Notes under the pieces: model-generated
Database searches by the model: none
Seen by the model: the letters and a program-made list of their open reading frames with translations, nothing else
What the model was told of the DNA's origin: nothing
Part shown: positions 1-64,000 of the stretch, piece by piece
How the letters are laid out: each line of letters begins with the position of its first letter
Position numbering within the stretch: the stretch's first letter is position 1
Program-made: the position numbers and the translations under genes
NCBI GenBank assembly: GCA_003220225.1
Contig: QHRU01000044.1
Location: 12,553 to 76,552, forward strand
Source of the DNA: Candidatus Rokuibacteriota bacterium
Lineage (GTDB): Bacteria > Methylomirabilota > Methylomirabilia > Rokubacteriales > CSP1-6
Direction: 5' to 3'
DNA: 64,000 bases

Positions 1-21
1 GGCCATGTCGGGGCCCCCCAC
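1..21. repeat. Right half of a GC-rich palindromic repeat, cut by the window edge
   Basis: The first 21 bases end in GGCCCCCCAC and begin with GGCC plus a 7-base spacer. This matches the palindrome at 3498-3524 read in the opposite orientation, with one changed spacer base. The left arm lies outside the window. The repeat overlaps the 3' end of livM, so it supplies the last codons of that gene. Confidence 0.5.
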
Positions 22-938
22 GTAACTGAGCGCGCGAGCGCGCGCACGATGCCACCGGGCATGAAGAGCATGCAGGCGATCAGGATGGCGCCGAAGATCA
101 GCGGCCGATAGTTCTGGAACGCGGCGAGCCAGTCGTAGAGCACGGTCACCACGGCGGCGCCGATGATGGAGCCCGGCACCGAGCCGAGGCCGCCCACGAC
201 GATCATCACCACGAAGTCCACAGACAGGAACACGTCGAACGCGTCCGGCGAGAGGAAGCCGACCACGAAGGCGAAGAGGCCGCCGGCCACGCCCGTGTAG
301 AACGCCGACAGCCCGAACGCCGCGGTCTTGTACGCGGCCACCGGGACGCCGCTCGCCTGCGCGGCGATCTCGCTCTCGCGGATCGCCAGGAACGCGCGGC
401 CCGTCCGCGTGCGCACGAGGTTGACGGCGGCCGCGACCATGAGCGCTGCCGTCACCGCCGTCAGATAGTAGCGGCCCGTATCGCCGAGCGCGCCAAAACC
501 GCCGAGGCGCAGCACCGGCACGCGCAGCCCGTCGGCGCCCTTCGTCAGCGTGTCGAGGTTGAGGATCGCCTCCGTGATCACGAAGCCGAAGGCCAGCGTG
601 GCCATGCTCAGGTAGAGCCCACCCAGGCGCAGGCAGGGCACCCCGAACGCGAGGCCGACGGCGGCGGTGAACGCACCCGCGAGCAGCAGGGTGACGACGA
701 CGGGCACGGCCGGCGCGTGGATCGCGACCAGGGCCGCCGCGTAGGCGCCGAGGGCCAGGAAGCCGGCGTGCCCGAAGGAGAGCTGGTTCGTGTAGCCGGA
801 GAGCAGATTGAGGCCGATGGCGACGACGACGTTGACGAGCACGAGGCTGGCGAGGAACACGAAGTAGCGCGACGCCACCCAGGGCCACGCAGCGAGGGCG
901 GCGAGCACGAGCACCGGCCAGGCGCGGCGGGCGCTCAC
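1..938 (-). CDS. livM: Branched-chain amino acid ABC transporter permease LivM (3' end beyond the window)
   Basis: Inner-membrane permease of the Liv/HAAT family, which forms the translocation channel together with LivH. The 312 codons visible start at a GTG overlapping the livH stop in a GTGA junction. The protein has the family's succession of hydrophobic helices, a GLNLLSGYTNQLSFGHAGF-type segment after the first helices, and the permease loop near GGLGSVPGSIIGA before the last helices. About 310-330 residues are usual, so little is missing. The C-terminus runs into a GC-rich palindromic repeat. No substrate-binding protein (LivK) or ATPases (LivG/LivF) are in the window; they probably follow to the left. 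Lying directly behind hyuAB suggests uptake of the amide or amino-acid-like substrate of this cluster, although Liv systems also import aromatic acids and urea. Confidence 0.9.
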   Translation of the reverse strand, partial: MSARRAWPVLVLAALAAWPWVASRYFVFLASLVLVNVVVAIGLNLLSGYTNQLSFGHAGFLALGAYAAALVAIHAPAVPVVVTLLLAGAFTAAVGLAFGVPCLRLGGLYLSMATLAFGFVITEAILNLDTLTKGADGLRVPVLRLGGFGALGDTGRYYLTAVTAALMVAAAVNLVRTRTGRAFLAIRESEIAAQASGVPVAAYKTAAFGLSAFYTGVAGGLFAFVVGFLSPDAFDVFLSVDFVVMIVVGGLGSVPGSIIGAAVVTVLYDWLAAFQNYRPLIFGAILIACMLFMPGGIVRALARSVTWGAPTW

Positions 939-1813
939 ACCTTTCGCCGTTCGACGCGCCCCACGAGGCCCGCGGGGCGCACGACGAGGACGGCGACGAG
1001 CACCACGAACGGCACGGAATACCGGATGCCCGACGGCAGATAGAGCGGCGCCAGGTTCTCGAGCACGCCGAGGAACATGCCGCCCACCACGGCGCCCGGC
1101 ATCGAGCCGAAGCCGCCGATCACCGCCGCCGTGAAGCCGTTGATGACGATGAGCCCCATCGTGGAGGACAGGAACACGACGGGCGCGACCAGCACGCCGG
1201 CCACGGCGCCCACCACACCCGCCAGCACCCACGACGTCGAGTACACGCGCTCCACGCTGATCCCCATCAGCCGCGCCGCGCGCTGGTTCTGCGCCACCGC
1301 GCGCATCGCGCGGCCCAGCCGCGTGAACCGGAACAGCGCCCAGAGGGCCGCCATCAGGGCGAGCGAGCCGCCGAGGATCCCGAGCGAGACGGGCGCCACG
1401 CGCGCGGGCCCGACGACGAGGGGCGCCGACGGGAAGAACGACGGGAACGGGAATTCGTCGTGGGTCCACGCGAGCCCCGCGGCGGCGCGCAGGATCAGCG
1501 AGAGCCCCACCGTGATGATGAGCACGTCCCAGTGGGTGCCGGCGATCGCCCGCCGGATGATCGCGCGCTCCACGAGCCACGCCAGGGCGCCGCCGGCGAG
1601 GATGGCCACCACGAGCGTGAGCACGAGGGGCAGCCCGAGCGCCCGCTGCGCCGACCACGCGACGAACGTGGACATCATCAGCATCTCCCCCTGCGCGAAG
1701 TTCAGCGTGCGCGTGGCGTTGTAGATGATGACGAGCGAGAGCGCCATCAGCGCGTAGATCGCGCCGGTCGCCAGACCCGACACGACGACATGAACGATGG
1801 TCGCCGCGCTCAC
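935..1813 (-). CDS. livH: Branched-chain amino acid ABC transporter permease LivH
   Basis: A 292-residue inner-membrane permease and partner of LivM. The N-terminal segment VSGLATGAIYALMALSLVII followed by NATRTLNFAQGEMLM is the classical LivH signature, and the cytoplasmic coupling loop lies around GGFGSMPGAVVGG. Length is normal for the family. It starts at GTG 1811-1813, overlapping the hyuB stop (GTGA), and ends overlapping the livM start, so both junctions are translationally coupled. Co-transcription with the HyuA/HyuB pair suggests a dedicated importer for the compound processed by the cluster; the specificity cannot be read from the sequence. Confidence 0.93.
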   Translation of the reverse strand: MSAATIVHVVVSGLATGAIYALMALSLVIIYNATRTLNFAQGEMLMMSTFVAWSAQRALGLPLVLTLVVAILAGGALAWLVERAIIRRAIAGTHWDVLIITVGLSLILRAAAGLAWTHDEFPFPSFFPSAPLVVGPARVAPVSLGILGGSLALMAALWALFRFTRLGRAMRAVAQNQRAARLMGISVERVYSTSWVLAGVVGAVAGVLVAPVVFLSSTMGLIVINGFTAAVIGGFGSMPGAVVGGMFLGVLENLAPLYLPSGIRYSVPFVVLVAVLVVRPAGLVGRVERRKV

Positions 1814-3492
1814 CGCTCGAGCCCGTACACCGCCCGCGCGGTGTCCCGGGAGATCAGGCCGTCGCGCAGCTCGGCGGCGACGACCTCGCGGGGCCGCTCG
1901 CGCGGCTCGCCGTACCCACCGCCGCCTCCCGCCCACTGCCGGAAGATCGTGCCGCGGGGGATCGCCACGACGTCCTTGGCGCGTGGGACGAGCGTGCGCC
2001 CGTCGGGCGTGGCCAGCTCGAGGCGATTGGCGCTCCCCGGCCGGCCGCCAAACAGCCCGAACGCGCGCGCCTCGTCCTCGACGCCGTCGCCGAACGTGAC
2101 GCCGGTGACGTCGTCCCCCTCGACGACGAACTCCGTCACCACGCCGAGGCCTCCCCGCCAGCGACCGGCGCCGGCCGAGTCCGGAAGATATTCGTGGCGG
2201 AGGAGCCGGTGGGGCGTCTGGATCTCGAGCATCTCGTAGTCCTGCGCGAGGATGCCGCCCGCCGTGTTGATGAGGCCGATGTGGTCGTACCCGTCGCAGC
2301 CGCGAACGGCGCCGGAGCCGCCCTTGAGCGCGAGGAAGAGGATGTCCACGTAGCGCCGGCGCCGGCGCGGATCCATGCCGGCGACCGTCATGCCGAGCAT
2401 GCGGTTCCAGCCGGCGGACACGCGGTCGGGCACGGCGTCGGCGAGCGCGCGGAAGATCGCATCGGAGTGCGGGCCCGCCAGCGTGTTGCCGAACGTCGTG
2501 GCCGCCGGGAAGTCGGCGTTCAGCAGCGTGCCGCGCGGGATGTCCACCCGGAGCGCTCGCAGGATCCCCTCGTTGTGCGGGATCTCGGGGTCCACCAGCA
2601 TCAGCACGGTGAGCAGGACCGCCGAGTACGACGACGCGAGCGGCGCGTTGACGAAGCCGACGGTCTGCGGCGCCGTGCCCGTGTAGTCGAGGCTCAGCTC
2701 GCCGCCGCGCGCGGTGATGGTCACGCGAATCGGATGCCGGCTGCCCTCGTGGTGACCGTCGTCGAACACCATGGACTCGCCCGTGTAGACGCCGTCGGGG
2801 ATGCGCGCGAGCTCGGCGCGCATGCGGCGCTCGGCGGCGTCGAACAGGTGCGCCAGGTGCGACTCGACGCGCTCGGCGCCGGAGCGCCGGTAGAGCTCCA
2901 CCACCCCGCGCTCGCCCATCACGGTGCCGCCGATCTGCGCCCGGATGTCCTCTTCCACGATCGGCAGCCGCACGTTGGCGAAGAGCATCCGCCACACGTC
3001 GCGGCGCAGCGTCCCGCGATCGACGACGCGCAGCGGGGGGATGCGCAGCGCCTCCTGCCAGACCTCGGTGGCGCGCGGGTTGTAGCCGCCGGCCTGCGCG
3101 CCGCCGATGTCGGCCTGGTGACCCTTGGTGGCGGCCCACGCGACGAGCCGGCCGTCGACGAAGATCGGGCGGAAGACCGCCACGTCGTTGTTCTGGTTGC
3201 CGCCGGAGAAGACGTCGTTGTGCAGGAACACGTCGCCGGGGTGGACGTCGCCCTCGAAGGCGGCGATGATCGCGCGACACGCGGGCTGGAGCGCGAAGGC
3301 GAGGATCGGGATGTATTCGCTCTGCGCCCAGATCTCGCCGCGCGGGCCGTAGAGCCCGGTGACGAAGTCGCGCGCCTCGCTCAGGATCGGCGAGCGCGTC
3401 GTGCGCAGCAGCGTGAGTCCCATCTCCTCGGTGATCGCCTTCAGCCGGCGCTCGAGGACGGAGGCGAAGACGGGATCGATGGGACGTGTCAT
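1810..3492 (-). CDS. Hydantoinase B / oxoprolinase-type subunit (HyuB family), copy 1
   Basis: A 560-residue member of the hydantoinase B / N-methylhydantoinase / acetophenone-carboxylase beta family. These proteins work as heteromers with HyuA in ATP-dependent opening of cyclic amides or in carboxylation of ketones. Family marks are visible: an N-terminal EEMGLTLLRTTRSPILSEARD stretch, the HNDVFSGGNQNNDVAVF segment near residue 90, HPGDVFLHND, and GGGGGYGEP near the C-terminus. The ATG at 3490-3492 fits the family N-terminus. Its partner hyuA lies upstream, 97 bp away; the gap holds a strong palindrome that could attenuate expression. The two copies in this window (also 22606-24336) differ too much to be a recent duplication. 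Substrate unknown. Confidence 0.9.
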   Translation of the reverse strand: MTRPIDPVFASVLERRLKAITEEMGLTLLRTTRSPILSEARDFVTGLYGPRGEIWAQSEYIPILAFALQPACRAIIAAFEGDVHPGDVFLHNDVFSGGNQNNDVAVFRPIFVDGRLVAWAATKGHQADIGGAQAGGYNPRATEVWQEALRIPPLRVVDRGTLRRDVWRMLFANVRLPIVEEDIRAQIGGTVMGERGVVELYRRSGAERVESHLAHLFDAAERRMRAELARIPDGVYTGESMVFDDGHHEGSRHPIRVTITARGGELSLDYTGTAPQTVGFVNAPLASSYSAVLLTVLMLVDPEIPHNEGILRALRVDIPRGTLLNADFPAATTFGNTLAGPHSDAIFRALADAVPDRVSAGWNRMLGMTVAGMDPRRRRRYVDILFLALKGGSGAVRGCDGYDHIGLINTAGGILAQDYEMLEIQTPHRLLRHEYLPDSAGAGRWRGGLGVVTEFVVEGDDVTGVTFGDGVEDEARAFGLFGGRPGSANRLELATPDGRTLVPRAKDVVAIPRGTIFRQWAGGGGGYGEPRERPREVVAAELRDGLISRDTARAVYGLER

Positions 3493-3497
3493 TCGTC

Positions 3498-3524
3498 GTG
3501 GGGGGCCCCGATATGGCCCCCCAC
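3498..3524. repeat. GC-rich palindrome in the hyuA1-hyuB1 gap
   Basis: A perfect 10-bp inverted repeat, GTGGGGGGCC and GGCCCCCCAC, separated by 7 bases (CCGATAT). It starts 6 bp upstream of the hyuB1 ATG on the minus-strand transcript. The same unit is cut by the window start, and related hairpins occur at 17392-17459 and 51530-51548, so this is a dispersed repeat family rather than a site private to this operon. In the mRNA it would fold into a very stable hairpin close to the hyuB1 start. Confidence 0.75.
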
Positions 3525-3589
3525 ACCCCCCATCGCTCGGACGCGCCCCGGCGCAGCCGTGGCGCGCCTCGGGCTTGACACAGGATGTC

Positions 3590-5644
3590 TCATCGTCTCT
3601 CCACCACGAACGAGCCGTGCCGATCGACCTCGAGGGTGAAGCCCGGCGCCACCACGACCGTCGTGGTCGGCAGCGCGACGATCGCGGGCCCCGCGAGCCG
3701 CGCGCCGGCGCCGAGCGCCTCGCCGTCGAAGACGTCGGTGTCGGCGAAGGCGGCCTCCTCGGCCACCCAGGCGCGACGGCGGCCACGGCGCGCGGCGGAG
3801 GCCTTCCCGCGCGGGATCTCCGGCGGCGGCGACGCCGGGGTGAGGCCCAGCGCGACGGCGCGCACATTGACCAGCTCCAGCGGCGTCTCCGGCAGCGCAT
3901 ACCCGTAGTGCCGGTCATGCGCCTCGTGGAAGCGCTTGCTCACGCCGGAGAGGTCGGCGCCGTCCGCCTCCTCGCCCAGCCACTCGACCGTGAGCTCGTG
4001 GTACTGCCCGACGTAACGGACGTCGCACGCGAGTCGGACCACCGCGCGCTCGCGCGGCACGCCCTCGGCGGCCAGCGTCGCGCGCGCATCGGCCTCGAGC
4101 GCTCCGGCCACGCGGCGGAGCGCGGCGCGGTCGAGACGCTCGAAGGCGCAGGGGTGGCTGAGGACGAAGTCGTGGCGCAGATCCGAGCGCACCAGCCCGG
4201 CCGCGCAGAGGATCGAGGAGTCGCGGGGCACCAGCAGGCGCGTGAGACCCAGCTCGCGCGCGATGCCGGCGGCGTGGACGGGACCGGCGCCGCCGCCCAC
4301 CACGAGCAGGAACTCCCGCGGGTCGTGGCCGCGCTCCACGCTCACGTGCCGGATGCCCGCCGCCATGTTGGCGTCGATCACCTCCACCATGCCGGCGGCG
4401 GTCGCCTCCACGCCGCGGCCGAGCGGCGCGGCCAGCGTGGCGACGGCGGCGCGCGCGGCGGCTTCGTCGAGGGGAAAGCGGCCGCCGAGGAAGCCCGCGG
4501 GTGAGAGATACCCGAGCACGAGGTCGGCGTCGGTGCACGTGGGCCGCGTGCCGCCGCGGCCGTAGCACGCGGGACCGGGGGCGGCGCCCGCGCTCTTCGG
4601 TCCCATCCGCAGCAACCCGCCGTCGTCGAGCCAGCCGATGGAGCCGCCGCCGGCGCCGATCGTGTGGATCGCCAGCGCGGGCAGGCCGAAGGGATAGCGC
4701 GCGATGCGGCCCTCCGACGTCACGGCCGGCGCGCCGTCCTTGACCAGGCACACGTCGAACGACGTGCCGCCCATGTCCACGGTGAGGAAGTCGCGGGCGC
4801 CGTGCGGCGCCAGGTACGCGAGCGCCGCCGTCGGCGCGGCGGCCGGGCCGGACAGCAGCGTCGTCGCCGCGGCGGTGCGCGCCACGGCCGGCGCCGCCAC
4901 GCCGCCGTTGGACTGCATGACGAGCAGCACGCCGCGGAAGCCCGCGGCGCCCAGGCGCGTGATGAGGCGATCGAGATAGCGCGAGAGCACGGGCCCGACG
5001 GCGGCGTTGAGGACCGTGGTGCTCACGCGCTCGGTGAACCGTACCTGCGGCAGCAGCGCCGACGAGCGCGACAGGTACGCCGCCGGCAGCGCGGCCCGCG
5101 CGCGCGCTTCGGCCGCCTGCTCGTGCGCGGCGTTCGCCCACGCGTGCATGAAGCAGATCGCCACGGCCTCCACGCCGGCGCCGCGCAGCGTGTCCAGCGC
5201 GGCGTCGAGGTCGGCGGGGTCCAGCGGCGTGAGGACGGCGCCGGTGGCGTCGACCCGCTCGGTGACGGGCAGGCGGAGCCAGCGCTCGACGAGCGGCGGC
5301 GGCGCCGTGTAGCGGTTGTCGTACTGCGCCTCGCGGATGCCACGCCGCATCGCGAGCGCGTCGCGGAAGCCACGCGTGGTGAGCAGGCCCACGCGCGCGA
5401 CCTCGCCGGTGAGGACGGCGTTGGTCGTGACGGTGGTGCCGTGGACGATGACCTCCACGTCGGCGAGGAACGCGTCGAGCGTGCGGCCCTCGCCCGCCGC
5501 CAGCTCGGCCAGGCCCGTGAGGAAGCCTTCCGACGAATCGGCGGGCGTGGATGGCGTCTTCGCCGCGCGCGGCGGGGCGCCGTCGCGCGCGAGCAGCAGG
5601 TCGGTGAACGTGCCGCCGACGTCGACGCCGATGCGGTAGCCCAT
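3590..5644 (-). CDS. Hydantoinase A / oxoprolinase-type subunit (HyuA family), copy 1
   Basis: A 684-residue ATP-grasping subunit of the HyuA/acetone-acetophenone carboxylase alpha type. The actin-like phosphate 1 motif GVDVGGTFTD is at residues 6-15, a second glycine-rich phosphate motif follows at VDMGGTSFDVCL, and GAGGGSIGW plus the C-terminal CDVRYVGQYHELTV are typical of the family. Its ATG overlaps the stop of the upstream V4R-VOC gene (ATGA). The cytosolic enzyme needs HyuB for activity. In this family the same fold serves 5-oxoprolinase, N-methylhydantoinase and ketone carboxylases, so the reaction (ring opening or carboxylation) is not decidable here. Confidence 0.92.
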   Translation of the reverse strand: MGYRIGVDVGGTFTDLLLARDGAPPRAAKTPSTPADSSEGFLTGLAELAAGEGRTLDAFLADVEVIVHGTTVTTNAVLTGEVARVGLLTTRGFRDALAMRRGIREAQYDNRYTAPPPLVERWLRLPVTERVDATGAVLTPLDPADLDAALDTLRGAGVEAVAICFMHAWANAAHEQAAEARARAALPAAYLSRSSALLPQVRFTERVSTTVLNAAVGPVLSRYLDRLITRLGAAGFRGVLLVMQSNGGVAAPAVARTAAATTLLSGPAAAPTAALAYLAPHGARDFLTVDMGGTSFDVCLVKDGAPAVTSEGRIARYPFGLPALAIHTIGAGGGSIGWLDDGGLLRMGPKSAGAAPGPACYGRGGTRPTCTDADLVLGYLSPAGFLGGRFPLDEAAARAAVATLAAPLGRGVEATAAGMVEVIDANMAAGIRHVSVERGHDPREFLLVVGGGAGPVHAAGIARELGLTRLLVPRDSSILCAAGLVRSDLRHDFVLSHPCAFERLDRAALRRVAGALEADARATLAAEGVPRERAVVRLACDVRYVGQYHELTVEWLGEEADGADLSGVSKRFHEAHDRHYGYALPETPLELVNVRAVALGLTPASPPPEIPRGKASAARRGRRRAWVAEEAAFADTDVFDGEALGAGARLAGPAIVALPTTTVVVAPGFTLEVDRHGSFVVERR

Positions 5645-6498
5645 CACGCCGGCCCGCGCGGCTGGCAGAGCTCGGTGACGAGGCCGGTCGTCGGCTCGGG
5701 CTCGAGAAACGCGATCCGGCCGTGCGCGCCCTCCAGCGGGAAGCCCGGCACGACGCGCAACCCGCGGGCGCGCACCGCCCCGAGCGCGGCGTCGAGATCG
5801 TCCACGGCGAAGCAGACGTGGTGGACGCCCTCGCGGCGGGCGAGCACGGGGCCGAAGCGCTCCACGATGGGCCCGGTGTACTCCACCAGCTCGAGCCGGG
5901 TGCCCGCCACGTCGAGGAACGCGACCTTCACGCCGACGTCGCTCTGCCAGCGGTCGCCCACGCTCACGCCGAACACCCGCTGCCACTCGCGCAGGCTCTG
6001 CTCGAGGTCGTCGACCACGATGCCGATGTGGAGGACGCCGCGGAGCAGCGCGGCGTCGGCGCGCCGATCTGCGCGCGTCTCGAAGCGGCAGCGCTCGGCG
6101 CCGACCGCCGCGCACGCCGTCTCCTCCACGGCGACGGGCGCCTCGAGCACCGTCGAGGCGAGCGCCTGCAGCACGCCCCGCGTGAGGTGGCAGACCGGCG
6201 CCCCGGCGCGGCCGTACACGCGCGCGAACGGCGAGTCGCCGACGCTGACGATCAGCTCCGTCGGCGTGAGCCGCTCGAGCGCGAAGTCGCCCCAGCCGAT
6301 CTCGCGCCCGGCCTCCAGCAGTCGTCGCACGCGCTCGTCCTTGGGTAGGTCGAGGGACGCGGTGGCTTTCGCGCCCCCGGCGAGCCCGCCGGCCACGAGG
6401 CAGTCGGCGGCGCGCGCGCCCAGCGCCGCCTCCACGGCCTTCTGCAGCGCGACGAGCGTCTCGGGTCGGATGAGGACGTAGCCGGGCGGCGGCGTCAC
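5644..6498 (-). CDS. V4R-VOC fusion: 4-vinyl-reductase-type ligand domain joined to a glyoxalase-fold domain
   Basis: 284 residues in two parts. Residues 1-145 resemble a V4R (4VR) domain, including its C-terminal signature with conserved glycine and cysteines (EETACAAVGAERCRFE, residues 125-140). Residues 155-280 form a VOC/glyoxalase domain close to methylmalonyl-CoA epimerase, with likely metal ligands at His157 (VLHIGIVVDD), the glutamate of LELVEY, the His of GVHHVCFAV and the glutamate of LVTELCQP. V4R domains bind small ligands or metals and occur in bacteriochlorophyll vinyl reduction and in aromatic-sensing XylR/DmpR regulators; joined to VOC I know of no named family. Starts at GTG 6496-6498, overlapping the upstream stop. 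Could be a ligand-sensing epimerase or dioxygenase-like enzyme; function inferred only. Confidence 0.75.
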   Translation of the reverse strand: MTPPPGYVLIRPETLVALQKAVEAALGARAADCLVAGGLAGGAKATASLDLPKDERVRRLLEAGREIGWGDFALERLTPTELIVSVGDSPFARVYGRAGAPVCHLTRGVLQALASTVLEAPVAVEETACAAVGAERCRFETRADRRADAALLRGVLHIGIVVDDLEQSLREWQRVFGVSVGDRWQSDVGVKVAFLDVAGTRLELVEYTGPIVERFGPVLARREGVHHVCFAVDDLDAALGAVRARGLRVVPGFPLEGAHGRIAFLEPEPTTGLVTELCQPRGPA

Positions 6499-7499
6499 GC
6501 GAGCCCCCGCACGGCCGGCAACACGTCGCGCGCGAGCGCTTCGAGCATCCCGCGCGCGTCGCGGGACAGCACGAACACGTTCAGGTGACGGAGGCCGAGC
6601 GCCACCAAATCTTTGAAGCGCCGCCGCCACAGCTCGGCGCCGCCGGCGACCGTGAAGCGATCGACCATCTCGTCGGTCACGTGGGCGAACGCGCCGTGCG
6701 CGCCGTCGAAGTGCCCGCCCGCGTACGCCGCGCGGATCCGCGCCGCGACGTCGGCGGGCACGCCGGCCAGCTCGGCGGGGACGGGCGCCGTCTGCGGAAA
6801 CCAGGCGGCCATCGGCACGCACTCGCGGCGCGCCGCCTGCGCGTCCTCGCGGAGCGAGCCGGCCACCGTGCACGCGACGTCCAGCGACGCGGGATCGCGG
6901 CCGGCGCGACGCGCGCCGGTGGCGATACGCGCCAGCGCCCACTCGACGCACGGCGGGTGCACGCCGCTGAAGAAGAGGACACCGTCGGCCACCTCGCCTC
7001 CGAGCTCGAGCATCCGCGCGCCGGACGCGGCGACGTAGATGGGCAGGGGCGACGGCAGCCTCAGCGTGAGGCGCGCGCGCGCGAGCCGGATCGGCCCCTC
7101 ACGCGTCACGTCGCCGCCGGCGGTGAGCGCGCGCGCGACGGCGATCGTCTCGCGCACCGTCGCCACCGGCGCCGCGCGGTGGCCGAGCTCGGTCACGGGA
7201 CGATCACCGGCGCCGAGGGCCAGGCGGGCACGGCCGCCCGACAATTCGTGCAGGGTGGCGATGGCGTTCACGGTGATCGCCGGATGGCGCGTGTACGGGT
7301 GCGTGCAGTTGGGACCGAACGCCAGCCGGCGCGACGTCGTCGCCACCAGCGCCAGGTACGCGTAGACGTCGCGCGCGTGGAGCGACGAGTCACACACCCA
7401 GAGCTCGTCGAACCCCGCGTCGTCGACCAGCGCCACCAGCTCGCGGAACCGGTCGGGCGGCTCCGTGGCCATCAGCGTGACGCCGACGCGCACGCTCAT
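6495..7499 (-). CDS. LLM-class flavin/F420-dependent oxidoreductase
   Basis: A 334-residue TIM-barrel oxidoreductase of the luciferase-like monooxygenase superfamily, nearest to the F420-dependent MER/FGD branch rather than to FMN monooxygenases. Visible features are the N-terminal strand VRVGVTLMATEPP, the helix FDELWVCDSS, the substrate/cofactor loop RLAFGPNCTHPYTRHP and the glycine segment LSGGRARLALGAGDRP. Start ATG 7497-7499 overlaps the preceding stop (ATGA); a longer frame exists, but the overlap and the family N-terminus favour this start. Likely carries out a hydride transfer on an intermediate of the surrounding pathway; substrate unknown. Confidence 0.85.
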   Translation of the reverse strand: MSVRVGVTLMATEPPDRFRELVALVDDAGFDELWVCDSSLHARDVYAYLALVATTSRRLAFGPNCTHPYTRHPAITVNAIATLHELSGGRARLALGAGDRPVTELGHRAAPVATVRETIAVARALTAGGDVTREGPIRLARARLTLRLPSPLPIYVAASGARMLELGGEVADGVLFFSGVHPPCVEWALARIATGARRAGRDPASLDVACTVAGSLREDAQAARRECVPMAAWFPQTAPVPAELAGVPADVAARIRAAYAGGHFDGAHGAFAHVTDEMVDRFTVAGGAELWRRRFKDLVALGLRHLNVFVLSRDARGMLEALARDVLPAVRGLA

Positions 7500-8599
7500 C
7501 GCGCGACCCGCCGCCACAGCGCGGACTGCCAGCCCTCGTGGAACAGCTCGCGCACCTCGCGCAGCGTCAGCTCGCCGAGGCCGAGGTGGTCGAGGTCGCG
7601 GCCGCGCCCGGCCAGCGGGCGACCGAGCAGGGCGCCGAAGACGCCGAGCAGGCCGGAGGTCGCCGGCGAGGCGACGGAGACCGAGCGGGCCGCCGACTCG
7701 AAGAACGGCAGGCCCAGCTCCACGTCCTCGGTCACGTAGCGGTGCTCGAACGTCAGCACCTCGTTCCAGAGCCCGCTCGCCACCAGCTTGCCCTTGGCGC
7801 CGGCGCCGTAGAGGCCCTCGGCGGCGCGCGCCTCGTCGTAGTACGTCGCCATCTCGTAGTGCGGCGCGGGAAAGCCCCAGCCCTTGCGGCTGGCCACGCG
7901 CTCGGCGTCGACGGCGTCGATGAGTCGGCGCGCGCTCTCCGTGGTGCCCGCCGCGTGAACGTCGAACTTCCCGCGGTCGATGGCGCCGGCGTTGGCCAGC
8001 ACGAGCGGCGGGTGGAGCACCGGCCCCGCGTTCGTGAGCGCGACGTCGACGGCGTCCACGCAGGGACGGGTTGCGGGATACAACTCGCGGACCCGCGCGA
8101 GAGCGTCCTTCGCCCGGGCCGCGGGGAAGACGCCGACGGGCAGGTGCGCGGCGCGCACCGGCGCCGCGACCGCCGCCGGTCCCGTCTTGCGCGCGAGGTA
8201 CGGCAGGGTGCCCGTCTCGGCCAGCGCGAGCGGCAGCGTCTTGCCCGCGCGCGCGATCTCGCGCGCGATGACGAACGAGCCCAGCGTCGCCGCGCCGAGC
8301 AAGACCACCTGCCGCTCGGTGAGGACGCCCGCGAGGCGCCGGCCGAGATCCTCGTGGGTCGACGCGGGCAGCGGCGCGATGACGACGTCGGCGTCCCGCA
8401 CGGCCTCGCCGAGATCGGCCGTCGCCTTGTCCAGGCGCGCGGCGCCCTGGCGCTGCTCGGCCTTCAGCGTGATGCCCTTCGACAGCGCGGCGAGATCTTC
8501 GGGGCGGCGACGCCAGAGCCGCACGCGATGGCCGGCCAGCGAGAGGTCGGCGGCGGTGGCGAAGGCGCCGTGGCTGCCTCCGAGGACGGCGATGATCAC
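7496..8599 (-). CDS. NAD(P)-dependent octopine/nopaline dehydrogenase-family oxidoreductase
   Basis: A 367-residue protein with an N-terminal Rossmann fold (VLGGSHGAFATAADLSLAGH, residues 5-24) followed by an alpha-helical C-terminal domain containing the LTNAGPVLHPPLVLANAG stretch characteristic of opine dehydrogenases. Members reduce the imine formed between an amino acid and a 2-oxo acid, or act on related 2-hydroxy or amino substrates. Begins at GTG 8597-8599, overlapping the CaiB stop, and is coupled to the LLM gene downstream. In this cluster it would act on a carbonyl or amine-containing intermediate; no specificity residue can be assigned by eye. Confidence 0.82.
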   Translation of the reverse strand: MIIAVLGGSHGAFATAADLSLAGHRVRLWRRRPEDLAALSKGITLKAEQRQGAARLDKATADLGEAVRDADVVIAPLPASTHEDLGRRLAGVLTERQVVLLGAATLGSFVIAREIARAGKTLPLALAETGTLPYLARKTGPAAVAAPVRAAHLPVGVFPAARAKDALARVRELYPATRPCVDAVDVALTNAGPVLHPPLVLANAGAIDRGKFDVHAAGTTESARRLIDAVDAERVASRKGWGFPAPHYEMATYYDEARAAEGLYGAGAKGKLVASGLWNEVLTFEHRYVTEDVELGLPFFESAARSVSVASPATSGLLGVFGALLGRPLAGRGRDLDHLGLGELTLREVRELFHEGWQSALWRRVAR

Positions 8600-9786
8600 G
8601 CGATCACTCCCTCGCGGCGGAGCGCCTCGAGTCGCTCGCCCGGATATTTGAGCAGCGTCGTCAGCACCTCGTCGGTGTGCTGGCCGAGTCGCGGCGGCGG
8701 CGCCGGCGTGAAGCGCATCGCGCCGTCCACCTTGATCGGCGTGCCGAGCGTCGGCAGCCGGCCGTGCCGCGGATGCTCGAGGTCCACCACCATCTGACGG
8801 TGGCGCACCTGCGGATCGCTCAGCACGCGGTCGACCGTCTGGATCGGCGTCGCCGGCACGCCCTCGGCGTGCAGCCGCTCGAGCCACTCGGCCGTCGTCC
8901 GCCTGACGAAGGCGCGCTCGACCAGCGCCATCAGCGCCGCGCGGTTCGCGACGCGGTCGGCGTTGGCGGCGAAGCGCGGATCCGCCGTCCACTCGGGATG
9001 CGCGGCGGCCTGGCAGAACGCCGGCCAGAACCGCTCGAAGACGGCGACGATCAGGTGGCCGTCGCGCGTGGCGAGCGTGCCGTACGGCACGACCGACGCG
9101 TGGGCGGCGCCCATCGGCCGCGGCACGACGCCGTCGGTCCAGAAATACTGCGCGAGGTACGAGAGCAGCGAGACCTGGCAGTCCAGCAGTGAGAGGTCGA
9201 GGTGCGCGCCCTGCCCCGTCCGCGCGCGCCGCAGCAGCGCGCCGGCGACCGCGAAGGCGCCGAACATGCCGCCCGAGAGATCGCCCATCGGCAGGCCCAT
9301 GCGCACCGGGTGGCCGCCGGCCTCCCCGGTGATCGACATCGCGCCGCCCATCGCCTGCAGCGCGAGGTCGAACGCGGGCCAGTCGCGGTACGGCCCCTCC
9401 TGCCCGTACGCGGAGAGCGAGCACATCACGAGCGCCGGATTCACCGGCGAGAGCGTGGCGTAGCCGAGACCCAGGCGCTCCATCACGCCCGGCCGGAAGT
9501 TCTCCCAGACGACATCGGCCTGCGCGACGAGATCCAGGAACACGTCGCGCCCCGCGGGCTTCGCCAGGTCGAGCACGAGCGACTTCTTGTTGCGATTGAT
9601 CGCGAGGAAGTACGCACTCTCGCCGTCGGGCAGGAATGGCGGCCCCATCGCGCGCATCGGGTCGCCGCCGTCGGGCGCCTCGATCTTGAGGACCTCGGCG
9701 CCCATGTCGGCGAGCAGCATCGAGCCGTACGGCCCCGCGAGCATCCGCGAGAGGTCGAGCACGCGCACGCCCTCGAAGAGCCTCAC
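8596..9786 (-). CDS. CaiB/BaiF family (class III) CoA-transferase
   Basis: A 396-residue cytosolic CoA-transferase of the CaiB-BaiF-Frc family, normal length. The N-terminal ARVLDLSRMLAGPYGSMLLADMGAEVLKIE-type region (with GVRVLDLSRMLAGPYG at 7-22) binds the CoA nucleotide. The catalytic aspartate that forms the acyl-anhydride in formyl-CoA transferase corresponds to Asp169 in MGDLSGG. Probably activates an organic acid of the pathway using another acyl-CoA, avoiding ATP use. ATG overlaps the stop of the molybdenum hydroxylase gene (ATGA). Confidence 0.92.
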   Translation of the reverse strand: MRLFEGVRVLDLSRMLAGPYGSMLLADMGAEVLKIEAPDGGDPMRAMGPPFLPDGESAYFLAINRNKKSLVLDLAKPAGRDVFLDLVAQADVVWENFRPGVMERLGLGYATLSPVNPALVMCSLSAYGQEGPYRDWPAFDLALQAMGGAMSITGEAGGHPVRMGLPMGDLSGGMFGAFAVAGALLRRARTGQGAHLDLSLLDCQVSLLSYLAQYFWTDGVVPRPMGAAHASVVPYGTLATRDGHLIVAVFERFWPAFCQAAAHPEWTADPRFAANADRVANRAALMALVERAFVRRTTAEWLERLHAEGVPATPIQTVDRVLSDPQVRHRQMVVDLEHPRHGRLPTLGTPIKVDGAMRFTPAPPPRLGQHTDEVLTTLLKYPGERLEALRREGVIA

Positions 9787-12050
9787 CGGCGGGCGGCCTC
9801 CAGTGCGGCGCGCACCCGCGCCGGCGTGATCGGCAGCTCGGTGAAACGGACGCCGACGGCGTCGTGCACGGCGTTGGCGACGGCGGCGGAGACCGGGATC
9901 ACGCCGGACTCACCGAGGCCCTTGGCGCCGAACGGGCCCTCGGCCTCGTGCGACTCGATGAGCCGCACCACCAGCTCGGGCATGTCCTCGGCCCTCAAGA
10001 TCGCGTAGTCCATGAACGACGCGGTGAGCACCTGCCCGTTCTCGACGACGAGCCGCTCGGCCAGCGCGTAGCCGAGGCCCATGTGGATCCCGCCGTGGAT
10101 CTGCCCCTCGGCGGCCAGGGGGTTCAGCGCGCGGCCGACGTCGTGGGCCGAGACGACGCGGCGCACGCGGATCGCGCCCGTGGCCTCCTCGACGTCGAGC
10201 ACGACGGCCTGGGCGGCGAAGCCGTACGTTGCCGAGACGTTGCCGCGCAGGTCCTTGTCGAGCATGGTCGTCGGCGGATCGTAGAAGGCCTCGGCCACGA
10301 GCGTGCGGCCGCCGGGCGCGTAGTGGCCGGCCCGCGCCACGCGCTCGTAGGGCAGCCGCCGCTGCGGCTCCGCCGCGACGAAGATCGCGCCGTCGTTCAT
10401 GGCGAGGCGCTCCGCGGGCTCCTCGAGCTGCTCGGCGGCCATGGCCAGCAGATCGCCGCGCAGCTTCTCGGCGGCCATCCGCGCCGCGTTGCCGGCGATG
10501 AACGTCGTGCGGCTGGCGTGCGCGCCGACGTCCCAGGGCTTCACCGCCGTGTCGGAGTTCACGACCTCCACGCGCTCCAGCGGCACGCCGAGCGTCTCCG
10601 CGACGATCATCGCCAGCACCGTCTCGCTGCCCTGGCCGATCTCGGTGGCGCCGGTGATCAGCGCGACCTTGCCGAAGTCGTCCATTTTCACGATGGCGCC
10701 GCAGCCGTCCGAGCGATAGATCCGCGCGCCGCCGGCCACGTGGAACATGCCGGCGTAGCCGACGCCACGGCGCCAGCCCGCCTCGGGCGGCGGCGCCGGC
10801 CGGTCGACGGCGTCCGCGACGGCCTCGAGACATTCGCGCATGGCGCACGAGGTGACGACGAAGCCCTGCGGATTGACGTCGCCGGACTTCGTCGTATTGC
10901 GCCGGCGGATCTCGAGGCGGTCGAGACCGAGGCGGTCGGCCAGCTCGTCCATCTGGGACTCGACGGCGAACGTCGATTCGAGGTTGCCGTAGCCGCGCAT
11001 CGAGCCGGAGTAGGGATTGTTCGTGTAGGCGATCGTGGTGTCGAAGCGGACGTTGGGCACGCGGTAGAGCCCCGCCACCGTCGCGAGCATCACGTACGGC
11101 GTCGTCGAGCCCCACGACACGTACGCGCCGTTGTCGACGGTCACGTGCGCCTCGCGCGCGAGCAGGCGGCCGGAGACGTCGGCGGCCGTGCGCAGCCGGA
11201 TCTCGCACGGCTCGCGCGTGGGGCTGGCGACGAATTCCTCGAGACGCTCGAACTCCACTTTGACGGGGCGGCCCACGCGGCGCGCGAGCAGCGCCGCGAT
11301 CACGTCGATCGGGTAGAGGTCGAGGCCGCGCCCGAAGTTGCCACCCACGGGCGGCTGAATCACGCGCACGCGGTCGCCGCTGATGCCGAGCGCCCGCGCC
11401 AGCTCACGCTGGTAGAGGAAGGGCACCTGGGTGGTGGACCACATGGTGAGACCGCCCTGCGCGTCCCACTCCGCCACGGCGACCATGGTCTCGAGACAGC
11501 ACGTGGTGACGAAGTGCAGACGATAGACGCCCTCCACCACCGCCGCCGCCTCGGCGAACGCGCGGTCGACGTCGCCGTGGCTGAACTGGTAGCGCAGGTC
11601 CGTGAGGTTGTCCGGACGCTCGTCGTGCACGCGCGGCGCGTCCGGCCGCACCGCCGCCTGGGGAGCGAACACCGCGGGCAGCTCGTCGTAGTCCACGTCG
11701 ATGAGGGCGACCGCCTCCTCCGCGATGGCGGCGGTCTCGGCGGCGACGGCGGCGACCTCGTCGCGGACGCAGCGCACCTTGCCAGCCTTGAGCGCGGTCT
11801 GGTCCCGGGCGAAGCCGAAGGGCTCCTGCTCGACGTCGGCCGCGGTCAGCACCGCGAGCACGCCGGGCAGGGCGGCCGCGCGCCGCGTGTCGATGCGCAC
11901 GAGGCGCGCGTGCGGGTGGCGCGCGCGCAAGATCTTGCCGTGGGCGAGGCGCGGCAGGACGAGGTCGTGCAGGTAGCGCGTGCGTCCCGTCACCTTCTCG
12001 GCGCCGTCTTTCTTCGGCGTCGGCTTGCCGACGACGGACAGCTCGGTCAC
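9783..12050 (-). CDS. Xanthine dehydrogenase-family molybdopterin-binding (large) subunit, copy 1
   Basis: A 755-residue molybdenum hydroxylase large subunit. It has the N-terminal a/b hammerhead domain (KVTGRTRYLHDLVLPRLAHG), the molybdopterin domains with PPVGGNFGRGLDLYPI, the SGSMRGYGNLES loop, GATEIGQGSETVLAM, and the C-terminal GAKGLGESGVIP containing the glutamate that acts as base. The active-site loop lacks the Cys of aerobic CO dehydrogenase (AYRCSFR), so CO oxidation is unlikely; hydroxylation of an aromatic heterocycle, purine or aryl-CoA is more plausible. No FAD or 2Fe-2S subunit gene is adjacent, which is unusual because these enzymes are normally heterotrimers. Overlaps both neighbours by 4 bp. 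Confidence 0.9.
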   Translation of the reverse strand: MTELSVVGKPTPKKDGAEKVTGRTRYLHDLVLPRLAHGKILRARHPHARLVRIDTRRAAALPGVLAVLTAADVEQEPFGFARDQTALKAGKVRCVRDEVAAVAAETAAIAEEAVALIDVDYDELPAVFAPQAAVRPDAPRVHDERPDNLTDLRYQFSHGDVDRAFAEAAAVVEGVYRLHFVTTCCLETMVAVAEWDAQGGLTMWSTTQVPFLYQRELARALGISGDRVRVIQPPVGGNFGRGLDLYPIDVIAALLARRVGRPVKVEFERLEEFVASPTREPCEIRLRTAADVSGRLLAREAHVTVDNGAYVSWGSTTPYVMLATVAGLYRVPNVRFDTTIAYTNNPYSGSMRGYGNLESTFAVESQMDELADRLGLDRLEIRRRNTTKSGDVNPQGFVVTSCAMRECLEAVADAVDRPAPPPEAGWRRGVGYAGMFHVAGGARIYRSDGCGAIVKMDDFGKVALITGATEIGQGSETVLAMIVAETLGVPLERVEVVNSDTAVKPWDVGAHASRTTFIAGNAARMAAEKLRGDLLAMAAEQLEEPAERLAMNDGAIFVAAEPQRRLPYERVARAGHYAPGGRTLVAEAFYDPPTTMLDKDLRGNVSATYGFAAQAVVLDVEEATGAIRVRRVVSAHDVGRALNPLAAEGQIHGGIHMGLGYALAERLVVENGQVLTASFMDYAILRAEDMPELVVRLIESHEAEGPFGAKGLGESGVIPVSAAVANAVHDAVGVRFTELPITPARVRAALEAARR

Positions 12051-12739
12051 GCCAGCGAGCCCACCCGCAGACGCTCGTGGAGCATGGCGATGATCTCGTC
12101 GACCGCGGCGTTCGCGTAGAGCCGGAAGAACGGCGTCTGCTGGAACGCGAAGAAGTCGGTCAGGCCGCGCTTGGCCGTATCCTCCTTCGCCTCACCGGGC
12201 TTGGGCGAGCGGATGGCGGCCACCACGCGGTCCTTGCGATAGATCTGCGGGAACTCCATGTACGTGTAAAGGTGCTCCAAACTCTTCGTGTAGAACGCCG
12301 CGATGGGAATCGACTGGAACGTCTGGCCGTCGCGCTTGCGGACGAACGGTGCCATCACGTCGGCGTTGGGCGACTCCTTCGGATCCGGCGCCGGCAGCGA
12401 GCTGATCTTGTGGCCGTCGCGCGGGAAGATTCGCATCTCGAGTCCGCCGACCTGCGCGAGCCGCGCCAGGACCGGCACGTCGCGGCGGCAATCCGACGAC
12501 CATTCCTCGGAGATTACCAGCATCTTCGCGGGGCCGTTCGGCTGCGAGACGATCCATTGCCAGGCCTCGCGCTGGGCGTCGGAGAGCTGCGCCGACTCGA
12601 AGGCCTTGCGGAGGAACTCGCCGTAGTCCCGCCGCGGCATGCCGAACGAGCCCTCGCGCTTGAGGTTGTCGGGCGTGCCCACGAACTTCACGTACTCGTC
12701 GAACGTCATCCCCTGCGCGAAACGCTCCTTGCTCACCAT
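12047..12739 (-). CDS. Thioredoxin-fold family protein with a single cysteine at the active-site position
   Basis: 230 residues, no signal peptide. The middle part (KMLVISEEWSSDCRRDVP followed by VLARLAQVGGLEMRIFPRDG) matches a thioredoxin-fold strand-loop-helix, but the usual CXXC is replaced by a loop with one cysteine (SSDCRRD). The C-terminal half holds the expected strand (SIPIAAFYTKSLEHLYTYMEFP) and helix. ATG 12737-12739 overlaps the end of the mutase gene by 7 bp (ATGGTGA). Sandwiched between a B12-dependent mutase and a molybdenum hydroxylase in one transcript. It may be a redox or assembly partner, but no function is established. Confidence 0.7.
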   Translation of the reverse strand: MVSKERFAQGMTFDEYVKFVGTPDNLKREGSFGMPRRDYGEFLRKAFESAQLSDAQREAWQWIVSQPNGPAKMLVISEEWSSDCRRDVPVLARLAQVGGLEMRIFPRDGHKISSLPAPDPKESPNADVMAPFVRKRDGQTFQSIPIAAFYTKSLEHLYTYMEFPQIYRKDRVVAAIRSPKPGEAKEDTAKRGLTDFFAFQQTPFFRLYANAAVDEIIAMLHERLRVGSLA

Positions 12740-14328
12740 TGGACAGGCTCCTTGTGCTCGCCGAAGACGTCTTTCATCGCTCGGTTGACCTCGCCCAGCG
12801 TCGCGTACGCCTTCACCGCCTCCACGATGGCCTCCATGAGGTTCGCGGGGCCGCGCGCCTCGTCGGACAGGCGCCTCAGCGCCGCGCGCGCGGCGCGGTC
12901 GTCGCGCTCGCGGCGCACGCGCGCCAGCTTCGTCACCTGCGTCTGCGCGACGGTCGGATCGAAGGCGTACAGCTCGACCTCGGGATCGGCCTCGGCCGCG
13001 CCCTCGGCCACGTGGCAGTTGACGCCGACCTTGGGCACCTCGCCGGAGGCCAGCCCCTGCTCGAACCGGTAGGCCTGCCGCGCCACCTCGGCCTGCAGGG
13101 CGCCCGACTTGATGGCGTCCACGATGCCGCCCATGCGGTCCACCGCCGCCAGCTCCTCGAGAATCTTCGCCTCCATCTCGTTGGTCAGGGCCTCCACGAA
13201 GTACGAGCCCGCGAGCGGATCGACCGTGTCGGCCGCGCCCGCTTCCTCCGCGCAGATCTGCATCGTGCGCAGCGCGATGAGCTGCGCCTTGGCCGACGGG
13301 ATCGTGTACGCCTCGTCGTAGGTCGGCAGCGCCATCGTCTGCGCGCCGGAGAGCGCGGCCGCCAGCGCGATGTAGGCGCCGCGCACGATGTTGTTCTCGG
13401 GCTCCTGCACGACGAACGCCGACCCCCCGCCGCCGATGAGCGTGCGGAACATCCACGACTTCGGATTCTTCGCGCCGAAGCGCTCGCGCAGCATGCGCGC
13501 GTAGAGCCGCCGTCCCGCCCGGAACTTCGCAACCTCCTCGAAGATCTTGCCCCACGCCGTGAAGTTGAAGGAGATCCGCGGCGCGAACTCGTCCACGTCC
13601 ATGCCGCGCCGGAGCATCATCTCCACGTAGGCGGCGGCGATGGCGAGGCCGTACGCCATCTCCTGCGCCGTCGTGCAGCCCGCCTCGCGGATGTGGTAGC
13701 CGCAGACCGACACGGGATTGGAGCGCGGATAGTGGCGTGCCGAGTACTCGATGAGGTCGCCGACGAGGCGCAGCGAAGGCTCCACGGGATAGACCCAGGT
13801 CCCGCGCGCGACGAACTCCTTCAGGATGTCGTTCTGCGGCGTGGTCACCACGCGCTCGCGCGCGGCGCCCTGCTTGTCGGCGACGGCGAAGTACATGGCG
13901 GTGATCGGCGCCGCCATGCCGTTGATCGTCAGCGAGACGCTGACGCGGTCGAGTGGGATGCCGGCGAACGCCTCCTCCATGTCGGCCAGCGTGTCGATGG
14001 CCATGCCCACGCGCCCCACCTCGCCGTCGGCGCGTTGGTCATCGGAGTCGAGGCCGAGCTGCGTCGGTAAATCGAAGGCCACGTTCAGTGCATCCTGTCC
14101 ATGAGCCATCAGGTGTTTGAATCGCGCATTCGTCTCGTGCGGCGTGCCGAAGCCGATGTACTGGCGCATCGTCCACAGCCGCTCGCGGTACATGTGCTTG
14201 TGGATCCCGCGCGTGAACGGGTACTCACCCGGCCGGCCGACGTCGCGGTCGACGTCGCGCCCGGCCAGATCCTCCGGACCGTAGACGGGCTTGACCGGAA
14301 TGCCCGCGTGGAGTCTCACGTCCTTCAT
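12733..14328 (-). CDS. B12-dependent acyl-CoA mutase, large (catalytic) subunit, methylmalonyl-CoA mutase family
   Basis: 531 residues, the separate catalytic subunit of a split coenzyme-B12 mutase; the B12-binding subunit is encoded at 15191-15571. Typical features are RQYIGFGTPHETN, FDLPTQLGLDSD, VSLTINGMAAPITAMY, TPQNDILKEF, the CGYHIREAGC segment with the conserved histidine, and AQTMALPTYDEAYTIPS-type text near residue 350. The tyrosine of RQY corresponds to the methylmalonyl-CoA mutase substrate tyrosine, but the following Ala is Ile and the loop reads GFGT, as in isobutyryl- or ethylmalonyl-type mutases, so the substrate is uncertain. ATG overlaps the alpha/beta hydrolase stop. Confidence 0.9.
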   Translation of the reverse strand: MKDVRLHAGIPVKPVYGPEDLAGRDVDRDVGRPGEYPFTRGIHKHMYRERLWTMRQYIGFGTPHETNARFKHLMAHGQDALNVAFDLPTQLGLDSDDQRADGEVGRVGMAIDTLADMEEAFAGIPLDRVSVSLTINGMAAPITAMYFAVADKQGAARERVVTTPQNDILKEFVARGTWVYPVEPSLRLVGDLIEYSARHYPRSNPVSVCGYHIREAGCTTAQEMAYGLAIAAAYVEMMLRRGMDVDEFAPRISFNFTAWGKIFEEVAKFRAGRRLYARMLRERFGAKNPKSWMFRTLIGGGGSAFVVQEPENNIVRGAYIALAAALSGAQTMALPTYDEAYTIPSAKAQLIALRTMQICAEEAGAADTVDPLAGSYFVEALTNEMEAKILEELAAVDRMGGIVDAIKSGALQAEVARQAYRFEQGLASGEVPKVGVNCHVAEGAAEADPEVELYAFDPTVAQTQVTKLARVRRERDDRAARAALRRLSDEARGPANLMEAIVEAVKAYATLGEVNRAMKDVFGEHKEPVQW

Positions 14329-15194
14329 GGTGTCCTCCCTGCGCCCAGGAACCGGGCGACGACGGGCGCGACCTCGGCTCCGCGCGTCTCCTGCGGCGCG
14401 TGGCCGGCGTCGGGCAATTCCATCACCTCGGCGCGATAGAAGAGCGAGCGCCAGCGCGGCAGGAACTTCGCGAAGACCGGGTCCTTGGCCCCCCACACGA
14501 GCAGCGCCGGGATGCGCGCGAGCCGCTCGCGTCGCGCCCACAGCGCCTCGTACCACGCGCTCGAGCCGAGCAGCGAGCGCATGTAGATCCACGTCGCGTG
14601 GCGCGCCGCGGAATCGGCGAGCGGCGCCGCGTACTGGCGGTGCACCGCGCGCGTGTAGCGCGCGTCGCGCACGGCGTGACGCCACACCACGTTCACCGAG
14701 AAGCCGAAGCGCTCGTAGAGCGCGCGGCCGAGGCGTCCCGAGAAGAGCCGATCGACGCGCCGATACTGGCGGTCGCCCGCGAGCGACCACATCCACGTGT
14801 TGAAGAGGACGAGCCGCCGGATGGCGTCGGGCCGCTCGATCGCGAGCGACAGGCCGATGGGACCGCCGAAGTCGTGGACGACGAGTGTCCAGTCCTTGAG
14901 CCGCAGCGCGTCGACGAATGCCGCGAGCCGTCGCGCCTGGTCTTCGGGGCGGTAGGCATCGCCGGGCGGCTTGTCCGACAGGCCGAAGCCCGGCAGGTCC
15001 AGGGCGACGCAGCGATGATGGTCGCGCAGACCGGCGATGAGATGGCGCCAGAGGAACGACCACGTCGGGGTGCCGTGGACCATCAGCACCGTCGGGCCCT
15101 GGCCCTCGTCGACGTAGTGCACGCGCGCGCCCTCGATCTCGACCCCGCGCGACTGGAACGGGTACGCGCGCGCGTCGAGCCAGCCGGGCGTCAC
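14325..15194 (-). CDS. Alpha/beta hydrolase, haloalkane-dehalogenase-like, lacking the halide-binding residues
   Basis: 289 residues. The nucleophile is an aspartate, Asp108 in [11 protein letters not shown], as in haloalkane dehalogenases, fluoroacetate dehalogenases and epoxide hydrolases. The oxyanion loop [12 protein letters not shown] is at 40-51 and the C-terminal catalytic histidine is in [17 protein letters not shown] probably supplies the acid. The two halide-stabilising residues of LinB-type dehalogenases (Asn after HG, Trp after the nucleophile) are Thr and Phe here, so ordinary dehalogenation is doubtful. The gene sits between the two mutase subunit genes with ATGA overlaps on both sides, which suggests it acts on the mutase substrate or product, for example as an epoxide or ester hydrolase. 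Confidence 0.82.
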
Positions 15195-15571
15195 GCGAGG
15201 TCTCCCTGGAAGGCCTTCACGATCTCGGGCAGCGGTGTTCCCATGGGGAACACGCGGCTCACGCCGAGCGCGCGGAGCGCCTCGACGTCGCGCGGCGGGA
15301 CGATCCCGCCCACGACGACGCGCACGTCGGCGGCGCCCTGGGCGCGCAGGCCCTCCAGCACGCGCCGGGCGAGCGGCACATGCGCGCCGGAAAGAATCGA
15401 CAGCCCGACCACGTCCACGTCCTCCTGCACCGCCTCGGCGACGATCTCCTCGGGCGTGCGCTTGAGCCCGGTGTAGACGACCTCGAGGCCCGCGTCGCGC
15501 AGCGCCTGGACCACGACCTTGGCGCCGCGGTCGTGGCCGTCGAGGCCGGGCTTGGCGATGAGGACTTTCAT
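15191..15571 (-). CDS. Cobalamin-binding small subunit of the acyl-CoA mutase
   Basis: A 126-residue B12-binding domain: [15 protein letters not shown] carries the DxHxxG motif whose histidine is the lower cobalt ligand, followed by SxL in GLSILSGAH and VVGGIVPP (GG motif). It matches the C-terminal domain of methylmalonyl-CoA mutase encoded as a separate subunit. The ATG 15569-15571 overlaps the upstream OB-fold gene; the 3' end overlaps the hydrolase gene that separates it from the large subunit. Order in the mRNA is small subunit, hydrolase, large subunit. Confidence 0.93.
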
Positions 15572-15996
15572 GCCGGGGTGAACGCGGTCAGCCAGCGCGG
15601 CTGCCCTTTCGGATCGTCGCTCACGCGCACGGGAGCGAGCCGCACGCGCTGGCCGACCTGAACCGTCGCGGGATCGGCGCCCGTCACCAGCGCGAACACG
15701 CGGTGGCCGTCCACCTTCACGATGGCAAAGACGCGCGGGCCGTCGAAGCCGGCCGGCAGCCCCGTGTCCTGCACGGTGAAGGCGTGGATGGTGCCCTCGC
15801 GCGCCAGGTCCACCCACGAGAACGTGTCCGACGCGCACTCGCCGCAGAAGCCGCGCGGCGGCCACGCCGTAGCGCCGCAGGCGCCGCAGCGCGTGGTCAC
15901 CAGCCGGCCTTCGCCGAGCCGCGTGTAGAACTCGTGCAGCTTGGTATGGTCCGCGCTCTCGAGCGGGAACGGGTCGGTGGCGCGGAAGTACGTCAC
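15568..15996 (-). CDS. Zn-ribbon/OB-fold acyl-CoA-binding protein (DUF35 family)
   Basis: 142 residues. The rubredoxin-like zinc ribbon is visible as CGACG and CGEC (residues about 37-56: [21 protein letters not shown]), followed by the OB-fold ([14 protein letters not shown] and later [11 protein letters not shown]). Such proteins are obligate partners of SCP2-type thiolases or of hydratases, as ChsH2 and Ltp partner proteins show in steroid degradation. The thiolase at 17511-18680 in the same operon is the likely partner. GTG start overlaps the upstream stop (GTGA). Confidence 0.88.
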
Positions 15997-16379
15997 GCGA
16001 CGCTCCGCCGCGCGCGCGTGGCCCGTCCGAGCGCGCGGCCGGCTTCGAAGCACGCCAGCACCATGAGGGCATGCACCGCCGTCGCCAGCGCGTCCCACGG
16101 GTCGACCCCGTCGAAGGTTTTCGCGAACGCGGGCGTGCGGAGCGCCGACATCGCGAGCGAGAAGGCGTCGACGCTCAGGGCGATGCCGATGGCGTGCAAC
16201 GCGATGCGCCGATGGTCGAGCGAGCGCCCGGCCGCGAGCAGCACCACGACGTAGCCGCCGAGGATCGTCGCCACGACCACCGCCGGCACGTGATCCCACG
16301 CGGGCAGGCGCGGCACGATGAACGGCAGGTACACCGCGAGGTAGATCACCGGCCAGTACAGGTACGCGGCCACGATCAC
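15993..16379 (-). CDS. Small integral membrane protein of unknown function
   Basis: 128 residues with about four hydrophobic segments (residues 2-22, 33-52, 60-80 and 100-120) and a basic C-terminal tail rich in arginine, expected to face the cytoplasm. Starts at GTG overlapping the 3-hydroxyacyl-CoA dehydrogenase stop and ends overlapping the OB-fold gene, so it is embedded in the operon by GTGA junctions on both sides. I do not recognise a family. A role in moving a hydrophobic substrate is possible but unsupported. Confidence 0.65.
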
Positions 16380-17335
16380 GGCGGCGACTCCCGATCGCGC
16401 TTGAGCTGCCGGAGGAGCGCCCGGATCTTCGCCGTCTCGAACGTGTCACGCCGCTCGCCCGTGTAGTCGAAGAAGCCGCGTCCCGTCTTGGGGCCGAGCT
16501 CGTTGTACGCCATCTTCCGCTCGACCAGGCGCGCGGGCTTGAAGCGCTCGTCGCCGAGCGCCTCGCTCATGTAGCGGCTCGCGCGGTAGAGGATGTCCAC
16601 GCCGCCCCAGTCGATGAACTCGAAGATGCCGATCGACGCGTAGCGGAAGCCCATCCCGGCGCGGAACGCACGGTCGACGTCCTCGGGCGTGGCCACGCCT
16701 TCCTCGACCAGGCGCACGGCTTCGTTCATGAGCAACACCTGGATGCGGGGGCCGATGAACCCCGGCGAGTCGGCGCACCGCACCGGCGTCTTGCCGAGCC
16801 GCTCGAGCCACCGCAGCGTCCGCTCGACCGTCGCCGTCGTGGTGCGAGGCCCGGGCACCACTTCCACGAGCGGGATGATGTGCGCCGGGTTGAGCCAGTG
16901 CGCGACGAGGAAGCGCTCCGGCCGCGCCACGGCGTCGGCCAGATGCGACGGGGAGATCGTCGACGAGGCCGACGCCACGATGGCGTCGGCCGAGATCACC
17001 TCAGAGAGCCGCGTGAAGGTGGCGCGCTTGAGCTCCACCGACTCCGGCAGCGCCTCCTGCACGAACGCGCACGCGCCGAGATCGCCCAGCCCGATCCGCT
17101 CCTCGATCCGCTCGAGCCCCCGCGCCGCCTCGTCCTCGGGGACCACCTGCTCCTCGACCATCAGCGCGACGTCGCGCGCGATCTCGCGCCGCGCATCGGC
17201 CAGCGCCAGCTCGCTGTCCGCGACCGAGCGGTCCTTGAGATCCACCAGCACCACGTGGTGGCCGGCCAGCGCGAACGTGAGCGCGATCTGGCGTCCGATG
17301 CGGCCGGGCCCGAGGACGGCGACCGTCTCGCTCAT
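16376..17335 (-). CDS. 3-hydroxyacyl-CoA dehydrogenase family protein
   Basis: A 319-residue NAD-dependent dehydrogenase: Rossmann motif VLGPGRIGRQIAL at residues 6-18, catalytic His in FLVAHWLNPAHIIPLVEVVP (family HFFNP), and the C-terminal helical domain with DSPGFIGPRIQ and the GMGFRYASIGIFEFIDWGG segment. HWLNP together with the C-terminal domain places it nearer to the lambda-crystallin / L-carnitine or 3-hydroxybutyryl-CoA dehydrogenase branch than to FadB. Oxidises a 3-hydroxyacyl intermediate to the ketone cleaved by the thiolase. ATG 17333-17335 lies 2 bp after the stop of a thiolase-gene remnant. Confidence 0.9.
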   Translation of the reverse strand: MSETVAVLGPGRIGRQIALTFALAGHHVVLVDLKDRSVADSELALADARREIARDVALMVEEQVVPEDEAARGLERIEERIGLGDLGACAFVQEALPESVELKRATFTRLSEVISADAIVASASSTISPSHLADAVARPERFLVAHWLNPAHIIPLVEVVPGPRTTTATVERTLRWLERLGKTPVRCADSPGFIGPRIQVLLMNEAVRLVEEGVATPEDVDRAFRAGMGFRYASIGIFEFIDWGGVDILYRASRYMSEALGDERFKPARLVERKMAYNELGPKTGRGFFDYTGERRDTFETAKIRALLRQLKRDRESPP

Positions 17336-17337
17336 GC

Positions 17338-17388
17338 TCAGGCCGGATCCTTCCCGTAAATCATCACGATGTGCTCGCCCACGCCGCT
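17338..17388 (-). pseudogene. Remnant of the 3' end of a second thiolase gene
   Basis: The last 16 codons before the TGA at 17338 read SGVGEHIVMIYGKDPA, against SGMGEHIVMIYGREWA at the end of the intact thiolase 17511-18680. Upstream of the remnant the similarity stops at a composite palindromic repeat (17392-17459). The simplest reading is that a tandem thiolase gene existed here and was deleted down to its tail, or that a partial duplication of the thiolase end occurred when the repeat arrived. Not expected to give a functional product. Confidence 0.75.
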
Positions 17389-17391
17389 TCG

Positions 17392-17459
17392 TCGGAGGGG
17401 GCCCAGACGGCCCCCTCCGAAACCTCCCCCAACACGGCTGGCGCGGGCAAAGCCCGCGC
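17392..17459. repeat. Composite repeat with two perfect hairpins between the thiolase and its remnant
   Basis: The first hairpin is a 12-bp perfect inverted repeat, TCGGAGGGGGCC and GGCCCCCTCCGA with 5-base loop CAGAC (17392-17420). A 20-bp linker follows, then a second perfect hairpin GCGCGGGC-AAA-GCCCGCGC (17441-17459). The arrangement resembles REP/BIME-type intergenic units. It separates the stop of the intact thiolase from the remnant and would form strong RNA hairpins there. Confidence 0.7.
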
Positions 17460-17510
17460 TCGAAACCAGCGCGCACTCCAAGATCCTCGAGACGACGATT
17501 CGCTCCCCTG

Positions 17511-18680
17511 TCACGCCCACTCCCGCCCGTAGATCATCACGATGTGCTCGCCCATGCCGCTGTTGTTGTGGGTGAGGCCGATCTCGGCGTCGGGGACCTG
17601 CCGGGCGCCGGCCTCGCCGCGTAGCTGGGCGAAGACCTCCGCCGCCTGCGCCACGCCGGTGGCGCCGAGCGGATGGCCGCAGCCGATCAGTCCGCCGCGC
17701 GGGTTGACGACGACGTCACCGCCGTAGTCGCTCCGGCCGGCGGCGACGAACGGCCCGGCCTCCCCCTTGGCGCAGAAGCCCAGCTCCTCGTAGGCGATCA
17801 GCTCGGCGATGGCGAAGCAGTCGTGGACCTCGGCGACGTCGATGTCCCTGGCGCCGACGCCGGCCGCCTTGTACGCCGACGCCGACGCGCGCTGCATGGC
17901 CGGCCAGTGCGCGTAGTCCTCGTGCAGCGAGGTCAGCTGGAAGCCGTCGAGGGCTTGACCGCTGCCCCGGATCCACACGGGCGTGTCGGTCAGCGCGCGC
18001 GCCCGGTCTTCACTGGCGACGATCACGGCGGCCGCGCCGTCGGTGATCGGCGAGCACATGAACAGGCGCAGCGGGCTCGCGATCATGCGCGAGCCGAGCA
18101 CCTGGTCGAGGGTGGCGCCCTTGTTGAAGTGAGCGTTCGGGTTCTTCGACGCGTGGGTGTGGTTCTTCACACCGACGAGCGCGAGCTGCTCTTCGGTCGT
18201 GCCGTAGGCGGCCATGTGGCGCTGCGCGGCCAGCGCGAAGCACGGTGGCGCCGTGAGGCCGAAGGCCGCCTCCCACTCGCGGTCTACGCCGGTGCCCATG
18301 TTGAGGATGGCCTCGTCGCCGCTCGGCTGGTTCAGCTTCTCGACGCCGAGGACCATGACGAGGTCGGCGAGCCCGGCCGCGATGAAGGCGTAGGCGTAGC
18401 GGATGCCGACCGTGCCGGAGGCGCACATGTGCTCGGTGCGCGCGCTCAGCGCCGTCGGCCGGATGCCGAGCGCCTCCGCCGCCATCGACGAAATATGGCT
18501 CTGGAAGGCCGTTCGCTCAGGCATCACGGATCCGACCACGAGTCCTTCGATGTCCTTTGGCTTCACCCCCGGGATCGAATCGAAGCACGCCTTGCCCGCT
18601 TCCCAGACCAGGTCGCGGTACGAGGCCTTGCGCACGCCGAACTTCGACACGCCCGCGCCGACGAGGGCGACCTTCCTCAT
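17511..18680 (-). CDS. Thiolase (SCP2/acetyl-CoA acetyltransferase type)
   Basis: A 389-residue thiolase. The nucleophilic cysteine is Cys86 in RTEHMCASGTVG, the catalytic His is in VAEVHDCFAIAE, and GGLIGCGHPLGATG carries the second His/Cys pair. The EVHDCF form and the lack of a fused SCP2 domain place it with the SCP2-type thiolases that work with a DUF35 partner; that partner is at 15568-15996. Carries out thiolytic release of acetyl- or propionyl-CoA at the end of the pathway. ATG overlaps the ankyrin gene stop (ATGA); a tail remnant of a paralogue follows 3' of it. Confidence 0.93.
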   Translation of the reverse strand: MRKVALVGAGVSKFGVRKASYRDLVWEAGKACFDSIPGVKPKDIEGLVVGSVMPERTAFQSHISSMAAEALGIRPTALSARTEHMCASGTVGIRYAYAFIAAGLADLVMVLGVEKLNQPSGDEAILNMGTGVDREWEAAFGLTAPPCFALAAQRHMAAYGTTEEQLALVGVKNHTHASKNPNAHFNKGATLDQVLGSRMIASPLRLFMCSPITDGAAAVIVASEDRARALTDTPVWIRGSGQALDGFQLTSLHEDYAHWPAMQRASASAYKAAGVGARDIDVAEVHDCFAIAELIAYEELGFCAKGEAGPFVAAGRSDYGGDVVVNPRGGLIGCGHPLGATGVAQAAEVFAQLRGEAGARQVPDAEIGLTHNNSGMGEHIVMIYGREWA

Positions 18681-19354
18681 GGCGTCCTCCCACGTGCGGC
18701 GGCCTCGAGCCCATCGGCCAGCGCCGCGTGCCCCGCCTCGCGCGCCAGATCGGCCGGCGTCTGGCCCTCGGTGTTGCGCACGTCCGGCTGCGCGCCGGAG
18801 TCCAGCAGCAGGCGCACGACGTCGGCGTTGCCGATGGCCGCCGCTTCGTGCAGCGCCGTGTAGGCACTGCTCTGGCGATGATTCACGCGCGCGCCCGCGG
18901 CGATCAGCCTGCCCATCAGCATCGCGTCGGCGCCGCCCGCCGCCGCCGCGTGCAGCGGCGCGTTGGCGTCGGCGTTGCGCGAGACCGCGTTGACATCCGC
19001 GCCGCGCGCGAGCAGCAGCTCGATCGTCGCCGTCTGCCGGAAGTGGCCCGCCAGGTGCAGCGGCGTCCAGCCGTCCCGGGCGTGAGCGTCGCGCAGCGAC
19101 GGATCGGTATCGAGCAGCGCGCGGACCCGGTCCACGTCGCCGGCCGCGGCCGCCTCGAACACGTCGAACCGCGCGCCGCGTGAGCGCAGCAGCGCGAGGA
19201 TCTGCGGCGCGCGCCCGTAGATCGCCACGAGGGCCGGCGTCTGGCCGCTCGCCGTGCGCGCGGTGGCGAGACCGGGGTCGGCGTCGAGCGCGCGCGTCGC
19301 CGCGGCGGCGTCCTTGCGCGTGATAGCGTCGTGCAGCTCATCCAGCGCGCTCAT
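18677..19354 (-). CDS. Ankyrin-repeat protein inside the catabolic operon
   Basis: 225 residues made almost entirely of ankyrin repeats. At least five units are recognisable from TPLH-type or TPAL cores and G-A/D-V-N turns, for example GQTPALVAIYGR, DGWTPLHLAGHFRQ followed by LLLARGADVNAVSRN, APLHAAAAGG, and TALHEAAAIGNADVVRLLLD. No signal peptide, so cytosolic. I chose ATG 19352-19354 because it overlaps the MaoC stop (ATGA); a longer in-frame start exists but would overlap much more. A protein-protein scaffold between hydratase and thiolase is a reasonable inference, because ankyrin proteins have no catalytic role. Confidence 0.88.
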   Translation of the reverse strand: MSALDELHDAITRKDAAAATRALDADPGLATARTASGQTPALVAIYGRAPQILALLRSRGARFDVFEAAAAGDVDRVRALLDTDPSLRDAHARDGWTPLHLAGHFRQTATIELLLARGADVNAVSRNADANAPLHAAAAGGADAMLMGRLIAAGARVNHRQSSAYTALHEAAAIGNADVVRLLLDSGAQPDVRNTEGQTPADLAREAGHAALADGLEAAARGRTP

Positions 19355-19797
19355 CCACTCTTCCTCCGCATCAGCACGGTCTCCTGGTACGTGCACACCG
19401 CCTCGCCGCGCTGGTTCTTCACGACGACGTCGAAGACCACCACGCCGCGGTCGGGCTTGGACGACGGCCGCGTCTCCTTCACCGTCAGCTCCGTGCGGAT
19501 GGTGTCACCGAACCTCACCGGCGTCGTGAAGTCCAGGAGATCGAGTCCCAGCAGCGCGAGCGTCGTGCCCTCGAACCAGCCGCCGAGGTTCTGCTGCCCG
19601 TGGGAGACGGCCAGGGTGAGGATGCCGTGGGCCACGCGCTCGCCGAACGGCGTCGTCTTCGCAAACTCGGCGTCGACGTGCAGCGGGTTGAAGTCGCCCG
19701 TGAGCCCCGCGAAGCGCGAGACGTCGCCGCCGTCGATCGTGCGCCGCCCCGTGATCAGCACCTCGCCTACCGAGAACTCCTCCCAGAATCGTCCCAT
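19351..19797 (-). CDS. MaoC-like (R)-specific enoyl-CoA hydratase
   Basis: 148 residues, hot-dog fold. The hydratase 2 motif is intact: FAGLTGDFNPLHVD with catalytic Asp35 and His40, followed by TPFGERVAHGIL. Hydrates a 2-enoyl-CoA in the pathway; a related role as hydroxyacyl-CoA dehydratase is possible. The ATG follows the HAD gene by 10 bp, and the stop overlaps the ankyrin gene. Confidence 0.92.
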   Translation of the reverse strand: MGRFWEEFSVGEVLITGRRTIDGGDVSRFAGLTGDFNPLHVDAEFAKTTPFGERVAHGILTLAVSHGQQNLGGWFEGTTLALLGLDLLDFTTPVRFGDTIRTELTVKETRPSSKPDRGVVVFDVVVKNQRGEAVCTYQETVLMRRKSG

Positions 19798-19807
19798 GCG
19801 CCCTCCC

Positions 19808-20476
19808 CTACGCGCTCGTCAACCACGCCGCGGCTTCGCCGAGCGTCGGGAACTCGAAGTCCGGGCGGACGCCGTCCGTCCGCCGTTGCTGCCGGCGGTT
19901 GATCCACGCGATCGGAATGCCGAGGGCCTGCGCCGGCTGGACGTCGTGGAACCAGCTCTGCGCCACGTGCAGCCAGCGCGCGCCGGCGATGCGCTGCCGC
20001 GCCGTCGTGAAGTGGACGGGCGCCGGTTTGTACGAGCCGACCTGCTCCGCCGTCACGACGAACTCGAAGCTCACGCCGAGGTGCTTGCGCGTGCCGGCGA
20101 GGAGATCATCATCCACGTTGGAGAGGATGGCCAGCCGGTAGCCGGCACCCGCGAGCCGCTGCAGCGCGGCGTTCGTGTCCGCGAACGGCGGCCACGACGG
20201 CAGGCTCTCGGCCAGGAACGCCGCGCGCCCGGCGGCGAGCGGCCAGCCCAGCCGCTCCGCGACGCGCTGCGCGCTCAGCGTCAGGACCTCGCGGTACGGC
20301 CGATAGCGGTCGGTCTCGATGGCGGGCTCGATCTCGTGATAGGTGCGCAGCACGGCCGTGCGGTCCAGGCTGACGCCGTCGGCGCGCGCGGCGGCCTCGA
20401 AGGCGTCGCCGATGCCGCGCTCCCAGTCGATGAGCGTCCCGTAGCAGTCGAACGTCAGGACGTCGTAGCGTCTCAT
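19808..20476 (-). CDS. Haloacid dehalogenase type II-like HAD hydrolase
   Basis: 222 residues. Motif I VLTFDCYGTLIDWE places the nucleophile at Asp10 and has the DxYGTL form typical of L-2-haloacid dehalogenases; motif II is LAILSNVDDD, and Lys in GSYKPAPVHF is motif III. The canonical motif IV SSNxWD is replaced by QSWFHDVQPAQALG, as in many relatives of unknown specificity. Length is normal. Its start lies directly after the degenerate end of a 90-bp tandem repeat array, which separates it from the acyl-CoA dehydrogenase. Confidence 0.88.
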   Translation of the reverse strand: MRRYDVLTFDCYGTLIDWERGIGDAFEAAARADGVSLDRTAVLRTYHEIEPAIETDRYRPYREVLTLSAQRVAERLGWPLAAGRAAFLAESLPSWPPFADTNAALQRLAGAGYRLAILSNVDDDLLAGTRKHLGVSFEFVVTAEQVGSYKPAPVHFTTARQRIAGARWLHVAQSWFHDVQPAQALGIPIAWINRRQQRRTDGVRPDFEFPTLGEAAAWLTSA

Positions 20477-20494
20477 CCGAATGCCGTCCCCCTT

Positions 20495-20739
20495 CGCAGA
20501 GCCTCCGGCGCTCGACGGTCGGCCGGACGTCCCGTCAGCAAAATGCGGTCCCCCGGTCCTTCATATTTCCCGTCGGAGCGCCTGCGCAGAGCCTCCGGCG
20601 CTCGACGGTCGGCCGGACGTCCCGTCAGCAAAATGCGGTCCCCCGATCCTTCATATTTCCCGTCGGAGCGCCTGCGCAGAGCCTCCGGCGCTCGACGGTC
20701 GGCCGGACGTGCCGTCAGCAAAATGCGGTCCCCCGGTCC
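20495..20739. repeat. Array of 90-bp tandem repeats (2.7 copies) overlapping an acyl-CoA dehydrogenase 3' end
   Basis: Units start at 20495, 20585 and 20675; the third is partial (65 bp). Copies 1 and 2 differ at two or three bases. On the minus strand each unit includes a GAGCGCC-14-GGCGCTC inverted repeat and a short frame ending DRGTAFC plus TGA; in the third copy this is the actual C-terminus and stop of the acyl-CoA dehydrogenase. A degenerate fourth trace (GGGGACGGCATTCGG on minus) lies at 20475-20489, just before the HAD start. The period is a multiple of three, and no spacers separate the units. Confidence 0.85.
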
Positions 20740-21875
20740 CAATCCAGCTCGCGTCCGATCACGAGGCGCAGGATCTCCGAGGTGCCGCCGCCGGGCAGCA
20801 GGAAGCGCGCGTCGCGGAAGTAGCGCTGCACCGGATACTCCATGGCGAGCCCGTACGACGCGAAGATGCGCGCGGCCTCGTCGGTCACCTTCACCGCCGT
20901 CTCGGAGGCGACGAGCTTCGCCATCGCCGCCTCGCGCGCCACCGGGCGCCCGGCGTCGAGCCGCCCCGCCGCCTGGTAGGTCATCAGCGCGGCGGCGTGG
21001 ATTCCGGCCAGCATGTCGGCCAGCTTGAAGCCGATCGCCTGGTGCTCGCCGATCGGCTTGCCGAAGGCGACGCGCTCGCGCGAGTACGCCAGCGCCGCCT
21101 CGTACGCCGCGCGCGCGAGGCCGACCGAGAGCGCCGCCGTCATGATCCGGATCTCGGCCAGGATGCCGCCGATCTTCTCGGCGCCGCCCTGCTCGCCTCC
21201 CAGCAGATATGCGTGCGGCACCTCGACGTCGTCGAGGAGGATCTCGCCGGTGGCCGAGGCGCGCACCGCCATCTTGTCGATCGGCTTGCCCAGCGTGATG
21301 CCGCGCATCGTGCGCCGGTCGAGCAGGAAGAGCGCGATGTTCTTCATCCCGCGCTCGCCCGACGTCTTCGCCGCCACCGTGAGCACGTCGGCCACCGGCG
21401 CGTTGGTCACCCACGTCTTGGTGCCGCGCAGCACCCAGCGATCGCCGCGCCGCTCCGCGCGCGTGGCGAGGTTGGCGACGTCGGAGCCGGCGTTGGGCTC
21501 GGTCATCGCGAACGTCGCCACCAGCTCCCCGCGCAGCGCGGGCACGAGATAGCGCTCGCGGAGCGCGTCGTCGCCGTACGTGTAGATGAAGTGCGTGCCC
21601 ATGAGCGACTGCATCCCGGCCGCCGCCGCCACCGACAGCGACCCGCGCGCCAGCTCCTCGGCGAGCAGGCAATAGGTCGTCATGTCGGCGTCGGCGCCGC
21701 CGTATTTCTCCGGATAGCGCAGCCCGAGCCAGCCCAGCTCGCCGATGCGCCGCATCAGCGCGGCGGGAAACTCGCCGCGCTCGTCGAGCGCCTGCGCGGC
21801 CGGGGCGACCTCCGTGTCGACGAAGCGCGCGACGCTCTTGCGGAATTCCTCCTGCTCGGGCGTGAAGGTGATCAT
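20715..21875 (-). CDS. Acyl-CoA dehydrogenase, copy 1 (C-terminus supplied by a repeat)
   Basis: A 386-residue FAD-dependent enzyme with the standard N-terminal helical, middle beta and C-terminal helical domains: FAMTEPNAGSDVANL (signature 1), TKTWVTNAP, and EYPVQRYFRDARFLLPGGGTSE near the end. The usual Tyr-Glu-Gly-Thr catalytic site reads PGGGTSE, so the Glu368-type base is missing; in isovaleryl-CoA-type enzymes the base lies on another helix, which I cannot verify here. The last seven codons and the stop lie within the first-transcribed repeat unit of the 20495-20739 array, so the natural end has been replaced. ATG overlaps the DUF2071-like stop. Confidence 0.88.
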   Translation of the reverse strand: MITFTPEQEEFRKSVARFVDTEVAPAAQALDERGEFPAALMRRIGELGWLGLRYPEKYGGADADMTTYCLLAEELARGSLSVAAAAGMQSLMGTHFIYTYGDDALRERYLVPALRGELVATFAMTEPNAGSDVANLATRAERRGDRWVLRGTKTWVTNAPVADVLTVAAKTSGERGMKNIALFLLDRRTMRGITLGKPIDKMAVRASATGEILLDDVEVPHAYLLGGEQGGAEKIGGILAEIRIMTAALSVGLARAAYEAALAYSRERVAFGKPIGEHQAIGFKLADMLAGIHAAALMTYQAAGRLDAGRPVAREAAMAKLVASETAVKVTDEAARIFASYGLAMEYPVQRYFRDARFLLPGGGTSEILRLVIGRELDWDRGTAFC

Positions 21876-22606
21876 CCGGTCGTCGCCAGCTCGGGCACGT
21901 CGGCGAGCTCGTGCCACTCGTGGGGGATGCCGCGCATCAGCACGGCCCCGTCGAGCACGGCGCTGCCCGCGGGAAATCGCGCCGTGTCCGCGTAGAACGC
22001 CGCGCGCACGTCGTCGACGGCGAGCGGCTCCATCTTCCAGACCAGCGTCTTGAGCCGCATGCCTTCCAGCCGGTCGTGATGGAGCGAGCACGAGAAGCCG
22101 CAATCGCCGCGGCGAAAAAACTCGCAGACGGCGTCGAACGTCGGGAACAGCGGCGTCGGCCGCCACTGGCCCGCCGCGCGGACGCGCAGCGCGACGTCGG
22201 CCGCCCCCCGCTCGGTGCTCACGGCCATGGTCAGGCTCGCGTCGCTCTCCGCGACGTCGAAGGCGGCCTTGCCGTGCACCCCGGGAAACAGACGGCCGCC
22301 GAGCAGGCTGACCAGGGCCTGGTCGGTGTCGCGCCGCCAGATGAACACGCCGTCGCTCGGGCCGTCCGGCGTCGGATAGCGGATGGCGATCCGGTGGGCC
22401 ATGTTCTCCGACGCGAGTCCGACCGCAGCCGGCAACCCCTTGGGACGCAACCGCTCGAGGCGGATGAGGCAGATGCCGGCCACGCACGCGCCGCGCTCGA
22501 CGACGGGCTCGAGCGGCGCGGGCACGAGCCGGCGCGCCACGTCGGGATCGACGCGGAAGTTCACCAGCACGCGGCGCGCGATGATCCCCTCGAGCGTCGG
22601 CAGCAT
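21872..22606 (-). CDS. DUF2071 / acetoacetate-decarboxylase-like protein
   Basis: 244 residues, cytosolic. The N-terminus ARRVLVNFRVDPDVARRLVP is the signature opening of the DUF2071 (YqjF) family, whose fold resembles acetoacetate decarboxylase. The catalytic lysine of true decarboxylases is not identifiable with confidence. The C-terminal half contains an unusually Cys- and His-rich stretch (RRGDCGFSCSLHHDR). Coupled to hyuB2 (TGATG) upstream and to the acyl-CoA dehydrogenase downstream. It may bind or decarboxylate a small ketoacid-like intermediate; function unknown. Confidence 0.75.
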   Translation of the reverse strand: MLPTLEGIIARRVLVNFRVDPDVARRLVPAPLEPVVERGACVAGICLIRLERLRPKGLPAAVGLASENMAHRIAIRYPTPDGPSDGVFIWRRDTDQALVSLLGGRLFPGVHGKAAFDVAESDASLTMAVSTERGAADVALRVRAAGQWRPTPLFPTFDAVCEFFRRGDCGFSCSLHHDRLEGMRLKTLVWKMEPLAVDDVRAAFYADTARFPAGSAVLDGAVLMRGIPHEWHELADVPELATTG

Positions 22607-24336
22607 CAGCGCCTCCGTCCGCGCAGCGCCGCGGTGGCCGCGGCGTCGATCTGGAGATCGCCACCCGTGCCCACGAGCACGACGCCGTACTGCTCGCGCG
22701 CGGCCTCGATCGAGACGTAGTCGTCGAGCACGTCCTCCAGCACCGCTTCCGGATTGCGCTCGAACGGATCGCCGTAGCCGCCGGCGCCCGATTGCTGGAA
22801 CGAGATGACATCGGCGTACGCGAACTCGCGCGACTGCTTGCCGTGCACGACCTGCTCGCCCGCCCCCGGGTTGATGATCGTGCGCGCGAGGGCGCCGGGC
22901 TTGCCGCCGAAGAGCCCGTACGGCGCCAACCGCTGGCGCTCGGAGAGATTCGTCAGCTTGCCCTCGTCGGCCAGGAAGCGCAGGTCGCGCCGGATGCCGC
23001 AGCCGCCGCGGAACCGGCCGGGCCCGGCCGAGTCGCGGATGAACTCGAAGCGCTCGACGACGAGCGGCTGGTTCGCCTCCTGCGCCTCGACCGGGATGTT
23101 GGACGCGTTGAACGCGTACGACATCGCCTCGCAGCCGTCCTTCGTGGCGCGCGCGCCCGTGCCCGACAGCACGAGCTCGTACGCCACGAAGCGGCGCGTG
23201 CGCGCGCGGTCCCAGCCGCCGAACGTCGGGTTGGCGAAGTGCGATGCGGCGGCGGCCACCCGATCGGGCAGCGCGGGCGCGAGCGCGCCGATGACCGCCT
23301 CGAACGTACGGTAGCAGATGATCGCGCGCGGACCGCCGCCCGCCGGCGGGCGCGGATTGAGGAACGAGCCCTCCGGCGCCTTCACGGTGATCGGGCGCAG
23401 CGCGCCCTCGTTCATCGGCCCGTAGGGATCCGTCAGGCACTTCACCGCGGCGTAGGAGTACGAGCGCGTGTAGTTGATGTAGGAGTTCATGCCCGACGCG
23501 GTCTGGGGGCTCGAGCCCTCGTAGTCGATGGTCATCTGCTCGCCGTCCACCGTCACCGTCACCGCGACGCGCAGCGGCTCGGTGCCGGGGCCGCAGTCGT
23601 CGAGGAAGTCCTCGAAGCGATAGACGCCATCGGGCACCGCGCGGATGGCCGCGCGCATGTTGGCCTCGGTGCGCGCCACGATCGCGTCCATCGCCGCGAA
23701 CAGCGTGTCGCGTCCGTACCGCTCGGCCAGCTCCGTCAGCCGCAGCTCCCCGACGTGCAGCGCGCTCCGCTGAGCTCGCAGGTCGCCGAGAACCTTGTCC
23801 GGCGTCCGGGTATTGGCCGCGATGATGCCGACGATGCCCTCGTGCTCGCGGTACTCCTGCCACACCTTCGTTGGCGGGATGCGCAGGCCTTCCTGGTAGT
23901 AGTCGAAGATTCCCTCGACGGCCTGGCTCCCAGGCCGGGCGCCGCCGACGTCGGTGTGGTGCAGGATGTTGACGGCAAAGCCGATCAGCGCGCCGCGATG
24001 GAACGCCGGCTGCGTGATGAAGAAGTCGGGAAGATGACCGGAGCCGAGCAGCGGATCGTTCAGGAGGATGGCGTCGCCCGGCTTGAGCGTCTCGACGGGG
24101 TGCGCGGCCAGGGCGTTTCTCACCGCGAACGACATCGCGCCCATATGGCCGGGAGAGTACGGCCCCTGAGCCACCATGCGTCCCTGCGCGTCGAACACGG
24201 CGACCGAGAAGTCCTGGCCCTCGCGCGCCTGCTCGGAGTACGCGGTCTTGTGCACGGTGGTGCCGATCTCCACCGCGATCGACTGCAGCGCGCCCCACAC
24301 GACGCCGAGCGTGATCGGATCGACGCGCGCGTTCAC
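22606..24336 (-). CDS. Hydantoinase B / oxoprolinase-type subunit (HyuB family), copy 2
   Basis: 576 residues. Family features include TVHKTAYSEQAREGQDFSVA near residue 22-41, LKPGDAILLNDPLLGSGHLPD, NILHHTDVGGARPGS and the C-terminal QQSGAGGYGDPFERNP. The H-T-D-x-G segment is a candidate metal site found in acetophenone carboxylase and hydantoinase B proteins. GTG 24334-24336 overlaps the hyuA2 stop (GTGA). Works with HyuA2. The sequence diverges strongly from copy 1, so the two pairs probably act on different substrates. Confidence 0.9.
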   Translation of the reverse strand: MNARVDPITLGVVWGALQSIAVEIGTTVHKTAYSEQAREGQDFSVAVFDAQGRMVAQGPYSPGHMGAMSFAVRNALAAHPVETLKPGDAILLNDPLLGSGHLPDFFITQPAFHRGALIGFAVNILHHTDVGGARPGSQAVEGIFDYYQEGLRIPPTKVWQEYREHEGIVGIIAANTRTPDKVLGDLRAQRSALHVGELRLTELAERYGRDTLFAAMDAIVARTEANMRAAIRAVPDGVYRFEDFLDDCGPGTEPLRVAVTVTVDGEQMTIDYEGSSPQTASGMNSYINYTRSYSYAAVKCLTDPYGPMNEGALRPITVKAPEGSFLNPRPPAGGGPRAIICYRTFEAVIGALAPALPDRVAAAASHFANPTFGGWDRARTRRFVAYELVLSGTGARATKDGCEAMSYAFNASNIPVEAQEANQPLVVERFEFIRDSAGPGRFRGGCGIRRDLRFLADEGKLTNLSERQRLAPYGLFGGKPGALARTIINPGAGEQVVHGKQSREFAYADVISFQQSGAGGYGDPFERNPEAVLEDVLDDYVSIEAAREQYGVVLVGTGGDLQIDAAATAALRGRRR

Positions 24337-26399
24337 CGCGCGACCTCGACGATCAGGTTCGCGTACTCGTCGACGGTCGCCGATGTCCCCGGCGGCAGCA
24401 CCGACGTCGACTCGCGCTCCTCGACGATCGCGGGCCCGTCGAGTCGCGCGCCCGGCGCCAGCGCGTAGCGGTCGTAGACGGCGCACTCGGTCCAGCCGCG
24501 CGTCTCCGGAAACCAGGCGCGCCGCCGGCCCTTGAGCCCGCCGTCGCGGCCGTCACTGGCGGCCTTCGCGAGCGCCACGCGTGGCGCGCCGCCGACGGCC
24601 GCGAGCTTCCACGTGACCGTCTCCACGGGCTCCATCGGGTTCGCATAGCCGTATCGTGCCGCGTAGATCTCGTCGAAGGCGGCGCGGATCCGCGCGAGCG
24701 CCGCGGCATCCAGCCGGCCCGCCGGCACCGGCACGGTCAGCTCGTAGCCCTGCCCGACGTACCGGGCGTCCAGTGATCGTGCCAACGTCACGTTCCCGGC
24801 CACCGCCGCGCCGCGCACGACCGCCGCGGCCTGGGCGGCCATCTCGTCGTACATCGTCGTGAGCGCGGCGGGATCGAGCGCGTCGAGCCGACGCACCCAG
24901 GTGCGCGCGACGTCGAACTTCACCTCCGCCGCCAGCAGCCCGATGGCCGCGGTGACGCCGGCGGCGGCCGGCAGGATCACGCGCGGAATGCCGAGCGCCT
25001 GGGCGAGCCGGCAGCCGTGGACCGGGCCCGAGCCGCCGAAGGCGACGAACGTGAGGTCGCGCGGGTCGCGCCCGCGCTCGATCGACACGACGCGCGTGGC
25101 CAGCTCCATGTTCGTGTTCACGATGGCGTGGACGCCCCACGCCGCGTCCTCGACCGCCAGGCCCAGCGGCTGCGCCACGCGCGTCGCGATCGCCCGACGC
25201 GCGCCGTCCCGGTCGAGCCGCAGGCTGCCGCCCGCGAAGTAGTCGGCATTCAGGTAGCCGAGCACGAGATCGGCGTCGGTGACGGTGGGCTCGATGCCGC
25301 CGCGGCCGTAGCAGACCGGGCCCGGCACGGATGACGCGCTCTCCGGGCCGACGGCGATGACCCCGAGATGCGCGCGCGCGATCGAGCCGCCGCCGGCGCC
25401 GATCTCGACGAGGTCGATCGCCTGGATGTTCATCGGCAGCCCGCTGCCCGCCGCCCCGTGCACGCGGTGCAGCTCGAAGGCGGTCGTCGTGTAGGGCCGG
25501 CCGTTCTCGACGAGCGCGAGCTTGGCCGTGGTGCCCCCCATGTCGAAGGCGATGAGGTCGCGATGGCCGGTGAGCTCGCCGTAGGCGGCCGCCATCAGCG
25601 CGCCGGCCGCGGGTCCCGACTCGATCATGCGCACCGGGTAGCGCTCCATCGCGTCGGCCGTGGCCACGCCGCCGGAGGACTGCATGACGAAGAGCCGGCC
25701 GCGGTAGCCGCGGCCGCCCAGCGCCGCGCCGAGGCCGCGCAGATAGTCGCGCACCGCCGTCATCACGTACGCGTTCACGACCGTGGTGGAGGTGCGCTCG
25801 TACTCGCGGAACGTCGGCGAGACCTCGTGCGAGAGGGTGACCGTGAGGTGCGGCGCCTCCTCCGCCGCCAGCGCGGCCAGCCGCTTCTCGTGTTGCGGGT
25901 TCAGGTACGCGTGCAGCAGGCAGATCGCGAGGGTGGTGACGCCGCTCTCGACCAGCGCGCGGATCGCGCGGCGCGCGTCGGCTTCGTCCAGCGGCGTCCG
26001 CACCGAGCCGTCGGCGAGCACGCGCTCGGTGACCTCGCCGATCAGGCGCCGCGGCACGAGCGGGCGCGGCTTCTCGATCTGGAGGTCGTAGACCTGGTAG
26101 CGCTTCTCGCGCCCGATGAGCAGCACGTCGCGGAAGCCGCGCGTGGTGAGCAGGCCGACGCCGCGCGCCTTGCGCTCGATGACGACGTTGCTGCCGAGCG
26201 TCGTGCCGTGCACGGCCTGCGCGACGTCGCTCCAGGCCACGCCGGCGGCCGCGAGCAGCGCGTCGAGGCCCGCCAGGCACGCCTCGGACGGATCGGGATA
26301 GGTGGTGAGGCGCTTGGCGGTGGTCAGCTCGCCCGCGGGCGACTGCAGCACGAAGTCCGTGAACGTACCGCCCACGTCGAAGCCGATCCGGTACGACAC
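24333..26399 (-). CDS. Hydantoinase A / oxoprolinase-type subunit (HyuA family), copy 2
   Basis: 688 residues with the ATPase phosphate motif GFDVGGTFTDFVLQ near the N-terminus, AFDMGGTTAKLALVENG, IGAGGGSIA and the family's VHGTTLGSNVVIERKARGVG segment (Thr-Thr in place of the N-terminal ATP loop residues). The second phosphate motif retains the glycines. Starts at GTG 26397-26399, only 4 bp after the GntR stop, so regulator and enzyme share a transcript. Being the first enzyme gene behind the regulator suggests that its substrate, or a product of HyuAB2, is the inducer. Confidence 0.91.
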   Translation of the reverse strand: MSYRIGFDVGGTFTDFVLQSPAGELTTAKRLTTYPDPSEACLAGLDALLAAAGVAWSDVAQAVHGTTLGSNVVIERKARGVGLLTTRGFRDVLLIGREKRYQVYDLQIEKPRPLVPRRLIGEVTERVLADGSVRTPLDEADARRAIRALVESGVTTLAICLLHAYLNPQHEKRLAALAAEEAPHLTVTLSHEVSPTFREYERTSTTVVNAYVMTAVRDYLRGLGAALGGRGYRGRLFVMQSSGGVATADAMERYPVRMIESGPAAGALMAAAYGELTGHRDLIAFDMGGTTAKLALVENGRPYTTTAFELHRVHGAAGSGLPMNIQAIDLVEIGAGGGSIARAHLGVIAVGPESASSVPGPVCYGRGGIEPTVTDADLVLGYLNADYFAGGSLRLDRDGARRAIATRVAQPLGLAVEDAAWGVHAIVNTNMELATRVVSIERGRDPRDLTFVAFGGSGPVHGCRLAQALGIPRVILPAAAGVTAAIGLLAAEVKFDVARTWVRRLDALDPAALTTMYDEMAAQAAAVVRGAAVAGNVTLARSLDARYVGQGYELTVPVPAGRLDAAALARIRAAFDEIYAARYGYANPMEPVETVTWKLAAVGGAPRVALAKAASDGRDGGLKGRRRAWFPETRGWTECAVYDRYALAPGARLDGPAIVEERESTSVLPPGTSATVDEYANLIVEVAR

Positions 26400-26403
26400 G
26401 AAA

Positions 26404-27129
26404 TCAGCTCCGCCGCTCCGCGCGCGCGAGCAGGACGCGGTACGGGTAGCGCTGTCCCGTCTGGTAGCTGACGGCGTGCTCCACCGGCTCGCCATTGGTC
26501 GCGTAGTACGTGCGCTCGAACATCAGCAGCGGCGAGCGCGGGCGCACCTGCAGCAGCTCGGCGACCTGGCGCGGCGCCAGGACGGCGTCGGCCACCTGCT
26601 CGAGCGTCTTGATGCGCAGATCCGATTGCCGCTCGATGGCCGCGATCAGCGACGTCTTGGACAGGTCCTCGTCGGACAGCGCGAGCGCGATGGGCGTGGG
26701 CACCCACACGGTGACGTGCTGGAACGGCCCGCTCTCCGCGTGGCGGACGCCCACGATGCGCGTGCCCTTGGAGCCCGGCGGCAGCCGCAGCGCCTGCGCG
26801 ATGTTGGCGGGGACGGCCGTCGTCTCGTGCGAGATCAGCTTCAGCCACGTCTCGTCGCCCAGCGCCATCAGGTCGTCGATCGAGCCGATCACCCGCAGCC
26901 GCGGGTCGCTGCCGGCGGCCGCCGTGCTGAAGGTGCCGCGCCCGGCGTGGCGATAGAGCCGTCCCTCCTGCACCAGGACGTCGAGGGCCTGGCGCACGGT
27001 GGGCCGGCTGACTTTGAAGCGGGCGCAGAGGCTGTGCTCGGATGCGATGCGCTCGCCCTCGCCGCGCAGGTCTCGTCGGATGGCGTCGGCGATCTGGAGA
27101 TACCGCGGAATACCCGGACGGTAGTTCAC
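26404..27129 (-). CDS. GntR/HutC-family transcriptional regulator with UTRA ligand domain
   Basis: 241 residues. The N-terminal winged helix (YLQIADAIRRDL, SEHSLCARFKVSRPTVRQAL, GRLYRHAGRGTF) covers residues 8-68, and a UTRA ligand-binding domain follows (residues about 85-235, with FQHVTVWVPTPIAL and ERTYYATNGEPVEHAVSYQ). A strong Shine-Dalgarno AGGAGG (27135-27140) with 5-nt spacing decides for the GTG at 27127-27129 over an upstream TTG. A HutC-consensus palindrome lies in its promoter, so it is probably autoregulated. HutC-type regulators usually repress until a pathway metabolite binds. Co-transcription with hyuA2 implies that it controls at least the start of the long minus-strand operon. 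Confidence 0.92.
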   Translation of the reverse strand: MNYRPGIPRYLQIADAIRRDLRGEGERIASEHSLCARFKVSRPTVRQALDVLVQEGRLYRHAGRGTFSTAAAGSDPRLRVIGSIDDLMALGDETWLKLISHETTAVPANIAQALRLPPGSKGTRIVGVRHAESGPFQHVTVWVPTPIALALSDEDLSKTSLIAAIERQSDLRIKTLEQVADAVLAPRQVAELLQVRPRSPLLMFERTYYATNGEPVEHAVSYQTGQRYPYRVLLARAERRS

Positions 27130-27154
27130 CCCGCCCTCCTGGAAGGTCAAAAGT

Positions 27155-27164
27155 TGTCTAGACA
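27155..27164. promoter_or_regulatory. Operator of the GntR regulator (HutC-type palindrome)
   Basis: The perfect 10-bp palindrome TGTCTAGACA contains GT-N-TA-N-AC, the consensus described for HutC-subfamily operators. It lies 25 bp upstream of the regulator's GTG and overlaps the last two bases of the proposed -10 box and the expected transcription start, so binding would block the promoter. Confidence 0.75.
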
Positions 27165-27191
27165 GATAGCACCGGGCCCGGGGCCGGTCAA
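27163..27191 (-). promoter_or_regulatory. Sigma-70-type promoter of the gntR-hyuA2-hyuB2 operon
   Basis: On the minus strand, TTGACC (27186-27191) and TATCTG (27163-27168) are 17 nt apart, and the -10 is preceded by TG one base away (extended -10). The -35 overlaps the stop codon of the upstream recombinase gene. Together with the overlapping operator this gives a simple repressible promoter. Confidence 0.6.
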
Positions 27192-28081
27192 GCGCGCGGA
27201 TGAAATCGGTCGTACATCCGGCGGATGGCCCCCGAGGGCAGGTGCGTATAGATCTGGGTCGTCGAGATGTCGGCGTGACCCAGCATCATCTGCACGGCGC
27301 GCAGGTCCGCCCCGCCCTCCAGCAGGTGGCTCGCGAAACAGTGGCGCAGCGTGTGCGGCGACACGCGCTGGCGCAGCCCCGCCCGGCGCGCCGCGCGCAG
27401 CACGATTTGCCAGAGCGACTGCCGGGTGAGCGGGCGGCCCCGCGGCCCGACGAAGAGCAGCGGCGACGCGCGGCGCGCGGCCGCGAGGCGGGGACGCGCC
27501 TCGGTGAGGTAGCGGTCGACCCACGCCAGCGCCTCGCCGCCGACCGGCACCAGACGCTCCTTGCGTCCCTTGCCGGTGCACTGCACGTAGCCGGCGCTGC
27601 GGTTGACGTCCGCCACGCGCAGCGTGAGCGCTTCCGTCGCGCGCAGGCCGCTGGCGTAGAGCAGCTCGAGCAGCGCGCGGTCGCGCACCCCGCGCGCCGT
27701 GGCGATGTCCGGCGCCTCGACGAGCGCGGTCACCGCCTCGCGCGAGAGCGTGCGCGGCAACGGCCGCGACCGGCGGGGCTGCTCGACGTATTCGGTCGGG
27801 TTCTCGGCGATGGCGCCCTCGCGCACGAGGTGCGCGTAGAGTCCCCGCAGCGCGGCCAGTCGGCGCGCGATCGTGGCCGGCTTGCGGCCCGCGCGGCGCT
27901 GGCGCTCCATCCACGCGAGCACGTCGTCGCGGCGCGCGGCGTCGAGCGCCCGGCGGCGCGGCCCGAGCACGCGGAGGAAGTCGCGGACGTCGCGGCGGTA
28001 GGCGTCGAGGGTGTGGCGGGACGCATTGCGCTCGGCGCTGAGGGCGGTGAGGAACTCCTCGAGCGCGCGCTCGGCCTCCAC
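27188..28081 (-). CDS. xerD: Tyrosine recombinase of the XerC/XerD type
   Basis: 297 residues, the usual length for XerC/XerD. N-terminal SAM-like core-binding domain at 1-90. All catalytic residues are present: Arg147 (SGLRATE), Lys171 (GKGRKERLVP), His243 and Arg246 (SPHTLRHCFASH), His269 (LGHADISTTQIYTH) and Tyr278. No integration-site repeats or phage genes flank it, so it is likely the housekeeping chromosome-dimer recombinase rather than an integrase; XerC versus XerD is not certain. Start is GTG 28079-28081, with no Shine-Dalgarno but a TAGCAT box 6 nt upstream. Confidence 0.88.
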   Translation of the reverse strand: MEAERALEEFLTALSAERNASRHTLDAYRRDVRDFLRVLGPRRRALDAARRDDVLAWMERQRRAGRKPATIARRLAALRGLYAHLVREGAIAENPTEYVEQPRRSRPLPRTLSREAVTALVEAPDIATARGVRDRALLELLYASGLRATEALTLRVADVNRSAGYVQCTGKGRKERLVPVGGEALAWVDRYLTEARPRLAAARRASPLLFVGPRGRPLTRQSLWQIVLRAARRAGLRQRVSPHTLRHCFASHLLEGGADLRAVQMMLGHADISTTQIYTHLPSGAIRRMYDRFHPRA

Positions 28082-28087
28082 CCGGCC

Positions 28088-28093
28088 ATGCTA
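28088..28093 (-). promoter_or_regulatory. -10 element of a probably leaderless xer transcript
   Basis: TAGCAT on the minus strand ends 6 nt before the GTG of the recombinase gene. The start codon has no Shine-Dalgarno. The same hexamer at the same type of distance precedes several other genes in this window. Confidence 0.45.
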
Positions 28094-28101
28094 ACAGGAC
28101 A

Positions 28102-28129
28102 ACGGCACGGAGCCGAAGCTCCGTGCCGT
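28102..28129 (-). terminator. Perfect hairpin with UUCG tetraloop
   Basis: A 12-bp perfect stem ACGGCACGGAGC / GCTCCGTGCCGT closes a 4-base loop. Read on the minus strand the loop is C(TTCG)G, the exceptionally stable tetraloop, while on plus it is CGAA. It lies between the stop of the secreted protein and the recombinase promoter, so it most likely ends the former transcript. A U-tract is weak (TGTCCTGTT). Confidence 0.65.
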
Positions 28130-28143
28130 CCTCCGCCCCGATT

Positions 28144-28517
28144 TTACGGACTACCGACCGGTCTTCCTGTCGATCTCTCCTGGTCCTTCATCCGCTCGCG
28201 GTCCTTGTCGTCCGGCTTCACCTTGTCGTCACCCAGCCGCGGGCTGGCCGACGGCGTCTGCGTGTTGGTGTCCGTGCTCACGCTGCCGGAGCCGGTCGCG
28301 CTGCCACTCGGGCTCGCGCCCGGGCTCTGCGTGTCCGGGGCGTTGGACTGGCCACTCGCGTTCGTGTTCGTGTCCACGCCGACGCTCGGGCTCACCCCGA
28401 CGCCGATGTTCGGGCTCACGTTCGGATTGATGGTCGTGTTCTGCGCGATGGCGGGCCGACCCCCACGACGAGCGCCGCCAGCGAAGCCGCCGCGATCGAA
28501 GCGTACCGCTGCTTCAT
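28144..28517 (-). pseudogene. Secreted Ser/Thr/Asn-rich low-complexity protein, broken by a 1-nt frameshift
   Basis: ATG 28515-28517, behind an AGGGGG Shine-Dalgarno-like run, opens a clear signal peptide (MKQRYASIAAASLAALVVG), but this frame loses sense at the run of five G on the minus strand (plus 28460-28464). The next frame continues with a signal-peptidase-like AIA cleavage site, then QNTTINPNVSPNIGVGVS and a long stretch of Ser, Thr, Asn, Gly and Pro, ending in a charged tail (DDKVKPDDKDRERMKDQE). Adding one G to the run would join the frames into a normal exported protein of about 124 residues. Function unknown. Confidence 0.7.
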
Positions 28518-28573
28518 TCCAGAACCCCCTGTGTGTTGGTTGCGGGCGAGTGATCACCCCGCACCGGGCGGTT

Positions 28574-28593
28574 GCAGGCGTGGTGCCACCTGC
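28574..28593 (-). terminator. Hairpin after the second acyl-CoA dehydrogenase gene
   Basis: GCAGG-cg-TGG-tg-CCA-CCTGC forms an 8-bp stem with a 2-nt bulge, 25 bp past the stop at 28618 on the minus strand. No U-tract follows, so its termination role is uncertain. Confidence 0.3.
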
Positions 28594-28617
28594 GCGCGTG
28601 CGGAATGCATGGAGGGT

Positions 28618-29775
28618 CTACAACGGGCGCGGCGCGCCGAGCTCGCGCGCGATCACCGTGCGCTGGATCTGGTTGGTGCCTTCGTAGATCTGCGTGATCT
28701 TCGCGTCACGCATGAAGCGCTCGACGGGATACTCGCGCGTGTAGCCGTAGCCGCCGAAGACCTGCACGGCGTCGGTGGTGACCCTCATCGCCGCGTCGCT
28801 CGCGAAGCACTTCGCCATCGACGACTCCATCGAGGTCGCGGTGGCGCCGCGGTCGACGAGCGCGGCCGCGTGATGGACCATGAGTCGCGACGCGTGGACG
28901 GCCATCGCCATGTCCGCGAGCATGAACTGGATCCCCTGGAAGGCGGCGATCGGCTGGCCGAACTGGCTCCGCTCCTTCGCGTAGGCGACGGCCGCGTCGA
29001 GCGCGGCCTGGGCGATGCCCACCGCCTGCGCGCCCACGGCCGGCCGCGAGTGGTCGAGTGCGCCCAGCGCGACGCGGAAGCCCTCGCCCTCGCCGCCGAG
29101 CCGGTTCTCCACGGGGACCTCGCAGTCCGCGAGGTGGATGGCGACGGTCGGCGAGCCGCGGATCCCCAGCTTGCGCTCGAGCTTGCCGAGGGCGAAGCCG
29201 GGGAACGCCGGCTCCACGAGAAACGCCGTCACGCCCTTGTGGCCGCTCCCCCGGTCCACGGTGGCGAAGAGCGTGAGCACCGAGGCGTGCGAGCCGTTGG
29301 TCACCCACATCTTGGTGCCGTTGAGCACGTAGCGGTCACCGTGGCGCACGGCCGTCGTCGTCATGCTGCCGGCGTCGGAGCCCGCGCCCGGCTCCGAGAT
29401 CGACAGCGCGCACGTGACCTCGCCCGAGGCCAGCCGCGGCAGGTAGCGGCGCTTCTGCGCCTCGGTCCCATGCGAGACGAGCGGATAGCCGGCCGCGTAC
29501 TGCACGAGATAGATGACGGCGGTCGACGCGCACGCCCACGCGATCTCCTCCACGGCGAGGCAGAACGCCAGCGCGCCGAGCCCGGCACCGCCGTACGCCT
29601 CAGGCACGTAGAGGCCCATCAACCCCTGATCGCCGAGGAGGCGCAATTGCTCGGCGGGGTACGACTCCGTTTCGTCCACCTGCGCGGCGAGCGGCGCGAT
29701 GCGCTCGCGGGCCACCGCGCGCGCCAGCTCGCGGGTCTGCCGCTCGTCTTCACCGAGCCAGAACGCGTCGCGCAT
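28618..29775 (-). CDS. Acyl-CoA dehydrogenase, copy 2
   Basis: A 385-residue flavoprotein with intact family motifs: [49 protein letters not shown] and the catalytic glutamate in [11 protein letters not shown], as in short/medium-chain enzymes. Unlike copy 1 it has the normal active site. Stands alone, not in the long operon. ATG 29773-29775 has no Shine-Dalgarno but lies 6 nt downstream of a GATAAT box. Electron acceptor would be ETF; no etf gene is in the window. Confidence 0.93.
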
Positions 29776-29781
29776 GCCGCG

Positions 29782-29809
29782 ATTATCTCCCCTCGTGACG
29801 GTCCTTCAA
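29782..29809 (-). promoter_or_regulatory. Promoter of acyl-CoA dehydrogenase copy 2, leaderless type
   Basis: On the minus strand TTGAAG (29804-29809) and GATAAT (29782-29787) are 16 nt apart. The -10 ends 6 nt before the ATG, so the transcript would start at or next to the start codon. Confidence 0.55.
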
Positions 29810-29879
29810 ACCGTGGCCCATCAGGGCGCCTCCGCCGCGCGCGAAACGCCCGCTGCGATCGAGGAGGTCAGGATGCCGC

Positions 29880-30029
29880 GGCTCGAAACTGCTCGCCGGG
29901 CAGAAGATGGTCCCGCTGAGCCGCGACGAGGCCTACGCGCTCACGTCGATGGTCGGCGACTGCCGCGTCACCCAGGTGGTGGACATCCGCAAGGGTGGGC
30001 ACTGCATGATCCCGAAGAACATCTTCGTC
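29880..30029 (+). pseudogene. C-terminal fragment of an acetamidase/formamidase-family gene
   Basis: About 50 plus-strand codons read GSKLLAGQKMVPLSRDEAY and then a stretch with TSMVGDCRVTQVVDIRKG and HCMIPKNIF, which matches the C-terminal end of FmdA/AmdA-type amidases (LSREDAY, SxAxDLxIxxxVD, LPKxIF). No N-terminal part exists in any frame to the left, and the frame runs without a stop into the 3' end of the convergent hydroxyacyl-CoA dehydrogenase gene. It is a decayed leftover, presumably the result of a deletion. The rest of the 29776-30051 gap shows nothing else except the divergent promoter. Confidence 0.65.
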
Positions 30030-30051
30030 ACGAAGCAGGTGCTGCTGACGG

Positions 30052-30909
30052 CTACGTGCCCTCGTACCGGTAGAAGCCGCGCCCGGTCTTGCGGCCGAGG
30101 TGGCCGGCCAGGACCATGCGCTTGAGCAGCGGCGGCGGCGCGTAGCGCGGCTCGCGGAACTCCTCGAACATCACCTCGGCGACGTACATGGTCGTGTCGA
30201 GGCCGACGAGATCGAGCAGCGTGAAGGGCCCCATCGGGTGGCCGCAGCCGAGCTTCATCGCGGCGTCGATGTCCTCGAGCGTGGCCAGCCCGCCCTCGTA
30301 GACGCGGATCGCGTCGAGCAGATAGGGCACGAGCAGCCGGTTCACGATGAAGGCCGTCGAGTCCTTCGCCTGCACCGGCGTCTTGCCGACGGCGCGCGCC
30401 CACTCGGTGACCGTCTTCACGGCGGCCTCGTCGGTGAGGATCGTGCGCACGACCTCGACCAGCTTCATCAGCGGCACCGGGTTGAAGAAGTGCACGCCGA
30501 GCACCTGCCCCGGCCGCCTGGTGGCCGCCGCCATCGCCGTCACGTTGCACGACGACGTGTTGGAGGCGAGGATCGCGTGCGGCGGACAGATCCGGTCGAG
30601 CTTGGCGAACGTCTCGTTCTTGAGGACCTGGTTCTCGGTCATCGCCTCCACGACGAGATCGGAGGCCTTGAGCTCCTCCAGCCGCGTCGTGCCCGCGATG
30701 CGGCCCAGCGTCTCGTCCTTCGCCTTCGCCTCGAGCTTGCCCTTGGCCACGAGGCCCTCGAGCGTCTGGCGCAGCCGCTCGAGGCCGCGCGTGACGAGCG
30801 CGTCGTCGGCCTCGACGAACAGCACGTCGAAGCCGGCCTGCGCCGCGACCTGCACGATGCCGGAGCCCATGAGACCGCAGCCGATCACGCCGACGTTCTT
30901 GATGGCCAT
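30052..30909 (-). CDS. 3-hydroxybutyryl-CoA dehydrogenase
   Basis: A 285-residue NAD-dependent enzyme of normal length for Hbd/PaaH. Rossmann motif GVIGCGLMGSGIVQVAA near residue 6, NTSSCNVTAMA, the catalytic histidine in GVHFFNPVPLMKLVEVV, DSTAFIVNRLLVPYL and the C-terminal LGRKTGRGFYRYEG. ATG 30907-30909 has a good Shine-Dalgarno (AGGAAGG, 5-nt spacing), which decides the start over a longer frame. Reversibly oxidises 3-hydroxybutyryl-CoA-like substrates. Closer to clostridial Hbd than the lambda-crystallin-like enzyme at 16376. Confidence 0.92.
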   Translation of the reverse strand: MAIKNVGVIGCGLMGSGIVQVAAQAGFDVLFVEADDALVTRGLERLRQTLEGLVAKGKLEAKAKDETLGRIAGTTRLEELKASDLVVEAMTENQVLKNETFAKLDRICPPHAILASNTSSCNVTAMAAATRRPGQVLGVHFFNPVPLMKLVEVVRTILTDEAAVKTVTEWARAVGKTPVQAKDSTAFIVNRLLVPYLLDAIRVYEGGLATLEDIDAAMKLGCGHPMGPFTLLDLVGLDTTMYVAEVMFEEFREPRYAPPPLLKRMVLAGHLGRKTGRGFYRYEGT

Positions 30910-30943
30910 GAATCCTTCCTGTGACGTTCGAGTTCGAGCGGCG

Positions 30944-31273
30944 CTACTTCGAGCGGCGGCCGGGCAGCGGCGCCGGCTCGTAGTGCGTGCCGGGCGGGCA
31001 GGGATTGCGGACGGTGACCGAGACGTCGCCATAGCGGACGCTGCCGTCCTCCTGCACCTCGCCGAGTCCGCGGCGCACCGGCGCGGGCCCTTCGGCGCGC
31101 AGCGACTCCTGGTAGGCGGTGTCGCGGCTCTGCGCCCGCGGCGCCGTGAGGTCGAGGAGCATCGACGCGCGGATCGGCGTCTTCACCTCGTCGGCGGCGG
31201 CGACGCCGGTGGCGGCGAGGGCGCCCAGCAGGGCGGCGGCGAGCACGGTGGTCGGCCTCATGCGTCTATTCAT
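30944..31273 (-). CDS. Small exported protein of unknown function
   Basis: 109 residues from ATG 31271-31273, or 105 from ATG 31259-31261, which avoids an 8-bp overlap with apt; the sequence does not decide. A Sec signal peptide is evident (RPTTVLAAALLGALAATGVAAADE, cleavage after AAA or A-D). The mature part, about 80 residues, has a DLTAPRAQSRDTAYQESLRA segment and a NPCPPGTHYEPAPLPGRRSK tail with a single cysteine. No family recognised. Co-oriented and abutting apt, so probably co-transcribed. Confidence 0.65.
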   Translation of the reverse strand: MNRRMRPTTVLAAALLGALAATGVAAADEVKTPIRASMLLDLTAPRAQSRDTAYQESLRAEGPAPVRRGLGEVQEDGSVRYGDVSVTVRNPCPPGTHYEPAPLPGRRSK

Positions 31274-31802
31274 ACACGATCAGCGAGTGGAGGGGGTAGT
31301 CCTTCAATTTCTCGCGGCCCTTCAGGAAGGCCAGCTCGATCATGAACGCCACGCCCACGACCTTGCCGCCGAGCTGCTGGACCAGACGCAGCGTCGCCGC
31401 CATCGTCCCGCCGGTGGCCAGCAGGTCGTCCACCGCCAGCACCCGCTGCCCCGGCTTGACGGCGTCCTCGTGGACGGCCAGCGCGTCGCGCCCGTACTCG
31501 AGCTCGTACTCCACCTCGATGGTCTTGCCGGGGAGCTTGCCGAGCTTGCGGACAGGAACGAAGCCGGCTCCGAGCTGATGCGCGACCGCGCCGGCGAAGA
31601 TGAATCCCCGCGACTCGATACCGACGACGACGTCCACCCGCTCCTTCGCGTAGCGCTCGGCCAGCATGTCAACAACCGCCCGGAAGGCGGGGCCGTCCTT
31701 CAGGAGGGTGGTGATGTCCTTGAAGAGGATCCCCTCGGTCGGGAAGTCCTTGATGTCGCGAATCTTGGCGCGGAGCTCGGCGACGTTCATGCCGGCGCCC
31801 AT
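31266..31802 (-). CDS. apt: Adenine phosphoribosyltransferase
   Basis: A type I phosphoribosyltransferase converting adenine and PRPP to AMP (purine salvage), cytosolic. Family marks: IRDIKDFPTEGILFKDITTLL at the N-terminus, GIESRGFIFAGAVA, KLGKLPGKTIEVEYELEYG and the PRPP-binding loop VLAVDDLLATGGTM. Two starts are possible: ATG 31800-31802 (178 aa) and ATG 31788-31790 (174 aa). The shorter fits the family N-terminus, and a TATTAC box ends 13 nt before it. Stop TAG overlaps the next gene's possible start. Confidence 0.95.
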   Translation of the reverse strand: MGAGMNVAELRAKIRDIKDFPTEGILFKDITTLLKDGPAFRAVVDMLAERYAKERVDVVVGIESRGFIFAGAVAHQLGAGFVPVRKLGKLPGKTIEVEYELEYGRDALAVHEDAVKPGQRVLAVDDLLATGGTMAATLRLVQQLGGKVVGVAFMIELAFLKGREKLKDYPLHSLIVYE

Positions 31803-31990
31803 GGTAATAGAGGCTCCTCACACCCCGCAAGAACCCCTCCCTCAGAACGCAGCGGGGAGCCGTGATGTTTGCACCGCGCGGCAGCCTCTCCGGTCCGCGC
31901 TGCAGGTGTCTGCGACGGGGTTCCGGAAGCGATCGCAAGTCTTTCCAGTCAGTTAGAGGTTCGGCATGTGCCTTGAGTATCACTGCGGGC

Positions 31991-32203
31991 ATGGAAAGGA
32001 GGTTTCGAACCCCCACGCGTTTCAGGATGATCCCGGTACTCGGCGGCGGCCACGACGCAGCTGCCGCCTCCAGCGGCAGCTCGACCAGCGGTGGCTCGGC
32101 TACGAGCGACTCGACCGGCTCGGTCGCGGTCACCTCGGAGCCGCTCGCTCTGTTCGCTGTCGGTCTCGGGCTGCTCGGCGCGCGTTACCTGCGCCGGCGC
32201 TAA
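31991..32203 (+). CDS. Small protein with a PEP-CTERM-like C-terminal sorting signal
   Basis: About 70 residues if started at ATG 31991; the start is uncertain and a strong AAGGAGG (31995-32001) lies just inside it without a matching downstream start. The middle is Ser/Gly/Thr-rich (SSGSSTSGGSATSDSTGS) and the end is SEPLALFAVGLGLLGARYLRRR minus nothing: a Glu-Pro pair, a hydrophobic helix and a terminal arginine cluster right before TAA, as in PEP-CTERM or exosortase substrates. It is the only gene-like content of the 31803-32261 gap besides a 9-bp inverted repeat (32059-32081) within it. May be a fragment of a longer exported protein. Confidence 0.4.
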   Translation: MERRFRTPTRFRMIPVLGGGHDAAAASSGSSTSGGSATSDSTGSVAVTSEPLALFAVGLGLLGARYLRRR

Positions 32204-32261
32204 GACCCGTTCGCTCCCCACGCGCGTCGTCGGCTCGTCCGGCGGCGTTCGTGCTTACGGC

Positions 32262-32687
32262 CTATACGCTCGAGCGCGCGGGACCGAGCAGCTCGGCCAC
32301 CGTCCGGCAGAACTCGTCGATGGGGATCGGCTTGCGGAAGTACGCGGCGAAGTCGGTCGCGCGGGTCGCCGGATAGTCCTCGTAGAACGCGGTGACGGCG
32401 ACGACGGGAATGCGCGCGACGTCGAGGTCCCGCCGCCCGCGCAGCCAGCGCACGAAGGCGAGACCGTCTTCCGTCGGCAGCGCCAGGTCCGAGACGATGA
32501 GGTCGGGCCGGAGGGTGTGCAGGTAGCCCCGGGCGTGCTGGACCGTGTCGGCCAGGAGCACCCGCGCGCCGCACGCGTCGAGGATCGCGCGCAGCAGCTC
32601 GAGGGTGTCAGGATCGTTCTCGAGGACGAGGATCGTGAACCCCCGGAGATCGACCAGTTTCGACGCTCGTTGGGCGTTGGTGCTCAT
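32262..32687 (-). CDS. Single-domain response regulator (CheY-like receiver)
   Basis: 141 residues, one receiver domain. The acidic pair is in VLENDPD (residues 23-26), the phosphoacceptor is Asp67 in LIVSDLALP, Thr99 in VAVTAFYED and Lys119 in FRKPIP complete the active site. No output domain and no histidine kinase nearby, so it is an orphan of the CheY/Spo0F type. The 111-bp upstream gap contains an inverted repeat GGAAAA-GA-TTTTCC (32754-32767) and a weak TGGGCA/TAGACT promoter pair ending 14 nt before the ATG. Confidence 0.92.
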   Translation of the reverse strand: MSTNAQRASKLVDLRGFTILVLENDPDTLELLRAILDACGARVLLADTVQHARGYLHTLRPDLIVSDLALPTEDGLAFVRWLRGRRDLDVARIPVVAVTAFYEDYPATRATDFAAYFRKPIPIDEFCRTVAELLGPARSSV

Positions 32688-32798
32688 TCGGCGAGGCCTA
32701 CAGTCTATTCGTACTGGATACCGATGCCCATCGTCAAGGAATCGCGCAGGGTGGGAAAAGATTTTCCTATGCGGCCGGGTTCGACGACGTGGGGGTGA

Positions 32799-33551
32799 TC
32801 AGGGCACGGGATCGAGGCGCGCGATCGCGGCCGGCAGCGCGGCCAGGCTCGAGACCACGGCGTCGGGGCGCCGCGCGCCGAGCGCCTTGAGCGAGGCGTC
32901 GGTCACCTGCACCACGCGCATGCCCGCCGCGCGCGCGCCCTCGACGTCCAGGATGGCGTCGTCGCCCACGTGGATGGCGCGGGCGGGCTCGGCGCCCAGC
33001 GCGCGCAGCGCGCCGAGGAAGATCGCGGGGTCGGGCTTGCGCACGCGCGTCTCGTCGGAGAACGCCGTGTGGGCGAAGCAGCCGAGCAGGCCGTAGCGCT
33101 CGAGCACACGACGCAGCGTTACGCCGGGCGTGCGCATCGTGTTCGAGACCACCGCGAGGGTGTAGCCGAGGTCGCGGAGCGTCCGCAGCGCTTTGAGCGC
33201 GCCGTCGTCGACCGCCGGCGGCACCATCAGAATCGGCCGCGCGTAGGCGTCCACGAGCGCCGCCAGGACGTCGCCGGGCAGCCGTATTGCGAGCGCGCGG
33301 TCGATGCCGCCCACGATCGCGCGCACGTGGTCCTCGACCGGCACGTCGCGGTGCTTGGCCCAGATGCGGCCGAGGTGCGATGCGGATTCATCGTACGCGC
33401 GATCGAGCGCCGTCGCCGAGGTGCGCACGCCCGCGCCGGCGAGGATCGTCTCGAAGTCCTTCATGCGCCGCGTCTTGTAGCGGTTGTCGCTGGAGGGCGG
33501 GTCGAAGAGCAGCGTGCCCCAGAAGTCGATGGTGATCGCGCGAACGGTCAC
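32799..33551 (-). CDS. HAD-superfamily hydrolase
   Basis: A 250-residue haloacid-dehalogenase-like phosphatase. Motif I AITIDFWGTLLFD gives the nucleophile Asp9, motif II is LAVVSNTM, the lysine of RVRKPDPAIF is motif III, and HVGDDAILDVEGARAAGM is motif IV. Cap domain between residues about 20 and 100. GTG 33549-33551 overlaps the enoyl-CoA hydratase stop. Probably a phosphatase of small phosphorylated metabolites; the substrate cannot be told. Confidence 0.9.
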   Translation of the reverse strand: MTVRAITIDFWGTLLFDPPSSDNRYKTRRMKDFETILAGAGVRTSATALDRAYDESASHLGRIWAKHRDVPVEDHVRAIVGGIDRALAIRLPGDVLAALVDAYARPILMVPPAVDDGALKALRTLRDLGYTLAVVSNTMRTPGVTLRRVLERYGLLGCFAHTAFSDETRVRKPDPAIFLGALRALGAEPARAIHVGDDAILDVEGARAAGMRVVQVTDASLKALGARRPDAVVSSLAALPAAIARLDPVP

Positions 33552-34327
33552 CGGACCCGGCCTCCGAAGCGCGGGGCGCGCTTTTCCAGGAACGCGGCGG
33601 CCCCCTCGCGCGGCTCGTCGCCGGTGTAGCACGCGGCGAAGGCGTCGATCCCCGCGCGCACCGCCGACGGCAGATCGGTCTCGCGCCAGCGGATCATGAG
33701 CGCCTTCTGCGCGCGGACGGCGCCCGGCGCGCACGCGAGCAGCGCGGCGAGCGTCTCGTCCACCACCGTCGCGAGGGCGGCCGCGTCCACCACGCGGTTG
33801 ACCAGTCCCCACGCGAGCGCGCGCGGGGCATCCACCGGCGTGCCGAGCAGCAGCATCTCCGCCGCGCGGCCGGGGCCGATCAGCGGCGGCAGCAGGGCCG
33901 CCTGGATCACCGACGGCACGCCCACGCGGACCTCCGGCAGGCCGAACGACGCGTCGGCCGCGGCCACGCGCAGGTCGCATGCGAGCGCCAGCTCGAAGCC
34001 GGCGCCGAGGCAGGCGCCGTGCACGGCGGCCAGCACGGGGAACGGCGCACGATGGACGGCGTCGATGGCGGCGCAGAGGTCGGCGATCAGTGACCGCGCC
34101 GAGGTCGTGTCCATGGCGCGCAGCACGTTGACGTCCATGCCGGCGGTGAACGCGCGCCCCCGCCCCGTCACCACCGCGGCGCGGATCGAGGCGTCGCGCG
34201 CGAGCGTCTCGAAGGTCGTGCGCAGGGCGGCGATGAGACCGGGCTCGAAGAGATTCAGGGGCGGCCGGTCGAGCGCACACCAGACGACGTCGCCGCGCCG
34301 CTCGACGGCGAGTGAGGAATCGGCCAT
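33548..34327 (-). CDS. Enoyl-CoA hydratase/isomerase (crotonase) family protein
   Basis: A 259-residue crotonase-fold enzyme. The oxyanion-hole segments are GRAFTAGMDVNVLR and AAVHGACLGAGFELALACD; glutamates at both crotonase catalytic positions are present (GAGFELAL and LPEVRVGVPS), consistent with hydration of 2-enoyl-CoA. ATG 34325-34327 overlaps the rhodanese stop by one base (TGATG). Forms a four-gene unit with rhodanese and HAD. Confidence 0.9.
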   Translation of the reverse strand: MADSSLAVERRGDVVWCALDRPPLNLFEPGLIAALRTTFETLARDASIRAAVVTGRGRAFTAGMDVNVLRAMDTTSARSLIADLCAAIDAVHRAPFPVLAAVHGACLGAGFELALACDLRVAAADASFGLPEVRVGVPSVIQAALLPPLIGPGRAAEMLLLGTPVDAPRALAWGLVNRVVDAAALATVVDETLAALLACAPGAVRAQKALMIRWRETDLPSAVRAGIDAFAACYTGDEPREGAAAFLEKRAPRFGGRVR

Positions 34328-34647
34328 CAGTATCTGCGCATCGTCGGATCGACGGTGCGCGCCCAGGCATCCAGCCCGCCGGCAAGGTTCTTCACGTTCT
34401 TGAACCCGTGCTGCTCGCGCAGGTACTGCGCGACGGCCGCGCTGCGCACGCCCTGATGGCAGTAGACGACGATCTCGTCGCCCGGGTTCAGCTCCTCGGT
34501 CCGCAGCTCGATCTCCTCGATCGGGATGTGGACGGCGTTCTCGAGGCGGCACAGCTTCGTCTCCCAGTCCTGCCGCACGTCGAGCAGCAGCGGCCGGTCG
34601 TTCCGGTCGAGGCGCGCCTTCAGCTCCGTCGGCGTGATCTCGCTCAC
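34327..34647 (-). CDS. Single-domain rhodanese-like sulfurtransferase
   Basis: 106 residues, GlpE/PspE size. Active-site loop CHQGVRS with the persulfide cysteine at Cys63, preceded by LLLDVRQDWE (CH2A motif) and followed by AAVAQYLREQHGFKNVKNLAGG. The loop CxxGxR with a terminal Ser is that of sulfurtransferases such as ThiI/MoeZ-type rhodanese domains. Start GTG 34645-34647. Cytosolic. Confidence 0.93.
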   Translation of the reverse strand: MSEITPTELKARLDRNDRPLLLDVRQDWETKLCRLENAVHIPIEEIELRTEELNPGDEIVVYCHQGVRSAAVAQYLREQHGFKNVKNLAGGLDAWARTVDPTMRRY

Positions 34648-34678
34648 GTGTGCCCCGTGGGTATGAGGCTCCCGCCCA

Positions 34679-35530
34679 TCAGCGCGGCGCGGGCCGGCCG
34701 ACGAGGAAGTCGGCGAGCCAGCCGTTCACGACCTGCGCGTGCTCGATGTGGGGGAAATGGCCGCACGCGTCGAGCCAGCGCACGGTGGCGCGCGCGAAGC
34801 CCTCGGCCGTCTCCGCGCAGTGCGCGGCGGGGACGGCGGGATCCTGGCGGCCGTGGACGAGGAGGACGGGCAGGTCGAGGGTGGCGATGGCGCGCCGGTA
34901 GTCGGCGCTTCGCTCGACGAAGTCGGTGGAGAGCGAGCGCACGGTGGCCAGCCACGCGGCGCGCGCCGCCGCCGTCGTGCGCGTCGCGTACTCCCAGCCG
35001 ACGAGGAACGCCACCTCGTCGGCGAGCGGCGCGTGGAAACACTTGGCGATGGCCGCGCGGTAGAGCCGCGCGCAGCCGCAGAGGGCCAGCGCCTCGCCGA
35101 CGCCCGGCGTCGTCATCAGCCGCGCGCGCCAGCCCGGCCGCCAGCCGAAGCCGGGCACGCAACCCGAGAGCAGCGCCAGCCGCTCGACGCGCGCGGGGTG
35201 CGTGAGCGCGTAGGTCACCGCCACCGCCGCGCCGAGCGAGTGGCCGACGAGCGAGACCTGGGTGACGCCGACGGCGTCGAGGAACGCGTAGAGCGCGCGC
35301 GTGAAGTACGCCAGCGAGTACCCGGCGGACGGCTTGCCGGAGCGTCCGAAGCCCGGCAGGTCCACCGCGTAGACGGTGGCCCGCGCGGCGAGCGAGGGAA
35401 CGTTGTGGCGCCAGGACTCTGCGAAGCCGCCGAGGCCGTGCACGAGGACGACCGCCGGACCGCGGCCTTCGACAAGGTAGTTCAGCGCAAGGCCGTCGAC
35501 CTCGCCGCTCCGGAGCCTCAGTTCCGGCAT
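34679..35530 (-). CDS. Alpha/beta hydrolase (esterase or C-C bond hydrolase type)
   Basis: 283 residues. The serine nucleophile is Ser98 in LVGHSLGAAVA, the oxyanion loop VLVHGLGGFAESW is at 28-40, the acid is in HGRQDPAVP and the histidine in CGHFPHIEH. The set resembles meta-cleavage-product hydrolases and lactonases of the MhpC/DhmA group. ATG at 35528-35530 has no Shine-Dalgarno but a TAGAAT box 9 nt upstream. The 31-bp gap to the rhodanese gene suggests co-transcription. Confidence 0.88.
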   Translation of the reverse strand: MPELRLRSGEVDGLALNYLVEGRGPAVVLVHGLGGFAESWRHNVPSLAARATVYAVDLPGFGRSGKPSAGYSLAYFTRALYAFLDAVGVTQVSLVGHSLGAAVAVTYALTHPARVERLALLSGCVPGFGWRPGWRARLMTTPGVGEALALCGCARLYRAAIAKCFHAPLADEVAFLVGWEYATRTTAAARAAWLATVRSLSTDFVERSADYRRAIATLDLPVLLVHGRQDPAVPAAHCAETAEGFARATVRWLDACGHFPHIEHAQVVNGWLADFLVGRPAPR

Positions 35531-35534
35531 GGGG

Positions 35535-36554
35535 CTAGGATTCTACCAGACCGTCTCCGTCGACGAGGCGGCTGAGCGCCGCGCGATACGGGAAGACGCT
35601 GAACACGCCGCCGGTATGCACGAAGCAGACGCGACGCCCCAGCGCGCGCGGGTCGCGCCGGAGCGTGTCGAGGAGTCCGGTGAAGGCCTTGGCGGTGTAC
35701 ACGGGGTCGAGCACGATGCCCTCGACCCGCGCCAATTTCAGCATGGTGTCGAGCTCGTCCTTCCGCACGGCCGCGCGCCCGACGCCCTGGTAGCCGTCGA
35801 GCAGCCGCACCTCCGCCGGCGGCCGCACGGCGAGGCCGAAGCGGCTGCGCGCGCGCTCGATCACATCGGTGACGTACGCGCGCACGCGCGCGGCCTCCCA
35901 GGCGATGGGCACGCCGACGATCTCGGCGCGCAGGCCCGTGAGCTGCTTGGCCATCAGGAGGCCGGCCTGGCTGCCGCCACTGAAGTCGGTGATGGCGATC
36001 GTGTCGAACTCGGGCGCGCCGTGACGCACTTGCTGCGCGACCTCCTGGCCGCACGCGAGGTACCCGAGCGCGCCCACGACGGTGGCGCCGCTCTCCGGGA
36101 TGATGTACGGGGTCCGTCCCTGGGCCCGCTCGCGCGCAGCGATATCGTGCAGCGTCTCGTCGATCTTCGCCCACTCCGCATCGGTGCAGTAGCGGATGTC
36201 GGCGCCGAGCAGCCGGTCCAACAATAGATTCCCGTCGTACTCGGCGGGCTGCGCGCCCTTGAGCGCCAGCACCGCGCGCAGGCCGAGCCGCGCGCACACC
36301 GCGGCCACGCACCGGCAGCAGTTGGATTGCAGCGTGCCGCACGTGATCAGGGTGTCGGCGCGCTGGGCGAGCGCCTCGCCGACGAGGAACTCCAGCTTGC
36401 GAATCTTGTTGCCGGTCTCCAGCAGCCCGGTGAGGTCGTCCCGCTTGACCCACAGCTCGACACCCAGCTCGGCGGAGAGCCGCTCGAGCTTCAGGAGCGG
36501 CGTGGGCGCGTATGCCAGCTCGACGCGGGGAATCGGCGGGGCCGACGTGGCCAT
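35535..36554 (-). CDS. PLP-dependent D-cysteine desulfhydrase / ACC deaminase family protein
   Basis: A 339-residue fold-type II PLP enzyme. The lysine that binds PLP is Lys50 in ETGNKIRKLEFL, SNCCRCVAAV binds the phosphate region (TLQSNCC), and FSGGSQAG is the second phosphate loop. DcyD, ACC deaminase and L-cysteate lyase share this pattern; the family-wide GNKxRKLE favours D-cysteine desulfhydrase. ATG 36552-36554 lies 7 nt behind a GATAGT box and has no Shine-Dalgarno. Releases sulfide, pyruvate and ammonia if D-cysteine is the substrate. Confidence 0.88.
   Translation of the reverse strand: MATSAPPIPRVELAYAPTPLLKLERLSAELGVELWVKRDDLTGLLETGNKIRKLEFLVGEALAQRADTLITCGTLQSNCCRCVAAVCARLGLRAVLALKGAQPAEYDGNLLLDRLLGADIRYCTDAEWAKIDETLHDIAARERAQGRTPYIIPESGATVVGALGYLACGQEVAQQVRHGAPEFDTIAITDFSGGSQAGLLMAKQLTGLRAEIVGVPIAWEAARVRAYVTDVIERARSRFGLAVRPPAEVRLLDGYQGVGRAAVRKDELDTMLKLARVEGIVLDPVYTAKAFTGLLDTLRRDPRALGRRVCFVHTGGVFSVFPYRAALSRLVDGDGLVES
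35540..35545 (-). promoter_or_regulatory. -10 element upstream of the alpha/beta hydrolase gene, short-leader type
   Basis: TAGAAT on the minus strand (5 of 6 consensus bases) ends 9 nt before the ATG of the hydrolase gene. It lies inside the end of the desulfhydrase gene, so the hydrolase may have its own start site with almost no leader. Confidence 0.45.
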
Positions 36555-36561
36555 TAAAACC

Positions 36562-36567
36562 ACTATC
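36562..36567 (-). promoter_or_regulatory. -10 element upstream of the desulfhydrase gene, leaderless type
   Basis: GATAGT on the minus strand ends exactly 7 nt before the ATG at 36552-36554. It sits next to the stop codon of the DUF72 gene. No Shine-Dalgarno is present in front of the ATG. Confidence 0.45.
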
Positions 36568-37521
36568 TCAGGCGAAGAGGTCGCCTGGCAAGGCATGGCC
36601 GCCGGGCACCGGCTGCCCGAGCAGCTTCTTCATCATCAGGGCGTTGCGCACCGGGTAATCGCGGTTGTTGTTGTTGAACGAGACGTAGACCTGCTCAGCC
36701 TCGCCGGCGGCCTCGTCGATCTCCGGCATCAGCTCGCGCAGCTCCGGCTCGCTGTAGAGGTAGTCGTACTTCTCGCGCACGGCGGGCTCCTCGCCCCGCA
36801 GCTGGCGCATCCAGCCCTCGGCGTTGCGGCCGTGCAGGCGGAAGACGGCGACGGGCGCCGTCACTTCCGCCACGCGCGGCACCGCCCCCGCCACCACGGG
36901 CGCGTCGACGACGACGTGCGCGGCGCCGGCGCGGCGCAGCGTGCCGAGCGCCTCGTGCGCGTGGTCGGGCAGCCACGAGCGGTGCCGGAACTCCACGGCC
37001 ACCGTCCAGCCGGGCAGCCGCGCGGGGAGCGAGGCGAGGTATGCCAGCCGCGCGTCGTCATAGCGCACCCACGGCGCAAGCTGGAAGAGCACGTAGCCGA
37101 GCTTGCCCGCCTCGGCCAGCGGGGCCAGCGCCGCGCGGAACAGCCGGAACGCCTCATCGACCGCCTCGGGCGGAAACTCGCCGGCCTCGATCTCGCCGCG
37201 GTGCGTCCGGCGCGCGCGGGGCGAGACGAGGCGCGCGACGTCGGCGGGCAGCGACTGCGCGCGCGGGTGGTGGCCGGTCATCAGCGCCCACGCCTTGACG
37301 TGGAAGACGAAGCCCGGGGGCGTGCGCTCCGCCCAGCGCCGCACGCTGAGGACGTCGGGGATCGCGTAGTACGACGCGTTGACCTCGACCACGTCGAAGA
37401 CCGAGGCGTAGAAGCGCAGCCGCGCCTCCGCGGACATGGACTTCTTCGGATAGAAGCCGCGCGACTCGATGAGGGCGGGATCCGCCCACGCGCAGATGCC
37501 GACGCGAACGGGCGCGGTCAG
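36568..37521 (-). CDS. DUF72 family protein, probably starting at CTG
   Basis: 317 residues of the DUF72 (YecE) TIM-barrel family: VGICAWADPALIESRGFYPK at the start, YAIPDVLSVRRWAERTPPGF, FHVKAWALMTGHHP, AVEFRHRSWLP and the C-terminal YVSFNNNNRDYPVRNA. The family N-terminus falls at VRVGICAW, but no ATG, GTG or TTG exists in frame close to it. The only candidate is CTG 37519-37521, which overlaps the cyclase stop in a CTGA junction just like the ATGA/GTGA junctions elsewhere here. The first in-frame ATG (SAEARLRF) would remove the first conserved strand. Function of DUF72 is unknown. Confidence 0.85.
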   Translation of the reverse strand: MTAPVRVGICAWADPALIESRGFYPKKSMSAEARLRFYASVFDVVEVNASYYAIPDVLSVRRWAERTPPGFVFHVKAWALMTGHHPRAQSLPADVARLVSPRARRTHRGEIEAGEFPPEAVDEAFRLFRAALAPLAEAGKLGYVLFQLAPWVRYDDARLAYLASLPARLPGWTVAVEFRHRSWLPDHAHEALGTLRRAGAAHVVVDAPVVAGAVPRVAEVTAPVAVFRLHGRNAEGWMRQLRGEEPAVREKYDYLYSEPELRELMPEIDEAAGEAEQVYVSFNNNNRDYPVRNALMMKKLLGQPVPGGHALPGDLFA

Positions 37522-39098
37522 ACGATCTTCTCGTACACCCCGGGCGGGATGACGCGATAGATGCGGATCGGCTGCGAGACGTTCTTGAACGTCTGCTCGC
37601 CGAGGCTCTCGAGCACGAAGTGCTGCCGGATCCGCTCGGCGGTGGCCGGGCCGACCACGATGTCGCCGCCCTGCGCGAACGCGGCGAAGCGCGCCGCGAC
37701 GTTCGTCGTCGAGCCGCTCGCGGTGAAGGTCCACCGCTGGCCGGCGCCGCCGCCGAGCTTGGTGGCGCCCACGAACGCCTCGCCAGTGTTGATGCCCATG
37801 TGCAGCGCCACGGACGGGAAGACGCCGCCGTACTCCTCGTTCAGCGCCGCCGTGCGCTGCCGGATGGCGAAGGCCGCGCGCGTCGCGCTGAGCGCGTGGT
37901 CGGCAGCGCCGCGATCGGACTGGAAGATCACCATCAGGCCGTCGCCGGCCGTCTCGCTGATGTCGCCGTGGTGCAGCTGGATGATCTCGAGGAAGGACGA
38001 AAAGTACGTCTGCACGAGGTGGTTCAGCCGTTTGGGCTCGAGCTGCTCGGAGAGCTTGGTGTAGCCGGCGATGTCGAGGAAAAGGACCGAGACCTCGACG
38101 TTCTTCTTCTCGAGCTCGGTGGCGTTCGGGTTCTGTTCGAGCAAGCGCTTGACGGACTCGGGGACGAACTTCGACAGCTCGCCCTTGAGCTGCTCCAGCA
38201 GCTCGAGACGCTGGCGCGACTCCTGGAGGCTCTGCAGCGCGGTGACCAGCTCCGTGTTCTTGGACTCGAGCTCCGTGTAGGCCTGGGCGAGGCGCCCCGT
38301 CATGTCGTTGAAGGCGATCCCGAGCTGGCCGAGCTCGTCGCGCGCCGCCATCGGCGCCCGGGCGCTGAAGTCGCCCGCCCCCACCCGGCGGGCGACGGAC
38401 GCGAGCTGCTCCACGGGGCGCAGGACGATGCGCCGCATGGCAACGGTGAGCACGGCGCCGGCGGCCACGATGGTGAGAAGGCCGATGGCGAGCTGGCGGT
38501 TCCGGTGCCGCGCCACCTCCGCGAACACGGGCTCCATCGAGTTGGCGACGCGCACGACCGCGCGCACCCGGTGATCGCTGCCGTGGCAGCCCTGGCACTT
38601 CTCCTGGTTGCGGATCGGCGTGAGCAGCGTGAAGTAGCGGACGCCCCCGCGCGCCTCCAGCGCCTCCTGCGTGGCCACCGTCTCGATGGCTCTGGCGAAG
38701 AGCGGATCGTCGATCTTCTTGCCGGGCGGCCGTGCCATCTTCTTGATGTTGCGCATGACGTCGGGGGCCAGCCCGGCGTTCTTGTCGACCTCCATGGCCG
38801 TGCTGAGGTCGGTGAAGGCTTCCATGCCCGTGCGCCGATAGACGTCGAAGGCGTCCACCGGCGAGTTCTGCCGCAGCTCCTGGATCACCGTGCGCGTGAC
38901 GTCGGGGCGCTCCTGGAGCATGGCGCCCTCGATGGAGGCCACGAGGGTGGCGGTGAGCCGCCGCGCCGCGATCTTGTTCTGCTCGATCAGCAGCGCGGCC
39001 TCGCGCTGGATGGTGAGGATCGTGGACACGCCGAAGCCCACGATGAGCACGACGACGATCAGGAGCCCGATCTTCAGCGCGAGCGGCGAGCGGAACAC
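37518..39098 (-). CDS. Membrane-bound class III nucleotide cyclase with a periplasmic c-type haem sensor
   Basis: 526 residues. TM1 at 7-28; a periplasmic domain at 30-200 with the haem c motif Cys168-x-x-Cys-His172 (EKCQGCHGSD), as in Tll0287-like/DUF3365 sensors; TM2 at 203-222; HAMP to about 275; a coiled coil at 268-312; then the class III cyclase domain at 333-510. Metal-binding aspartates are Asp342 (LFLDIAGYTKLSE) and Asp386 (SETAGDGLMVIF), and the transition-state Asn/Arg lie in STTNVAARFAAF. The haem suggests redox, NO or CO sensing coupled to cAMP or cGMP synthesis. GTG start 39096-39098, 10 bp after the TPR gene. Confidence 0.9.
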   Translation of the reverse strand: MFRSPLALKIGLLIVVVLIVGFGVSTILTIQREAALLIEQNKIAARRLTATLVASIEGAMLQERPDVTRTVIQELRQNSPVDAFDVYRRTGMEAFTDLSTAMEVDKNAGLAPDVMRNIKKMARPPGKKIDDPLFARAIETVATQEALEARGGVRYFTLLTPIRNQEKCQGCHGSDHRVRAVVRVANSMEPVFAEVARHRNRQLAIGLLTIVAAGAVLTVAMRRIVLRPVEQLASVARRVGAGDFSARAPMAARDELGQLGIAFNDMTGRLAQAYTELESKNTELVTALQSLQESRQRLELLEQLKGELSKFVPESVKRLLEQNPNATELEKKNVEVSVLFLDIAGYTKLSEQLEPKRLNHLVQTYFSSFLEIIQLHHGDISETAGDGLMVIFQSDRGAADHALSATRAAFAIRQRTAALNEEYGGVFPSVALHMGINTGEAFVGATKLGGGAGQRWTFTASGSTTNVAARFAAFAQGGDIVVGPATAERIRQHFVLESLGEQTFKNVSQPIRIYRVIPPGVYEKIV

Positions 39099-39108
39099 GG
39101 CGGTCGCC

Positions 39109-39561
39109 TCAGCGGCGCGCGGCCTTGGCGATGGCCTGCGCCAGCTCGTCGGCCTCGCGCGGATCGAGCGGCAGCAGGCGCGCGTGCACCGCACGCGCGT
39201 CGTCGAGACGGCCCATCTCGACGTACGCGTGACCCAGGTACTCGAGCGCCTGCGGATAGTTCGGCCGCAGCCGGAGCGCCTCGAGATACGCCTTCACCGA
39301 CTCGTCCCAGTGGCGCTGCTGGCGCAGCGCGTAGCCGAGCCCGTTCCAGGGCTCGGGCAGCTCGGGATCGAGCTGGATCGCCTCGCGGTACTTGCGCTCC
39401 GCGGCCGCCCAGTCGCGGCGCTCGGCGAGCGCGCGTCCCTCGTTGAAGCGCGCCTGGGCGCTGACGGCGCCCCCGTCGGGCACGCGCAACGGCGGGTCGT
39501 CGACGGCGTGCGCCACCGGCGCCATCGCCAGCCACGCGAGCCCGAGCACCGTCCAGCGCAT
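39109..39561 (-). CDS. Periplasmic TPR protein
   Basis: 150 residues with a Sec signal peptide (MRWTVLGLAWLAMAPVAHA, cleavage after AHA) and about three TPR units: ARFNEGRALAERRDWAAAER, PEPWNGLGYALRQQRHWDES and PQALEYLGHAYVEMGRLDDA. ATG 39559-39561 rather than an upstream start, because the signal peptide begins there and a TACCAT box ends 7 nt before it. Co-transcribed with the haem cyclase, so it may interact with its periplasmic domain. Confidence 0.88.
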   Translation of the reverse strand: MRWTVLGLAWLAMAPVAHAVDDPPLRVPDGGAVSAQARFNEGRALAERRDWAAAERKYREAIQLDPELPEPWNGLGYALRQQRHWDESVKAYLEALRLRPNYPQALEYLGHAYVEMGRLDDARAVHARLLPLDPREADELAQAIAKAARR

Positions 39562-39568
39562 CGCGGCG

Positions 39569-39578
39569 ATGGTAGCAT
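39569..39578. promoter_or_regulatory. Bidirectional 10-bp -10 element between the TPR and acyl-CoA ligase genes
   Basis: ATGGTAGCAT. On plus, TAGCAT (39573-39578) ends 7 nt before the ligase GTG (39586). On minus, TACCAT (39569-39574) ends 7 nt before the TPR ATG (39561). The two hexamers share two bases, and the same 12 bp (GATGGTAGCATC) occurs inverted at 48146-48157. Only 24 bp separate the start codons, and neither has a Shine-Dalgarno. Confidence 0.6.
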
Positions 39579-39585
39579 CTGGCGC

Positions 39586-41088
39586 GTGAACCTGGCTCGG
39601 CTCGGAGAAGAGAGCGTCGAGCGCTTCGGCGAGTACACGGCTCTGCACTTCGAGGGGCGCGACCTCACCAACGTGGAGCAGCAGCGAACCGCCGCGCGCG
39701 TGGCGAGGGCGCTCGCGCGCATGGGCGTCAGCCCCGGCGACCGCGTGGTCGTGCTGCTGCCGAACTGTCCCGAGGTGCTCGCGGCCTACACCGGCATCCT
39801 CAAGGCCGGCGCCGTGATCGTGCCGATCGTGTTTCTCCTCTCACCGGACGAGGTGCGCCACATCCTCGCGGACTCCGCGGCGAAGGTGGTGATCACGGCG
39901 CCCGGGCTGGCGGACAAGGTCGAGGGCTGGCCCGGAGACGTGATCCTGGTGGGCGGCGAGGCCCCGGTGTCGACGATGAAGGCCGCGCGGGCGTGGGAGG
40001 AGTGGCTCGCGCGCGAGCCGGACGCGTTCGCCACCGTCGAGCGCGCGGACGGCGATCTCGCGGTGATCCTCTACACCTCGGGCACCACGGGACGGCCGAA
40101 GGGCGTCGCTCTCTCCCACGCGAACCTCGCCAGCAACGCCCGCGCGGCCGCCAGCCTCTACGAGCTCGACCGCGAGCGGTGGAGCCTCGGCGTCCTGCCG
40201 CTCTCGCACTCGTACGGACTCGTGACGCTGAACGCCGGCAACATCCTCGGCACGAAGTCGGTGCTGCTGCGCTGGTTCAATCCCGAGGCGGTGCTGGACG
40301 CGATCGCGCGCTTCCGCGTCCAGAGCATGGCCGGCGTGCCCACGATGTACGTCTACCTCCTCAACTATCCCGACGCGGATCGCTTCGACACCTCGTCGAT
40401 GCGCTCGTGGGGCTCGGGCGCCGCCGCCCTGCCCTCGGAGATCGTGGAGCCGTTCGAGAAGAAGTTCGGCGGGCGGCTGCTCGAGGGCTACGGCCTCACC
40501 GAGGCCTCGCCGGTGGTGAGCACGACCCGCCTGTCGGGGGTGCGCAAGCTCGGCTCGGTGGGCCAGCCGATTCCCGGCGTCGAGGTCACGATCCTCGACG
40601 ACGAGGATCGCGCGCTGCCCGTGGGCGAGACGGGCGAGATCGGCGTGCGGGGCCCGAACGTGATGGTCGGCTACTACGGGCTGCCCGAGGAGACGGCACG
40701 CGCGCTGCGCAACGGCTGGCTGCACACGGGCGACGTCGGCCGGCTGGATGCCGACGGCTTCCTCTACGTGGTCGAGCGGAAGAAGGACCTCATCATCCGC
40801 GGCGGCTTCAACATCTATCCGCGCGAGGTGGAGGAGGTGCTCTACGCCCACCCCGCCGTCGCGGAGGCGGCCGTGGTGGGGATGCACGATCCGCTGATGG
40901 GCGAAGAGGTGTGCGCATTCGTGGCGCTGAAGGGCGGCGCCGCCGCTGATGCCGCGGCGATCATCGGCTTCTGCCAGTCGCGGCTCGCGAAGTACAAGTG
41001 TCCGCGGGAGGTGCGCTTCCTGCCCTCGCTGCCGAAGAATCCGGTCGGGAAGATCCTGAGGAAAGAGCTGCGGACGCTGCTGCGATGA
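39586..41088 (+). CDS. Acyl-CoA synthetase (AMP-forming, long-chain fatty acid-CoA ligase-like)
   Basis: A 500-residue ANL-superfamily enzyme that adenylates a carboxylate and transfers it to CoA. The P-loop is LYTSGTTGRPKGVALSH; GYGLTEASPVVS, TGDVGRLDADGFLYVVERKK with the A5-A8 hinge, and the C-terminal catalytic lysine in NPVGKILRKELR (A10) are intact. Length and motifs fit medium/long-chain fatty acid ligases, but aryl substrates cannot be excluded. GTG 39586-39588 is 7 nt behind a -10 box with no Shine-Dalgarno. The 3' end overlaps the convergent CsbD-like gene. Confidence 0.92.
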   Translation: MNLARLGEESVERFGEYTALHFEGRDLTNVEQQRTAARVARALARMGVSPGDRVVVLLPNCPEVLAAYTGILKAGAVIVPIVFLLSPDEVRHILADSAAKVVITAPGLADKVEGWPGDVILVGGEAPVSTMKAARAWEEWLAREPDAFATVERADGDLAVILYTSGTTGRPKGVALSHANLASNARAAASLYELDRERWSLGVLPLSHSYGLVTLNAGNILGTKSVLLRWFNPEAVLDAIARFRVQSMAGVPTMYVYLLNYPDADRFDTSSMRSWGSGAAALPSEIVEPFEKKFGGRLLEGYGLTEASPVVSTTRLSGVRKLGSVGQPIPGVEVTILDDEDRALPVGETGEIGVRGPNVMVGYYGLPEETARALRNGWLHTGDVGRLDADGFLYVVERKKDLIIRGGFNIYPREVEEVLYAHPAVAEAAVVGMHDPLMGEEVCAFVALKGGAAADAAAIIGFCQSRLAKYKCPREVRFLPSLPKNPVGKILRKELRTLLR

Positions 41089-41250
41089 CGGCTTCACCGA
41101 CCTTCCGCTTGGCCTTGCCGAATTGCCCGCGCAGCTTGCCGGTCGCGCGCTCGGCGCGCCCCTCCGCCTCGAGCTCCGGATCGTTCATGAGCTCGCCGGC
41201 CTCTTCCTTGATGCCTTCTCGGCCTTGCCACGGATCTCGTCGCGATTCAT
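40961..41250 (-). pseudogene. CsbD-like general stress protein, broken by a 1-nt frameshift
   Basis: ATG 41248-41250, behind GGGAGG (4-nt spacing), opens MNRDEIRGKAEK, then the frame ends after SRKRPASS. In the next frame IKEEAGELMNDPELEAEGRA continues, then ERATGKLRGQFGKAKRKVGEAV. Together they give the canonical CsbD sequence (MNKDEIKGKxK…DDPELEAEGKAExxKG). One missing G in the GG after the second lysine codon (about 41212-41216) explains the split. CsbD is a small stress protein of unknown biochemistry. The continued frame runs beyond the usual end, overlapping the ligase gene on the other strand. Confidence 0.75.
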
Positions 41251-41264
41251 GCGCCCTCCCGTTC

Positions 41265-41300
41265 CGGACCGCGAATCGTCGAAAAAAACTGCGCGGTCCG
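41265..41300. promoter_or_regulatory. Inverted repeat with A/T-tract loop in the CsbD leader
   Basis: Perfect 9-bp arms CGGACCGCG (41265-41273) and CGCGGTCCG (41292-41300) flank an 18-base spacer with seven A (U in the CsbD transcript); a second run of seven A follows at 41301. In the CsbD mRNA the hairpin ends 14 nt before the start codon and could hide the ribosome-binding site. Function unknown. Confidence 0.35.
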
Positions 41301-41404
41301 AAAAAAAGATGTGCACGGCCGATGCCAGCGGTCGTTGTCGTGCCGTTTCGCTACACGTGTAAGCGTCGGTTTTTGCGAGATTGGCCAATTTGCGCGTCAG
41401 CCAT

Positions 41405-41433
41405 TTGACACAGCCGGTGGTAGAAGTTTGCCT
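41405..41433 (+). promoter_or_regulatory. Possible promoter of the lytic transglycosylase gene
   Basis: TTGACA (41405-41410, full consensus) is followed after 17 nt by TTGCCT (41428-41433), a weak -10. An alternative pair TTGCGT/TAGGCT with 17-nt spacing lies at 41451-41479. The 41251-41564 gap otherwise holds only the CsbD leader hairpin and is AT-richer than its surroundings. Confidence 0.35.
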
Positions 41434-41564
41434 AAAGACCGACGAGGGGTTGCGTAGCGCACCGCGAGATGCTAGGCTCTCGCTACTTCGACCTTATCCA
41501 TTCTGTCATTCGGTATTCCTCAGTAGGGCCAAAAAGGCTGGCAGTAACACCGAAGGAGGAATGC

Positions 41565-42263
41565 ATGTTGAGCCGTCACAGCAAGGCTATGGCGATCCTG
41601 ATGCTGAGCATCGCGGTCGCCGCCGGTGGCCTGGTCCTCACCCGCCACGTGATCGCGGTCGCCGGCGAAGCGGACGCCGAGCGCCTGAATCGCTCGATCC
41701 TGGACTACATCGCCCAGAAGAACCCGCAGGCCCCCATCCGCGCGTTCCAGCGCTTCCCGGAGGCGCTCGTGGCAGAGGCGCAGAAGTCGAACCTCGACCA
41801 CTGCCTCGTGCTCGCGCAGGCCGAGGTGGAGTCGGAGTTCCATCAGGACGCGGTCGGTGCGGCCGGCGAGATCGGGCTCTTCCAGATCCTGCCGAGCACG
41901 GCGGCGATCATGGAGCCCGTCGTCGGCCCGTTCAAGCGGCCGGTGGGCGTCAAGGCCGTACGCGACGCGAAGAGCGACGCGAAGAGCGATGCGAAGAGCG
42001 CGCGTGATCTCGGCGATCTCGCCGACCCCGTCGTCAGCACGAAGTTCGCGATGGCCTATCTGCGGGACATCATGACGCGCAGGTCGAACGTGCGCGACGC
42101 CCTCACCGAGTACAACGGCGGACCCGCCGGCCGCCACCCGCACTACTACCGGATGGTGATGGGCACGTACGTGGAGATCCTGGAGCGGTCCGAGCTGCGC
42201 TGCCGGTTCCGCGAGACGCCCAAGCCGTCGCCCGTGCTCACGACGCTGCTGACCCGGGCGTAA
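41565..42263 (+). CDS. Exported lytic transglycosylase (SLT domain)
   Basis: 232 residues. A signal peptide or anchor is at 7-32 (AMAILMLSIAVAAGGLVL), followed by the SLT fold with catalytic Glu89 in AQAEVESEFHQDAVG, the GEIGLFQILPSTA motif and the C-terminal ALTEYNGGPAG. It cleaves peptidoglycan non-hydrolytically. An insertion of KSDA repeats (residues about 134-146) comes from a 12-bp tandem repeat. A strong AAGGAGG with 5-nt spacing fixes the ATG at 41565. The 3' end overlaps a convergent thioesterase gene by 26 bp. Confidence 0.9.
   Translation: MLSRHSKAMAILMLSIAVAAGGLVLTRHVIAVAGEADAERLNRSILDYIAQKNPQAPIRAFQRFPEALVAEAQKSNLDHCLVLAQAEVESEFHQDAVGAAGEIGLFQILPSTAAIMEPVVGPFKRPVGVKAVRDAKSDAKSDAKSARDLGDLADPVVSTKFAMAYLRDIMTRRSNVRDALTEYNGGPAGRHPHYYRMVMGTYVEILERSELRCRFRETPKPSPVLTTLLTRA
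41964..41999 (+). repeat. 12-bp tandem repeat, 3 copies, in the transglycosylase gene
   Basis: GACGCGAAGAGC at 41964, 41976 and 41988 (the last with one C-to-T change). It encodes Asp-Ala-Lys-Ser units and keeps frame, so copy-number changes would only lengthen a hydrophilic surface loop. Confidence 0.85.
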
Positions 42264-42551
42264 CCCCCGCCGTCGCAAACGGAAAGAAGCGCCCGCGCGC
42301 GGTCGCCACGACGCGCGCGGCGTCGAACTCCTCCAGGCTTCCCTCCACGTCGACGTAGCGGCCGTGGTCGGCCACGAGACGGCCGCGTCCCAGCAGCGGC
42401 GTCTCCGTCGGCGCCGGCCGCACGTCGCGCACGGTGAGCTCCCCCGTCACCGAGATCCTGCCGGTGGCGCGCACGACGGCGGCGCCGAGGATCTCGTCGA
42501 GGTAGGCCGCGACGATGCCGCCGTGCGCGGCGCCCGCCGGCCCTCGTACAC
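42238..42551 (-). pseudogene. PaaI-type acyl-CoA thioesterase, broken by a 1-nt frameshift near its start
   Basis: The hot-dog domain frame contains PAGAAHGGIVAAYLDEILG, the thioesterase signature normally preceded by EGP. A GTG at 42549-42551 reads VYEG and then leaves frame; adding one G to the GGG run at 42541-42543 gives VYEGPAGAAHGG, the expected motif. The GTG lies 7 nt behind TACACT, the same spacing as other leaderless genes here. Even so repaired, the protein is about 105 residues and shorter than PaaI (about 140), so the N-terminal strand is missing or replaced. Without the repair a longer open frame exists up to 42582, but its N-terminus looks unlike the family. Confidence 0.6.
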
Positions 42552-42558
42552 GCGCCGG

Positions 42559-42568
42559 AGTGTAGCAT
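42559..42568. promoter_or_regulatory. Bidirectional -10 element between thioesterase and lipoprotein genes
   Basis: AGTGTAGCAT. On minus, TACACT (42559-42564) ends 7 nt before the thioesterase GTG. On plus, TAGCAT (42563-42568) would start the lipoprotein mRNA with a leader of about 60 nt. Ten of twelve bases match the element at 39568-39579, and the two hexamers share two bases in the same way. Confidence 0.5.
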
Positions 42569-42636
42569 CGGATAAGGTACACACTGCGGCGACTGGCGCC
42601 GTCCTACTTCAGACAGTCCGTTCGGAGGAGGCTCCC

Positions 42637-43059
42637 ATGCACTCCCGCCTGCTCGTCACGGTCGCGCTCGCGGCGCTCGGCGCCCTGGCCGGCTGCGCGC
42701 ACAGCCAGAGCCCGGTCCTCTATCCCAACGCGAAGCTGCAGCAGGTTGGCAAGGAGCAGGCCGATCGCGACGTCGAGGCCTGCCGGCAGATGGCCAGCGA
42801 GTACGTGAGCAACCCGATGGCGAAGGACGCGGCCAAGGGCGGGGCGATCGGCGGCGTCGGCGGCGCCGCCGTCGGCGCCGTCGCCGGCGCGGTGACCGGC
42901 CATGGCGCGGGGCGCGGGGCGGCGGTGGGGGCGGCGACGGGCGCCACGGCGGGCGCGGTGCACGGCGCCGCGAAGGACGTGGGGCCGACTCCCGTCTACA
43001 AGGGCTTTGTCAACCGCTGCCTGCGCGAGCGCGGTTACGAGGTCGTCGGCTGGCAGTAG
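42637..43059 (+). CDS. Glycine-zipper lipoprotein
   Basis: 140 residues. Lipobox LGALAGC gives lipidation at Cys20, so it is membrane-anchored, probably in the outer membrane. The centre is a glycine zipper made of GxxxG repeats (GGAIGGVGGAAVGAVAGAV and GAGRGAAVGAATGATAGAV), as in SlyB/OmpA-like or Rick-17kDa family proteins. C-terminal YKGFVNRCLRERGYEVVGW is typical of that family. Shine-Dalgarno GGAGGAG, 6 nt before ATG. Overlaps the convergent pterin dehydratase gene by 25 bp. Confidence 0.9.
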   Translation: MHSRLLVTVALAALGALAGCAHSQSPVLYPNAKLQQVGKEQADRDVEACRQMASEYVSNPMAKDAAKGGAIGGVGGAAVGAVAGAVTGHGAGRGAAVGAATGATAGAVHGAAKDVGPTPVYKGFVNRCLRERGYEVVGWQ

Positions 43060-43340
43060 GCGTCGATCGCCTCCGCCAGCTTCACGTCGCGCGCGGTGAC
43101 GCCGCCGGCGTCGTGGCTCCAGAGCGTCAGCGTCACCTCCGAGTAGTGGATCGCGATGTCGGGGTGGTGCTGCTGGCGCTCGGCCAGCTCGCCCACGCGA
43201 TTGACGAAGGCGAGCGCCGCGCGGAAATCGGCGAAGCGGTACGTCTTCTCGAGCGCGCGGCCCGCCCGGCGCCAGCCCGGCAGGCGCGTCAACGCGGCGC
43301 CGAGCGCGGTCTCGTCCAGCGTCCGCGCGTCCTGCGTCAC
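43035..43340 (-). CDS. phhB: 4a-hydroxytetrahydrobiopterin dehydratase (pterin-4a-carbinolamine dehydratase)
   Basis: 101 residues. The active-site signature is His58-His59-Pro60 (ERQQHHPDIAIHYSEV), followed by LTLWSHDAGGVTARD. Recycles oxidised tetrahydropterin, normally for phenylalanine hydroxylase; no such enzyme is in the window. Related proteins also exist as molybdopterin/RuBisCO-associated pterin-binding helpers. GTG 43338-43340 overlaps the NHL gene stop (GTGA), so it is the distal gene of a two-gene operon. Confidence 0.92.
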   Translation of the reverse strand: MTQDARTLDETALGAALTRLPGWRRAGRALEKTYRFADFRAALAFVNRVGELAERQQHHPDIAIHYSEVTLTLWSHDAGGVTARDVKLAEAIDAYCQPTTS

Positions 43341-44260
43341 GTCCTCATGAACTTCTGCAGCGACCGGATCTCGCGCGGCGGATTTTCGTTCTTGCCTGCC
43401 GCCGTCCAGGACACCTCCGCCACGTAGAGATCTCCACGCGAGTCCACCGCGCAGCCGTGCGGCGCCACGAACTCGCCTGGCTTCTCGCCGGCGAACGGCC
43501 CGCCGATGCGCTCGACGAGGTCCCCCTTGATCGACAGCACGCTCACGCGCGCGCCGATGTTCGGCACGGCCTGGTTCACCGGCAGGTGCGAGGGCAGCTC
43601 GCCGACGAAGAACAGGTCGCCGAGCCGCGCGGCGGCGGCGAGCCCGCACGGGCGGTGAAGATTCTTCCACTGATCCAGGTACCTGCCATCCTCGTCGAAG
43701 ATCTGCACGCGGGAGTTCTCGCGATCGGCGACGTACACGCGGCCGCCGGCGTCGGTGGCAATGTTGTGCGGGATATTGAAGCAGCCCGGGTCGGTGCCCG
43801 GCGCGCCCCACGACTTCAGCAGCCGTCCCGTCGGGTCGTACTTGTGCACGCGCGAGTTGCCGTAGCCGTCGGAGACGTAGATCTCGCCGGTGCGGGGCGA
43901 GATCGCCACGTGGGTGGGCCGGTTGAACGGCTTGCCGTCGTGCGCCGACGATGGCGTGTCGGGATCGCCGAGCGTCCGCAGCAGCTTTCCCGCCGCCGTG
44001 AACTGTCTCGCCGTGTGATGCAAGTCGTCGGTGAGCCAGATCGTGCCGTCGGGACCGATGGTGATGCCGTGCGCGCGACGGATGAGACCCTCGCCCCAGG
44101 AGCGCTTGAAGGCCCCGCCACGGTCGAACACGATCACGGGATGCGCGCCGCGGTTGAAGACCCAGACGTCGTCGTCGGCGTCCACGGCTACGGCCGTCGC
44201 CTCCACGAAGCTCCATCCGTCGGGAAGCGTGCCCCAGCCCACCACCGGCTTGTAACCCAT
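43337..44260 (-). CDS. NHL-repeat six-bladed beta-propeller (peptidyl-glycine lyase-like)
   Basis: 307 residues, no signal peptide. NHL repeats are evident: HGITIGPDGTIWLTDDLHH, RPTHVAISPRTGEIYVSDGY, FNIPHNIATDAGGRVYVADR and PHGCAVDSRGDLYVAE, each with the histidine or glycine and the GxxYVxD strand. The pattern resembles peptidyl-alpha-hydroxyglycine alpha-amidating lyase-type propellers common in soil bacteria. Start ATG with AGGAGG, 7-nt spacing. Transcribed divergently from the molybdenum hydroxylase. Enzymatic role unproven. Confidence 0.85.
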   Translation of the reverse strand: MGYKPVVGWGTLPDGWSFVEATAVAVDADDDVWVFNRGAHPVIVFDRGGAFKRSWGEGLIRRAHGITIGPDGTIWLTDDLHHTARQFTAAGKLLRTLGDPDTPSSAHDGKPFNRPTHVAISPRTGEIYVSDGYGNSRVHKYDPTGRLLKSWGAPGTDPGCFNIPHNIATDAGGRVYVADRENSRVQIFDEDGRYLDQWKNLHRPCGLAAAARLGDLFFVGELPSHLPVNQAVPNIGARVSVLSIKGDLVERIGGPFAGEKPGEFVAPHGCAVDSRGDLYVAEVSWTAAGKNENPPREIRSLQKFMRT

Positions 44261-44300
44261 CCGTGGCCTCCTCTCGCGACCCGCGCGCTCGAAACGAGGC

Positions 44301-44308
44301 CTTATACT
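44301..44308. promoter_or_regulatory. Divergent promoter with overlapping -10 boxes
   Basis: TATACT (44303-44308) on plus ends 11 nt before the hydroxylase GTG at 44320, which has no Shine-Dalgarno; TATAAG on minus (44301-44306) would drive the NHL gene with a 40-nt leader and a proper Shine-Dalgarno. No convincing -35 on either side. Confidence 0.45.
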
Positions 44309-44319
44309 GCCACACGCCC

Positions 44320-46626
44320 GTGACCACCACCATCGGCGCCCGCGTCCGTCGCACCGAAGACCGTCGTCTCCTCACCGGCCGCGGCCGCTACGTCGACGAC
44401 GTGCACGTCGAGGGCCTGCTGCACGCGGCCATCGTGCGCAGTCCCCACGCCCACGCGCGCATCCGCGCGATCGACGCGCGCGCGGCGCGGCGGCTGCCCG
44501 GCGTCGTCGCCGTGCTGACCGCGCGCGACCTGCCCGAGTGTGCGGCCGGCGTGCCGCCGCTGGTACCGTCCGCGGCGATGCGCGCGTACCATCACGCGGC
44601 CATCGCCGATGCGGTCGCGCGCCACGCGGGCGAGGCGGTGGCCGTGGTGATCGCCGACGACGCGTACCACGCGGCCGACGGCGCCGACGCCGTGCGCGTC
44701 ACGTGGGAGCCGCGGCCGGCCGCCGCCAGCGTCGAGCGCGCGCTCGCGCCCGGAGCGCCGCGGGTCTTCGATGACTGGCCCGACAACGTGGCGGGCGTCG
44801 CGAGGAGCGCCGTCGGCGACGTCGCGCGCGGGTTCGCCGAGGCCGACGTCGTGGTGGAGGCGGCCCTCGACTTCCCGCGCGTGGCCGGCGTGCCGATCGA
44901 GCCGCGCGGCGTCGTCGCGCATCCGGCGACGCCGGACGGCCTCTTCACCGTGTGGTCCTCGACGCAGGTCCCCTACTCCGTGCGCGGCGCCGTCGCCGCC
45001 GCGCTCGGGCTCGGCGAGTCGCGCGTGCGCGTGCTGGCGCCCGACGTCGGCGGCGGCTTCGGCATCAAGGGCCACCCGTACGCCGAGGAGGTGCTGATCG
45101 CGGTGGTCGCGCGCCGGCTCGGCCGGCCGGTGAAGTGGATCGAGACGCGGCGCGAGCACTTCCTCACGGCGGCGCCCGACCGCGACCAGCGGCACCGCGC
45201 GCGGCTCGGCGCCCGTCGCGACGGCACGCTCACCGCGATCGAGACGCGCTTCACGCGCGATCACGGCGCCTACCCGACGCTGGGCGACGTGATCGGCCTG
45301 AACACGATCAATCATCTGGCCGGGCCGTACCGCGTGCCGCACTTCGCCGGCGAGTGCGTCAACGTCGTCACGCACAAGACGTTCATGGGCGCGTACCGCG
45401 GCGCCGGCCGCCCCGAGGCCGCCTTCGTGCTCGACCGTCTCCTCGACCGCGCGGCGCGGCGGCTCGGCCTCGACCCCGCGGACCTCCGGCGCCGCAACCT
45501 CATCCGCAAGGAGGCGATGCCCTACCGGCCCGGTCACGCGTATCGCGACGGCGTCCCCATTACGTACGACCCCGCCGACTACGTCGCGGCCTTCGACCGC
45601 GCGCTCGCGCTGGCGGATTACGAGCGCTGGCGCGCCGAGCGCGACCGGCGGCGCGGGACGGCGCGGCCCGTCGGCGTCGGGCTGTCCGCGTACCTCGAGG
45701 GCACGGGCATCGGGCCCTTCGAGGGCGCCGACGTGCGCATCGATCCCGGCGGCACCGTCTTCGTCGCCGTCGGCGTGTCGTCGCAGGGCCAGGCGCACGA
45801 GACGACGCTGGCGCAGGTCTGCGCGGGCGAGCTGGGCGTGCCGCTCGAGCGCGTGGTCGTGCTGGGCGGCGACACCGCGCTCATCGGCTTCGGCCACGGC
45901 GCCATCGCCAGCCGCGTCGCCGCCAACGCGGGCCCCGCCATCGCGCGCTCGGCGCGCGAGGTGGCGCGACGCGCACGCATCGTGGCCGGCGAGATGCTCG
46001 AGTGCGCGCCGGGCGACGTGGTGCTCGCGAACGGGCGCGCGCACGTCGCCGGCTCACCGGATCGCGGCGTCGCCCTCGGCACGCTCGCCGGCCGCGCGCC
46101 GCGCAGCCGCGGGCTGGCCGCCGAGGGCGCGCCCGGTCTGCACGCGTGCCTGTTCTTCCACCCCGAGACGGTGACGTGGGCCTTCGGCGCCCACGCGTGC
46201 GCGGTGGAGGTCGACGTGGAGACGGGCGTGGTGCGCCTCCTGCGCTACGCCGCCGTGCACGACTGCGGGCGGCCGATCAACCCGACCGTCGTCGAGGGCC
46301 AGCTGCACGGCGGCATCGTGCAGGGCCTCGGCACCGCGCTGCGCGAGGAGGTCGTGCACGACGCCGACGGCCAGCTCCTCACGGGCACGCTGATGGACTA
46401 CGGCCTACCGCTAGCGGCCGACGTGCCGCCGCTCGTCGTCGAGGCGCTCGACTATCCATCGACGATCAATGAGCTGGGCGTCAAGGGCGTCGGCGAGAGC
46501 GGCATCATCTCGCCGAGCGCGGCCATCGCCAACGCCGTCGAGGACGCGCTGGCCGATCGCGGCGTGGAGATCACGCGCGTGCCCCTCCTGCCCGGCCGTG
46601 TCTGGGAGGCGCTGCGCCGCCGCTGA
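44320..46626 (+). CDS. Xanthine dehydrogenase-family molybdopterin-binding (large) subunit, copy 2
   Basis: 768 residues. Molybdenum hydroxylase architecture: N-terminal a/b hammerhead (RTEDRRLLTGRGRYVDDVHV), APDVGGGFGIKGHPYAEEV, active-site loop TFMGAYRGAGRPEA, SSQGQAHETTLAQV and the catalytic Glu in VKGVGESGIISPSAA. Sequence resembles CoxL-like form II proteins, but AYRGAGRPE has no Cys, so it is not CO dehydrogenase. As with copy 1, the FAD and iron-sulfur subunits are not adjacent. Starts at GTG 44320 downstream of a TATACT box. Monocistronic. Substrate unknown, likely an aromatic or N-heterocyclic compound. Confidence 0.9.
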   Translation: MTTTIGARVRRTEDRRLLTGRGRYVDDVHVEGLLHAAIVRSPHAHARIRAIDARAARRLPGVVAVLTARDLPECAAGVPPLVPSAAMRAYHHAAIADAVARHAGEAVAVVIADDAYHAADGADAVRVTWEPRPAAASVERALAPGAPRVFDDWPDNVAGVARSAVGDVARGFAEADVVVEAALDFPRVAGVPIEPRGVVAHPATPDGLFTVWSSTQVPYSVRGAVAAALGLGESRVRVLAPDVGGGFGIKGHPYAEEVLIAVVARRLGRPVKWIETRREHFLTAAPDRDQRHRARLGARRDGTLTAIETRFTRDHGAYPTLGDVIGLNTINHLAGPYRVPHFAGECVNVVTHKTFMGAYRGAGRPEAAFVLDRLLDRAARRLGLDPADLRRRNLIRKEAMPYRPGHAYRDGVPITYDPADYVAAFDRALALADYERWRAERDRRRGTARPVGVGLSAYLEGTGIGPFEGADVRIDPGGTVFVAVGVSSQGQAHETTLAQVCAGELGVPLERVVVLGGDTALIGFGHGAIASRVAANAGPAIARSAREVARRARIVAGEMLECAPGDVVLANGRAHVAGSPDRGVALGTLAGRAPRSRGLAAEGAPGLHACLFFHPETVTWAFGAHACAVEVDVETGVVRLLRYAAVHDCGRPINPTVVEGQLHGGIVQGLGTALREEVVHDADGQLLTGTLMDYGLPLAADVPPLVVEALDYPSTINELGVKGVGESGIISPSAAIANAVEDALADRGVEITRVPLLPGRVWEALRRR

Positions 46627-46629
46627 CGG

Positions 46630-46929
46630 CTAATTACCGTACTGCCGCGCCAGGTATTCGGTGATCGTCTTCGCGTCGGCGTCGCTCAGGGGCGCGCCGA
46701 AGACCTTGATCATCTTCGTCACGACGCCGTCCCACTGCTTGGCGTCGCCGGGCGGCTGCGTAACGATGTAGTCGGTGGAGTGGCAGAGCACGCAGCTGCG
46801 TTGCGCGACCTCGCTGCCCGGCCCCGGCTTCAGCGTGCCGTAGGGGTGATCCGGCGGCAGCGTGATCTCCTCGGCGCCGGCGGCGCCCGCCGCAGCGAGG
46901 ACGAGGGCGAGCAGCAGGAGGCGCGTCAC
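46630..46929 (-). CDS. sorB: Periplasmic mono-haem cytochrome c, SorB-like
   Basis: 99 residues. A Sec signal peptide (RLLLLALVLAAAGAAGA) is followed by a small mature domain with the haem-binding motif Cys46-x-x-Cys49-His50 (SCVLCHSTD) and a methionine-bearing C-terminal part (KMIKVFG). Size and order match SorB, the electron acceptor of sulfite dehydrogenase. GTG start, 4 bp after the SorA stop. Passes electrons from sulfite to a terminal oxidase. Confidence 0.88.
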   Translation of the reverse strand: MTRLLLLALVLAAAGAAGAEEITLPPDHPYGTLKPGPGSEVAQRSCVLCHSTDYIVTQPPGDAKQWDGVVTKMIKVFGAPLSDADAKTITEYLARQYGN

Positions 46930-46933
46930 CGCC

Positions 46934-48139
46934 TCAGCCCACCGGATATTCGACGGACTCGATCACGTTGCGCAAGTAGCCGGCGGGGTTCCACAGCGGC
47001 TCCGTCCCCTGCGACTCGCCGATGCGGTTGAAGGCGCGCACCATCACCCGCGCCGCGCCCGCGCGCGGCGGCGTCCACGCGGCCGACCACTCGCGAAACG
47101 CGTACGGGCCGAGGTCACGACCGAGCGACACGCGCCGCCACGTGCTGCCGCCGTCGTCGGAGACCTCGACCTCGCGGATGCCGTAGCCGCCGTCGAACGC
47201 GATGCCTTTGAGCGTGACCGGGCGGCCCGCCGCCAGCCGCGCGCCCGGCTCCGGCGACACGAGGAAAGAGCGCACGTTCATGCGGTGGATCGGCACGGTG
47301 GCCTTGGGCGCCGTCCCGGGCTCCACGCAGCCGCACGGGTTGTCGGGAATCCGATAGGCCGGCTTCATCCAGAATCGCTCGAAGGGCTTGTCCGCGACGG
47401 TGATATCGGAGAGGTTCTTCACCCAGTACGTCGCGTACCAGCCTGGCACCACGAGCCGCGCCGGAAACCCGTTGAGCATCGGCAGCGGCGCACCGTTCAT
47501 CTGGTAAGCGACGATGACGTTCGGGTCGTCGAGCACGCGCGCGAGCGCGAGCGACTTCACCAAGTCCGGCACGCTGGGAAACGCCGGCTTGTCGAGCCCG
47601 TCGAAGGTCACCTCGACCGCGCCCTGGCGCACGCCCGCCGCCGCCAGCACGTCCTTCAAGCGGCAGCCGACCCACTCCGCGTTGCCCATGGCGCCGTCGC
47701 CCCACTGCCCGCCGAGCACGCGGGGCGAGAAGCGGCCCCGGCTGTTGCCCGAGCACTGGTTCACCGCGGTCACCGCCGCCGCGGGGAACCTCGTCTTCAG
47801 CTCGTCCATCGACAGCTCGAGCGGGCGGTCCACGTGCCCGCCGACGCGCAGCCGCCACGTCGCGAGGTCCACCTGCGTCGGGATCGGGAACACGTGATAC
47901 CGGACGAAGAACGCCTCGTTCGGCGTGATCGCGCGCTCGAACCACTTCATCGGCGTCTCGAGCTGCGGCGGGCGCGAGGTCAGGAGGATCAGGTCGGTCT
48001 TCTGGGGATAGCGGACGAGCGGACGTCCGGCCAGGTTGGGATCGCTCGATTGCGCCCACGCCGGCACGTGGCGGCTCGCCACGAGGGCGGCGCCTCCACC
48101 CAGGGCTCGGAGGACCTGCCGTCGGGAATACGGACCTAT
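46934..48139 (-). CDS. sorA: Sulfite dehydrogenase molybdenum subunit (SorA) with Tat signal, apparently starting at ATA
   Basis: Mononuclear Mo enzyme of the sulfite oxidase family. The Moco-ligating cysteine is in AVNQCSGNSRGRF, followed by QWGDGAMGNAEWVG and VAYQMNGAPLPMLNGFPARL. The C-terminal part is the Ig-like dimerisation domain. In frame upstream of the first GTG (48080) a Tat signal is complete, with SRRQVLRALGGGAALVAS and an AWAQ cleavage site, but the only possible start before it is ATA (48137-48139). This ATA lies exactly 7 nt behind a TAGCAT box, as do the starts of the other leaderless genes here. With it the protein has 401 residues, without it 382 and no signal. A start-codon mutation is the alternative. 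Confidence 0.88.
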   Translation of the reverse strand: MGPYSRRQVLRALGGGAALVASRHVPAWAQSSDPNLAGRPLVRYPQKTDLILLTSRPPQLETPMKWFERAITPNEAFFVRYHVFPIPTQVDLATWRLRVGGHVDRPLELSMDELKTRFPAAAVTAVNQCSGNSRGRFSPRVLGGQWGDGAMGNAEWVGCRLKDVLAAAGVRQGAVEVTFDGLDKPAFPSVPDLVKSLALARVLDDPNVIVAYQMNGAPLPMLNGFPARLVVPGWYATYWVKNLSDITVADKPFERFWMKPAYRIPDNPCGCVEPGTAPKATVPIHRMNVRSFLVSPEPGARLAAGRPVTLKGIAFDGGYGIREVEVSDDGGSTWRRVSLGRDLGPYAFREWSAAWTPPRAGAARVMVRAFNRIGESQGTEPLWNPAGYLRNVIESVEYPVG

Positions 48140-48146
48140 GGCGTGG

Positions 48147-48156
48147 ATGCTACCAT
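48147..48156. promoter_or_regulatory. Bidirectional 10-bp -10 element between sorA and the amidohydrolase gene
   Basis: ATGCTACCAT, the exact reverse complement of the element at 39569-39578. On plus, TACCAT (48151-48156) ends 7 nt before ATG 48164; on minus, TAGCAT (48147-48152) ends 7 nt before the ATA of sorA. No Shine-Dalgarno on either side. Confidence 0.6.
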
Positions 48157-48163
48157 CGCCGCC

Positions 48164-48979
48164 ATGTCGCTCAGAATCCTCGTGGCGACGGCCGCCGTCC
48201 TGCTCGGCGTGTCACCGGCGGCCGCCCAGTTCCCGATCTTCGACGCGCACATCCACTACAGCCGGCCGGACTGGACGGCCTACACGCCCGAGCGCGCGCT
48301 GTCGATCCTGGCGCAGGCGGGCGTGCGCCGCGCCATCGTGTCCAGCACACCAGACGATGGCACGCTGATGCTCTACGACCGCGCACCGGCCGGCATCGTG
48401 CCGTTCCTGCGCCCGTATCGCACGCGCGACGACATGGGATCGTGGACGCGCGACCCGGCGGTGGTGGCGTATGTCGAGGAGCGTCTCAACCGCCGCAACG
48501 TCTACCGCGGCATCGGCGAGTCGCACTTCGGCGCCGACGACGTCGAGGCGCCCACGGTGCGGCGCATCGCCGAGCTGGCGAAATCGCGCAACCTGTTCTT
48601 GCAGTGCCATGTCGACGAGACGACGGTCGAGAAGATGCTCGTCGCGTATCCTGGCGTGCGGATCCTCTGGGCGCACGCCGGCATGTCGTCGGCGGCGGCG
48701 ACGGTCGGGCGGCTGCTCGATCGGTCTCCGATGCTCTGGGTCGAGCTGGCGCTCCGCACCGACGTCGCGCCCGACGGCACGCTCGACCCGGAGTGGCGCG
48801 CGCTCTTCGTCCGCCATCCCGACCGCTTCATGGTGGGCACCGACACGTGGACGACCTCGCGCTGGGAGTCCGTGCGCCCGGCCACGGCGGCCGTGCAGCG
48901 CTGGCTGCTGCAGCTGCCGCGCGACGTCGCCGAGCAGATCGCCTGGAAGAACGGCGAGCGCCTCTTTCCTCCGCCCTGA
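48164..48979 (+). CDS. Exported metal-dependent amidohydrolase (amidohydrolase 2 family)
   Basis: 271 residues with a Sec signal peptide (LRILVATAAVLLGVSPAAA, cleavage before QFP). TIM-barrel metal ligands are His29 and His31 (FDAHIHYS), LQCHVDET, WAHAGMSS and the aspartate in MVGTDTWT, the pattern of the ACMSD/amidohydrolase 2 family. Periplasmic location is unusual for the family. ATG is 7 nt behind a -10 box. Could act as a decarboxylase, lactonase or esterase; no more can be said. Confidence 0.85.
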   Translation: MSLRILVATAAVLLGVSPAAAQFPIFDAHIHYSRPDWTAYTPERALSILAQAGVRRAIVSSTPDDGTLMLYDRAPAGIVPFLRPYRTRDDMGSWTRDPAVVAYVEERLNRRNVYRGIGESHFGADDVEAPTVRRIAELAKSRNLFLQCHVDETTVEKMLVAYPGVRILWAHAGMSSAAATVGRLLDRSPMLWVELALRTDVAPDGTLDPEWRALFVRHPDRFMVGTDTWTTSRWESVRPATAAVQRWLLQLPRDVAEQIAWKNGERLFPPP

Positions 48980-48987
48980 GGCGGCGC

Positions 48988-49404
48988 TCAGAGAGTCGAG
49001 ATCAGCTTGAGGTCGGAATCGTAGCGCAGCCGCGCCCGCGCGTCGGCCGGATCGGTCCACAGCACCTCGTCCACCTCGTGGTCGTGCTCGCCGACCTTCT
49101 GGAGCGGCCGCATGAGATACCAGCGTACCGATTTTCGGATGCGCTGGCCGTTGCGCTGAAACCAGTAGGTCACCGACTCCAGCTCGCGCACGACCTCGCA
49201 CTCCCAGCCGGTTTCTTCGCGCACCTCGCGCAGGGCGGCGTCGGCCGCCGACTCGCCGGGATTGAGCGCGCCCTTGGGCAGCGTCCACACGGGCTGGTTG
49301 CGGAGATCGCGCGCGCGGATGAGCAGCACGCTGCCCCGCTCGTCGACGACGAGACCGCCGGCGGAGAACTGCAGCAGCGGGTGCGGCCGCGACGCCCGGC
49401 TCAT
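48988..49404 (-). CDS. Nudix hydrolase
   Basis: 138 residues. A complete Nudix box GALNPGESAADAALREVREETGW follows WTLPKGALNPGE, giving the G-x5-E-x7-REVREETG metal site. Diadenosine-tetraphosphate-type and ADP-ribose-type members share this; the substrate is not predictable. ATG 49402-49404 lies 6 nt behind TATCAT, without a Shine-Dalgarno. Transcribed divergently from the next gene. Confidence 0.92.
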   Translation of the reverse strand: MSRASRPHPLLQFSAGGLVVDERGSVLLIRARDLRNQPVWTLPKGALNPGESAADAALREVREETGWECEVVRELESVTYWFQRNGQRIRKSVRWYLMRPLQKVGEHDHEVDEVLWTDPADARARLRYDSDLKLISTL

Positions 49405-49410
49405 GACCTC

Positions 49411-49420
49411 ATGATACCCT
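49411..49420. promoter_or_regulatory. Overlapping divergent -10 elements between Nudix and periplasmic protein genes
   Basis: ATGATACCCT. TATCAT on minus (49411-49416, 5 of 6 consensus) ends 6 nt before the Nudix ATG. TACCCT on plus (49415-49420) is weaker and would start a transcript with a short leader. The two share two bases as in the other bidirectional elements. Confidence 0.4.
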
Positions 49421-49437
49421 CACGCGAACCACGTCCC

Positions 49438-49884
49438 ATGCTGCGCCCGACCACCGCCGCCGTCGTCGTCGCCGCCGCGCTCGTCGCGGCGGGCGCCGTC
49501 GCGCAACCGGCCGCCGACCGTCGCCCCACCCCCAGGCAGGACGACGCGGCGGACGCGTACGGGGAAGCGCTCCGTCGGACCGATCCCGACGCGCACGCGC
49601 GCTACGTGCGCCTGCGCGAGGCGCGCGACGCGAGCCTCGCCGATCTGATGCGTGCGCAGGACCGCTACCGCGCCGCCGGCCCCGAGCTGCGCGCCGTCTC
49701 GCTGCCGCAGATGCGTGCGGCGCGGAGGAAGTACGCGGCCGACGCGCTGGCCTTCCTCGACTTCCTCGACGAGCGCGACCGGAAGGCGCTCGAGGAGTAC
49801 CGCGGCGCGATCGAGCAGATCAACGGGCTCCTCGAGCAGCGGGCGCGCGCCCGCGAGGAGCTCAAGGACCTGACGAAGGAGTGA
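49438..49884 (+). CDS. Periplasmic helical protein of unknown function
   Basis: 148 residues. The signal peptide TTAAVVVAAALVAAGAVAQPA ends at residue 24, and the rest is charged and predicted entirely helical, with coiled-coil-like heptads (YRAAGPELRAVSLPQMRAAR, LDERDRKALEEYRGAIEQIN). No family recognised. An in-frame ATG at 49411 would add 9 residues. Its stop overlaps the helicase GTG (GTGA), so the two are co-transcribed. Confidence 0.75.
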   Translation: MLRPTTAAVVVAAALVAAGAVAQPAADRRPTPRQDDAADAYGEALRRTDPDAHARYVRLREARDASLADLMRAQDRYRAAGPELRAVSLPQMRAARRKYAADALAFLDFLDERDRKALEEYRGAIEQINGLLEQRARAREELKDLTKE

Positions 49885-51524
49885 GCGGCGCGCTGCGCGA
49901 GCACTTCCCCGCGGGATTCACGCCGCGACCCGAGCAGGCACGGCTGCTCGACGCGCTCGAGGACGCGCTGGCGGAGGCCGACGCGGACGCGAAGGCACCG
50001 CGCCTCTTCGTCGTCGAGGCGCCACCGGGCGTCGGCAAGAGCCACCTCGCGGTGACGCTGGCGCGCTGGAGCGACAACGCCTACCTGCTGACCTCGCAGA
50101 AGCTGCTGCAAGACCAGTACGACCGCGAGTTCGGCGACGTCGTGCAGGTCGTCAAGGGTCGCGACAACTACGCCTGCGAGCGCTACCCCGACGCGCGGGT
50201 GCCGACGTCGCTCGGTCTGTGCCGCCGTCCGCGCGGGCCGATCTGCCAGTGCCCCTACGCGCGCGCGAAGGCCGCCGCGCTGGCGGGCCCGGTGTTCTGC
50301 GCGAACACCTGGTACTTCGCGACGCTCCGTCACTGGCACGCCGAGCAGCTGCCCCGCCGCCGCCTGCTGATCGTCGACGAGGCGCACAACCTCGAGGGCC
50401 AGCTCGTCAGCGTCTACGCCGTGCGCTTCACCGCCGCTGAGATGAAGGAGTGGTTCGGCGGCACGCTGCCACGCCTCGACACGGCCGACGAGTACCGGCC
50501 GCTGCTGGCGCCGCACGTCGAGCGGCTCGACGCCGAGCTCGAGGCGGTCGGCCGTGCGCTGGAGGCGGTGCGGCCGCCCGACCTCGAGCCCGACGTCTTC
50601 TTGCAGATGCCGCCCTCGCGCGAGGAAGTGGTCCTGCTCGAGCGGCGCGACGCGCTCGACAGCGCGCTCGCGCGGCTGCGCGCCTTCGTGGAGGGCGAGG
50701 CGACGGAGTGGGTCGTGCGGTACCCGCCCGAGCCCGGCGCGACGCTGGAGCTGACGCCGCTCGGCGTCGCCGGCGAGGCGCGGGCGCTGCTCACCGAGTG
50801 CGCGGAGGTCACCGTCCTGCTCTCGGCCTATCTCGGTCCGGCCACGGCGGTCGCCGAGACGCTGGGCTTCGAGGCCGATGACGTGCGCGCCTTCGCCACG
50901 CCCTCGCCGTTCCCCCTCGAGCAGCGGCCCATCGTCTACCGGCCCGTCGGCGCCCTGTCGCGCGCGAGCCTGCCCGCGCTGGAGCCTGCGCTCTTCGCCG
51001 AGATCGTGGGCATCCTGGGCGCGCACCCGCGCGACAAGGGGCTGATCCACGTCGCCTCCTACGCGGTGGCGCGGCGGCTGATGGCCGACCTCGCGCGGCG
51101 CGCGCCGGCCGAGGCGCGCCGGCTGATCTTCGCGGAGTCCTCCGACGCGAAGGCTGCCGCGCTCGAGCGTCATCGCGCGTCGGCGGCCCCGACGGTGCTG
51201 GTGTCGCCGTCGCTGCGCGAGGGCGTCGACCTGCCCGACGACTTCCTGCGCTTCCAGATCGTCACGAAAATGCCGTACCCCGACCTCGGCGATCCGTGGA
51301 CGGCCGCGCGCCGCGCGCGCGATCCGCGCTGGTACGCGGTGGAGACGGCGAAGGCGCTCGTGCAGGCCTACGGCCGCTCGTGCCGCCACGCCGCGGACTA
51401 CGGCGTCACCTATGTCCTCGACGCGCAGTTCGAGCGGTTCCTGCAGCACAACCGTCCGCTGCTGCCGGAGTGGTTTCTCGACGCCGCGCACGCGGCGCTC
51501 CGCGTCTCGCCGTTCGACTCGTGA
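49881..51524 (+). CDS. DinG/XPD-like iron-sulfur DNA helicase
   Basis: 547 residues, SF2 helicase. Walker A EAPPGVGKSHLA at 46-57, DEAH at 166-169 (LLIVDEAHNLEGQ), and motif VI VQAYGRSCRHAADYGVTY near the end. Between I and II lie five cysteines (Cys99, 114, 122, 124 and 140), enough for the 4Fe-4S cluster of the XPD/DinG family. Shorter than E. coli DinG (716). It unwinds 5' overhang or D-loop substrates in repair. GTG start at 49881-49883 overlaps the preceding stop. Confidence 0.9.
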   Translation: MSGALREHFPAGFTPRPEQARLLDALEDALAEADADAKAPRLFVVEAPPGVGKSHLAVTLARWSDNAYLLTSQKLLQDQYDREFGDVVQVVKGRDNYACERYPDARVPTSLGLCRRPRGPICQCPYARAKAAALAGPVFCANTWYFATLRHWHAEQLPRRRLLIVDEAHNLEGQLVSVYAVRFTAAEMKEWFGGTLPRLDTADEYRPLLAPHVERLDAELEAVGRALEAVRPPDLEPDVFLQMPPSREEVVLLERRDALDSALARLRAFVEGEATEWVVRYPPEPGATLELTPLGVAGEARALLTECAEVTVLLSAYLGPATAVAETLGFEADDVRAFATPSPFPLEQRPIVYRPVGALSRASLPALEPALFAEIVGILGAHPRDKGLIHVASYAVARRLMADLARRAPAEARRLIFAESSDAKAAALERHRASAAPTVLVSPSLREGVDLPDDFLRFQIVTKMPYPDLGDPWTAARRARDPRWYAVETAKALVQAYGRSCRHAADYGVTYVLDAQFERFLQHNRPLLPEWFLDAAHAALRVSPFDS

Positions 51525-51529
51525 CATGA

Positions 51530-51548
51530 GGGGCCCCGAATGGGCCCC
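51530..51548. repeat. Short GC-rich palindrome after the helicase gene
   Basis: GGGGCCC and GGGCCCC flank a 5-base spacer (CGAAT). Seven perfect pairs, 6 bp past the stop. It resembles the first hairpin of the repeats at 3498 and 17392 but is shorter. It may end the helicase transcript. The rest of the 51525-51819 gap holds only a promoter. Confidence 0.5.
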
Positions 51549-51730
51549 CGATACGGACGTGGCCGCGACTCGTGGGCGCCACAAGGCCCCGGTCCAATCC
51601 AGTTCTTCCCTGGCGGTGCCAGTCCGACTCTCGCCGTGCCATCGTGGTCCGAACGAGTGCCGTTCCGGCGTGCCAGGCCACGCTCTTCGATCATCGGTGA
51701 GGCATCCGCGCCCGGTACGCAATGCAGTGC

Positions 51731-51760
51731 TTGGTTCCGTGCCCGCCTCTCTCCTAGAAT
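51731..51760 (+). promoter_or_regulatory. Candidate promoter of the 51820-63177 operon
   Basis: TTGGTT (51731-51736) and TAGAAT (51755-51760, 5 of 6 consensus) are 18 nt apart, giving a leader of about 53 nt before ATG 51820. It is the only good -10 in the 295-bp gap. Confidence 0.45.
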
Positions 51761-51819
51761 GCAGAAGTGAACGGAGCCGAATTCCCGCCGACCCCTCTTC
51801 GCACGGAGACGACACGGGT

Positions 51820-52269
51820 ATGAGAAATCGGAGCTGGTACGCGATCGCAGCGCTGGTGCTGATGGCGTCGTTGCCGGGTTGTGCGGCCAAGATCCAGGGC
51901 ACCGTCCAGCTCGTCGACGCCGGCCTGCAGCCGGTGGCGAACGAGAGCGCGCAGGGCACCGTCGTCAACATGATCAACACGACGGCGGCTGTCGAGCAGG
52001 CCTCGCACGCGGTGACGGTCGACGCGCAGGGCAAGTTCGAATCGGCCAAGGATCGGTTGCGTCCCGGGACCTATAAGGTGGAAGCGAACCGGATCGGGTA
52101 CGAGACGGAGACGCAGACGGTCGAGATCGGCAAGCACACGAGCAAGAAGCTCGACTTCAAGCTCAAGAAGATCCACGAGGCCAGGCGCAAGACCATCCAG
52201 GGTTCGCGCTCCGACGAAGACAAGATCATCAATCCCGGTGAAGTGAACATCCAGCCGCCCACGATGTAG
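51820..52269 (+). CDS. Lipoprotein with a carboxypeptidase-regulatory-like domain, first gene of the operon
   Basis: 149 residues. Lipobox MASLPGC places lipidation at Cys21; no Asp follows, so outer-membrane localisation is likely. The rest forms a beta-sandwich carboxypeptidase D regulatory-like domain (KIQGTVQLVDAGLQPVANES, YKVEANRIGYETETQTVEI) and a basic tail with KKIHEARRKTIQG. Such domains serve as adaptors. 7 bp separate it from the next lipoprotein. No exact family name. Confidence 0.82.
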   Translation: MRNRSWYAIAALVLMASLPGCAAKIQGTVQLVDAGLQPVANESAQGTVVNMINTTAAVEQASHAVTVDAQGKFESAKDRLRPGTYKVEANRIGYETETQTVEIGKHTSKKLDFKLKKIHEARRKTIQGSRSDEDKIINPGEVNIQPPTM

Positions 52270-52276
52270 GGGGACC

Positions 52277-54859
52277 ATGATCAGCCACGGAGTCCGGTAC
52301 GGGATCGCCGCGGCGGCGGCCCTGCTTCTGGCCGCCTGCAGCGGTCAGCAGGTGCAGCTCGAAATCAAAGCCCGGATGGACGGACAACCGGCGGCCGGCG
52401 CCACCGTCATGGTCGACGGCAAGGAGCTCGGCGTGACGGACGGGACGGGCGTGCTCGCCAGGCCGCTCACGCGGAGCGCCGGCGCCGAGGTCGACGTGCT
52501 CGTGAGCAAGGAGCTGCCCGGGCACCGCATCAAGCCCTGGAAGACGACACTCCTGATCAAGCTCGGCAAGGACGGCAAGATCGTCGACCGGTATTCCCTG
52601 GAGGCCGATCTCGCCGTGACCCGCTACTTCACCGTGGCCGTGAACGAGCAGGGGACGCCGGTCACCGACGCCACCGTCAAGCTGAACGACAAGGAGCTGG
52701 GCCAGACGGACGCCAAGGGCGAGCTCGTTCATGAATACACGACGCTGCCTCCGAAGGGCGTCACGCTCACGGTCAGCAAGCCCGGCTATGCGGCCTCGCA
52801 GAAGAGCGCGTCGGTGCAGCCGGGGGAACGGCTGGAGATTGCGCTGGCCCGGCGGGCCATCCTGACCGTGACCGCCATCAGCGACGAGTACGGCGTCCGA
52901 GCCGGCGTGCCCGGCGTCGCGGTGAGCGTTGACGGCCGGCCGCTGGGCAAGACCGACGAGCGGGGCGTCTACACCTACACGTACGAGGGTGCGCCGGGCC
53001 GCAAAGCGCAGGTCGCGCTGTCGGCGCCAGGGTACCTCCCCACCGACTGGAAGACGGCCGTCGCCCTCGAGGGCCAGGTCAGTGTCCAGCGCGCCTTCGC
53101 CCCGGCCACTCCCCGGCCGATCCGGGTCGGGGTGCACCGGTTCGTGGGCAACACCCCCGGCGTGGATCTCAAGGACGTCGCCTCCCAGGCGGAGACGGCC
53201 GTCGCCGCCCAGCTCTTCAAGGCCTCCGTGTTCCGCGAGGTGCCGGCCACCGACCTCGAGCGCGAGGTCAAACGGCTGAAGGTCGGCATCGACAAGATCG
53301 CGACCAAGGGCTGGCACGGCACGCCGCTGCGCCGCACGGTCGACATGGTCGTGCTCGGCAGCGTCGCCCGCGACGACAAGGGCCTCATCATCGAGACCAA
53401 GTTCTACATGGCCAGCGGAAGTCTCGTCCTCAGCCAGATCGCGCGCGCACGCGACGAGGGGGCGATCAACGGCGCCGTCCGCGAGGTCGTCGCCAACGTG
53501 ATGGAGCGGTTCCCCTTCGAGGGCACGGTCGTCGCCGTGGACGGCGAGCGCTACCAGCTCAACCTCGGCAAACCCTACCGCGTCGGACGGGGCACGGAGT
53601 TCGCGCTGCTTGCGGCAGAAGCGGTCACGGGCGACTCGACCCCGGCGCGATCTCGACAATTCGGTCTCCTGCGAGTCAACCGCGCGGAGGAAGGCGGCTC
53701 CTGGGCCGAGCTCGAAACCATCAACGCGAGGCGGACGGTGACTCCCGGCGACCGGGTCGTGCGGCGCGGGCACCTGGCGGGCGACGGCGAGGATTCCGGC
53801 ACCTCGGTCACTCTCTCGGCCAAGGGTGGGTTGGCGCCCGACGTGGCTCCGCTGCCGGGCGTGAACATCTACCTCAACGGCGACTGGGCGGGCACGACCG
53901 GCACCGACGGGCGGGCCGAAGTGCGGCTGCGTCCGGGCAAGAACTACGACATCCTCCTCTACCGCCACGGCTACCAGCAGGTGACCGACCGGCTCCGCAT
54001 GGACAAGGGTGAGGGCGTCAGGGAGTTCGTCCTCCCGGTCAACAACGCCGTATTCAGGGTCGACTCCGAGCCGTCTCGCGCCACGGTCCTCGTGGACGGT
54101 GATGCGTTCGGCAAGACCCCGCTGCTCGAGGGCAAGCCGGTCAGCCTCGGGTTCCACACCGTCAAGCTCACGGTCGGGGAGGACTACCGCGACTGGGAAG
54201 AGGTCGTGGAGTTCGACAAGAAGGTGGAGGACCGCACAGGCGAGCGGCGGATCGTCCTCCACAAGGATTACCTGAAGATCGCCGAGCGCGCGGCCCAGCA
54301 GGGCGACACCAACGCCGCCATGCAGGCCTATGCCAGCACGGACAAGACGCACCCGGATTACTCCGAGGCGCACGCGCGTCTGGGCCAGATCTACCTCGAC
54401 GACAAGAACGACTACGAGGCCGCCGTCCGCGAGTTCGAGAGCGTGCTGATGCTGCCCCAGAACAAGGACCTCATCTACAAGCAGTTCGCGGTGGCGTTCA
54501 CCAACCTCGGCCACGCGTATTACGAGAAGGGCAACCGCCTGGTGGATCGCGACCGCGAGGGCGCCACCCAGGCGCTGGCGAAGGCGGTGCAGAACCTCCA
54601 GATCGCCAAGCAGAACACGCGATTCTTCCCGACCGCGCACCACGACGAGGCGCTGCACGACACGTACTACTATCTGGCCCTCGCGTACCACAAGCTCTAC
54701 CTCGTCACTCGCAAGGCCTCGCTCGTGAACGCCGCCGACCTCGCCTGGCGCGAGTACTTCGATTTCTTCCCCAAGCGGCTGGAAGGCAATCCGACCTTCG
54801 AGCAGAGCCGCGCGGGAGCGCGGAAGTACTGGGACCAGATCAAAGACCAGCCGTCATAG
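52277..54859 (+). CDS. Large multidomain lipoprotein: Ig-like/PEGA repeats, CsgG/FlgT-like module and C-terminal TPR
   Basis: 860 residues. Lipobox LLLAACS with Cys21. Residues about 27-260 hold three related Ig-like carboxypeptidase-regulatory repeats (GQPAAGATVMVDGKELGVTD, GTPVTDATVKLNDKELGQTD, GVPGVAVSVDGRPLGKTDER). About 275-500 resembles the N- and M-domains of FlgT/CsgG-type lipoproteins (IRVGVHRFVGNTPGV, FEGTVVAVDGERYQLNLGKP). A fourth Ig repeat (LPGVNIYLNGDWAGTTGTD) and a PEGA domain (AVFRVDSEPSRATVLVDGDA) follow, and the last 200 residues are TPR units. Likely outer-membrane scaffold facing the periplasm. I know no named family with this order. Confidence 0.8.
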   Translation: MISHGVRYGIAAAAALLLAACSGQQVQLEIKARMDGQPAAGATVMVDGKELGVTDGTGVLARPLTRSAGAEVDVLVSKELPGHRIKPWKTTLLIKLGKDGKIVDRYSLEADLAVTRYFTVAVNEQGTPVTDATVKLNDKELGQTDAKGELVHEYTTLPPKGVTLTVSKPGYAASQKSASVQPGERLEIALARRAILTVTAISDEYGVRAGVPGVAVSVDGRPLGKTDERGVYTYTYEGAPGRKAQVALSAPGYLPTDWKTAVALEGQVSVQRAFAPATPRPIRVGVHRFVGNTPGVDLKDVASQAETAVAAQLFKASVFREVPATDLEREVKRLKVGIDKIATKGWHGTPLRRTVDMVVLGSVARDDKGLIIETKFYMASGSLVLSQIARARDEGAINGAVREVVANVMERFPFEGTVVAVDGERYQLNLGKPYRVGRGTEFALLAAEAVTGDSTPARSRQFGLLRVNRAEEGGSWAELETINARRTVTPGDRVVRRGHLAGDGEDSGTSVTLSAKGGLAPDVAPLPGVNIYLNGDWAGTTGTDGRAEVRLRPGKNYDILLYRHGYQQVTDRLRMDKGEGVREFVLPVNNAVFRVDSEPSRATVLVDGDAFGKTPLLEGKPVSLGFHTVKLTVGEDYRDWEEVVEFDKKVEDRTGERRIVLHKDYLKIAERAAQQGDTNAAMQAYASTDKTHPDYSEAHARLGQIYLDDKNDYEAAVREFESVLMLPQNKDLIYKQFAVAFTNLGHAYYEKGNRLVDRDREGATQALAKAVQNLQIAKQNTRFFPTAHHDEALHDTYYYLALAYHKLYLVTRKASLVNAADLAWREYFDFFPKRLEGNPTFEQSRAGARKYWDQIKDQPS

Positions 54860-54864
54860 CGCCC

Positions 54865-56022
54865 ATGAACGTCGCGCGTCGCGCTCGTGCCCTCGCCTGC
54901 GTGGTGCTGGCCGCCGCGCCCGGCGCGATGGCCCCGGCCACGGCGCCGGACGAGCAGGCGGCCCCGGCGGCGATCGTGCCGCTCTACGTGCGCCCGCTCA
55001 CCAGCATCGAGTCCGGCCGCAACGACGCCAACCCGGCGTGGGCCCGGTCCGGAAAGCTGATCGCGTTCGAGCGCAGCCGCGGGGACAAGAAGGAGATCGT
55101 GGTCGCCCGAGCGGACGGCACGATCGTGCACACGGTCTACTACCAGGCGTCCGAGGGCGGCAAGGAGCCCAAGTTCTTCTTCCCCGGCCTTACCGAAGAG
55201 GTCAGCTACAACGCCGGCATCGCGTGGTCCCCCGGGGGCGATCGGCTCGCCTTCACCAGCAACGGCGGCATCGGCAACTACGATCTGTACGTGCACGAGC
55301 TGGGCGGCAAGACGACGCGGCTCACGAACCACAAGGAAAAAGACGGCCAGGCCGACTGGTCGCCGGTGGCCGATCAGCTCGTGTTCGTCTCGGGGCGGAC
55401 CGGCAAGGGCGACCTCTACCTCCTGGACGTCGCGTCCCGCGGCGTGACGCGGCTGACGTGGGGCACGAGTCCGTTTCTCTATCCAGTGTGGTCGCCCGAC
55501 GGCACGAAGGTGACGATGCTCCACGGCAACAACGACAACCACGACGTCTACGTGATCGACGACGTGCGGCGGCCCGCCGAGACGCTGCGCGCGCTCACGA
55601 CCTGGGTCCACGACGACCTGCGACCGGTGTGGTCGCCGGACGGCAAGAAGATCGCCTTCTATTCCAATTACAATCCGGCCGGTGATTCCAGGACGTGGGC
55701 CATCGTGGTCGTCGCCGCCGACGGGTCAGACCCCACCGACGGCGCCGGACTGGCCGCCAAGGTGGTCGCCACCAGTGTCGTGCCCGACATGGAGCGCGGC
55801 CCGGCCTGGATGCCGAACAGCGCCGGCATCGTCTACGTCAAGGACGATCGATCGGAGTACAGCCCTCTGTACCTCGTCGACCTCGTGCGGGGCACCAACC
55901 TCCTCGTCAAGACCGAGACGAAGATGAACCACGACGTCACCTGCTCGGCGGACGGCGTGATCGCGTTCCGGGCTCAGGTCGACCAGTGGGACCAGATCTT
56001 CGTCGCGAAGCTGAAGGATTGA
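54865..56022 (+). CDS. TolB-like beta-propeller (WD40/PD40), exported
   Basis: 385 residues with a signal peptide (MNVARRARALACVVLAAAPG). PD40/WD40-like blades are clear from repeats of GRxxWSPDG or similar: AGIAWSPGGDRLAFTSNGG, ADWSPVADQLVFVSGRTG, PVWSPDGTKVTMLHGNND, RPVWSPDGKKIAFYSN. Resembles the C-terminal propeller of TolB; the TolB N-terminal CsgG-like domain is instead found in the preceding lipoprotein. Possibly binds that partner or a substrate. 5 bp after the previous stop. Confidence 0.85.
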   Translation: MNVARRARALACVVLAAAPGAMAPATAPDEQAAPAAIVPLYVRPLTSIESGRNDANPAWARSGKLIAFERSRGDKKEIVVARADGTIVHTVYYQASEGGKEPKFFFPGLTEEVSYNAGIAWSPGGDRLAFTSNGGIGNYDLYVHELGGKTTRLTNHKEKDGQADWSPVADQLVFVSGRTGKGDLYLLDVASRGVTRLTWGTSPFLYPVWSPDGTKVTMLHGNNDNHDVYVIDDVRRPAETLRALTTWVHDDLRPVWSPDGKKIAFYSNYNPAGDSRTWAIVVVAADGSDPTDGAGLAAKVVATSVVPDMERGPAWMPNSAGIVYVKDDRSEYSPLYLVDLVRGTNLLVKTETKMNHDVTCSADGVIAFRAQVDQWDQIFVAKLKD

Positions 56023-57506
56023 TGGCGGCCGGCCGGAGTACCGCGCTGCTGGTGACCCTCGCGATGCTCGCGGCGACGGCGGCGTGGGCGGCGGACGACG
56101 CCGTCGCGCGCGCGACGCAACTCTACGAGAAGCGTCACTATCGGGACGCCGCCCGCACGCTGGAGACGGCGCTGCCCTCGCTCGACCCGGCCCGGCAAGC
56201 GACCGCCTCGCTCACCCTCGGTATCGTCTATCTCGGTACCGCCGAGCTCCATCGAGAGCTCTCGCAATCGGCCACACCGATGCAGCTGGAGTACTTGAAA
56301 GCGCTCGCCGCCATTCGCGGGCCTGGCGCCAGCCGCCTCGCGAGCTTCTACCTCGGTCAAACCCTGCTGGAGAGCGGACGGCCCGCGGAGGCCATCAAGG
56401 TCCTCGAGCGATTCGCCGCCGAGCCCGGCGTCGAGCCCGGCTTCAGGGCGCAGGCCAGGGCTCACCTCGGCCTCGCGCATTTCGTCCGCAAGGATGTCAC
56501 GACGGCGCGGGCGCTCTGGAACTCCCTCGAGGCGAGGGACCCTCAGACAAGGGCCACGCTGGCGGCAGTCTACAGCCGGGCCGGGATCACGGAGCCGGCT
56601 CCGGTGGCGCTCGCCGACGCGGTCTTGAAGGAAATCGGCGAGCGGCCGGCGGCGCTCGTGCGGCAGAAGCTCATCGGCGTGTACGCGCGAGCGGGCCTGA
56701 CGGCCAGAGCGCTCGCGCTCGTCGATCAGACGGACCTCAAGGCGCCGAGCTCGACCGAAGTGCTGGGGCCTGCCAAGACCATCAACTTCTACGACCCGGC
56801 GCTGCTCGGTGAGCTCGCCGTGCTCTACCGGCACGCGAGCCGCCTGGCGCTCGAGCGGGCGGCCGCCGACGCGCGCGTGAGGGGCACGGCGGAGTATTAC
56901 CTCGGCGCCGCCTTCCTGGAAGCGGGCGACGTCGAGCGCGCGCTTCAGGCCACGCGCGCCTTCCTGGCGCTCCCCGGGGCTCCGCCGGCCTATCGCAATC
57001 GCGCGCTCGTCCGCGAGGCCACCGCGCGGTCGCTGCTGGCCCGGCGCGCCGATGGCGGGTCGGCGTGGGCGGCACTGGCCCGCGACACGGCCTCCGACCC
57101 GGATCTCTTGGCGGACATGGTGGCGGCCTGTGTGCGGCATCGGCTCGAGTGCGCGGAGATCGAGCCGCGCGCGGTGCGCGCCGCCGAGGCGGGGGAGCGG
57201 CGGAAGACGGCCGCCCTCAACTTCGCGCTCGGCACCTACCACCTGCGCAAGGGCGACCTGCCACGCGCCGTGGCGTACCTGGAATCGGCGCGGGACAAGG
57301 CCCAGAAGAACCGGATCGAGGCGAACGATCCAGTGCTGCTCGTGAACCTGGCAGAAGCGTACTACCGGACCACGCAGTTCTCGGAGAGCCTGGAAATTTA
57401 CTTCGAGATGAGCCAGCAGTTCCCGGTGGTCCGCCGCCTCCAGGAGCCGCTCCAGGGCGTGTACTCGATGACGCACAAGAGTGCGGGCGACGTGAAAATC
57501 TTCTGA
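56022..57506 (+). CDS. Periplasmic TPR-superhelical protein
   Basis: 494 residues with signal peptide (TALLVTLAMLAATAAWA) and TPR units at the N-terminus (DDAVARATQLYEKRHYRDAA, SLTLGIVYLGTAELHREL), in the middle (ARGTAEYYLGAAFLEAGDVE-type segments) and at the C-terminus (LNFALGTYHLRKGDLPRAVA, LLVNLAEAYYRTTQFSES). Start ATG 56022-56024 overlaps the TolB-like stop by one base (TGATG). No catalytic motif. Probably an assembly or scaffold component of the system encoded by the operon. Confidence 0.85.
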   Translation: MAAGRSTALLVTLAMLAATAAWAADDAVARATQLYEKRHYRDAARTLETALPSLDPARQATASLTLGIVYLGTAELHRELSQSATPMQLEYLKALAAIRGPGASRLASFYLGQTLLESGRPAEAIKVLERFAAEPGVEPGFRAQARAHLGLAHFVRKDVTTARALWNSLEARDPQTRATLAAVYSRAGITEPAPVALADAVLKEIGERPAALVRQKLIGVYARAGLTARALALVDQTDLKAPSSTEVLGPAKTINFYDPALLGELAVLYRHASRLALERAAADARVRGTAEYYLGAAFLEAGDVERALQATRAFLALPGAPPAYRNRALVREATARSLLARRADGGSAWAALARDTASDPDLLADMVAACVRHRLECAEIEPRAVRAAEAGERRKTAALNFALGTYHLRKGDLPRAVAYLESARDKAQKNRIEANDPVLLVNLAEAYYRTTQFSESLEIYFEMSQQFPVVRRLQEPLQGVYSMTHKSAGDVKIF

Positions 57507-57526
57507 TGAGGTGCTGGCGAGGTGCC

Positions 57527-59149
57527 ATGAAAACACTACCCAGGATCGTGCCGCTCATCCTGACCCTGACCGTGCTGACGACGATACCGGCCGCCTCCCC
57601 GGCGGCGTCGAAGAACGACGGCCGGCCGGACGGCGGCACCCTGGCCTACGGCGAGTACGGCCGGCCGGCCACCCTCGATCCGATCACCAGCAACGAGATG
57701 ATCTCGCTGCGCATCACGGAGCTGGTGTTCAACGGGCTGGTCGGGATCGACGAGAAGCAGGCGATCGTCCCCGAGCTGGCCGAGCGCTGGGAGGTGTCGC
57801 AGGACGGGCGCACCTACACCTTCTTCCTGCGCAAGGGCGTGCGCTGGCATCCGCGCGATGGCGAGGCGCCGAGGCTCTTCACGGCCGACGACGTGCTCTT
57901 CACGCACAACATCATGATGCACCCGAAGACGATCACGCCGCTCAAGGTGCGCTACGAGTTCATCGAGAAGGTCGAGAAGCTGGACGACTCCACGGTGCGC
58001 TTCACCCTCAAGCGGCCGATCCTCAACGCGCTCGCGAAGTTCAGCTTCAAGGTGATCCCCGCGCACGGACCGGCGAACCCCCAGTACCTCACCCGCGAGG
58101 ATCCCTTCGTGCGGAACCCCATCGGGACCGGTCCCTACATCGTCAAGAGCATCAGCGCCGACCGCGAGATCGTGCTGATGGCCAACGAGGATTATTTCAA
58201 GGGCCGACCGCACATCAACAAGTTCCTCTCCAAGCCGTTTGCGGACCAGAACATCATGACGCAGGCGATGATGTTCAACGCCATCGACATGCTCGTGCTC
58301 GTCAACCCGCGTGATCTGCCGGAGCTGCAGGGCGACAGGCGCTTCGTCCTGCAGCCGTACAACGCGCTCTCGTATGCGTTCTTCGGCTACAACCTGAGAA
58401 GCCCGCTGCTCGCCGACAAGCGGGTGCGCCGCGCCTTCACGCACGCGGTGAACCGCAAGGAGATGCTCGACGCCTTCTTCAACGGCCAGGGCACGATCAT
58501 CTCGGGCCCCTTCGCCCCCGGCAGCTGGGCCTACAACCTCGACGTGCAGCCGCTGCCGTACGACCCCGCGAAGGCGGTCGCGCTCCTGAACGAGGCCGGC
58601 TTCACCCCGGGTCCCGACGGCGTCATGCAGAAGGGCGGCAAGCCCCTGGCGCTCTCGCTCAAGGTGCCGATCGAGAAGGAGAGCGAGGCGGTCAAGCGGG
58701 TGGTGCTCGCGTTCCAGAATTACCTCAAGGCCATCGGCGTGAGCGTGAAGGTCGAGTTCAAGGAATGGCAGGCCTGGAAGGACGCCGTCTTCGCCGAGCA
58801 CGACTTCGACGTCATCCTGGCCTCGTGGGTCTTCGATGACTCCGCGGACATCTCCTCGCTGTTCCATTCCGCCGAGATCGGTCCGTGGAAGAACAACTTC
58901 GGCGGGTACTCGAATCCCGAGGTCGACGGCCTCATCGTGGAGAGCAAGCTGACGCTCGATCACGAGAAACGGCGCACCATCAACCGGAAGCTGCACGCGC
59001 TCCTCGCCGAGGAGGCGCCGTACACGTTCCTCTGGACGCTGACGAACTACAGCGGCTATCACAAGAAGCTGCGCCGGGTCGCGATTCATCCCTACAAGTT
59101 CTTCTCGTTCGCGGATGAATGGTTCATCCCGGCCGCGGAGCAAAAGTAA
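57527..59149 (+). CDS. Peptide/nickel ABC transporter substrate-binding protein (SBP family 5)
   Basis: 540 residues from ATG 57527 (AGG Shine-Dalgarno 4 nt before it), or 547 from ATG 57506, which overlaps the previous stop (TGATG); the sequence leaves both possible. Signal peptide KTLPRIVPLILTLTVLTTIP and the SBP_bac_5 fold: LAERWEVSQDGRTYTFFLRK, FVRNPIGTGPYIVKS, DKRVRRAFTHAVNRKEM, FDVILASWVFDDSADI. Captures oligopeptide-like ligands in the periplasm and delivers them to the permeases encoded next. Soluble, since no lipobox is seen. Confidence 0.92.
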   Translation: MKTLPRIVPLILTLTVLTTIPAASPAASKNDGRPDGGTLAYGEYGRPATLDPITSNEMISLRITELVFNGLVGIDEKQAIVPELAERWEVSQDGRTYTFFLRKGVRWHPRDGEAPRLFTADDVLFTHNIMMHPKTITPLKVRYEFIEKVEKLDDSTVRFTLKRPILNALAKFSFKVIPAHGPANPQYLTREDPFVRNPIGTGPYIVKSISADREIVLMANEDYFKGRPHINKFLSKPFADQNIMTQAMMFNAIDMLVLVNPRDLPELQGDRRFVLQPYNALSYAFFGYNLRSPLLADKRVRRAFTHAVNRKEMLDAFFNGQGTIISGPFAPGSWAYNLDVQPLPYDPAKAVALLNEAGFTPGPDGVMQKGGKPLALSLKVPIEKESEAVKRVVLAFQNYLKAIGVSVKVEFKEWQAWKDAVFAEHDFDVILASWVFDDSADISSLFHSAEIGPWKNNFGGYSNPEVDGLIVESKLTLDHEKRRTINRKLHALLAEEAPYTFLWTLTNYSGYHKKLRRVAIHPYKFFSFADEWFIPAAEQK

Positions 59150-60114
59150 CGACGAAGCTCGCGGCGTTCCGGCGCGTCGGCGTGATGGTGGTCCGGGAGC
59201 TGGCGCTCACCGCGCTGCTGCTCCTGGGCGTCAGCCTCGTCGTCTTCGTCATCCTGCATCTGTCGCCCGGTGACCCCTTCAGCGTGCTGCTGGAGGGGCA
59301 GGCGCCGGGCCAGGCCGCCCGCGCCTCCGTGCGCGAGGCCCTCGGCGTGCCCACCACCTGGTACGGCCGGTACCTGGCGTGGCTCGGCAACATGGCCCAC
59401 GGCAACCTCGGCACGTCGATCCGCACCGGCGTGCCCGTGGCCGGCGAGATCGTGCGGGCGGGACCGAACACGCTCTATCTCACCCTCGGCTCCCTGCTCG
59501 TCACCCTGCTCCTAGCCGTGCCCCTCGCGCTCTACTCGGCGTGGCGCCGGAGCGGCGCGCTCGCGCGGGCGCTCACGCTCGCCGTCTACCTGATATCGGC
59601 GGTGCCGGTGTTCTGGCTGGGGTACGTCGTCATCTACCTCTGCATCCACCGCTTCGGTCTCTTCCCGCTCCTGTCGGCGACCGCCGAGCCGCAGCGTCAC
59701 GGCTGGCTCTACATCCTGCTGCCGATCATCGTGCTGGGCGTCGCCAACGGTACGGTGAGCGAAGTGACGCGCCATCTGCGCGAGGAGCTCGGCCGGGTCA
59801 TGGCGGAGGACTATATCCGCACCGCCCGCGCCAAGGGCGCGCCGGTGTGGCGGCACGCGTTCAAGGAAGGGTTTCTTCTCCCGATGACCGAGATGATCGC
59901 CGCCAAGATGCCGTTCGTCCTCGGCGGCGCCGTCATCGTGGAGCAGGTGTTCAACTGGCCGGGCCTCGGCCGGATGGCGTGGCAAGCCGCCCAGGACCGC
60001 GATTTTCCGGTGATCATGGGAATCACGATCGTGGCCGCGGCCTTCGTCCGGCTGGCGAGCCTGCTGCGCGGCGTGATCTACGCCGGCGTCAATCCGCGGA
60101 CGGCCACCGAGTAG
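59119..60114 (+). CDS. dppB: Dipeptide-type ABC transporter permease DppB
   Basis: 331 residues if the ATG at 59119 is used (31-bp overlap with the preceding gene); GTG 59182 or ATG 59185 would give about 310 and begin nearer the family N-terminus, and no Shine-Dalgarno decides. Six-helix permease with HLSPGDPFSVLLEGQ, GNLGTSIRTGVPVAGEI, the EAA loop EDYIRTARAKGAPVWRHAF and the C-terminal FPVIMGITIVAAAFVRLASLL. Pairs with DppC. Inner membrane. Confidence 0.9.
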   Translation: MVHPGRGAKVTTKLAAFRRVGVMVVRELALTALLLLGVSLVVFVILHLSPGDPFSVLLEGQAPGQAARASVREALGVPTTWYGRYLAWLGNMAHGNLGTSIRTGVPVAGEIVRAGPNTLYLTLGSLLVTLLLAVPLALYSAWRRSGALARALTLAVYLISAVPVFWLGYVVIYLCIHRFGLFPLLSATAEPQRHGWLYILLPIIVLGVANGTVSEVTRHLREELGRVMAEDYIRTARAKGAPVWRHAFKEGFLLPMTEMIAAKMPFVLGGAVIVEQVFNWPGLGRMAWQAAQDRDFPVIMGITIVAAAFVRLASLLRGVIYAGVNPRTATE

Positions 60115-60123
60115 CGGGGCGGC

Positions 60124-61014
60124 GTGCGACGCTACCGCCAGGCTGCGGGCGAGGTCGGAGAGCGCCGGGAACGGTCGCGCTGGCGAGCGGCGACGACGGC
60201 CGACCTGGCCGCGGTGGGCTATGGCCTGCTGGTCGTGGCACTCGTCGTGATCTCCTACACCCTCGGTGCCGTCGGGTGGCTGCCCGACGACCCTGCGCGC
60301 ATGGACATGGCGCGCCTCAACGCGCCGCCCGGACCAGGCCACGCGCTCGGCACGGACTTCCTCGGCCGCGACATGCTCTCGCGGCTCATCGTCGGCATCC
60401 AGGCGTACTTTCTCCCCGGTTTGCTCGCCGTCGCGACCTCGCTCGCGCTCGGGGCGACCCTCGGGGTGGTCGCCGGTTACCGCGACGGCCGCGCCGAGGC
60501 GCTCGTCACCTACCTGAGCAACCTGGTCGATTCGTTTCCGCGCCTGGTCCTGATCCTGCTCGTCATCGCCGCGTTCAGGGCGGACATCTACTACGTGATG
60601 CTCGTGGTGGGGATCACGGGCGCGCCCGCGATCGCCTCCCTCATCGCGGGCAAGATCCAATTTCTAAGGACGAAGAGCTTCATCGAGGCGGCCCACGTCC
60701 TCGGCCTGTCCACGCGCGTCATCGTCGTCAAGCACATCCTCTGGTACAACTGCGCGCCGCTCCTGATCATCCAGGCCACGCTCGGCATGGGCGAGGCGAT
60801 CCTCGTCGAGACGAGCCTGAGCTACCTCGGCTTCGGGGTCCAGGAGCCCACGCCCTCGTGGGGCAACATGGTGCAGGCGGGGGCGAACTACTTCTTCCAC
60901 GGAAAGTTCTGGCCGTCGACGGCGCCGGCGCTGGCGATCCTCGGCACCATCCTCGGCTTCCACCTGCTGGGCGACGGTCTCAACAACATCCTCGAGAGCA
61001 AGAGCGCCCCGTGA
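60124..61014 (+). CDS. dppC: Dipeptide-type ABC transporter permease DppC
   Basis: 296 residues. Cytoplasmic N-terminus, then TM helices, the FLGRDMLSRLIVGIQAYFLPG segment, VAGYRDGRAEALVTYLSNLVD, and the EAA loop SFIEAAHVLGLSTRVIVVKH with LSYLGFGVQEPTPSWGNMVQ typical of DppC/OppC. GTG at 60124-60126, 9 bp after the dppB stop. Forms the channel with DppB. Confidence 0.92.
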   Translation: MRRYRQAAGEVGERRERSRWRAATTADLAAVGYGLLVVALVVISYTLGAVGWLPDDPARMDMARLNAPPGPGHALGTDFLGRDMLSRLIVGIQAYFLPGLLAVATSLALGATLGVVAGYRDGRAEALVTYLSNLVDSFPRLVLILLVIAAFRADIYYVMLVVGITGAPAIASLIAGKIQFLRTKSFIEAAHVLGLSTRVIVVKHILWYNCAPLLIIQATLGMGEAILVETSLSYLGFGVQEPTPSWGNMVQAGANYFFHGKFWPSTAPALAILGTILGFHLLGDGLNNILESKSAP

Positions 61015-62171
61015 CGCGCTCGCCAGTCCTCGAAATCTCCGACCTCCGGACCTACTTCTATTCCCGCGCCAAGCAGGCGTTCATCCGCTCGGTGGACGGC
61101 GTCAGCCTCTCCATCGCGCGCGGCGAGACCCTCGGCGTGGTGGGCGAGAGCGGCAGCGGTAAGAGCGTGACCGCGCTGTCGGCCCTGGGCCTCATCGGCG
61201 GAAGCCCGGGCGTGATCACGGGCGCCGTCGAGTTCGCCGGCGGCGACGGCGCGCGCGCGGGCGGCAACGGTCGGCGCAACCTGCTCCAGGACCTCGCCCG
61301 CCACGTCACCGTGACCGAGCGGGACGGCCGGATCGTCGCCGTGGCCAAGGATGAGCCCGGCTGGCAAGCACAGGTGGAACGATCGATGAGGGGCGTGCGC
61401 GGCAAAGAGATCGCCATGATCTTCCAGAACCCGAAATCGTCGCTCAACCCGTTCCTCACGGTCGGGCAGCAGATCAGCGAGGCCATCCGCCTGCACACGC
61501 CGGTGAAGGACTCGAGAGAGGCGAAGGAGCGCGCGATCGCGTGGCTCGAGCGCGTGCACATGGATTCGCCGCGCCTGCGCTTCGATCAGTACCCGGATGG
61601 CCTCTCCGGCGGCATGTGTCAGCGGGCGATGATCGCGATGGCGCTCGCCTCCGAGCCCTCGCTGCTGATCGCCGACGAGCCGACCACGGGCCTCGACGCG
61701 ACGATCCAGTCGCGCATCGTGGCGCTCCTCGCAGAGCTGAAGTCCGGGCTCGGCGTGACGACGCTGCTCATCACCCACGACATCCGTGTCGTCTCGCGGC
61801 TGGCCGACACGGTGGCCGTGATGTACGGCGGGACGGTGATGGAGCATGGTCCGGCGCGCGACGTCCTGGCGCCGAGCGTCGAGCCCAAGCACCCCTACAC
61901 CTCGGCGCTCCTGGCCTCGTTGCCGAGCGCCCAGAAGAACGGCGGACCGCACGCCATCGACGGTCGCCTTTCCGTCATCCGGGGTGAGGTGGTGGATACG
62001 ATGGATGTCCCCCGCGGCTGCCGGTTCTATGCCCGCTGCGACCGCGTCACCGACACGATCCGTGCTCGCTGCATGAGCCAGGAGCCCGCTCTGGCCGCGG
62101 TGACCGCGGGCCACCAGATCCGCTGCTACCTCTATGGCGACGAGCCGCGCGACGGGGCGCGCGCTGGCTAG
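61011..62171 (+). CDS. dppD: Dipeptide/oligopeptide ABC transporter ATPase DppD, with an internal insertion
   Basis: 386 residues, longer than DppD (about 327). Walker A VVGESGSGKSVTA at about 40-52, Q-loop IFQNPKSSLNPFL, signature LSGGMCQRAMIAMAL, Walker B LIADEPTTGLDATIQ, His switch in ITHDIRVVS, and the C-terminal oligopeptide-family domain with Cys (GCRFYARCDRVTD, AGHQIRCYLYG) that binds an iron-sulfur cluster in some homologues. Between Walker A and the Q-loop about 50 extra residues (GDGARAGGNGRRNLLQ and following) have no counterpart. GTG overlaps the dppC stop. Confidence 0.9.
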   Translation: MTRSPVLEISDLRTYFYSRAKQAFIRSVDGVSLSIARGETLGVVGESGSGKSVTALSALGLIGGSPGVITGAVEFAGGDGARAGGNGRRNLLQDLARHVTVTERDGRIVAVAKDEPGWQAQVERSMRGVRGKEIAMIFQNPKSSLNPFLTVGQQISEAIRLHTPVKDSREAKERAIAWLERVHMDSPRLRFDQYPDGLSGGMCQRAMIAMALASEPSLLIADEPTTGLDATIQSRIVALLAELKSGLGVTTLLITHDIRVVSRLADTVAVMYGGTVMEHGPARDVLAPSVEPKHPYTSALLASLPSAQKNGGPHAIDGRLSVIRGEVVDTMDVPRGCRFYARCDRVTDTIRARCMSQEPALAAVTAGHQIRCYLYGDEPRDGARAG

Positions 62172-63177
62172 GCGGCTCCTCGAGGTCTCCGACCTCCGCA
62201 AGCATTATCGCGCGCGCGCGGGCCTGCTCGCCGCCCTGCACGGCCAGACGCGCTCCGTCCCGGCCGTGGACGGGGTGAGCTTCGCGCTCACCGAGCACGA
62301 GACCCTCGGGCTCGTGGGGGAGTCGGGCTGCGGAAAGACGACCATCGGACGCATCATCCTCGGGGTCACCAGGGCGACGTCGGGCCGTGTCGTGTTCGAC
62401 GGCCACGACATCACCGCGCTGCCGATGCGGGCGCTGCGGCCGCTGCGCAAGCAGATGCAGATGATCTTCCAGGACCTCGACGCCGCCCTCAATCCACGGA
62501 TGCGCGTCCGGGACATCCTTCGAGAGGCCATCACACTGCACGAGCGGCTCGACCACCCCGAGGTGACGCGGCGGACCGCCGAGCTGCTGGACCAGGTGAA
62601 TCTGCAGTCGGGCAAGCTCGCCAGCTTCCCGCACGAGCTCTCGGGCGGAGAGAAGCGCCGGGTAGGGATTGCGCGGGTCCTCGCGGTCGGCGCGCGGTTC
62701 ATCGTGGCCGACGAGCCCACCAGCGCCCTCGACGTCTCCATCCAGGCTCAAATCGTCAACCTGCTGCGGGACCTCCAGGTGCGGCTCGGACTCTCCTATC
62801 TCTTCATTTCGCACGACCTCGAGGTGGTGGAGCTGGTGAGTCACCGGGTTGCCGTGATGTACCTGGGGAAGATCGTGGAGATCGGGCCGGCCGACCGCGT
62901 CGCGCGGGCGGCGCGCCATCCCTACACCTCGATCCTGTGGTCGTCGCTGGTCGAGAAGCGCAGCCAGGAGGTTCCTCGCACCGGCGGCAACGGCGCCGCC
63001 GCTTGGGGCGTGTTCGACTTCGAGCGACCCGGGCAGGGCTGTCGGTTCGCGCCCCGATGTCCGGTCTACGAGGCGACGGGCCGCCCCGCGGTGTGCACCG
63101 ACCCCGCCAGCGAGCCGCCCCTGCGCGACCTCGGCGACGGCCACAGCGTCGCCTGCCACTTCCCGCTCCCGCGCTGA
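62134..63177 (+). CDS. dppF: Dipeptide/oligopeptide ABC transporter ATPase DppF
   Basis: 347 residues. Walker A GLVGESGCGKTTIGR, Q-loop IFQDLDAALNPRM, signature HELSGGEKRRVGIARVL, Walker B VADEPTSALDVSIQ, and the His of ISHDLEVVELVS. The C-terminal Cys motif (GCRFAPRCPVYEATG, VCTDPASE, ACHFP) is complete. ATG 62134 overlaps the dppD end by 38 bp; the frame also allows no better start. Closes the operon; a small hairpin follows. Confidence 0.92.
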   Translation: MATSRATGRALARRLLEVSDLRKHYRARAGLLAALHGQTRSVPAVDGVSFALTEHETLGLVGESGCGKTTIGRIILGVTRATSGRVVFDGHDITALPMRALRPLRKQMQMIFQDLDAALNPRMRVRDILREAITLHERLDHPEVTRRTAELLDQVNLQSGKLASFPHELSGGEKRRVGIARVLAVGARFIVADEPTSALDVSIQAQIVNLLRDLQVRLGLSYLFISHDLEVVELVSHRVAVMYLGKIVEIGPADRVARAARHPYTSILWSSLVEKRSQEVPRTGGNGAAAWGVFDFERPGQGCRFAPRCPVYEATGRPAVCTDPASEPPLRDLGDGHSVACHFPLPR

Positions 63178-63180
63178 CGC

Positions 63181-63194
63181 CGGGCTTTCGCCCG
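63181..63194 (+). terminator. Short hairpin after dppF
   Basis: CGGGC-TTTC-GCCCG, a 5-bp stem 3 bp past the dppF stop. No U-tract, so possibly only a weak pause or 3'-end stabiliser. Further GC-rich complementary stretches follow up to about 63240. Confidence 0.35.
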
Positions 63195-63351
63195 ACAGCG
63201 CCGGCCTTCTGCCCGGGCTTCGCTCCGCGTGCCCGACTCCAGATGCGTGGGAATCTCGTCCTGGCCGCCCTTTTCGATTTTGGCAAACCTATTGCCGGTG
63301 CACGCCCGCCAAGAACGGCGTCGCGGAGGCCCTTCCGGCAAGGAGGACATC

Positions 63352-63435
63352 ATGAAGCGCGCCCTGTTCGTCATGGTGGTCGCGGAGCGTCGGGCTCATC
63401 CTCCCCGAAGGAGAGACCACTTCAAGAGGATCTGA
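63352..63435 (+). pseudogene. Abortive 27-codon ORF with a strong ribosome-binding site
   Basis: A perfect AAGGAGG (63339-63345) with 6-nt spacing precedes MKRALFVMVVAE, which looks like the start of a signal peptide; then the sequence turns Arg/His-rich (RRAHPPRRRDHFKRI) and stops. The last third overlaps the end of the convergent nucleosidase gene. Probably the 5' end of a gene whose body was lost at a junction near 63383. The 63178-63351 part of the gap shows no other gene. Confidence 0.55.
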
Positions 63436-64000
63436 GCAAGATTCGGCATCGAATGCCTGAGGTTCGTCTGAAAGTCGACCGCGGCCGTGTGGTTGGCGCC
63501 ATCGGTGATTGCTCGCACCTCCAAGAAGTGGAGCCCACTAAAACGTGCCGCTCGTGCCGCACCTGCGCCTTCCCAGGCGACGCACAGCGCCCCAGTCGCC
63601 TCCTGCAGTTCAGCCGCGCGCGCCGGGTCGATGATGTCCTCATCGCCACTGGCAATTGCCCCGAAAAGTACCCTGAACTGCGAACCGATTTGGCTGGCAG
63701 CAAGGCGGAATTCGTCTACAAGCTGCACATCAGCGTCATAGCGCGGCAGGGGCCGTCGGACGAAGCGAAGCTTGTAGTCATGCTCGACGGTCGACACGCC
63801 GACCACGACGTCGCCGAGCGCTAGCTCCACACCGAGACTGCCCGCCGCTCCTGTGCAGATCACCGCCTGAACCGTCGCCCGCTGTTCGATCAGGTGCTGA
63901 GTCTGTACCGCGTGCTGTGTCTTGCCGTGTCCACCCACCGCGAAGAGCATGCGAAGCTCGTCGAAGAGATGGCACTCGAGCCTCCCCAGAAGTAAACTCC
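63396..64000 (-). CDS. Nucleoside phosphorylase/5'-methylthioadenosine nucleosidase-family protein (N-terminus beyond the window)
   Basis: About 200 residues are visible and open at the right edge. The PNP/UDP/MTAN fold is recognisable from AVGGHGKTQHAVQTQHLIEQ, ICTGAAGSLGVELALGDVVV, FGAIASGDEDIIDP, CVAWEGAGAARAARFSG and FLEVRAITDGAN, in which WEGAG takes the place of the E-M-E substrate motif and AITDGAN has the catalytic aspartate. Local GC is clearly lower than in the rest of the window and codon use is less biased, so the gene may have been acquired. It overlaps the end of the abortive ORF. Cleaves or phosphorolyses N-ribosyl bonds; exact substrate unknown. Confidence 0.75.
   Translation of the reverse strand, partial: SLLLGRLECHLFDELRMLFAVGGHGKTQHAVQTQHLIEQRATVQAVICTGAAGSLGVELALGDVVVGVSTVEHDYKLRFVRRPLPRYDADVQLVDEFRLAASQIGSQFRVLFGAIASGDEDIIDPARAAELQEATGALCVAWEGAGAARAARFSGLHFLEVRAITDGANHTAAVDFQTNLRHSMPNLAQILLKWSLLRGG

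Follow-up and report, generated by a model that had tools for sequence, protein, structure and literature searches.

How is the sulfite dehydrogenase gene sorA translated when its reading frame encodes a complete export signal and no ordinary start codon precedes that signal? The gene lies on the minus strand of a 64,000-nt stretch of DNA, analysed here as a whole and referred to as the window, which is part of contig 18 of the 6.03-Mb draft genome, in 167 contigs, of a soil bacterium of the Rokubacteria (G000); the genome-wide counts below come from about 1.05 Mb sampled from this genome. The sorA frame is open from an in-frame TGA at 48214-48212, and neither the 24 codons between this stop and ATA 48139-48137, nor any other codon in this frame upstream of GTG 48082, is an ATG, GTG or TTG. 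The first ordinary start is thus GTG 48082-48080, which falls inside the signal peptide. The ATA is the first codon of a complete Tat signal (SRRQVLR...AWAQ) and is followed by GGT CCG TAT TCC CGA CGG CAG GTC CTC CGA..., read as (I)GPYSRRQVLRALGGGAALVASRHVPAWAQ. Translation therefore bore out the preliminary description of this locus, which had placed a full Tat signal in frame upstream of the first GTG and had found ATA in place of ATG, GTG or TTG ahead of it. The features of sorA and its neighbour sorB are the following.

46934..48139, minus strand: sorA reading frame, 401 codons from the ATA, with GTG 48082 as first ordinary start (identified by NF052245, PF00174 and 2blf)
48137..48139, minus strand: ATA codon at the orthologous ATG position, aligned to the ATG of the sister species G001/L004 (88% identical, same genus)
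48050..48139, minus strand: Tat signal peptide IGPYSRRQVLRALGGGAALVASRHVPAWAQ, with the motif S-R-R-x-V-L and the site AWA/Q (translation and alignment with orthologous Tat signals)
48080..48082, minus strand: GTG, alternative internal start, with an SD-like GGAGG at 48093-48097 and 10 nt spacing
46630..46929, minus strand: sorB, intact gene for the c-type cytochrome partner (CVLCH), starting at GTG (NCBIfam SorB NF052246, 98 bits, cut-off 93)

The protein encoded by this frame scored 557 bits against the NCBIfam SorA model (NF052245), below the equivalog cut-off of 600, with SorT as the next best NCBIfam match at 171 bits, and 182 bits against PF00174 in a Pfam profile search. The solved SorA structure 2blf_A was matched at E=4e-130 over residues 51-409, a near full-length match in which the conserved Cys region NQCSGNSRG is aligned between the two proteins. 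Since the intact SorA of the sister species L004 itself reaches 559 bits on NF052245, short of the same cut-off of 600, the shortfall is a property of the clade and not damage, and by these scores the two proteins form a SorA-like clade slightly below the equivalog cut-off. The sorB gene lies directly downstream of sorA, the adjacency that characterizes SorAB. A SoxC-type sulfite dehydrogenase is encoded in the same genome (G000:C99 46787-47269, L197; 581 bits, cut-off 420), as are three further PF00174 proteins besides SorA and SoxC, and these four may lower the cost of losing SorA.

One way to dispense with the ATA would be inward initiation at GTG 48082, which is the choice of a gene caller. 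Its SD-like GGAGG 10 nt upstream could aid such a start, and the sister species has neither element at this place. The resulting protein, however, would be a cytoplasmic SorA devoid of the twin arginines, so that the Tat motif kept by homologs would be lost, while a partnership with cytochrome c implies that the enzyme acts outside the cytoplasm; moreover, in this GC-rich gene GGAGG is also spelled by the ordinary codons GGT GGA GGC. We therefore regard a start at this GTG as improbable.

The surroundings of the ATA are those of a leaderless gene. TAGCAT at 48152-48147 is separated from the ATA by a 7-nt spacer (CCACGCC), and no GGAGG Shine-Dalgarno (SD) sequence occurs in the 25 nt before ATA 48139. 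Upstream of sorA, the following features are packed between two divergent genes.

48147..48152, minus strand: TAGCAT, -10-like box 7 nt before the ATA (TAnnnT is enriched 6-8 nt upstream of starts, and the 10-mer recurs where other genes begin)
48151..48156, plus strand: TACCAT, -10-like box ahead of the divergent amidohydrolase gene, sharing TA with the sorA box (TACCAT conserved in L004)
48140..48163, no strand: divergent gap of 24 nt (7 + 10 + 7) with an AnnnTAnnnT core, a layout repeated at window 39562-39585
48164..48979, plus strand: divergent amidohydrolase-family gene starting at ATG 48164 (PF04909, 39.2 bits, cut-off 26.4)

Across 822 genes called by codon usage in the 1.05 Mb, TAnnnT was most frequent 7 nt ahead of ATG, with 26 cases where other distances gave about 4, and 6 nt ahead of GTG, with 14 cases. 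It stood 6-8 nt before the start in 69 of 813 genes compared with 18-30 at control spacings, which argues that this genome does contain leaderless genes. The 10-mer ATGGTAGCAT was found three times in the 1.05 Mb, each time at a gene start, where about 0.4 occurrences are expected from composition by our own calculation; the third of these words, at L079 3652-3671, lies 9 nt before an ATG start. Given this spacing and the presence of ATGGTAGCAT at gene starts, the ATA occupies the place expected of a leaderless start, as the preliminary description had held in likening its position behind TAGCAT to that of other leaderless starts; that transcription begins from this box is what we infer from the layout. 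Thus, sorA has a -10-like box 6-8 nt before its start and lacks an SD, and departs from leaderless genes in carrying ATA instead of AUG or GUG at the predicted 5' end.

The box itself is shared between two genes. At 48147-48156, ATGCTACCAT reads TACCAT on the forward and TAGCAT on the reverse strand, with 7 nt to ATG 48164 on one side and 7 nt to ATA 48139 on the other, such that the amidohydrolase gene's own -10 has the TAGCAT of sorA as its reverse face; in L004, the reverse strand of the conserved TACCAT reads TAGCAC. A consensus sigma-70 scan of 47950-48350 returned no promoter on either strand and no -35 support. An ATG at 48156 opens a six-codon frame within this region (ATG GTA GCA TCC ACG CCA TAG), whose stop overlaps the ATA (A-TAG), and initiation there could in principle reach sorA by a frameshift or by re-initiation onto the ATA. 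This ATG, however, coincides with or precedes the sole -10-like box and has neither a slippery site nor an SD, and the segment is a divergent promoter that is conserved and non-coding in L004. We rejected the frameshift on the grounds of the missing slippery site and the position at the promoter, and consider any use of this ATG extremely unlikely.

In relatives of this organism, sorA begins with an ordinary start codon. Among 12 orthologs from the same family (73-88% identical; a thirteenth, L027, was excluded as its match begins late), sorA starts with ATG in 11 and with GTG in one (L023), and in same-genus L004 the ATG falls at the exact codon aligned to the ATA, as had been anticipated in the preliminary description. 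The flanks of the two codons read GCCATGGG against GCCATAGG, with GCCAT[A/G]GG conserved and a gap-free alignment up to the twin arginines. Two of the relatives show start regions of their own kind. In L023 (the same gene as L098), ATA GTG CGG stands opposite ATG GCG CGG of L021, and from this alignment an ATG seems to have turned into ATA and the start to have shifted to the next codon. In L027 (apparently the same gene as L103), the signal region and the mature part are not joined in one open frame and a GTG start lies upstream in a different frame, likely owing to a frameshift or a sequence error.

The comparison with L004 extends beyond the start codon. Its ATG is preceded by a -10 (TATAGT), a short leader and an SD (GGAGGACGGCC), and the window shows one 45-nt gap relative to L004 into which both the -10 and the SD fall; this 45-nt deletion is deduced from a single sister species, and alternative gap alignments, possible in themselves, need several indels. 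As SD-led sorA leaders recur in other genera (L006, L021, L023, L026), such a leader is probably ancestral. The arrangements TATAGT + 7 nt + ATG in L025 and TAAACT + 8 nt + ATG in L020 suggest that leaderless sorA genes arose independently in these relatives. Two points were absent from the preliminary description, namely that the promoter and SD present in the sister species have been lost and that TAGCAT overlaps the -10 of the opposite gene.

We thus propose that an ordinary SorA gene with its own promoter, SD and ATG would have lost approximately 45 nt containing that promoter and SD, a loss that would have set its ATG immediately after the reverse half of the -10 region belonging to the divergent gene, in a leaderless layout. 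In a second and recent step, ATG would have become ATA, creating a start-loss allele from which little or no exported SorA is expected. What is directly observed is an ATG at the homologous codon, the lack of the leader, a leaderless context and an intact coding region; the order of the two steps, the recency of the second and the reduction in expression are what we infer from them. That sorA is a leaderless gene with either a recent, real ATG to ATA change or an error in the consensus is, taken jointly, probable, and both readings have in common that the working start of sorA is ATG and not ATA. A recent, real start-loss allele in an already leaderless sorA has, taken by itself, close to an even chance of being true.

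The coding region bears signs of sustained selection. For mature SorA, dN was 0.06 and dS 0.59 (dN/dS of about 0.1), and polarised amino-acid changes numbered 22 on the window branch versus 29 on the sister branch, with 2 on the window branch, as in the sister, at columns invariant in the other orthologs. Stops, frameshifts and relaxed selection were not found in sorA, and a very recent loss would leave no such trace. With a dS of about 0.29 per branch and about 800 non-synonymous sites, some 240 changes would be expected had the whole branch been neutral, so that by a rough estimate, in which multiple hits are ignored, at most about 5% of the window branch may have been neutral. This lack of decay (22 changes against about 240) implies that the start loss is recent, false or not disabling; it is equally compatible with a still-working start, and the ATA itself is represented by one genome of this species.

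A false start loss would mean a consensus or base-call error, with the organism or most of its population having ATG and sorA being a plain leaderless gene. The sequence is one base away from a perfect leaderless ATG, the sister species has ATG at the same codon, sorA has not decayed, and the assembly is a draft of 167 contigs with metagenome-derived relatives. There is, however, no sign of a raised error rate. Among 101 ortholog pairs between G000 and G001, 63 had an identical start position, and sorA was the one clear case in which an ATG of the partner faces a non-start codon and no substitute lies close by. The other pairs among the 38 whose predicted starts differ were judged by eye to be alignment or boundary problems. 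An error is hence possible, though we hold it to be fairly unlikely.

A start loss that is not disabling would imply leaderless initiation at the ATA itself, with the transcript beginning at or just before this codon, AUA acting as a weak 5'-terminal start and a low amount of SorA sufficing. The codon stands exactly at the expected leaderless start, 7 nt behind TAGCAT, and sorA with its Tat signal, like sorB, is intact and under constraint. Natural AUA starts are known in S. aureus (infC, ccpN and citZ), with roughly 10% of the output of AUG (PMC13009471), and the present genome tolerates an unusual start as well: in each of the three genomes of the genus (L202, L201, L203), infC has no ATG, GTG or TTG and instead a conserved ATC (3/3 species) after TAGGAGACGTCC/T, preceded by the SD TAGGAGA, so that IF3 in this genus very probably initiates at ATC, to judge from this alignment. 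The S. aureus cases, however, were reported alongside SD-led initiation with strong extended SDs (PMC13009471), whereas sorA has no SD. At the leaderless position in M. smegmatis, only ATG or GTG was functional, accounting for all but 547 of 343,242 reads (PMC4633059), and leaderless GUG, UUG and CUG are already much weaker in E. coli (PMC9031893). At a 5'-terminal start, the published mycobacterial selections and the findings from E. coli admit no codon other than AUG/GUG (or AUG), and leaderless initiation at the ATA has no support beyond the position of this codon. Among 61,358 ancestral AUG starts, 363 switched to GUG, 113 to UUG, 2 to CUG and 1 to AUU, with AUA not mentioned in that survey (PMC5622118).

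The genome of the window points in the same direction. The ATA is conserved in 0 of the 12 orthologs and has no strong SD, in contrast to genuine non-canonical starts, and no second leaderless ATA start was found in the 1.05 Mb, where 51 in-frame ATA codons lie close to a called start and one of them, that of sorA, has a TAnnnT box at 7 nt. On these counts, and at the power available, we rejected the idea that this genome regularly uses ATA to start genes. Of the two readings offered in the preliminary description, a mutated or mis-called start was thus strengthened by the ATG of the orthologs and the lack of decay, and leaderless initiation at ATA was weakened, being a lone case, without an SD and not conserved. 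We consider initiation at this ATA unlikely, and slightly more doubtful still the general form of the idea, that Rokubacterial ribosomes would start on the 5'-terminal AUA of leaderless mRNA without an SD, the weak start keeping sorA low.

Opposed, overlapping -10-like elements between divergent genes are present at 48147-48156 and 39569-39578, and a similar pair in L042. In a genome-wide scan, the exact 24-nt symmetric pattern with ordinary starts occurred at 2 sites (1 in the window) versus 1 for a reversed-pattern control, such that the exact 7/7 spacing is not itself enriched; with ATA on one side it occurred at 3 sites, sorA among them. When looser spacing was admitted, several divergent gene pairs carried a shared AnnnTAnnnT core. 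Pairs with 24-27 nt between starts and one such core lie at window 39561-39586 and L042 17365-17390, and likewise at L030 8902-8930 and 16210-16238, apparently leaderless or nearly so on both sides.

If the recent start loss is real, sorA would be another enzyme gene silenced or weakened while the organism retains a SoxC homolog, and would caution that automated gene calling cuts sorA down to a protein without its signal. If AUA does work at sorA, leaderless initiation would extend beyond AUG/GUG, contrary to the mycobacterial selections, where leaderless mRNA was served only by AUG and GUG. The by-product may carry more weight: divergent, apparently leaderless pairs in which a single overlapping -10 element is common to two genes with about 24 nt between them.

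Several known systems resemble this locus in part. Like the SorAB sulfite dehydrogenase (2blf), it combines the enzyme family, a Tat signal and a downstream cytochrome c partner, differing in its 557 bits versus the 600-bit cut-off and in no protein feature that bears on the start codon. It shares with infC, which starts at ATC in this genus and at AUA in S. aureus, a start outside ATG/GTG/TTG; the infC ATC is conserved in three species and SD-led, and the ATA of sorA is neither. The citZ AUA of the S. aureus NCTC 8325 lineage is likewise lineage-restricted in an otherwise intact gene, but its translation was measured (PMC13009471), whereas sorA has a leaderless layout and no SD, and any translation from its ATA is hypothetical. 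Leaderless genes of mycobacteria (PMC4633059) and those reviewed elsewhere (PMC9031893) also have a -10 about 7 nt before the start and no SD, and begin with AUG or GUG where sorA has ATA. Finally, in bidirectional promoters whose -10 elements overlap (PMC10268837 and references therein), the opposed -10s have bases in common, as here; TSS spacing in those promoters is typically 18 bp and positions -7/-11 are shared, whereas the AnnnTAnnnT core upstream of sorA predicts a spacing of about 23 bp between two leaderless starts.
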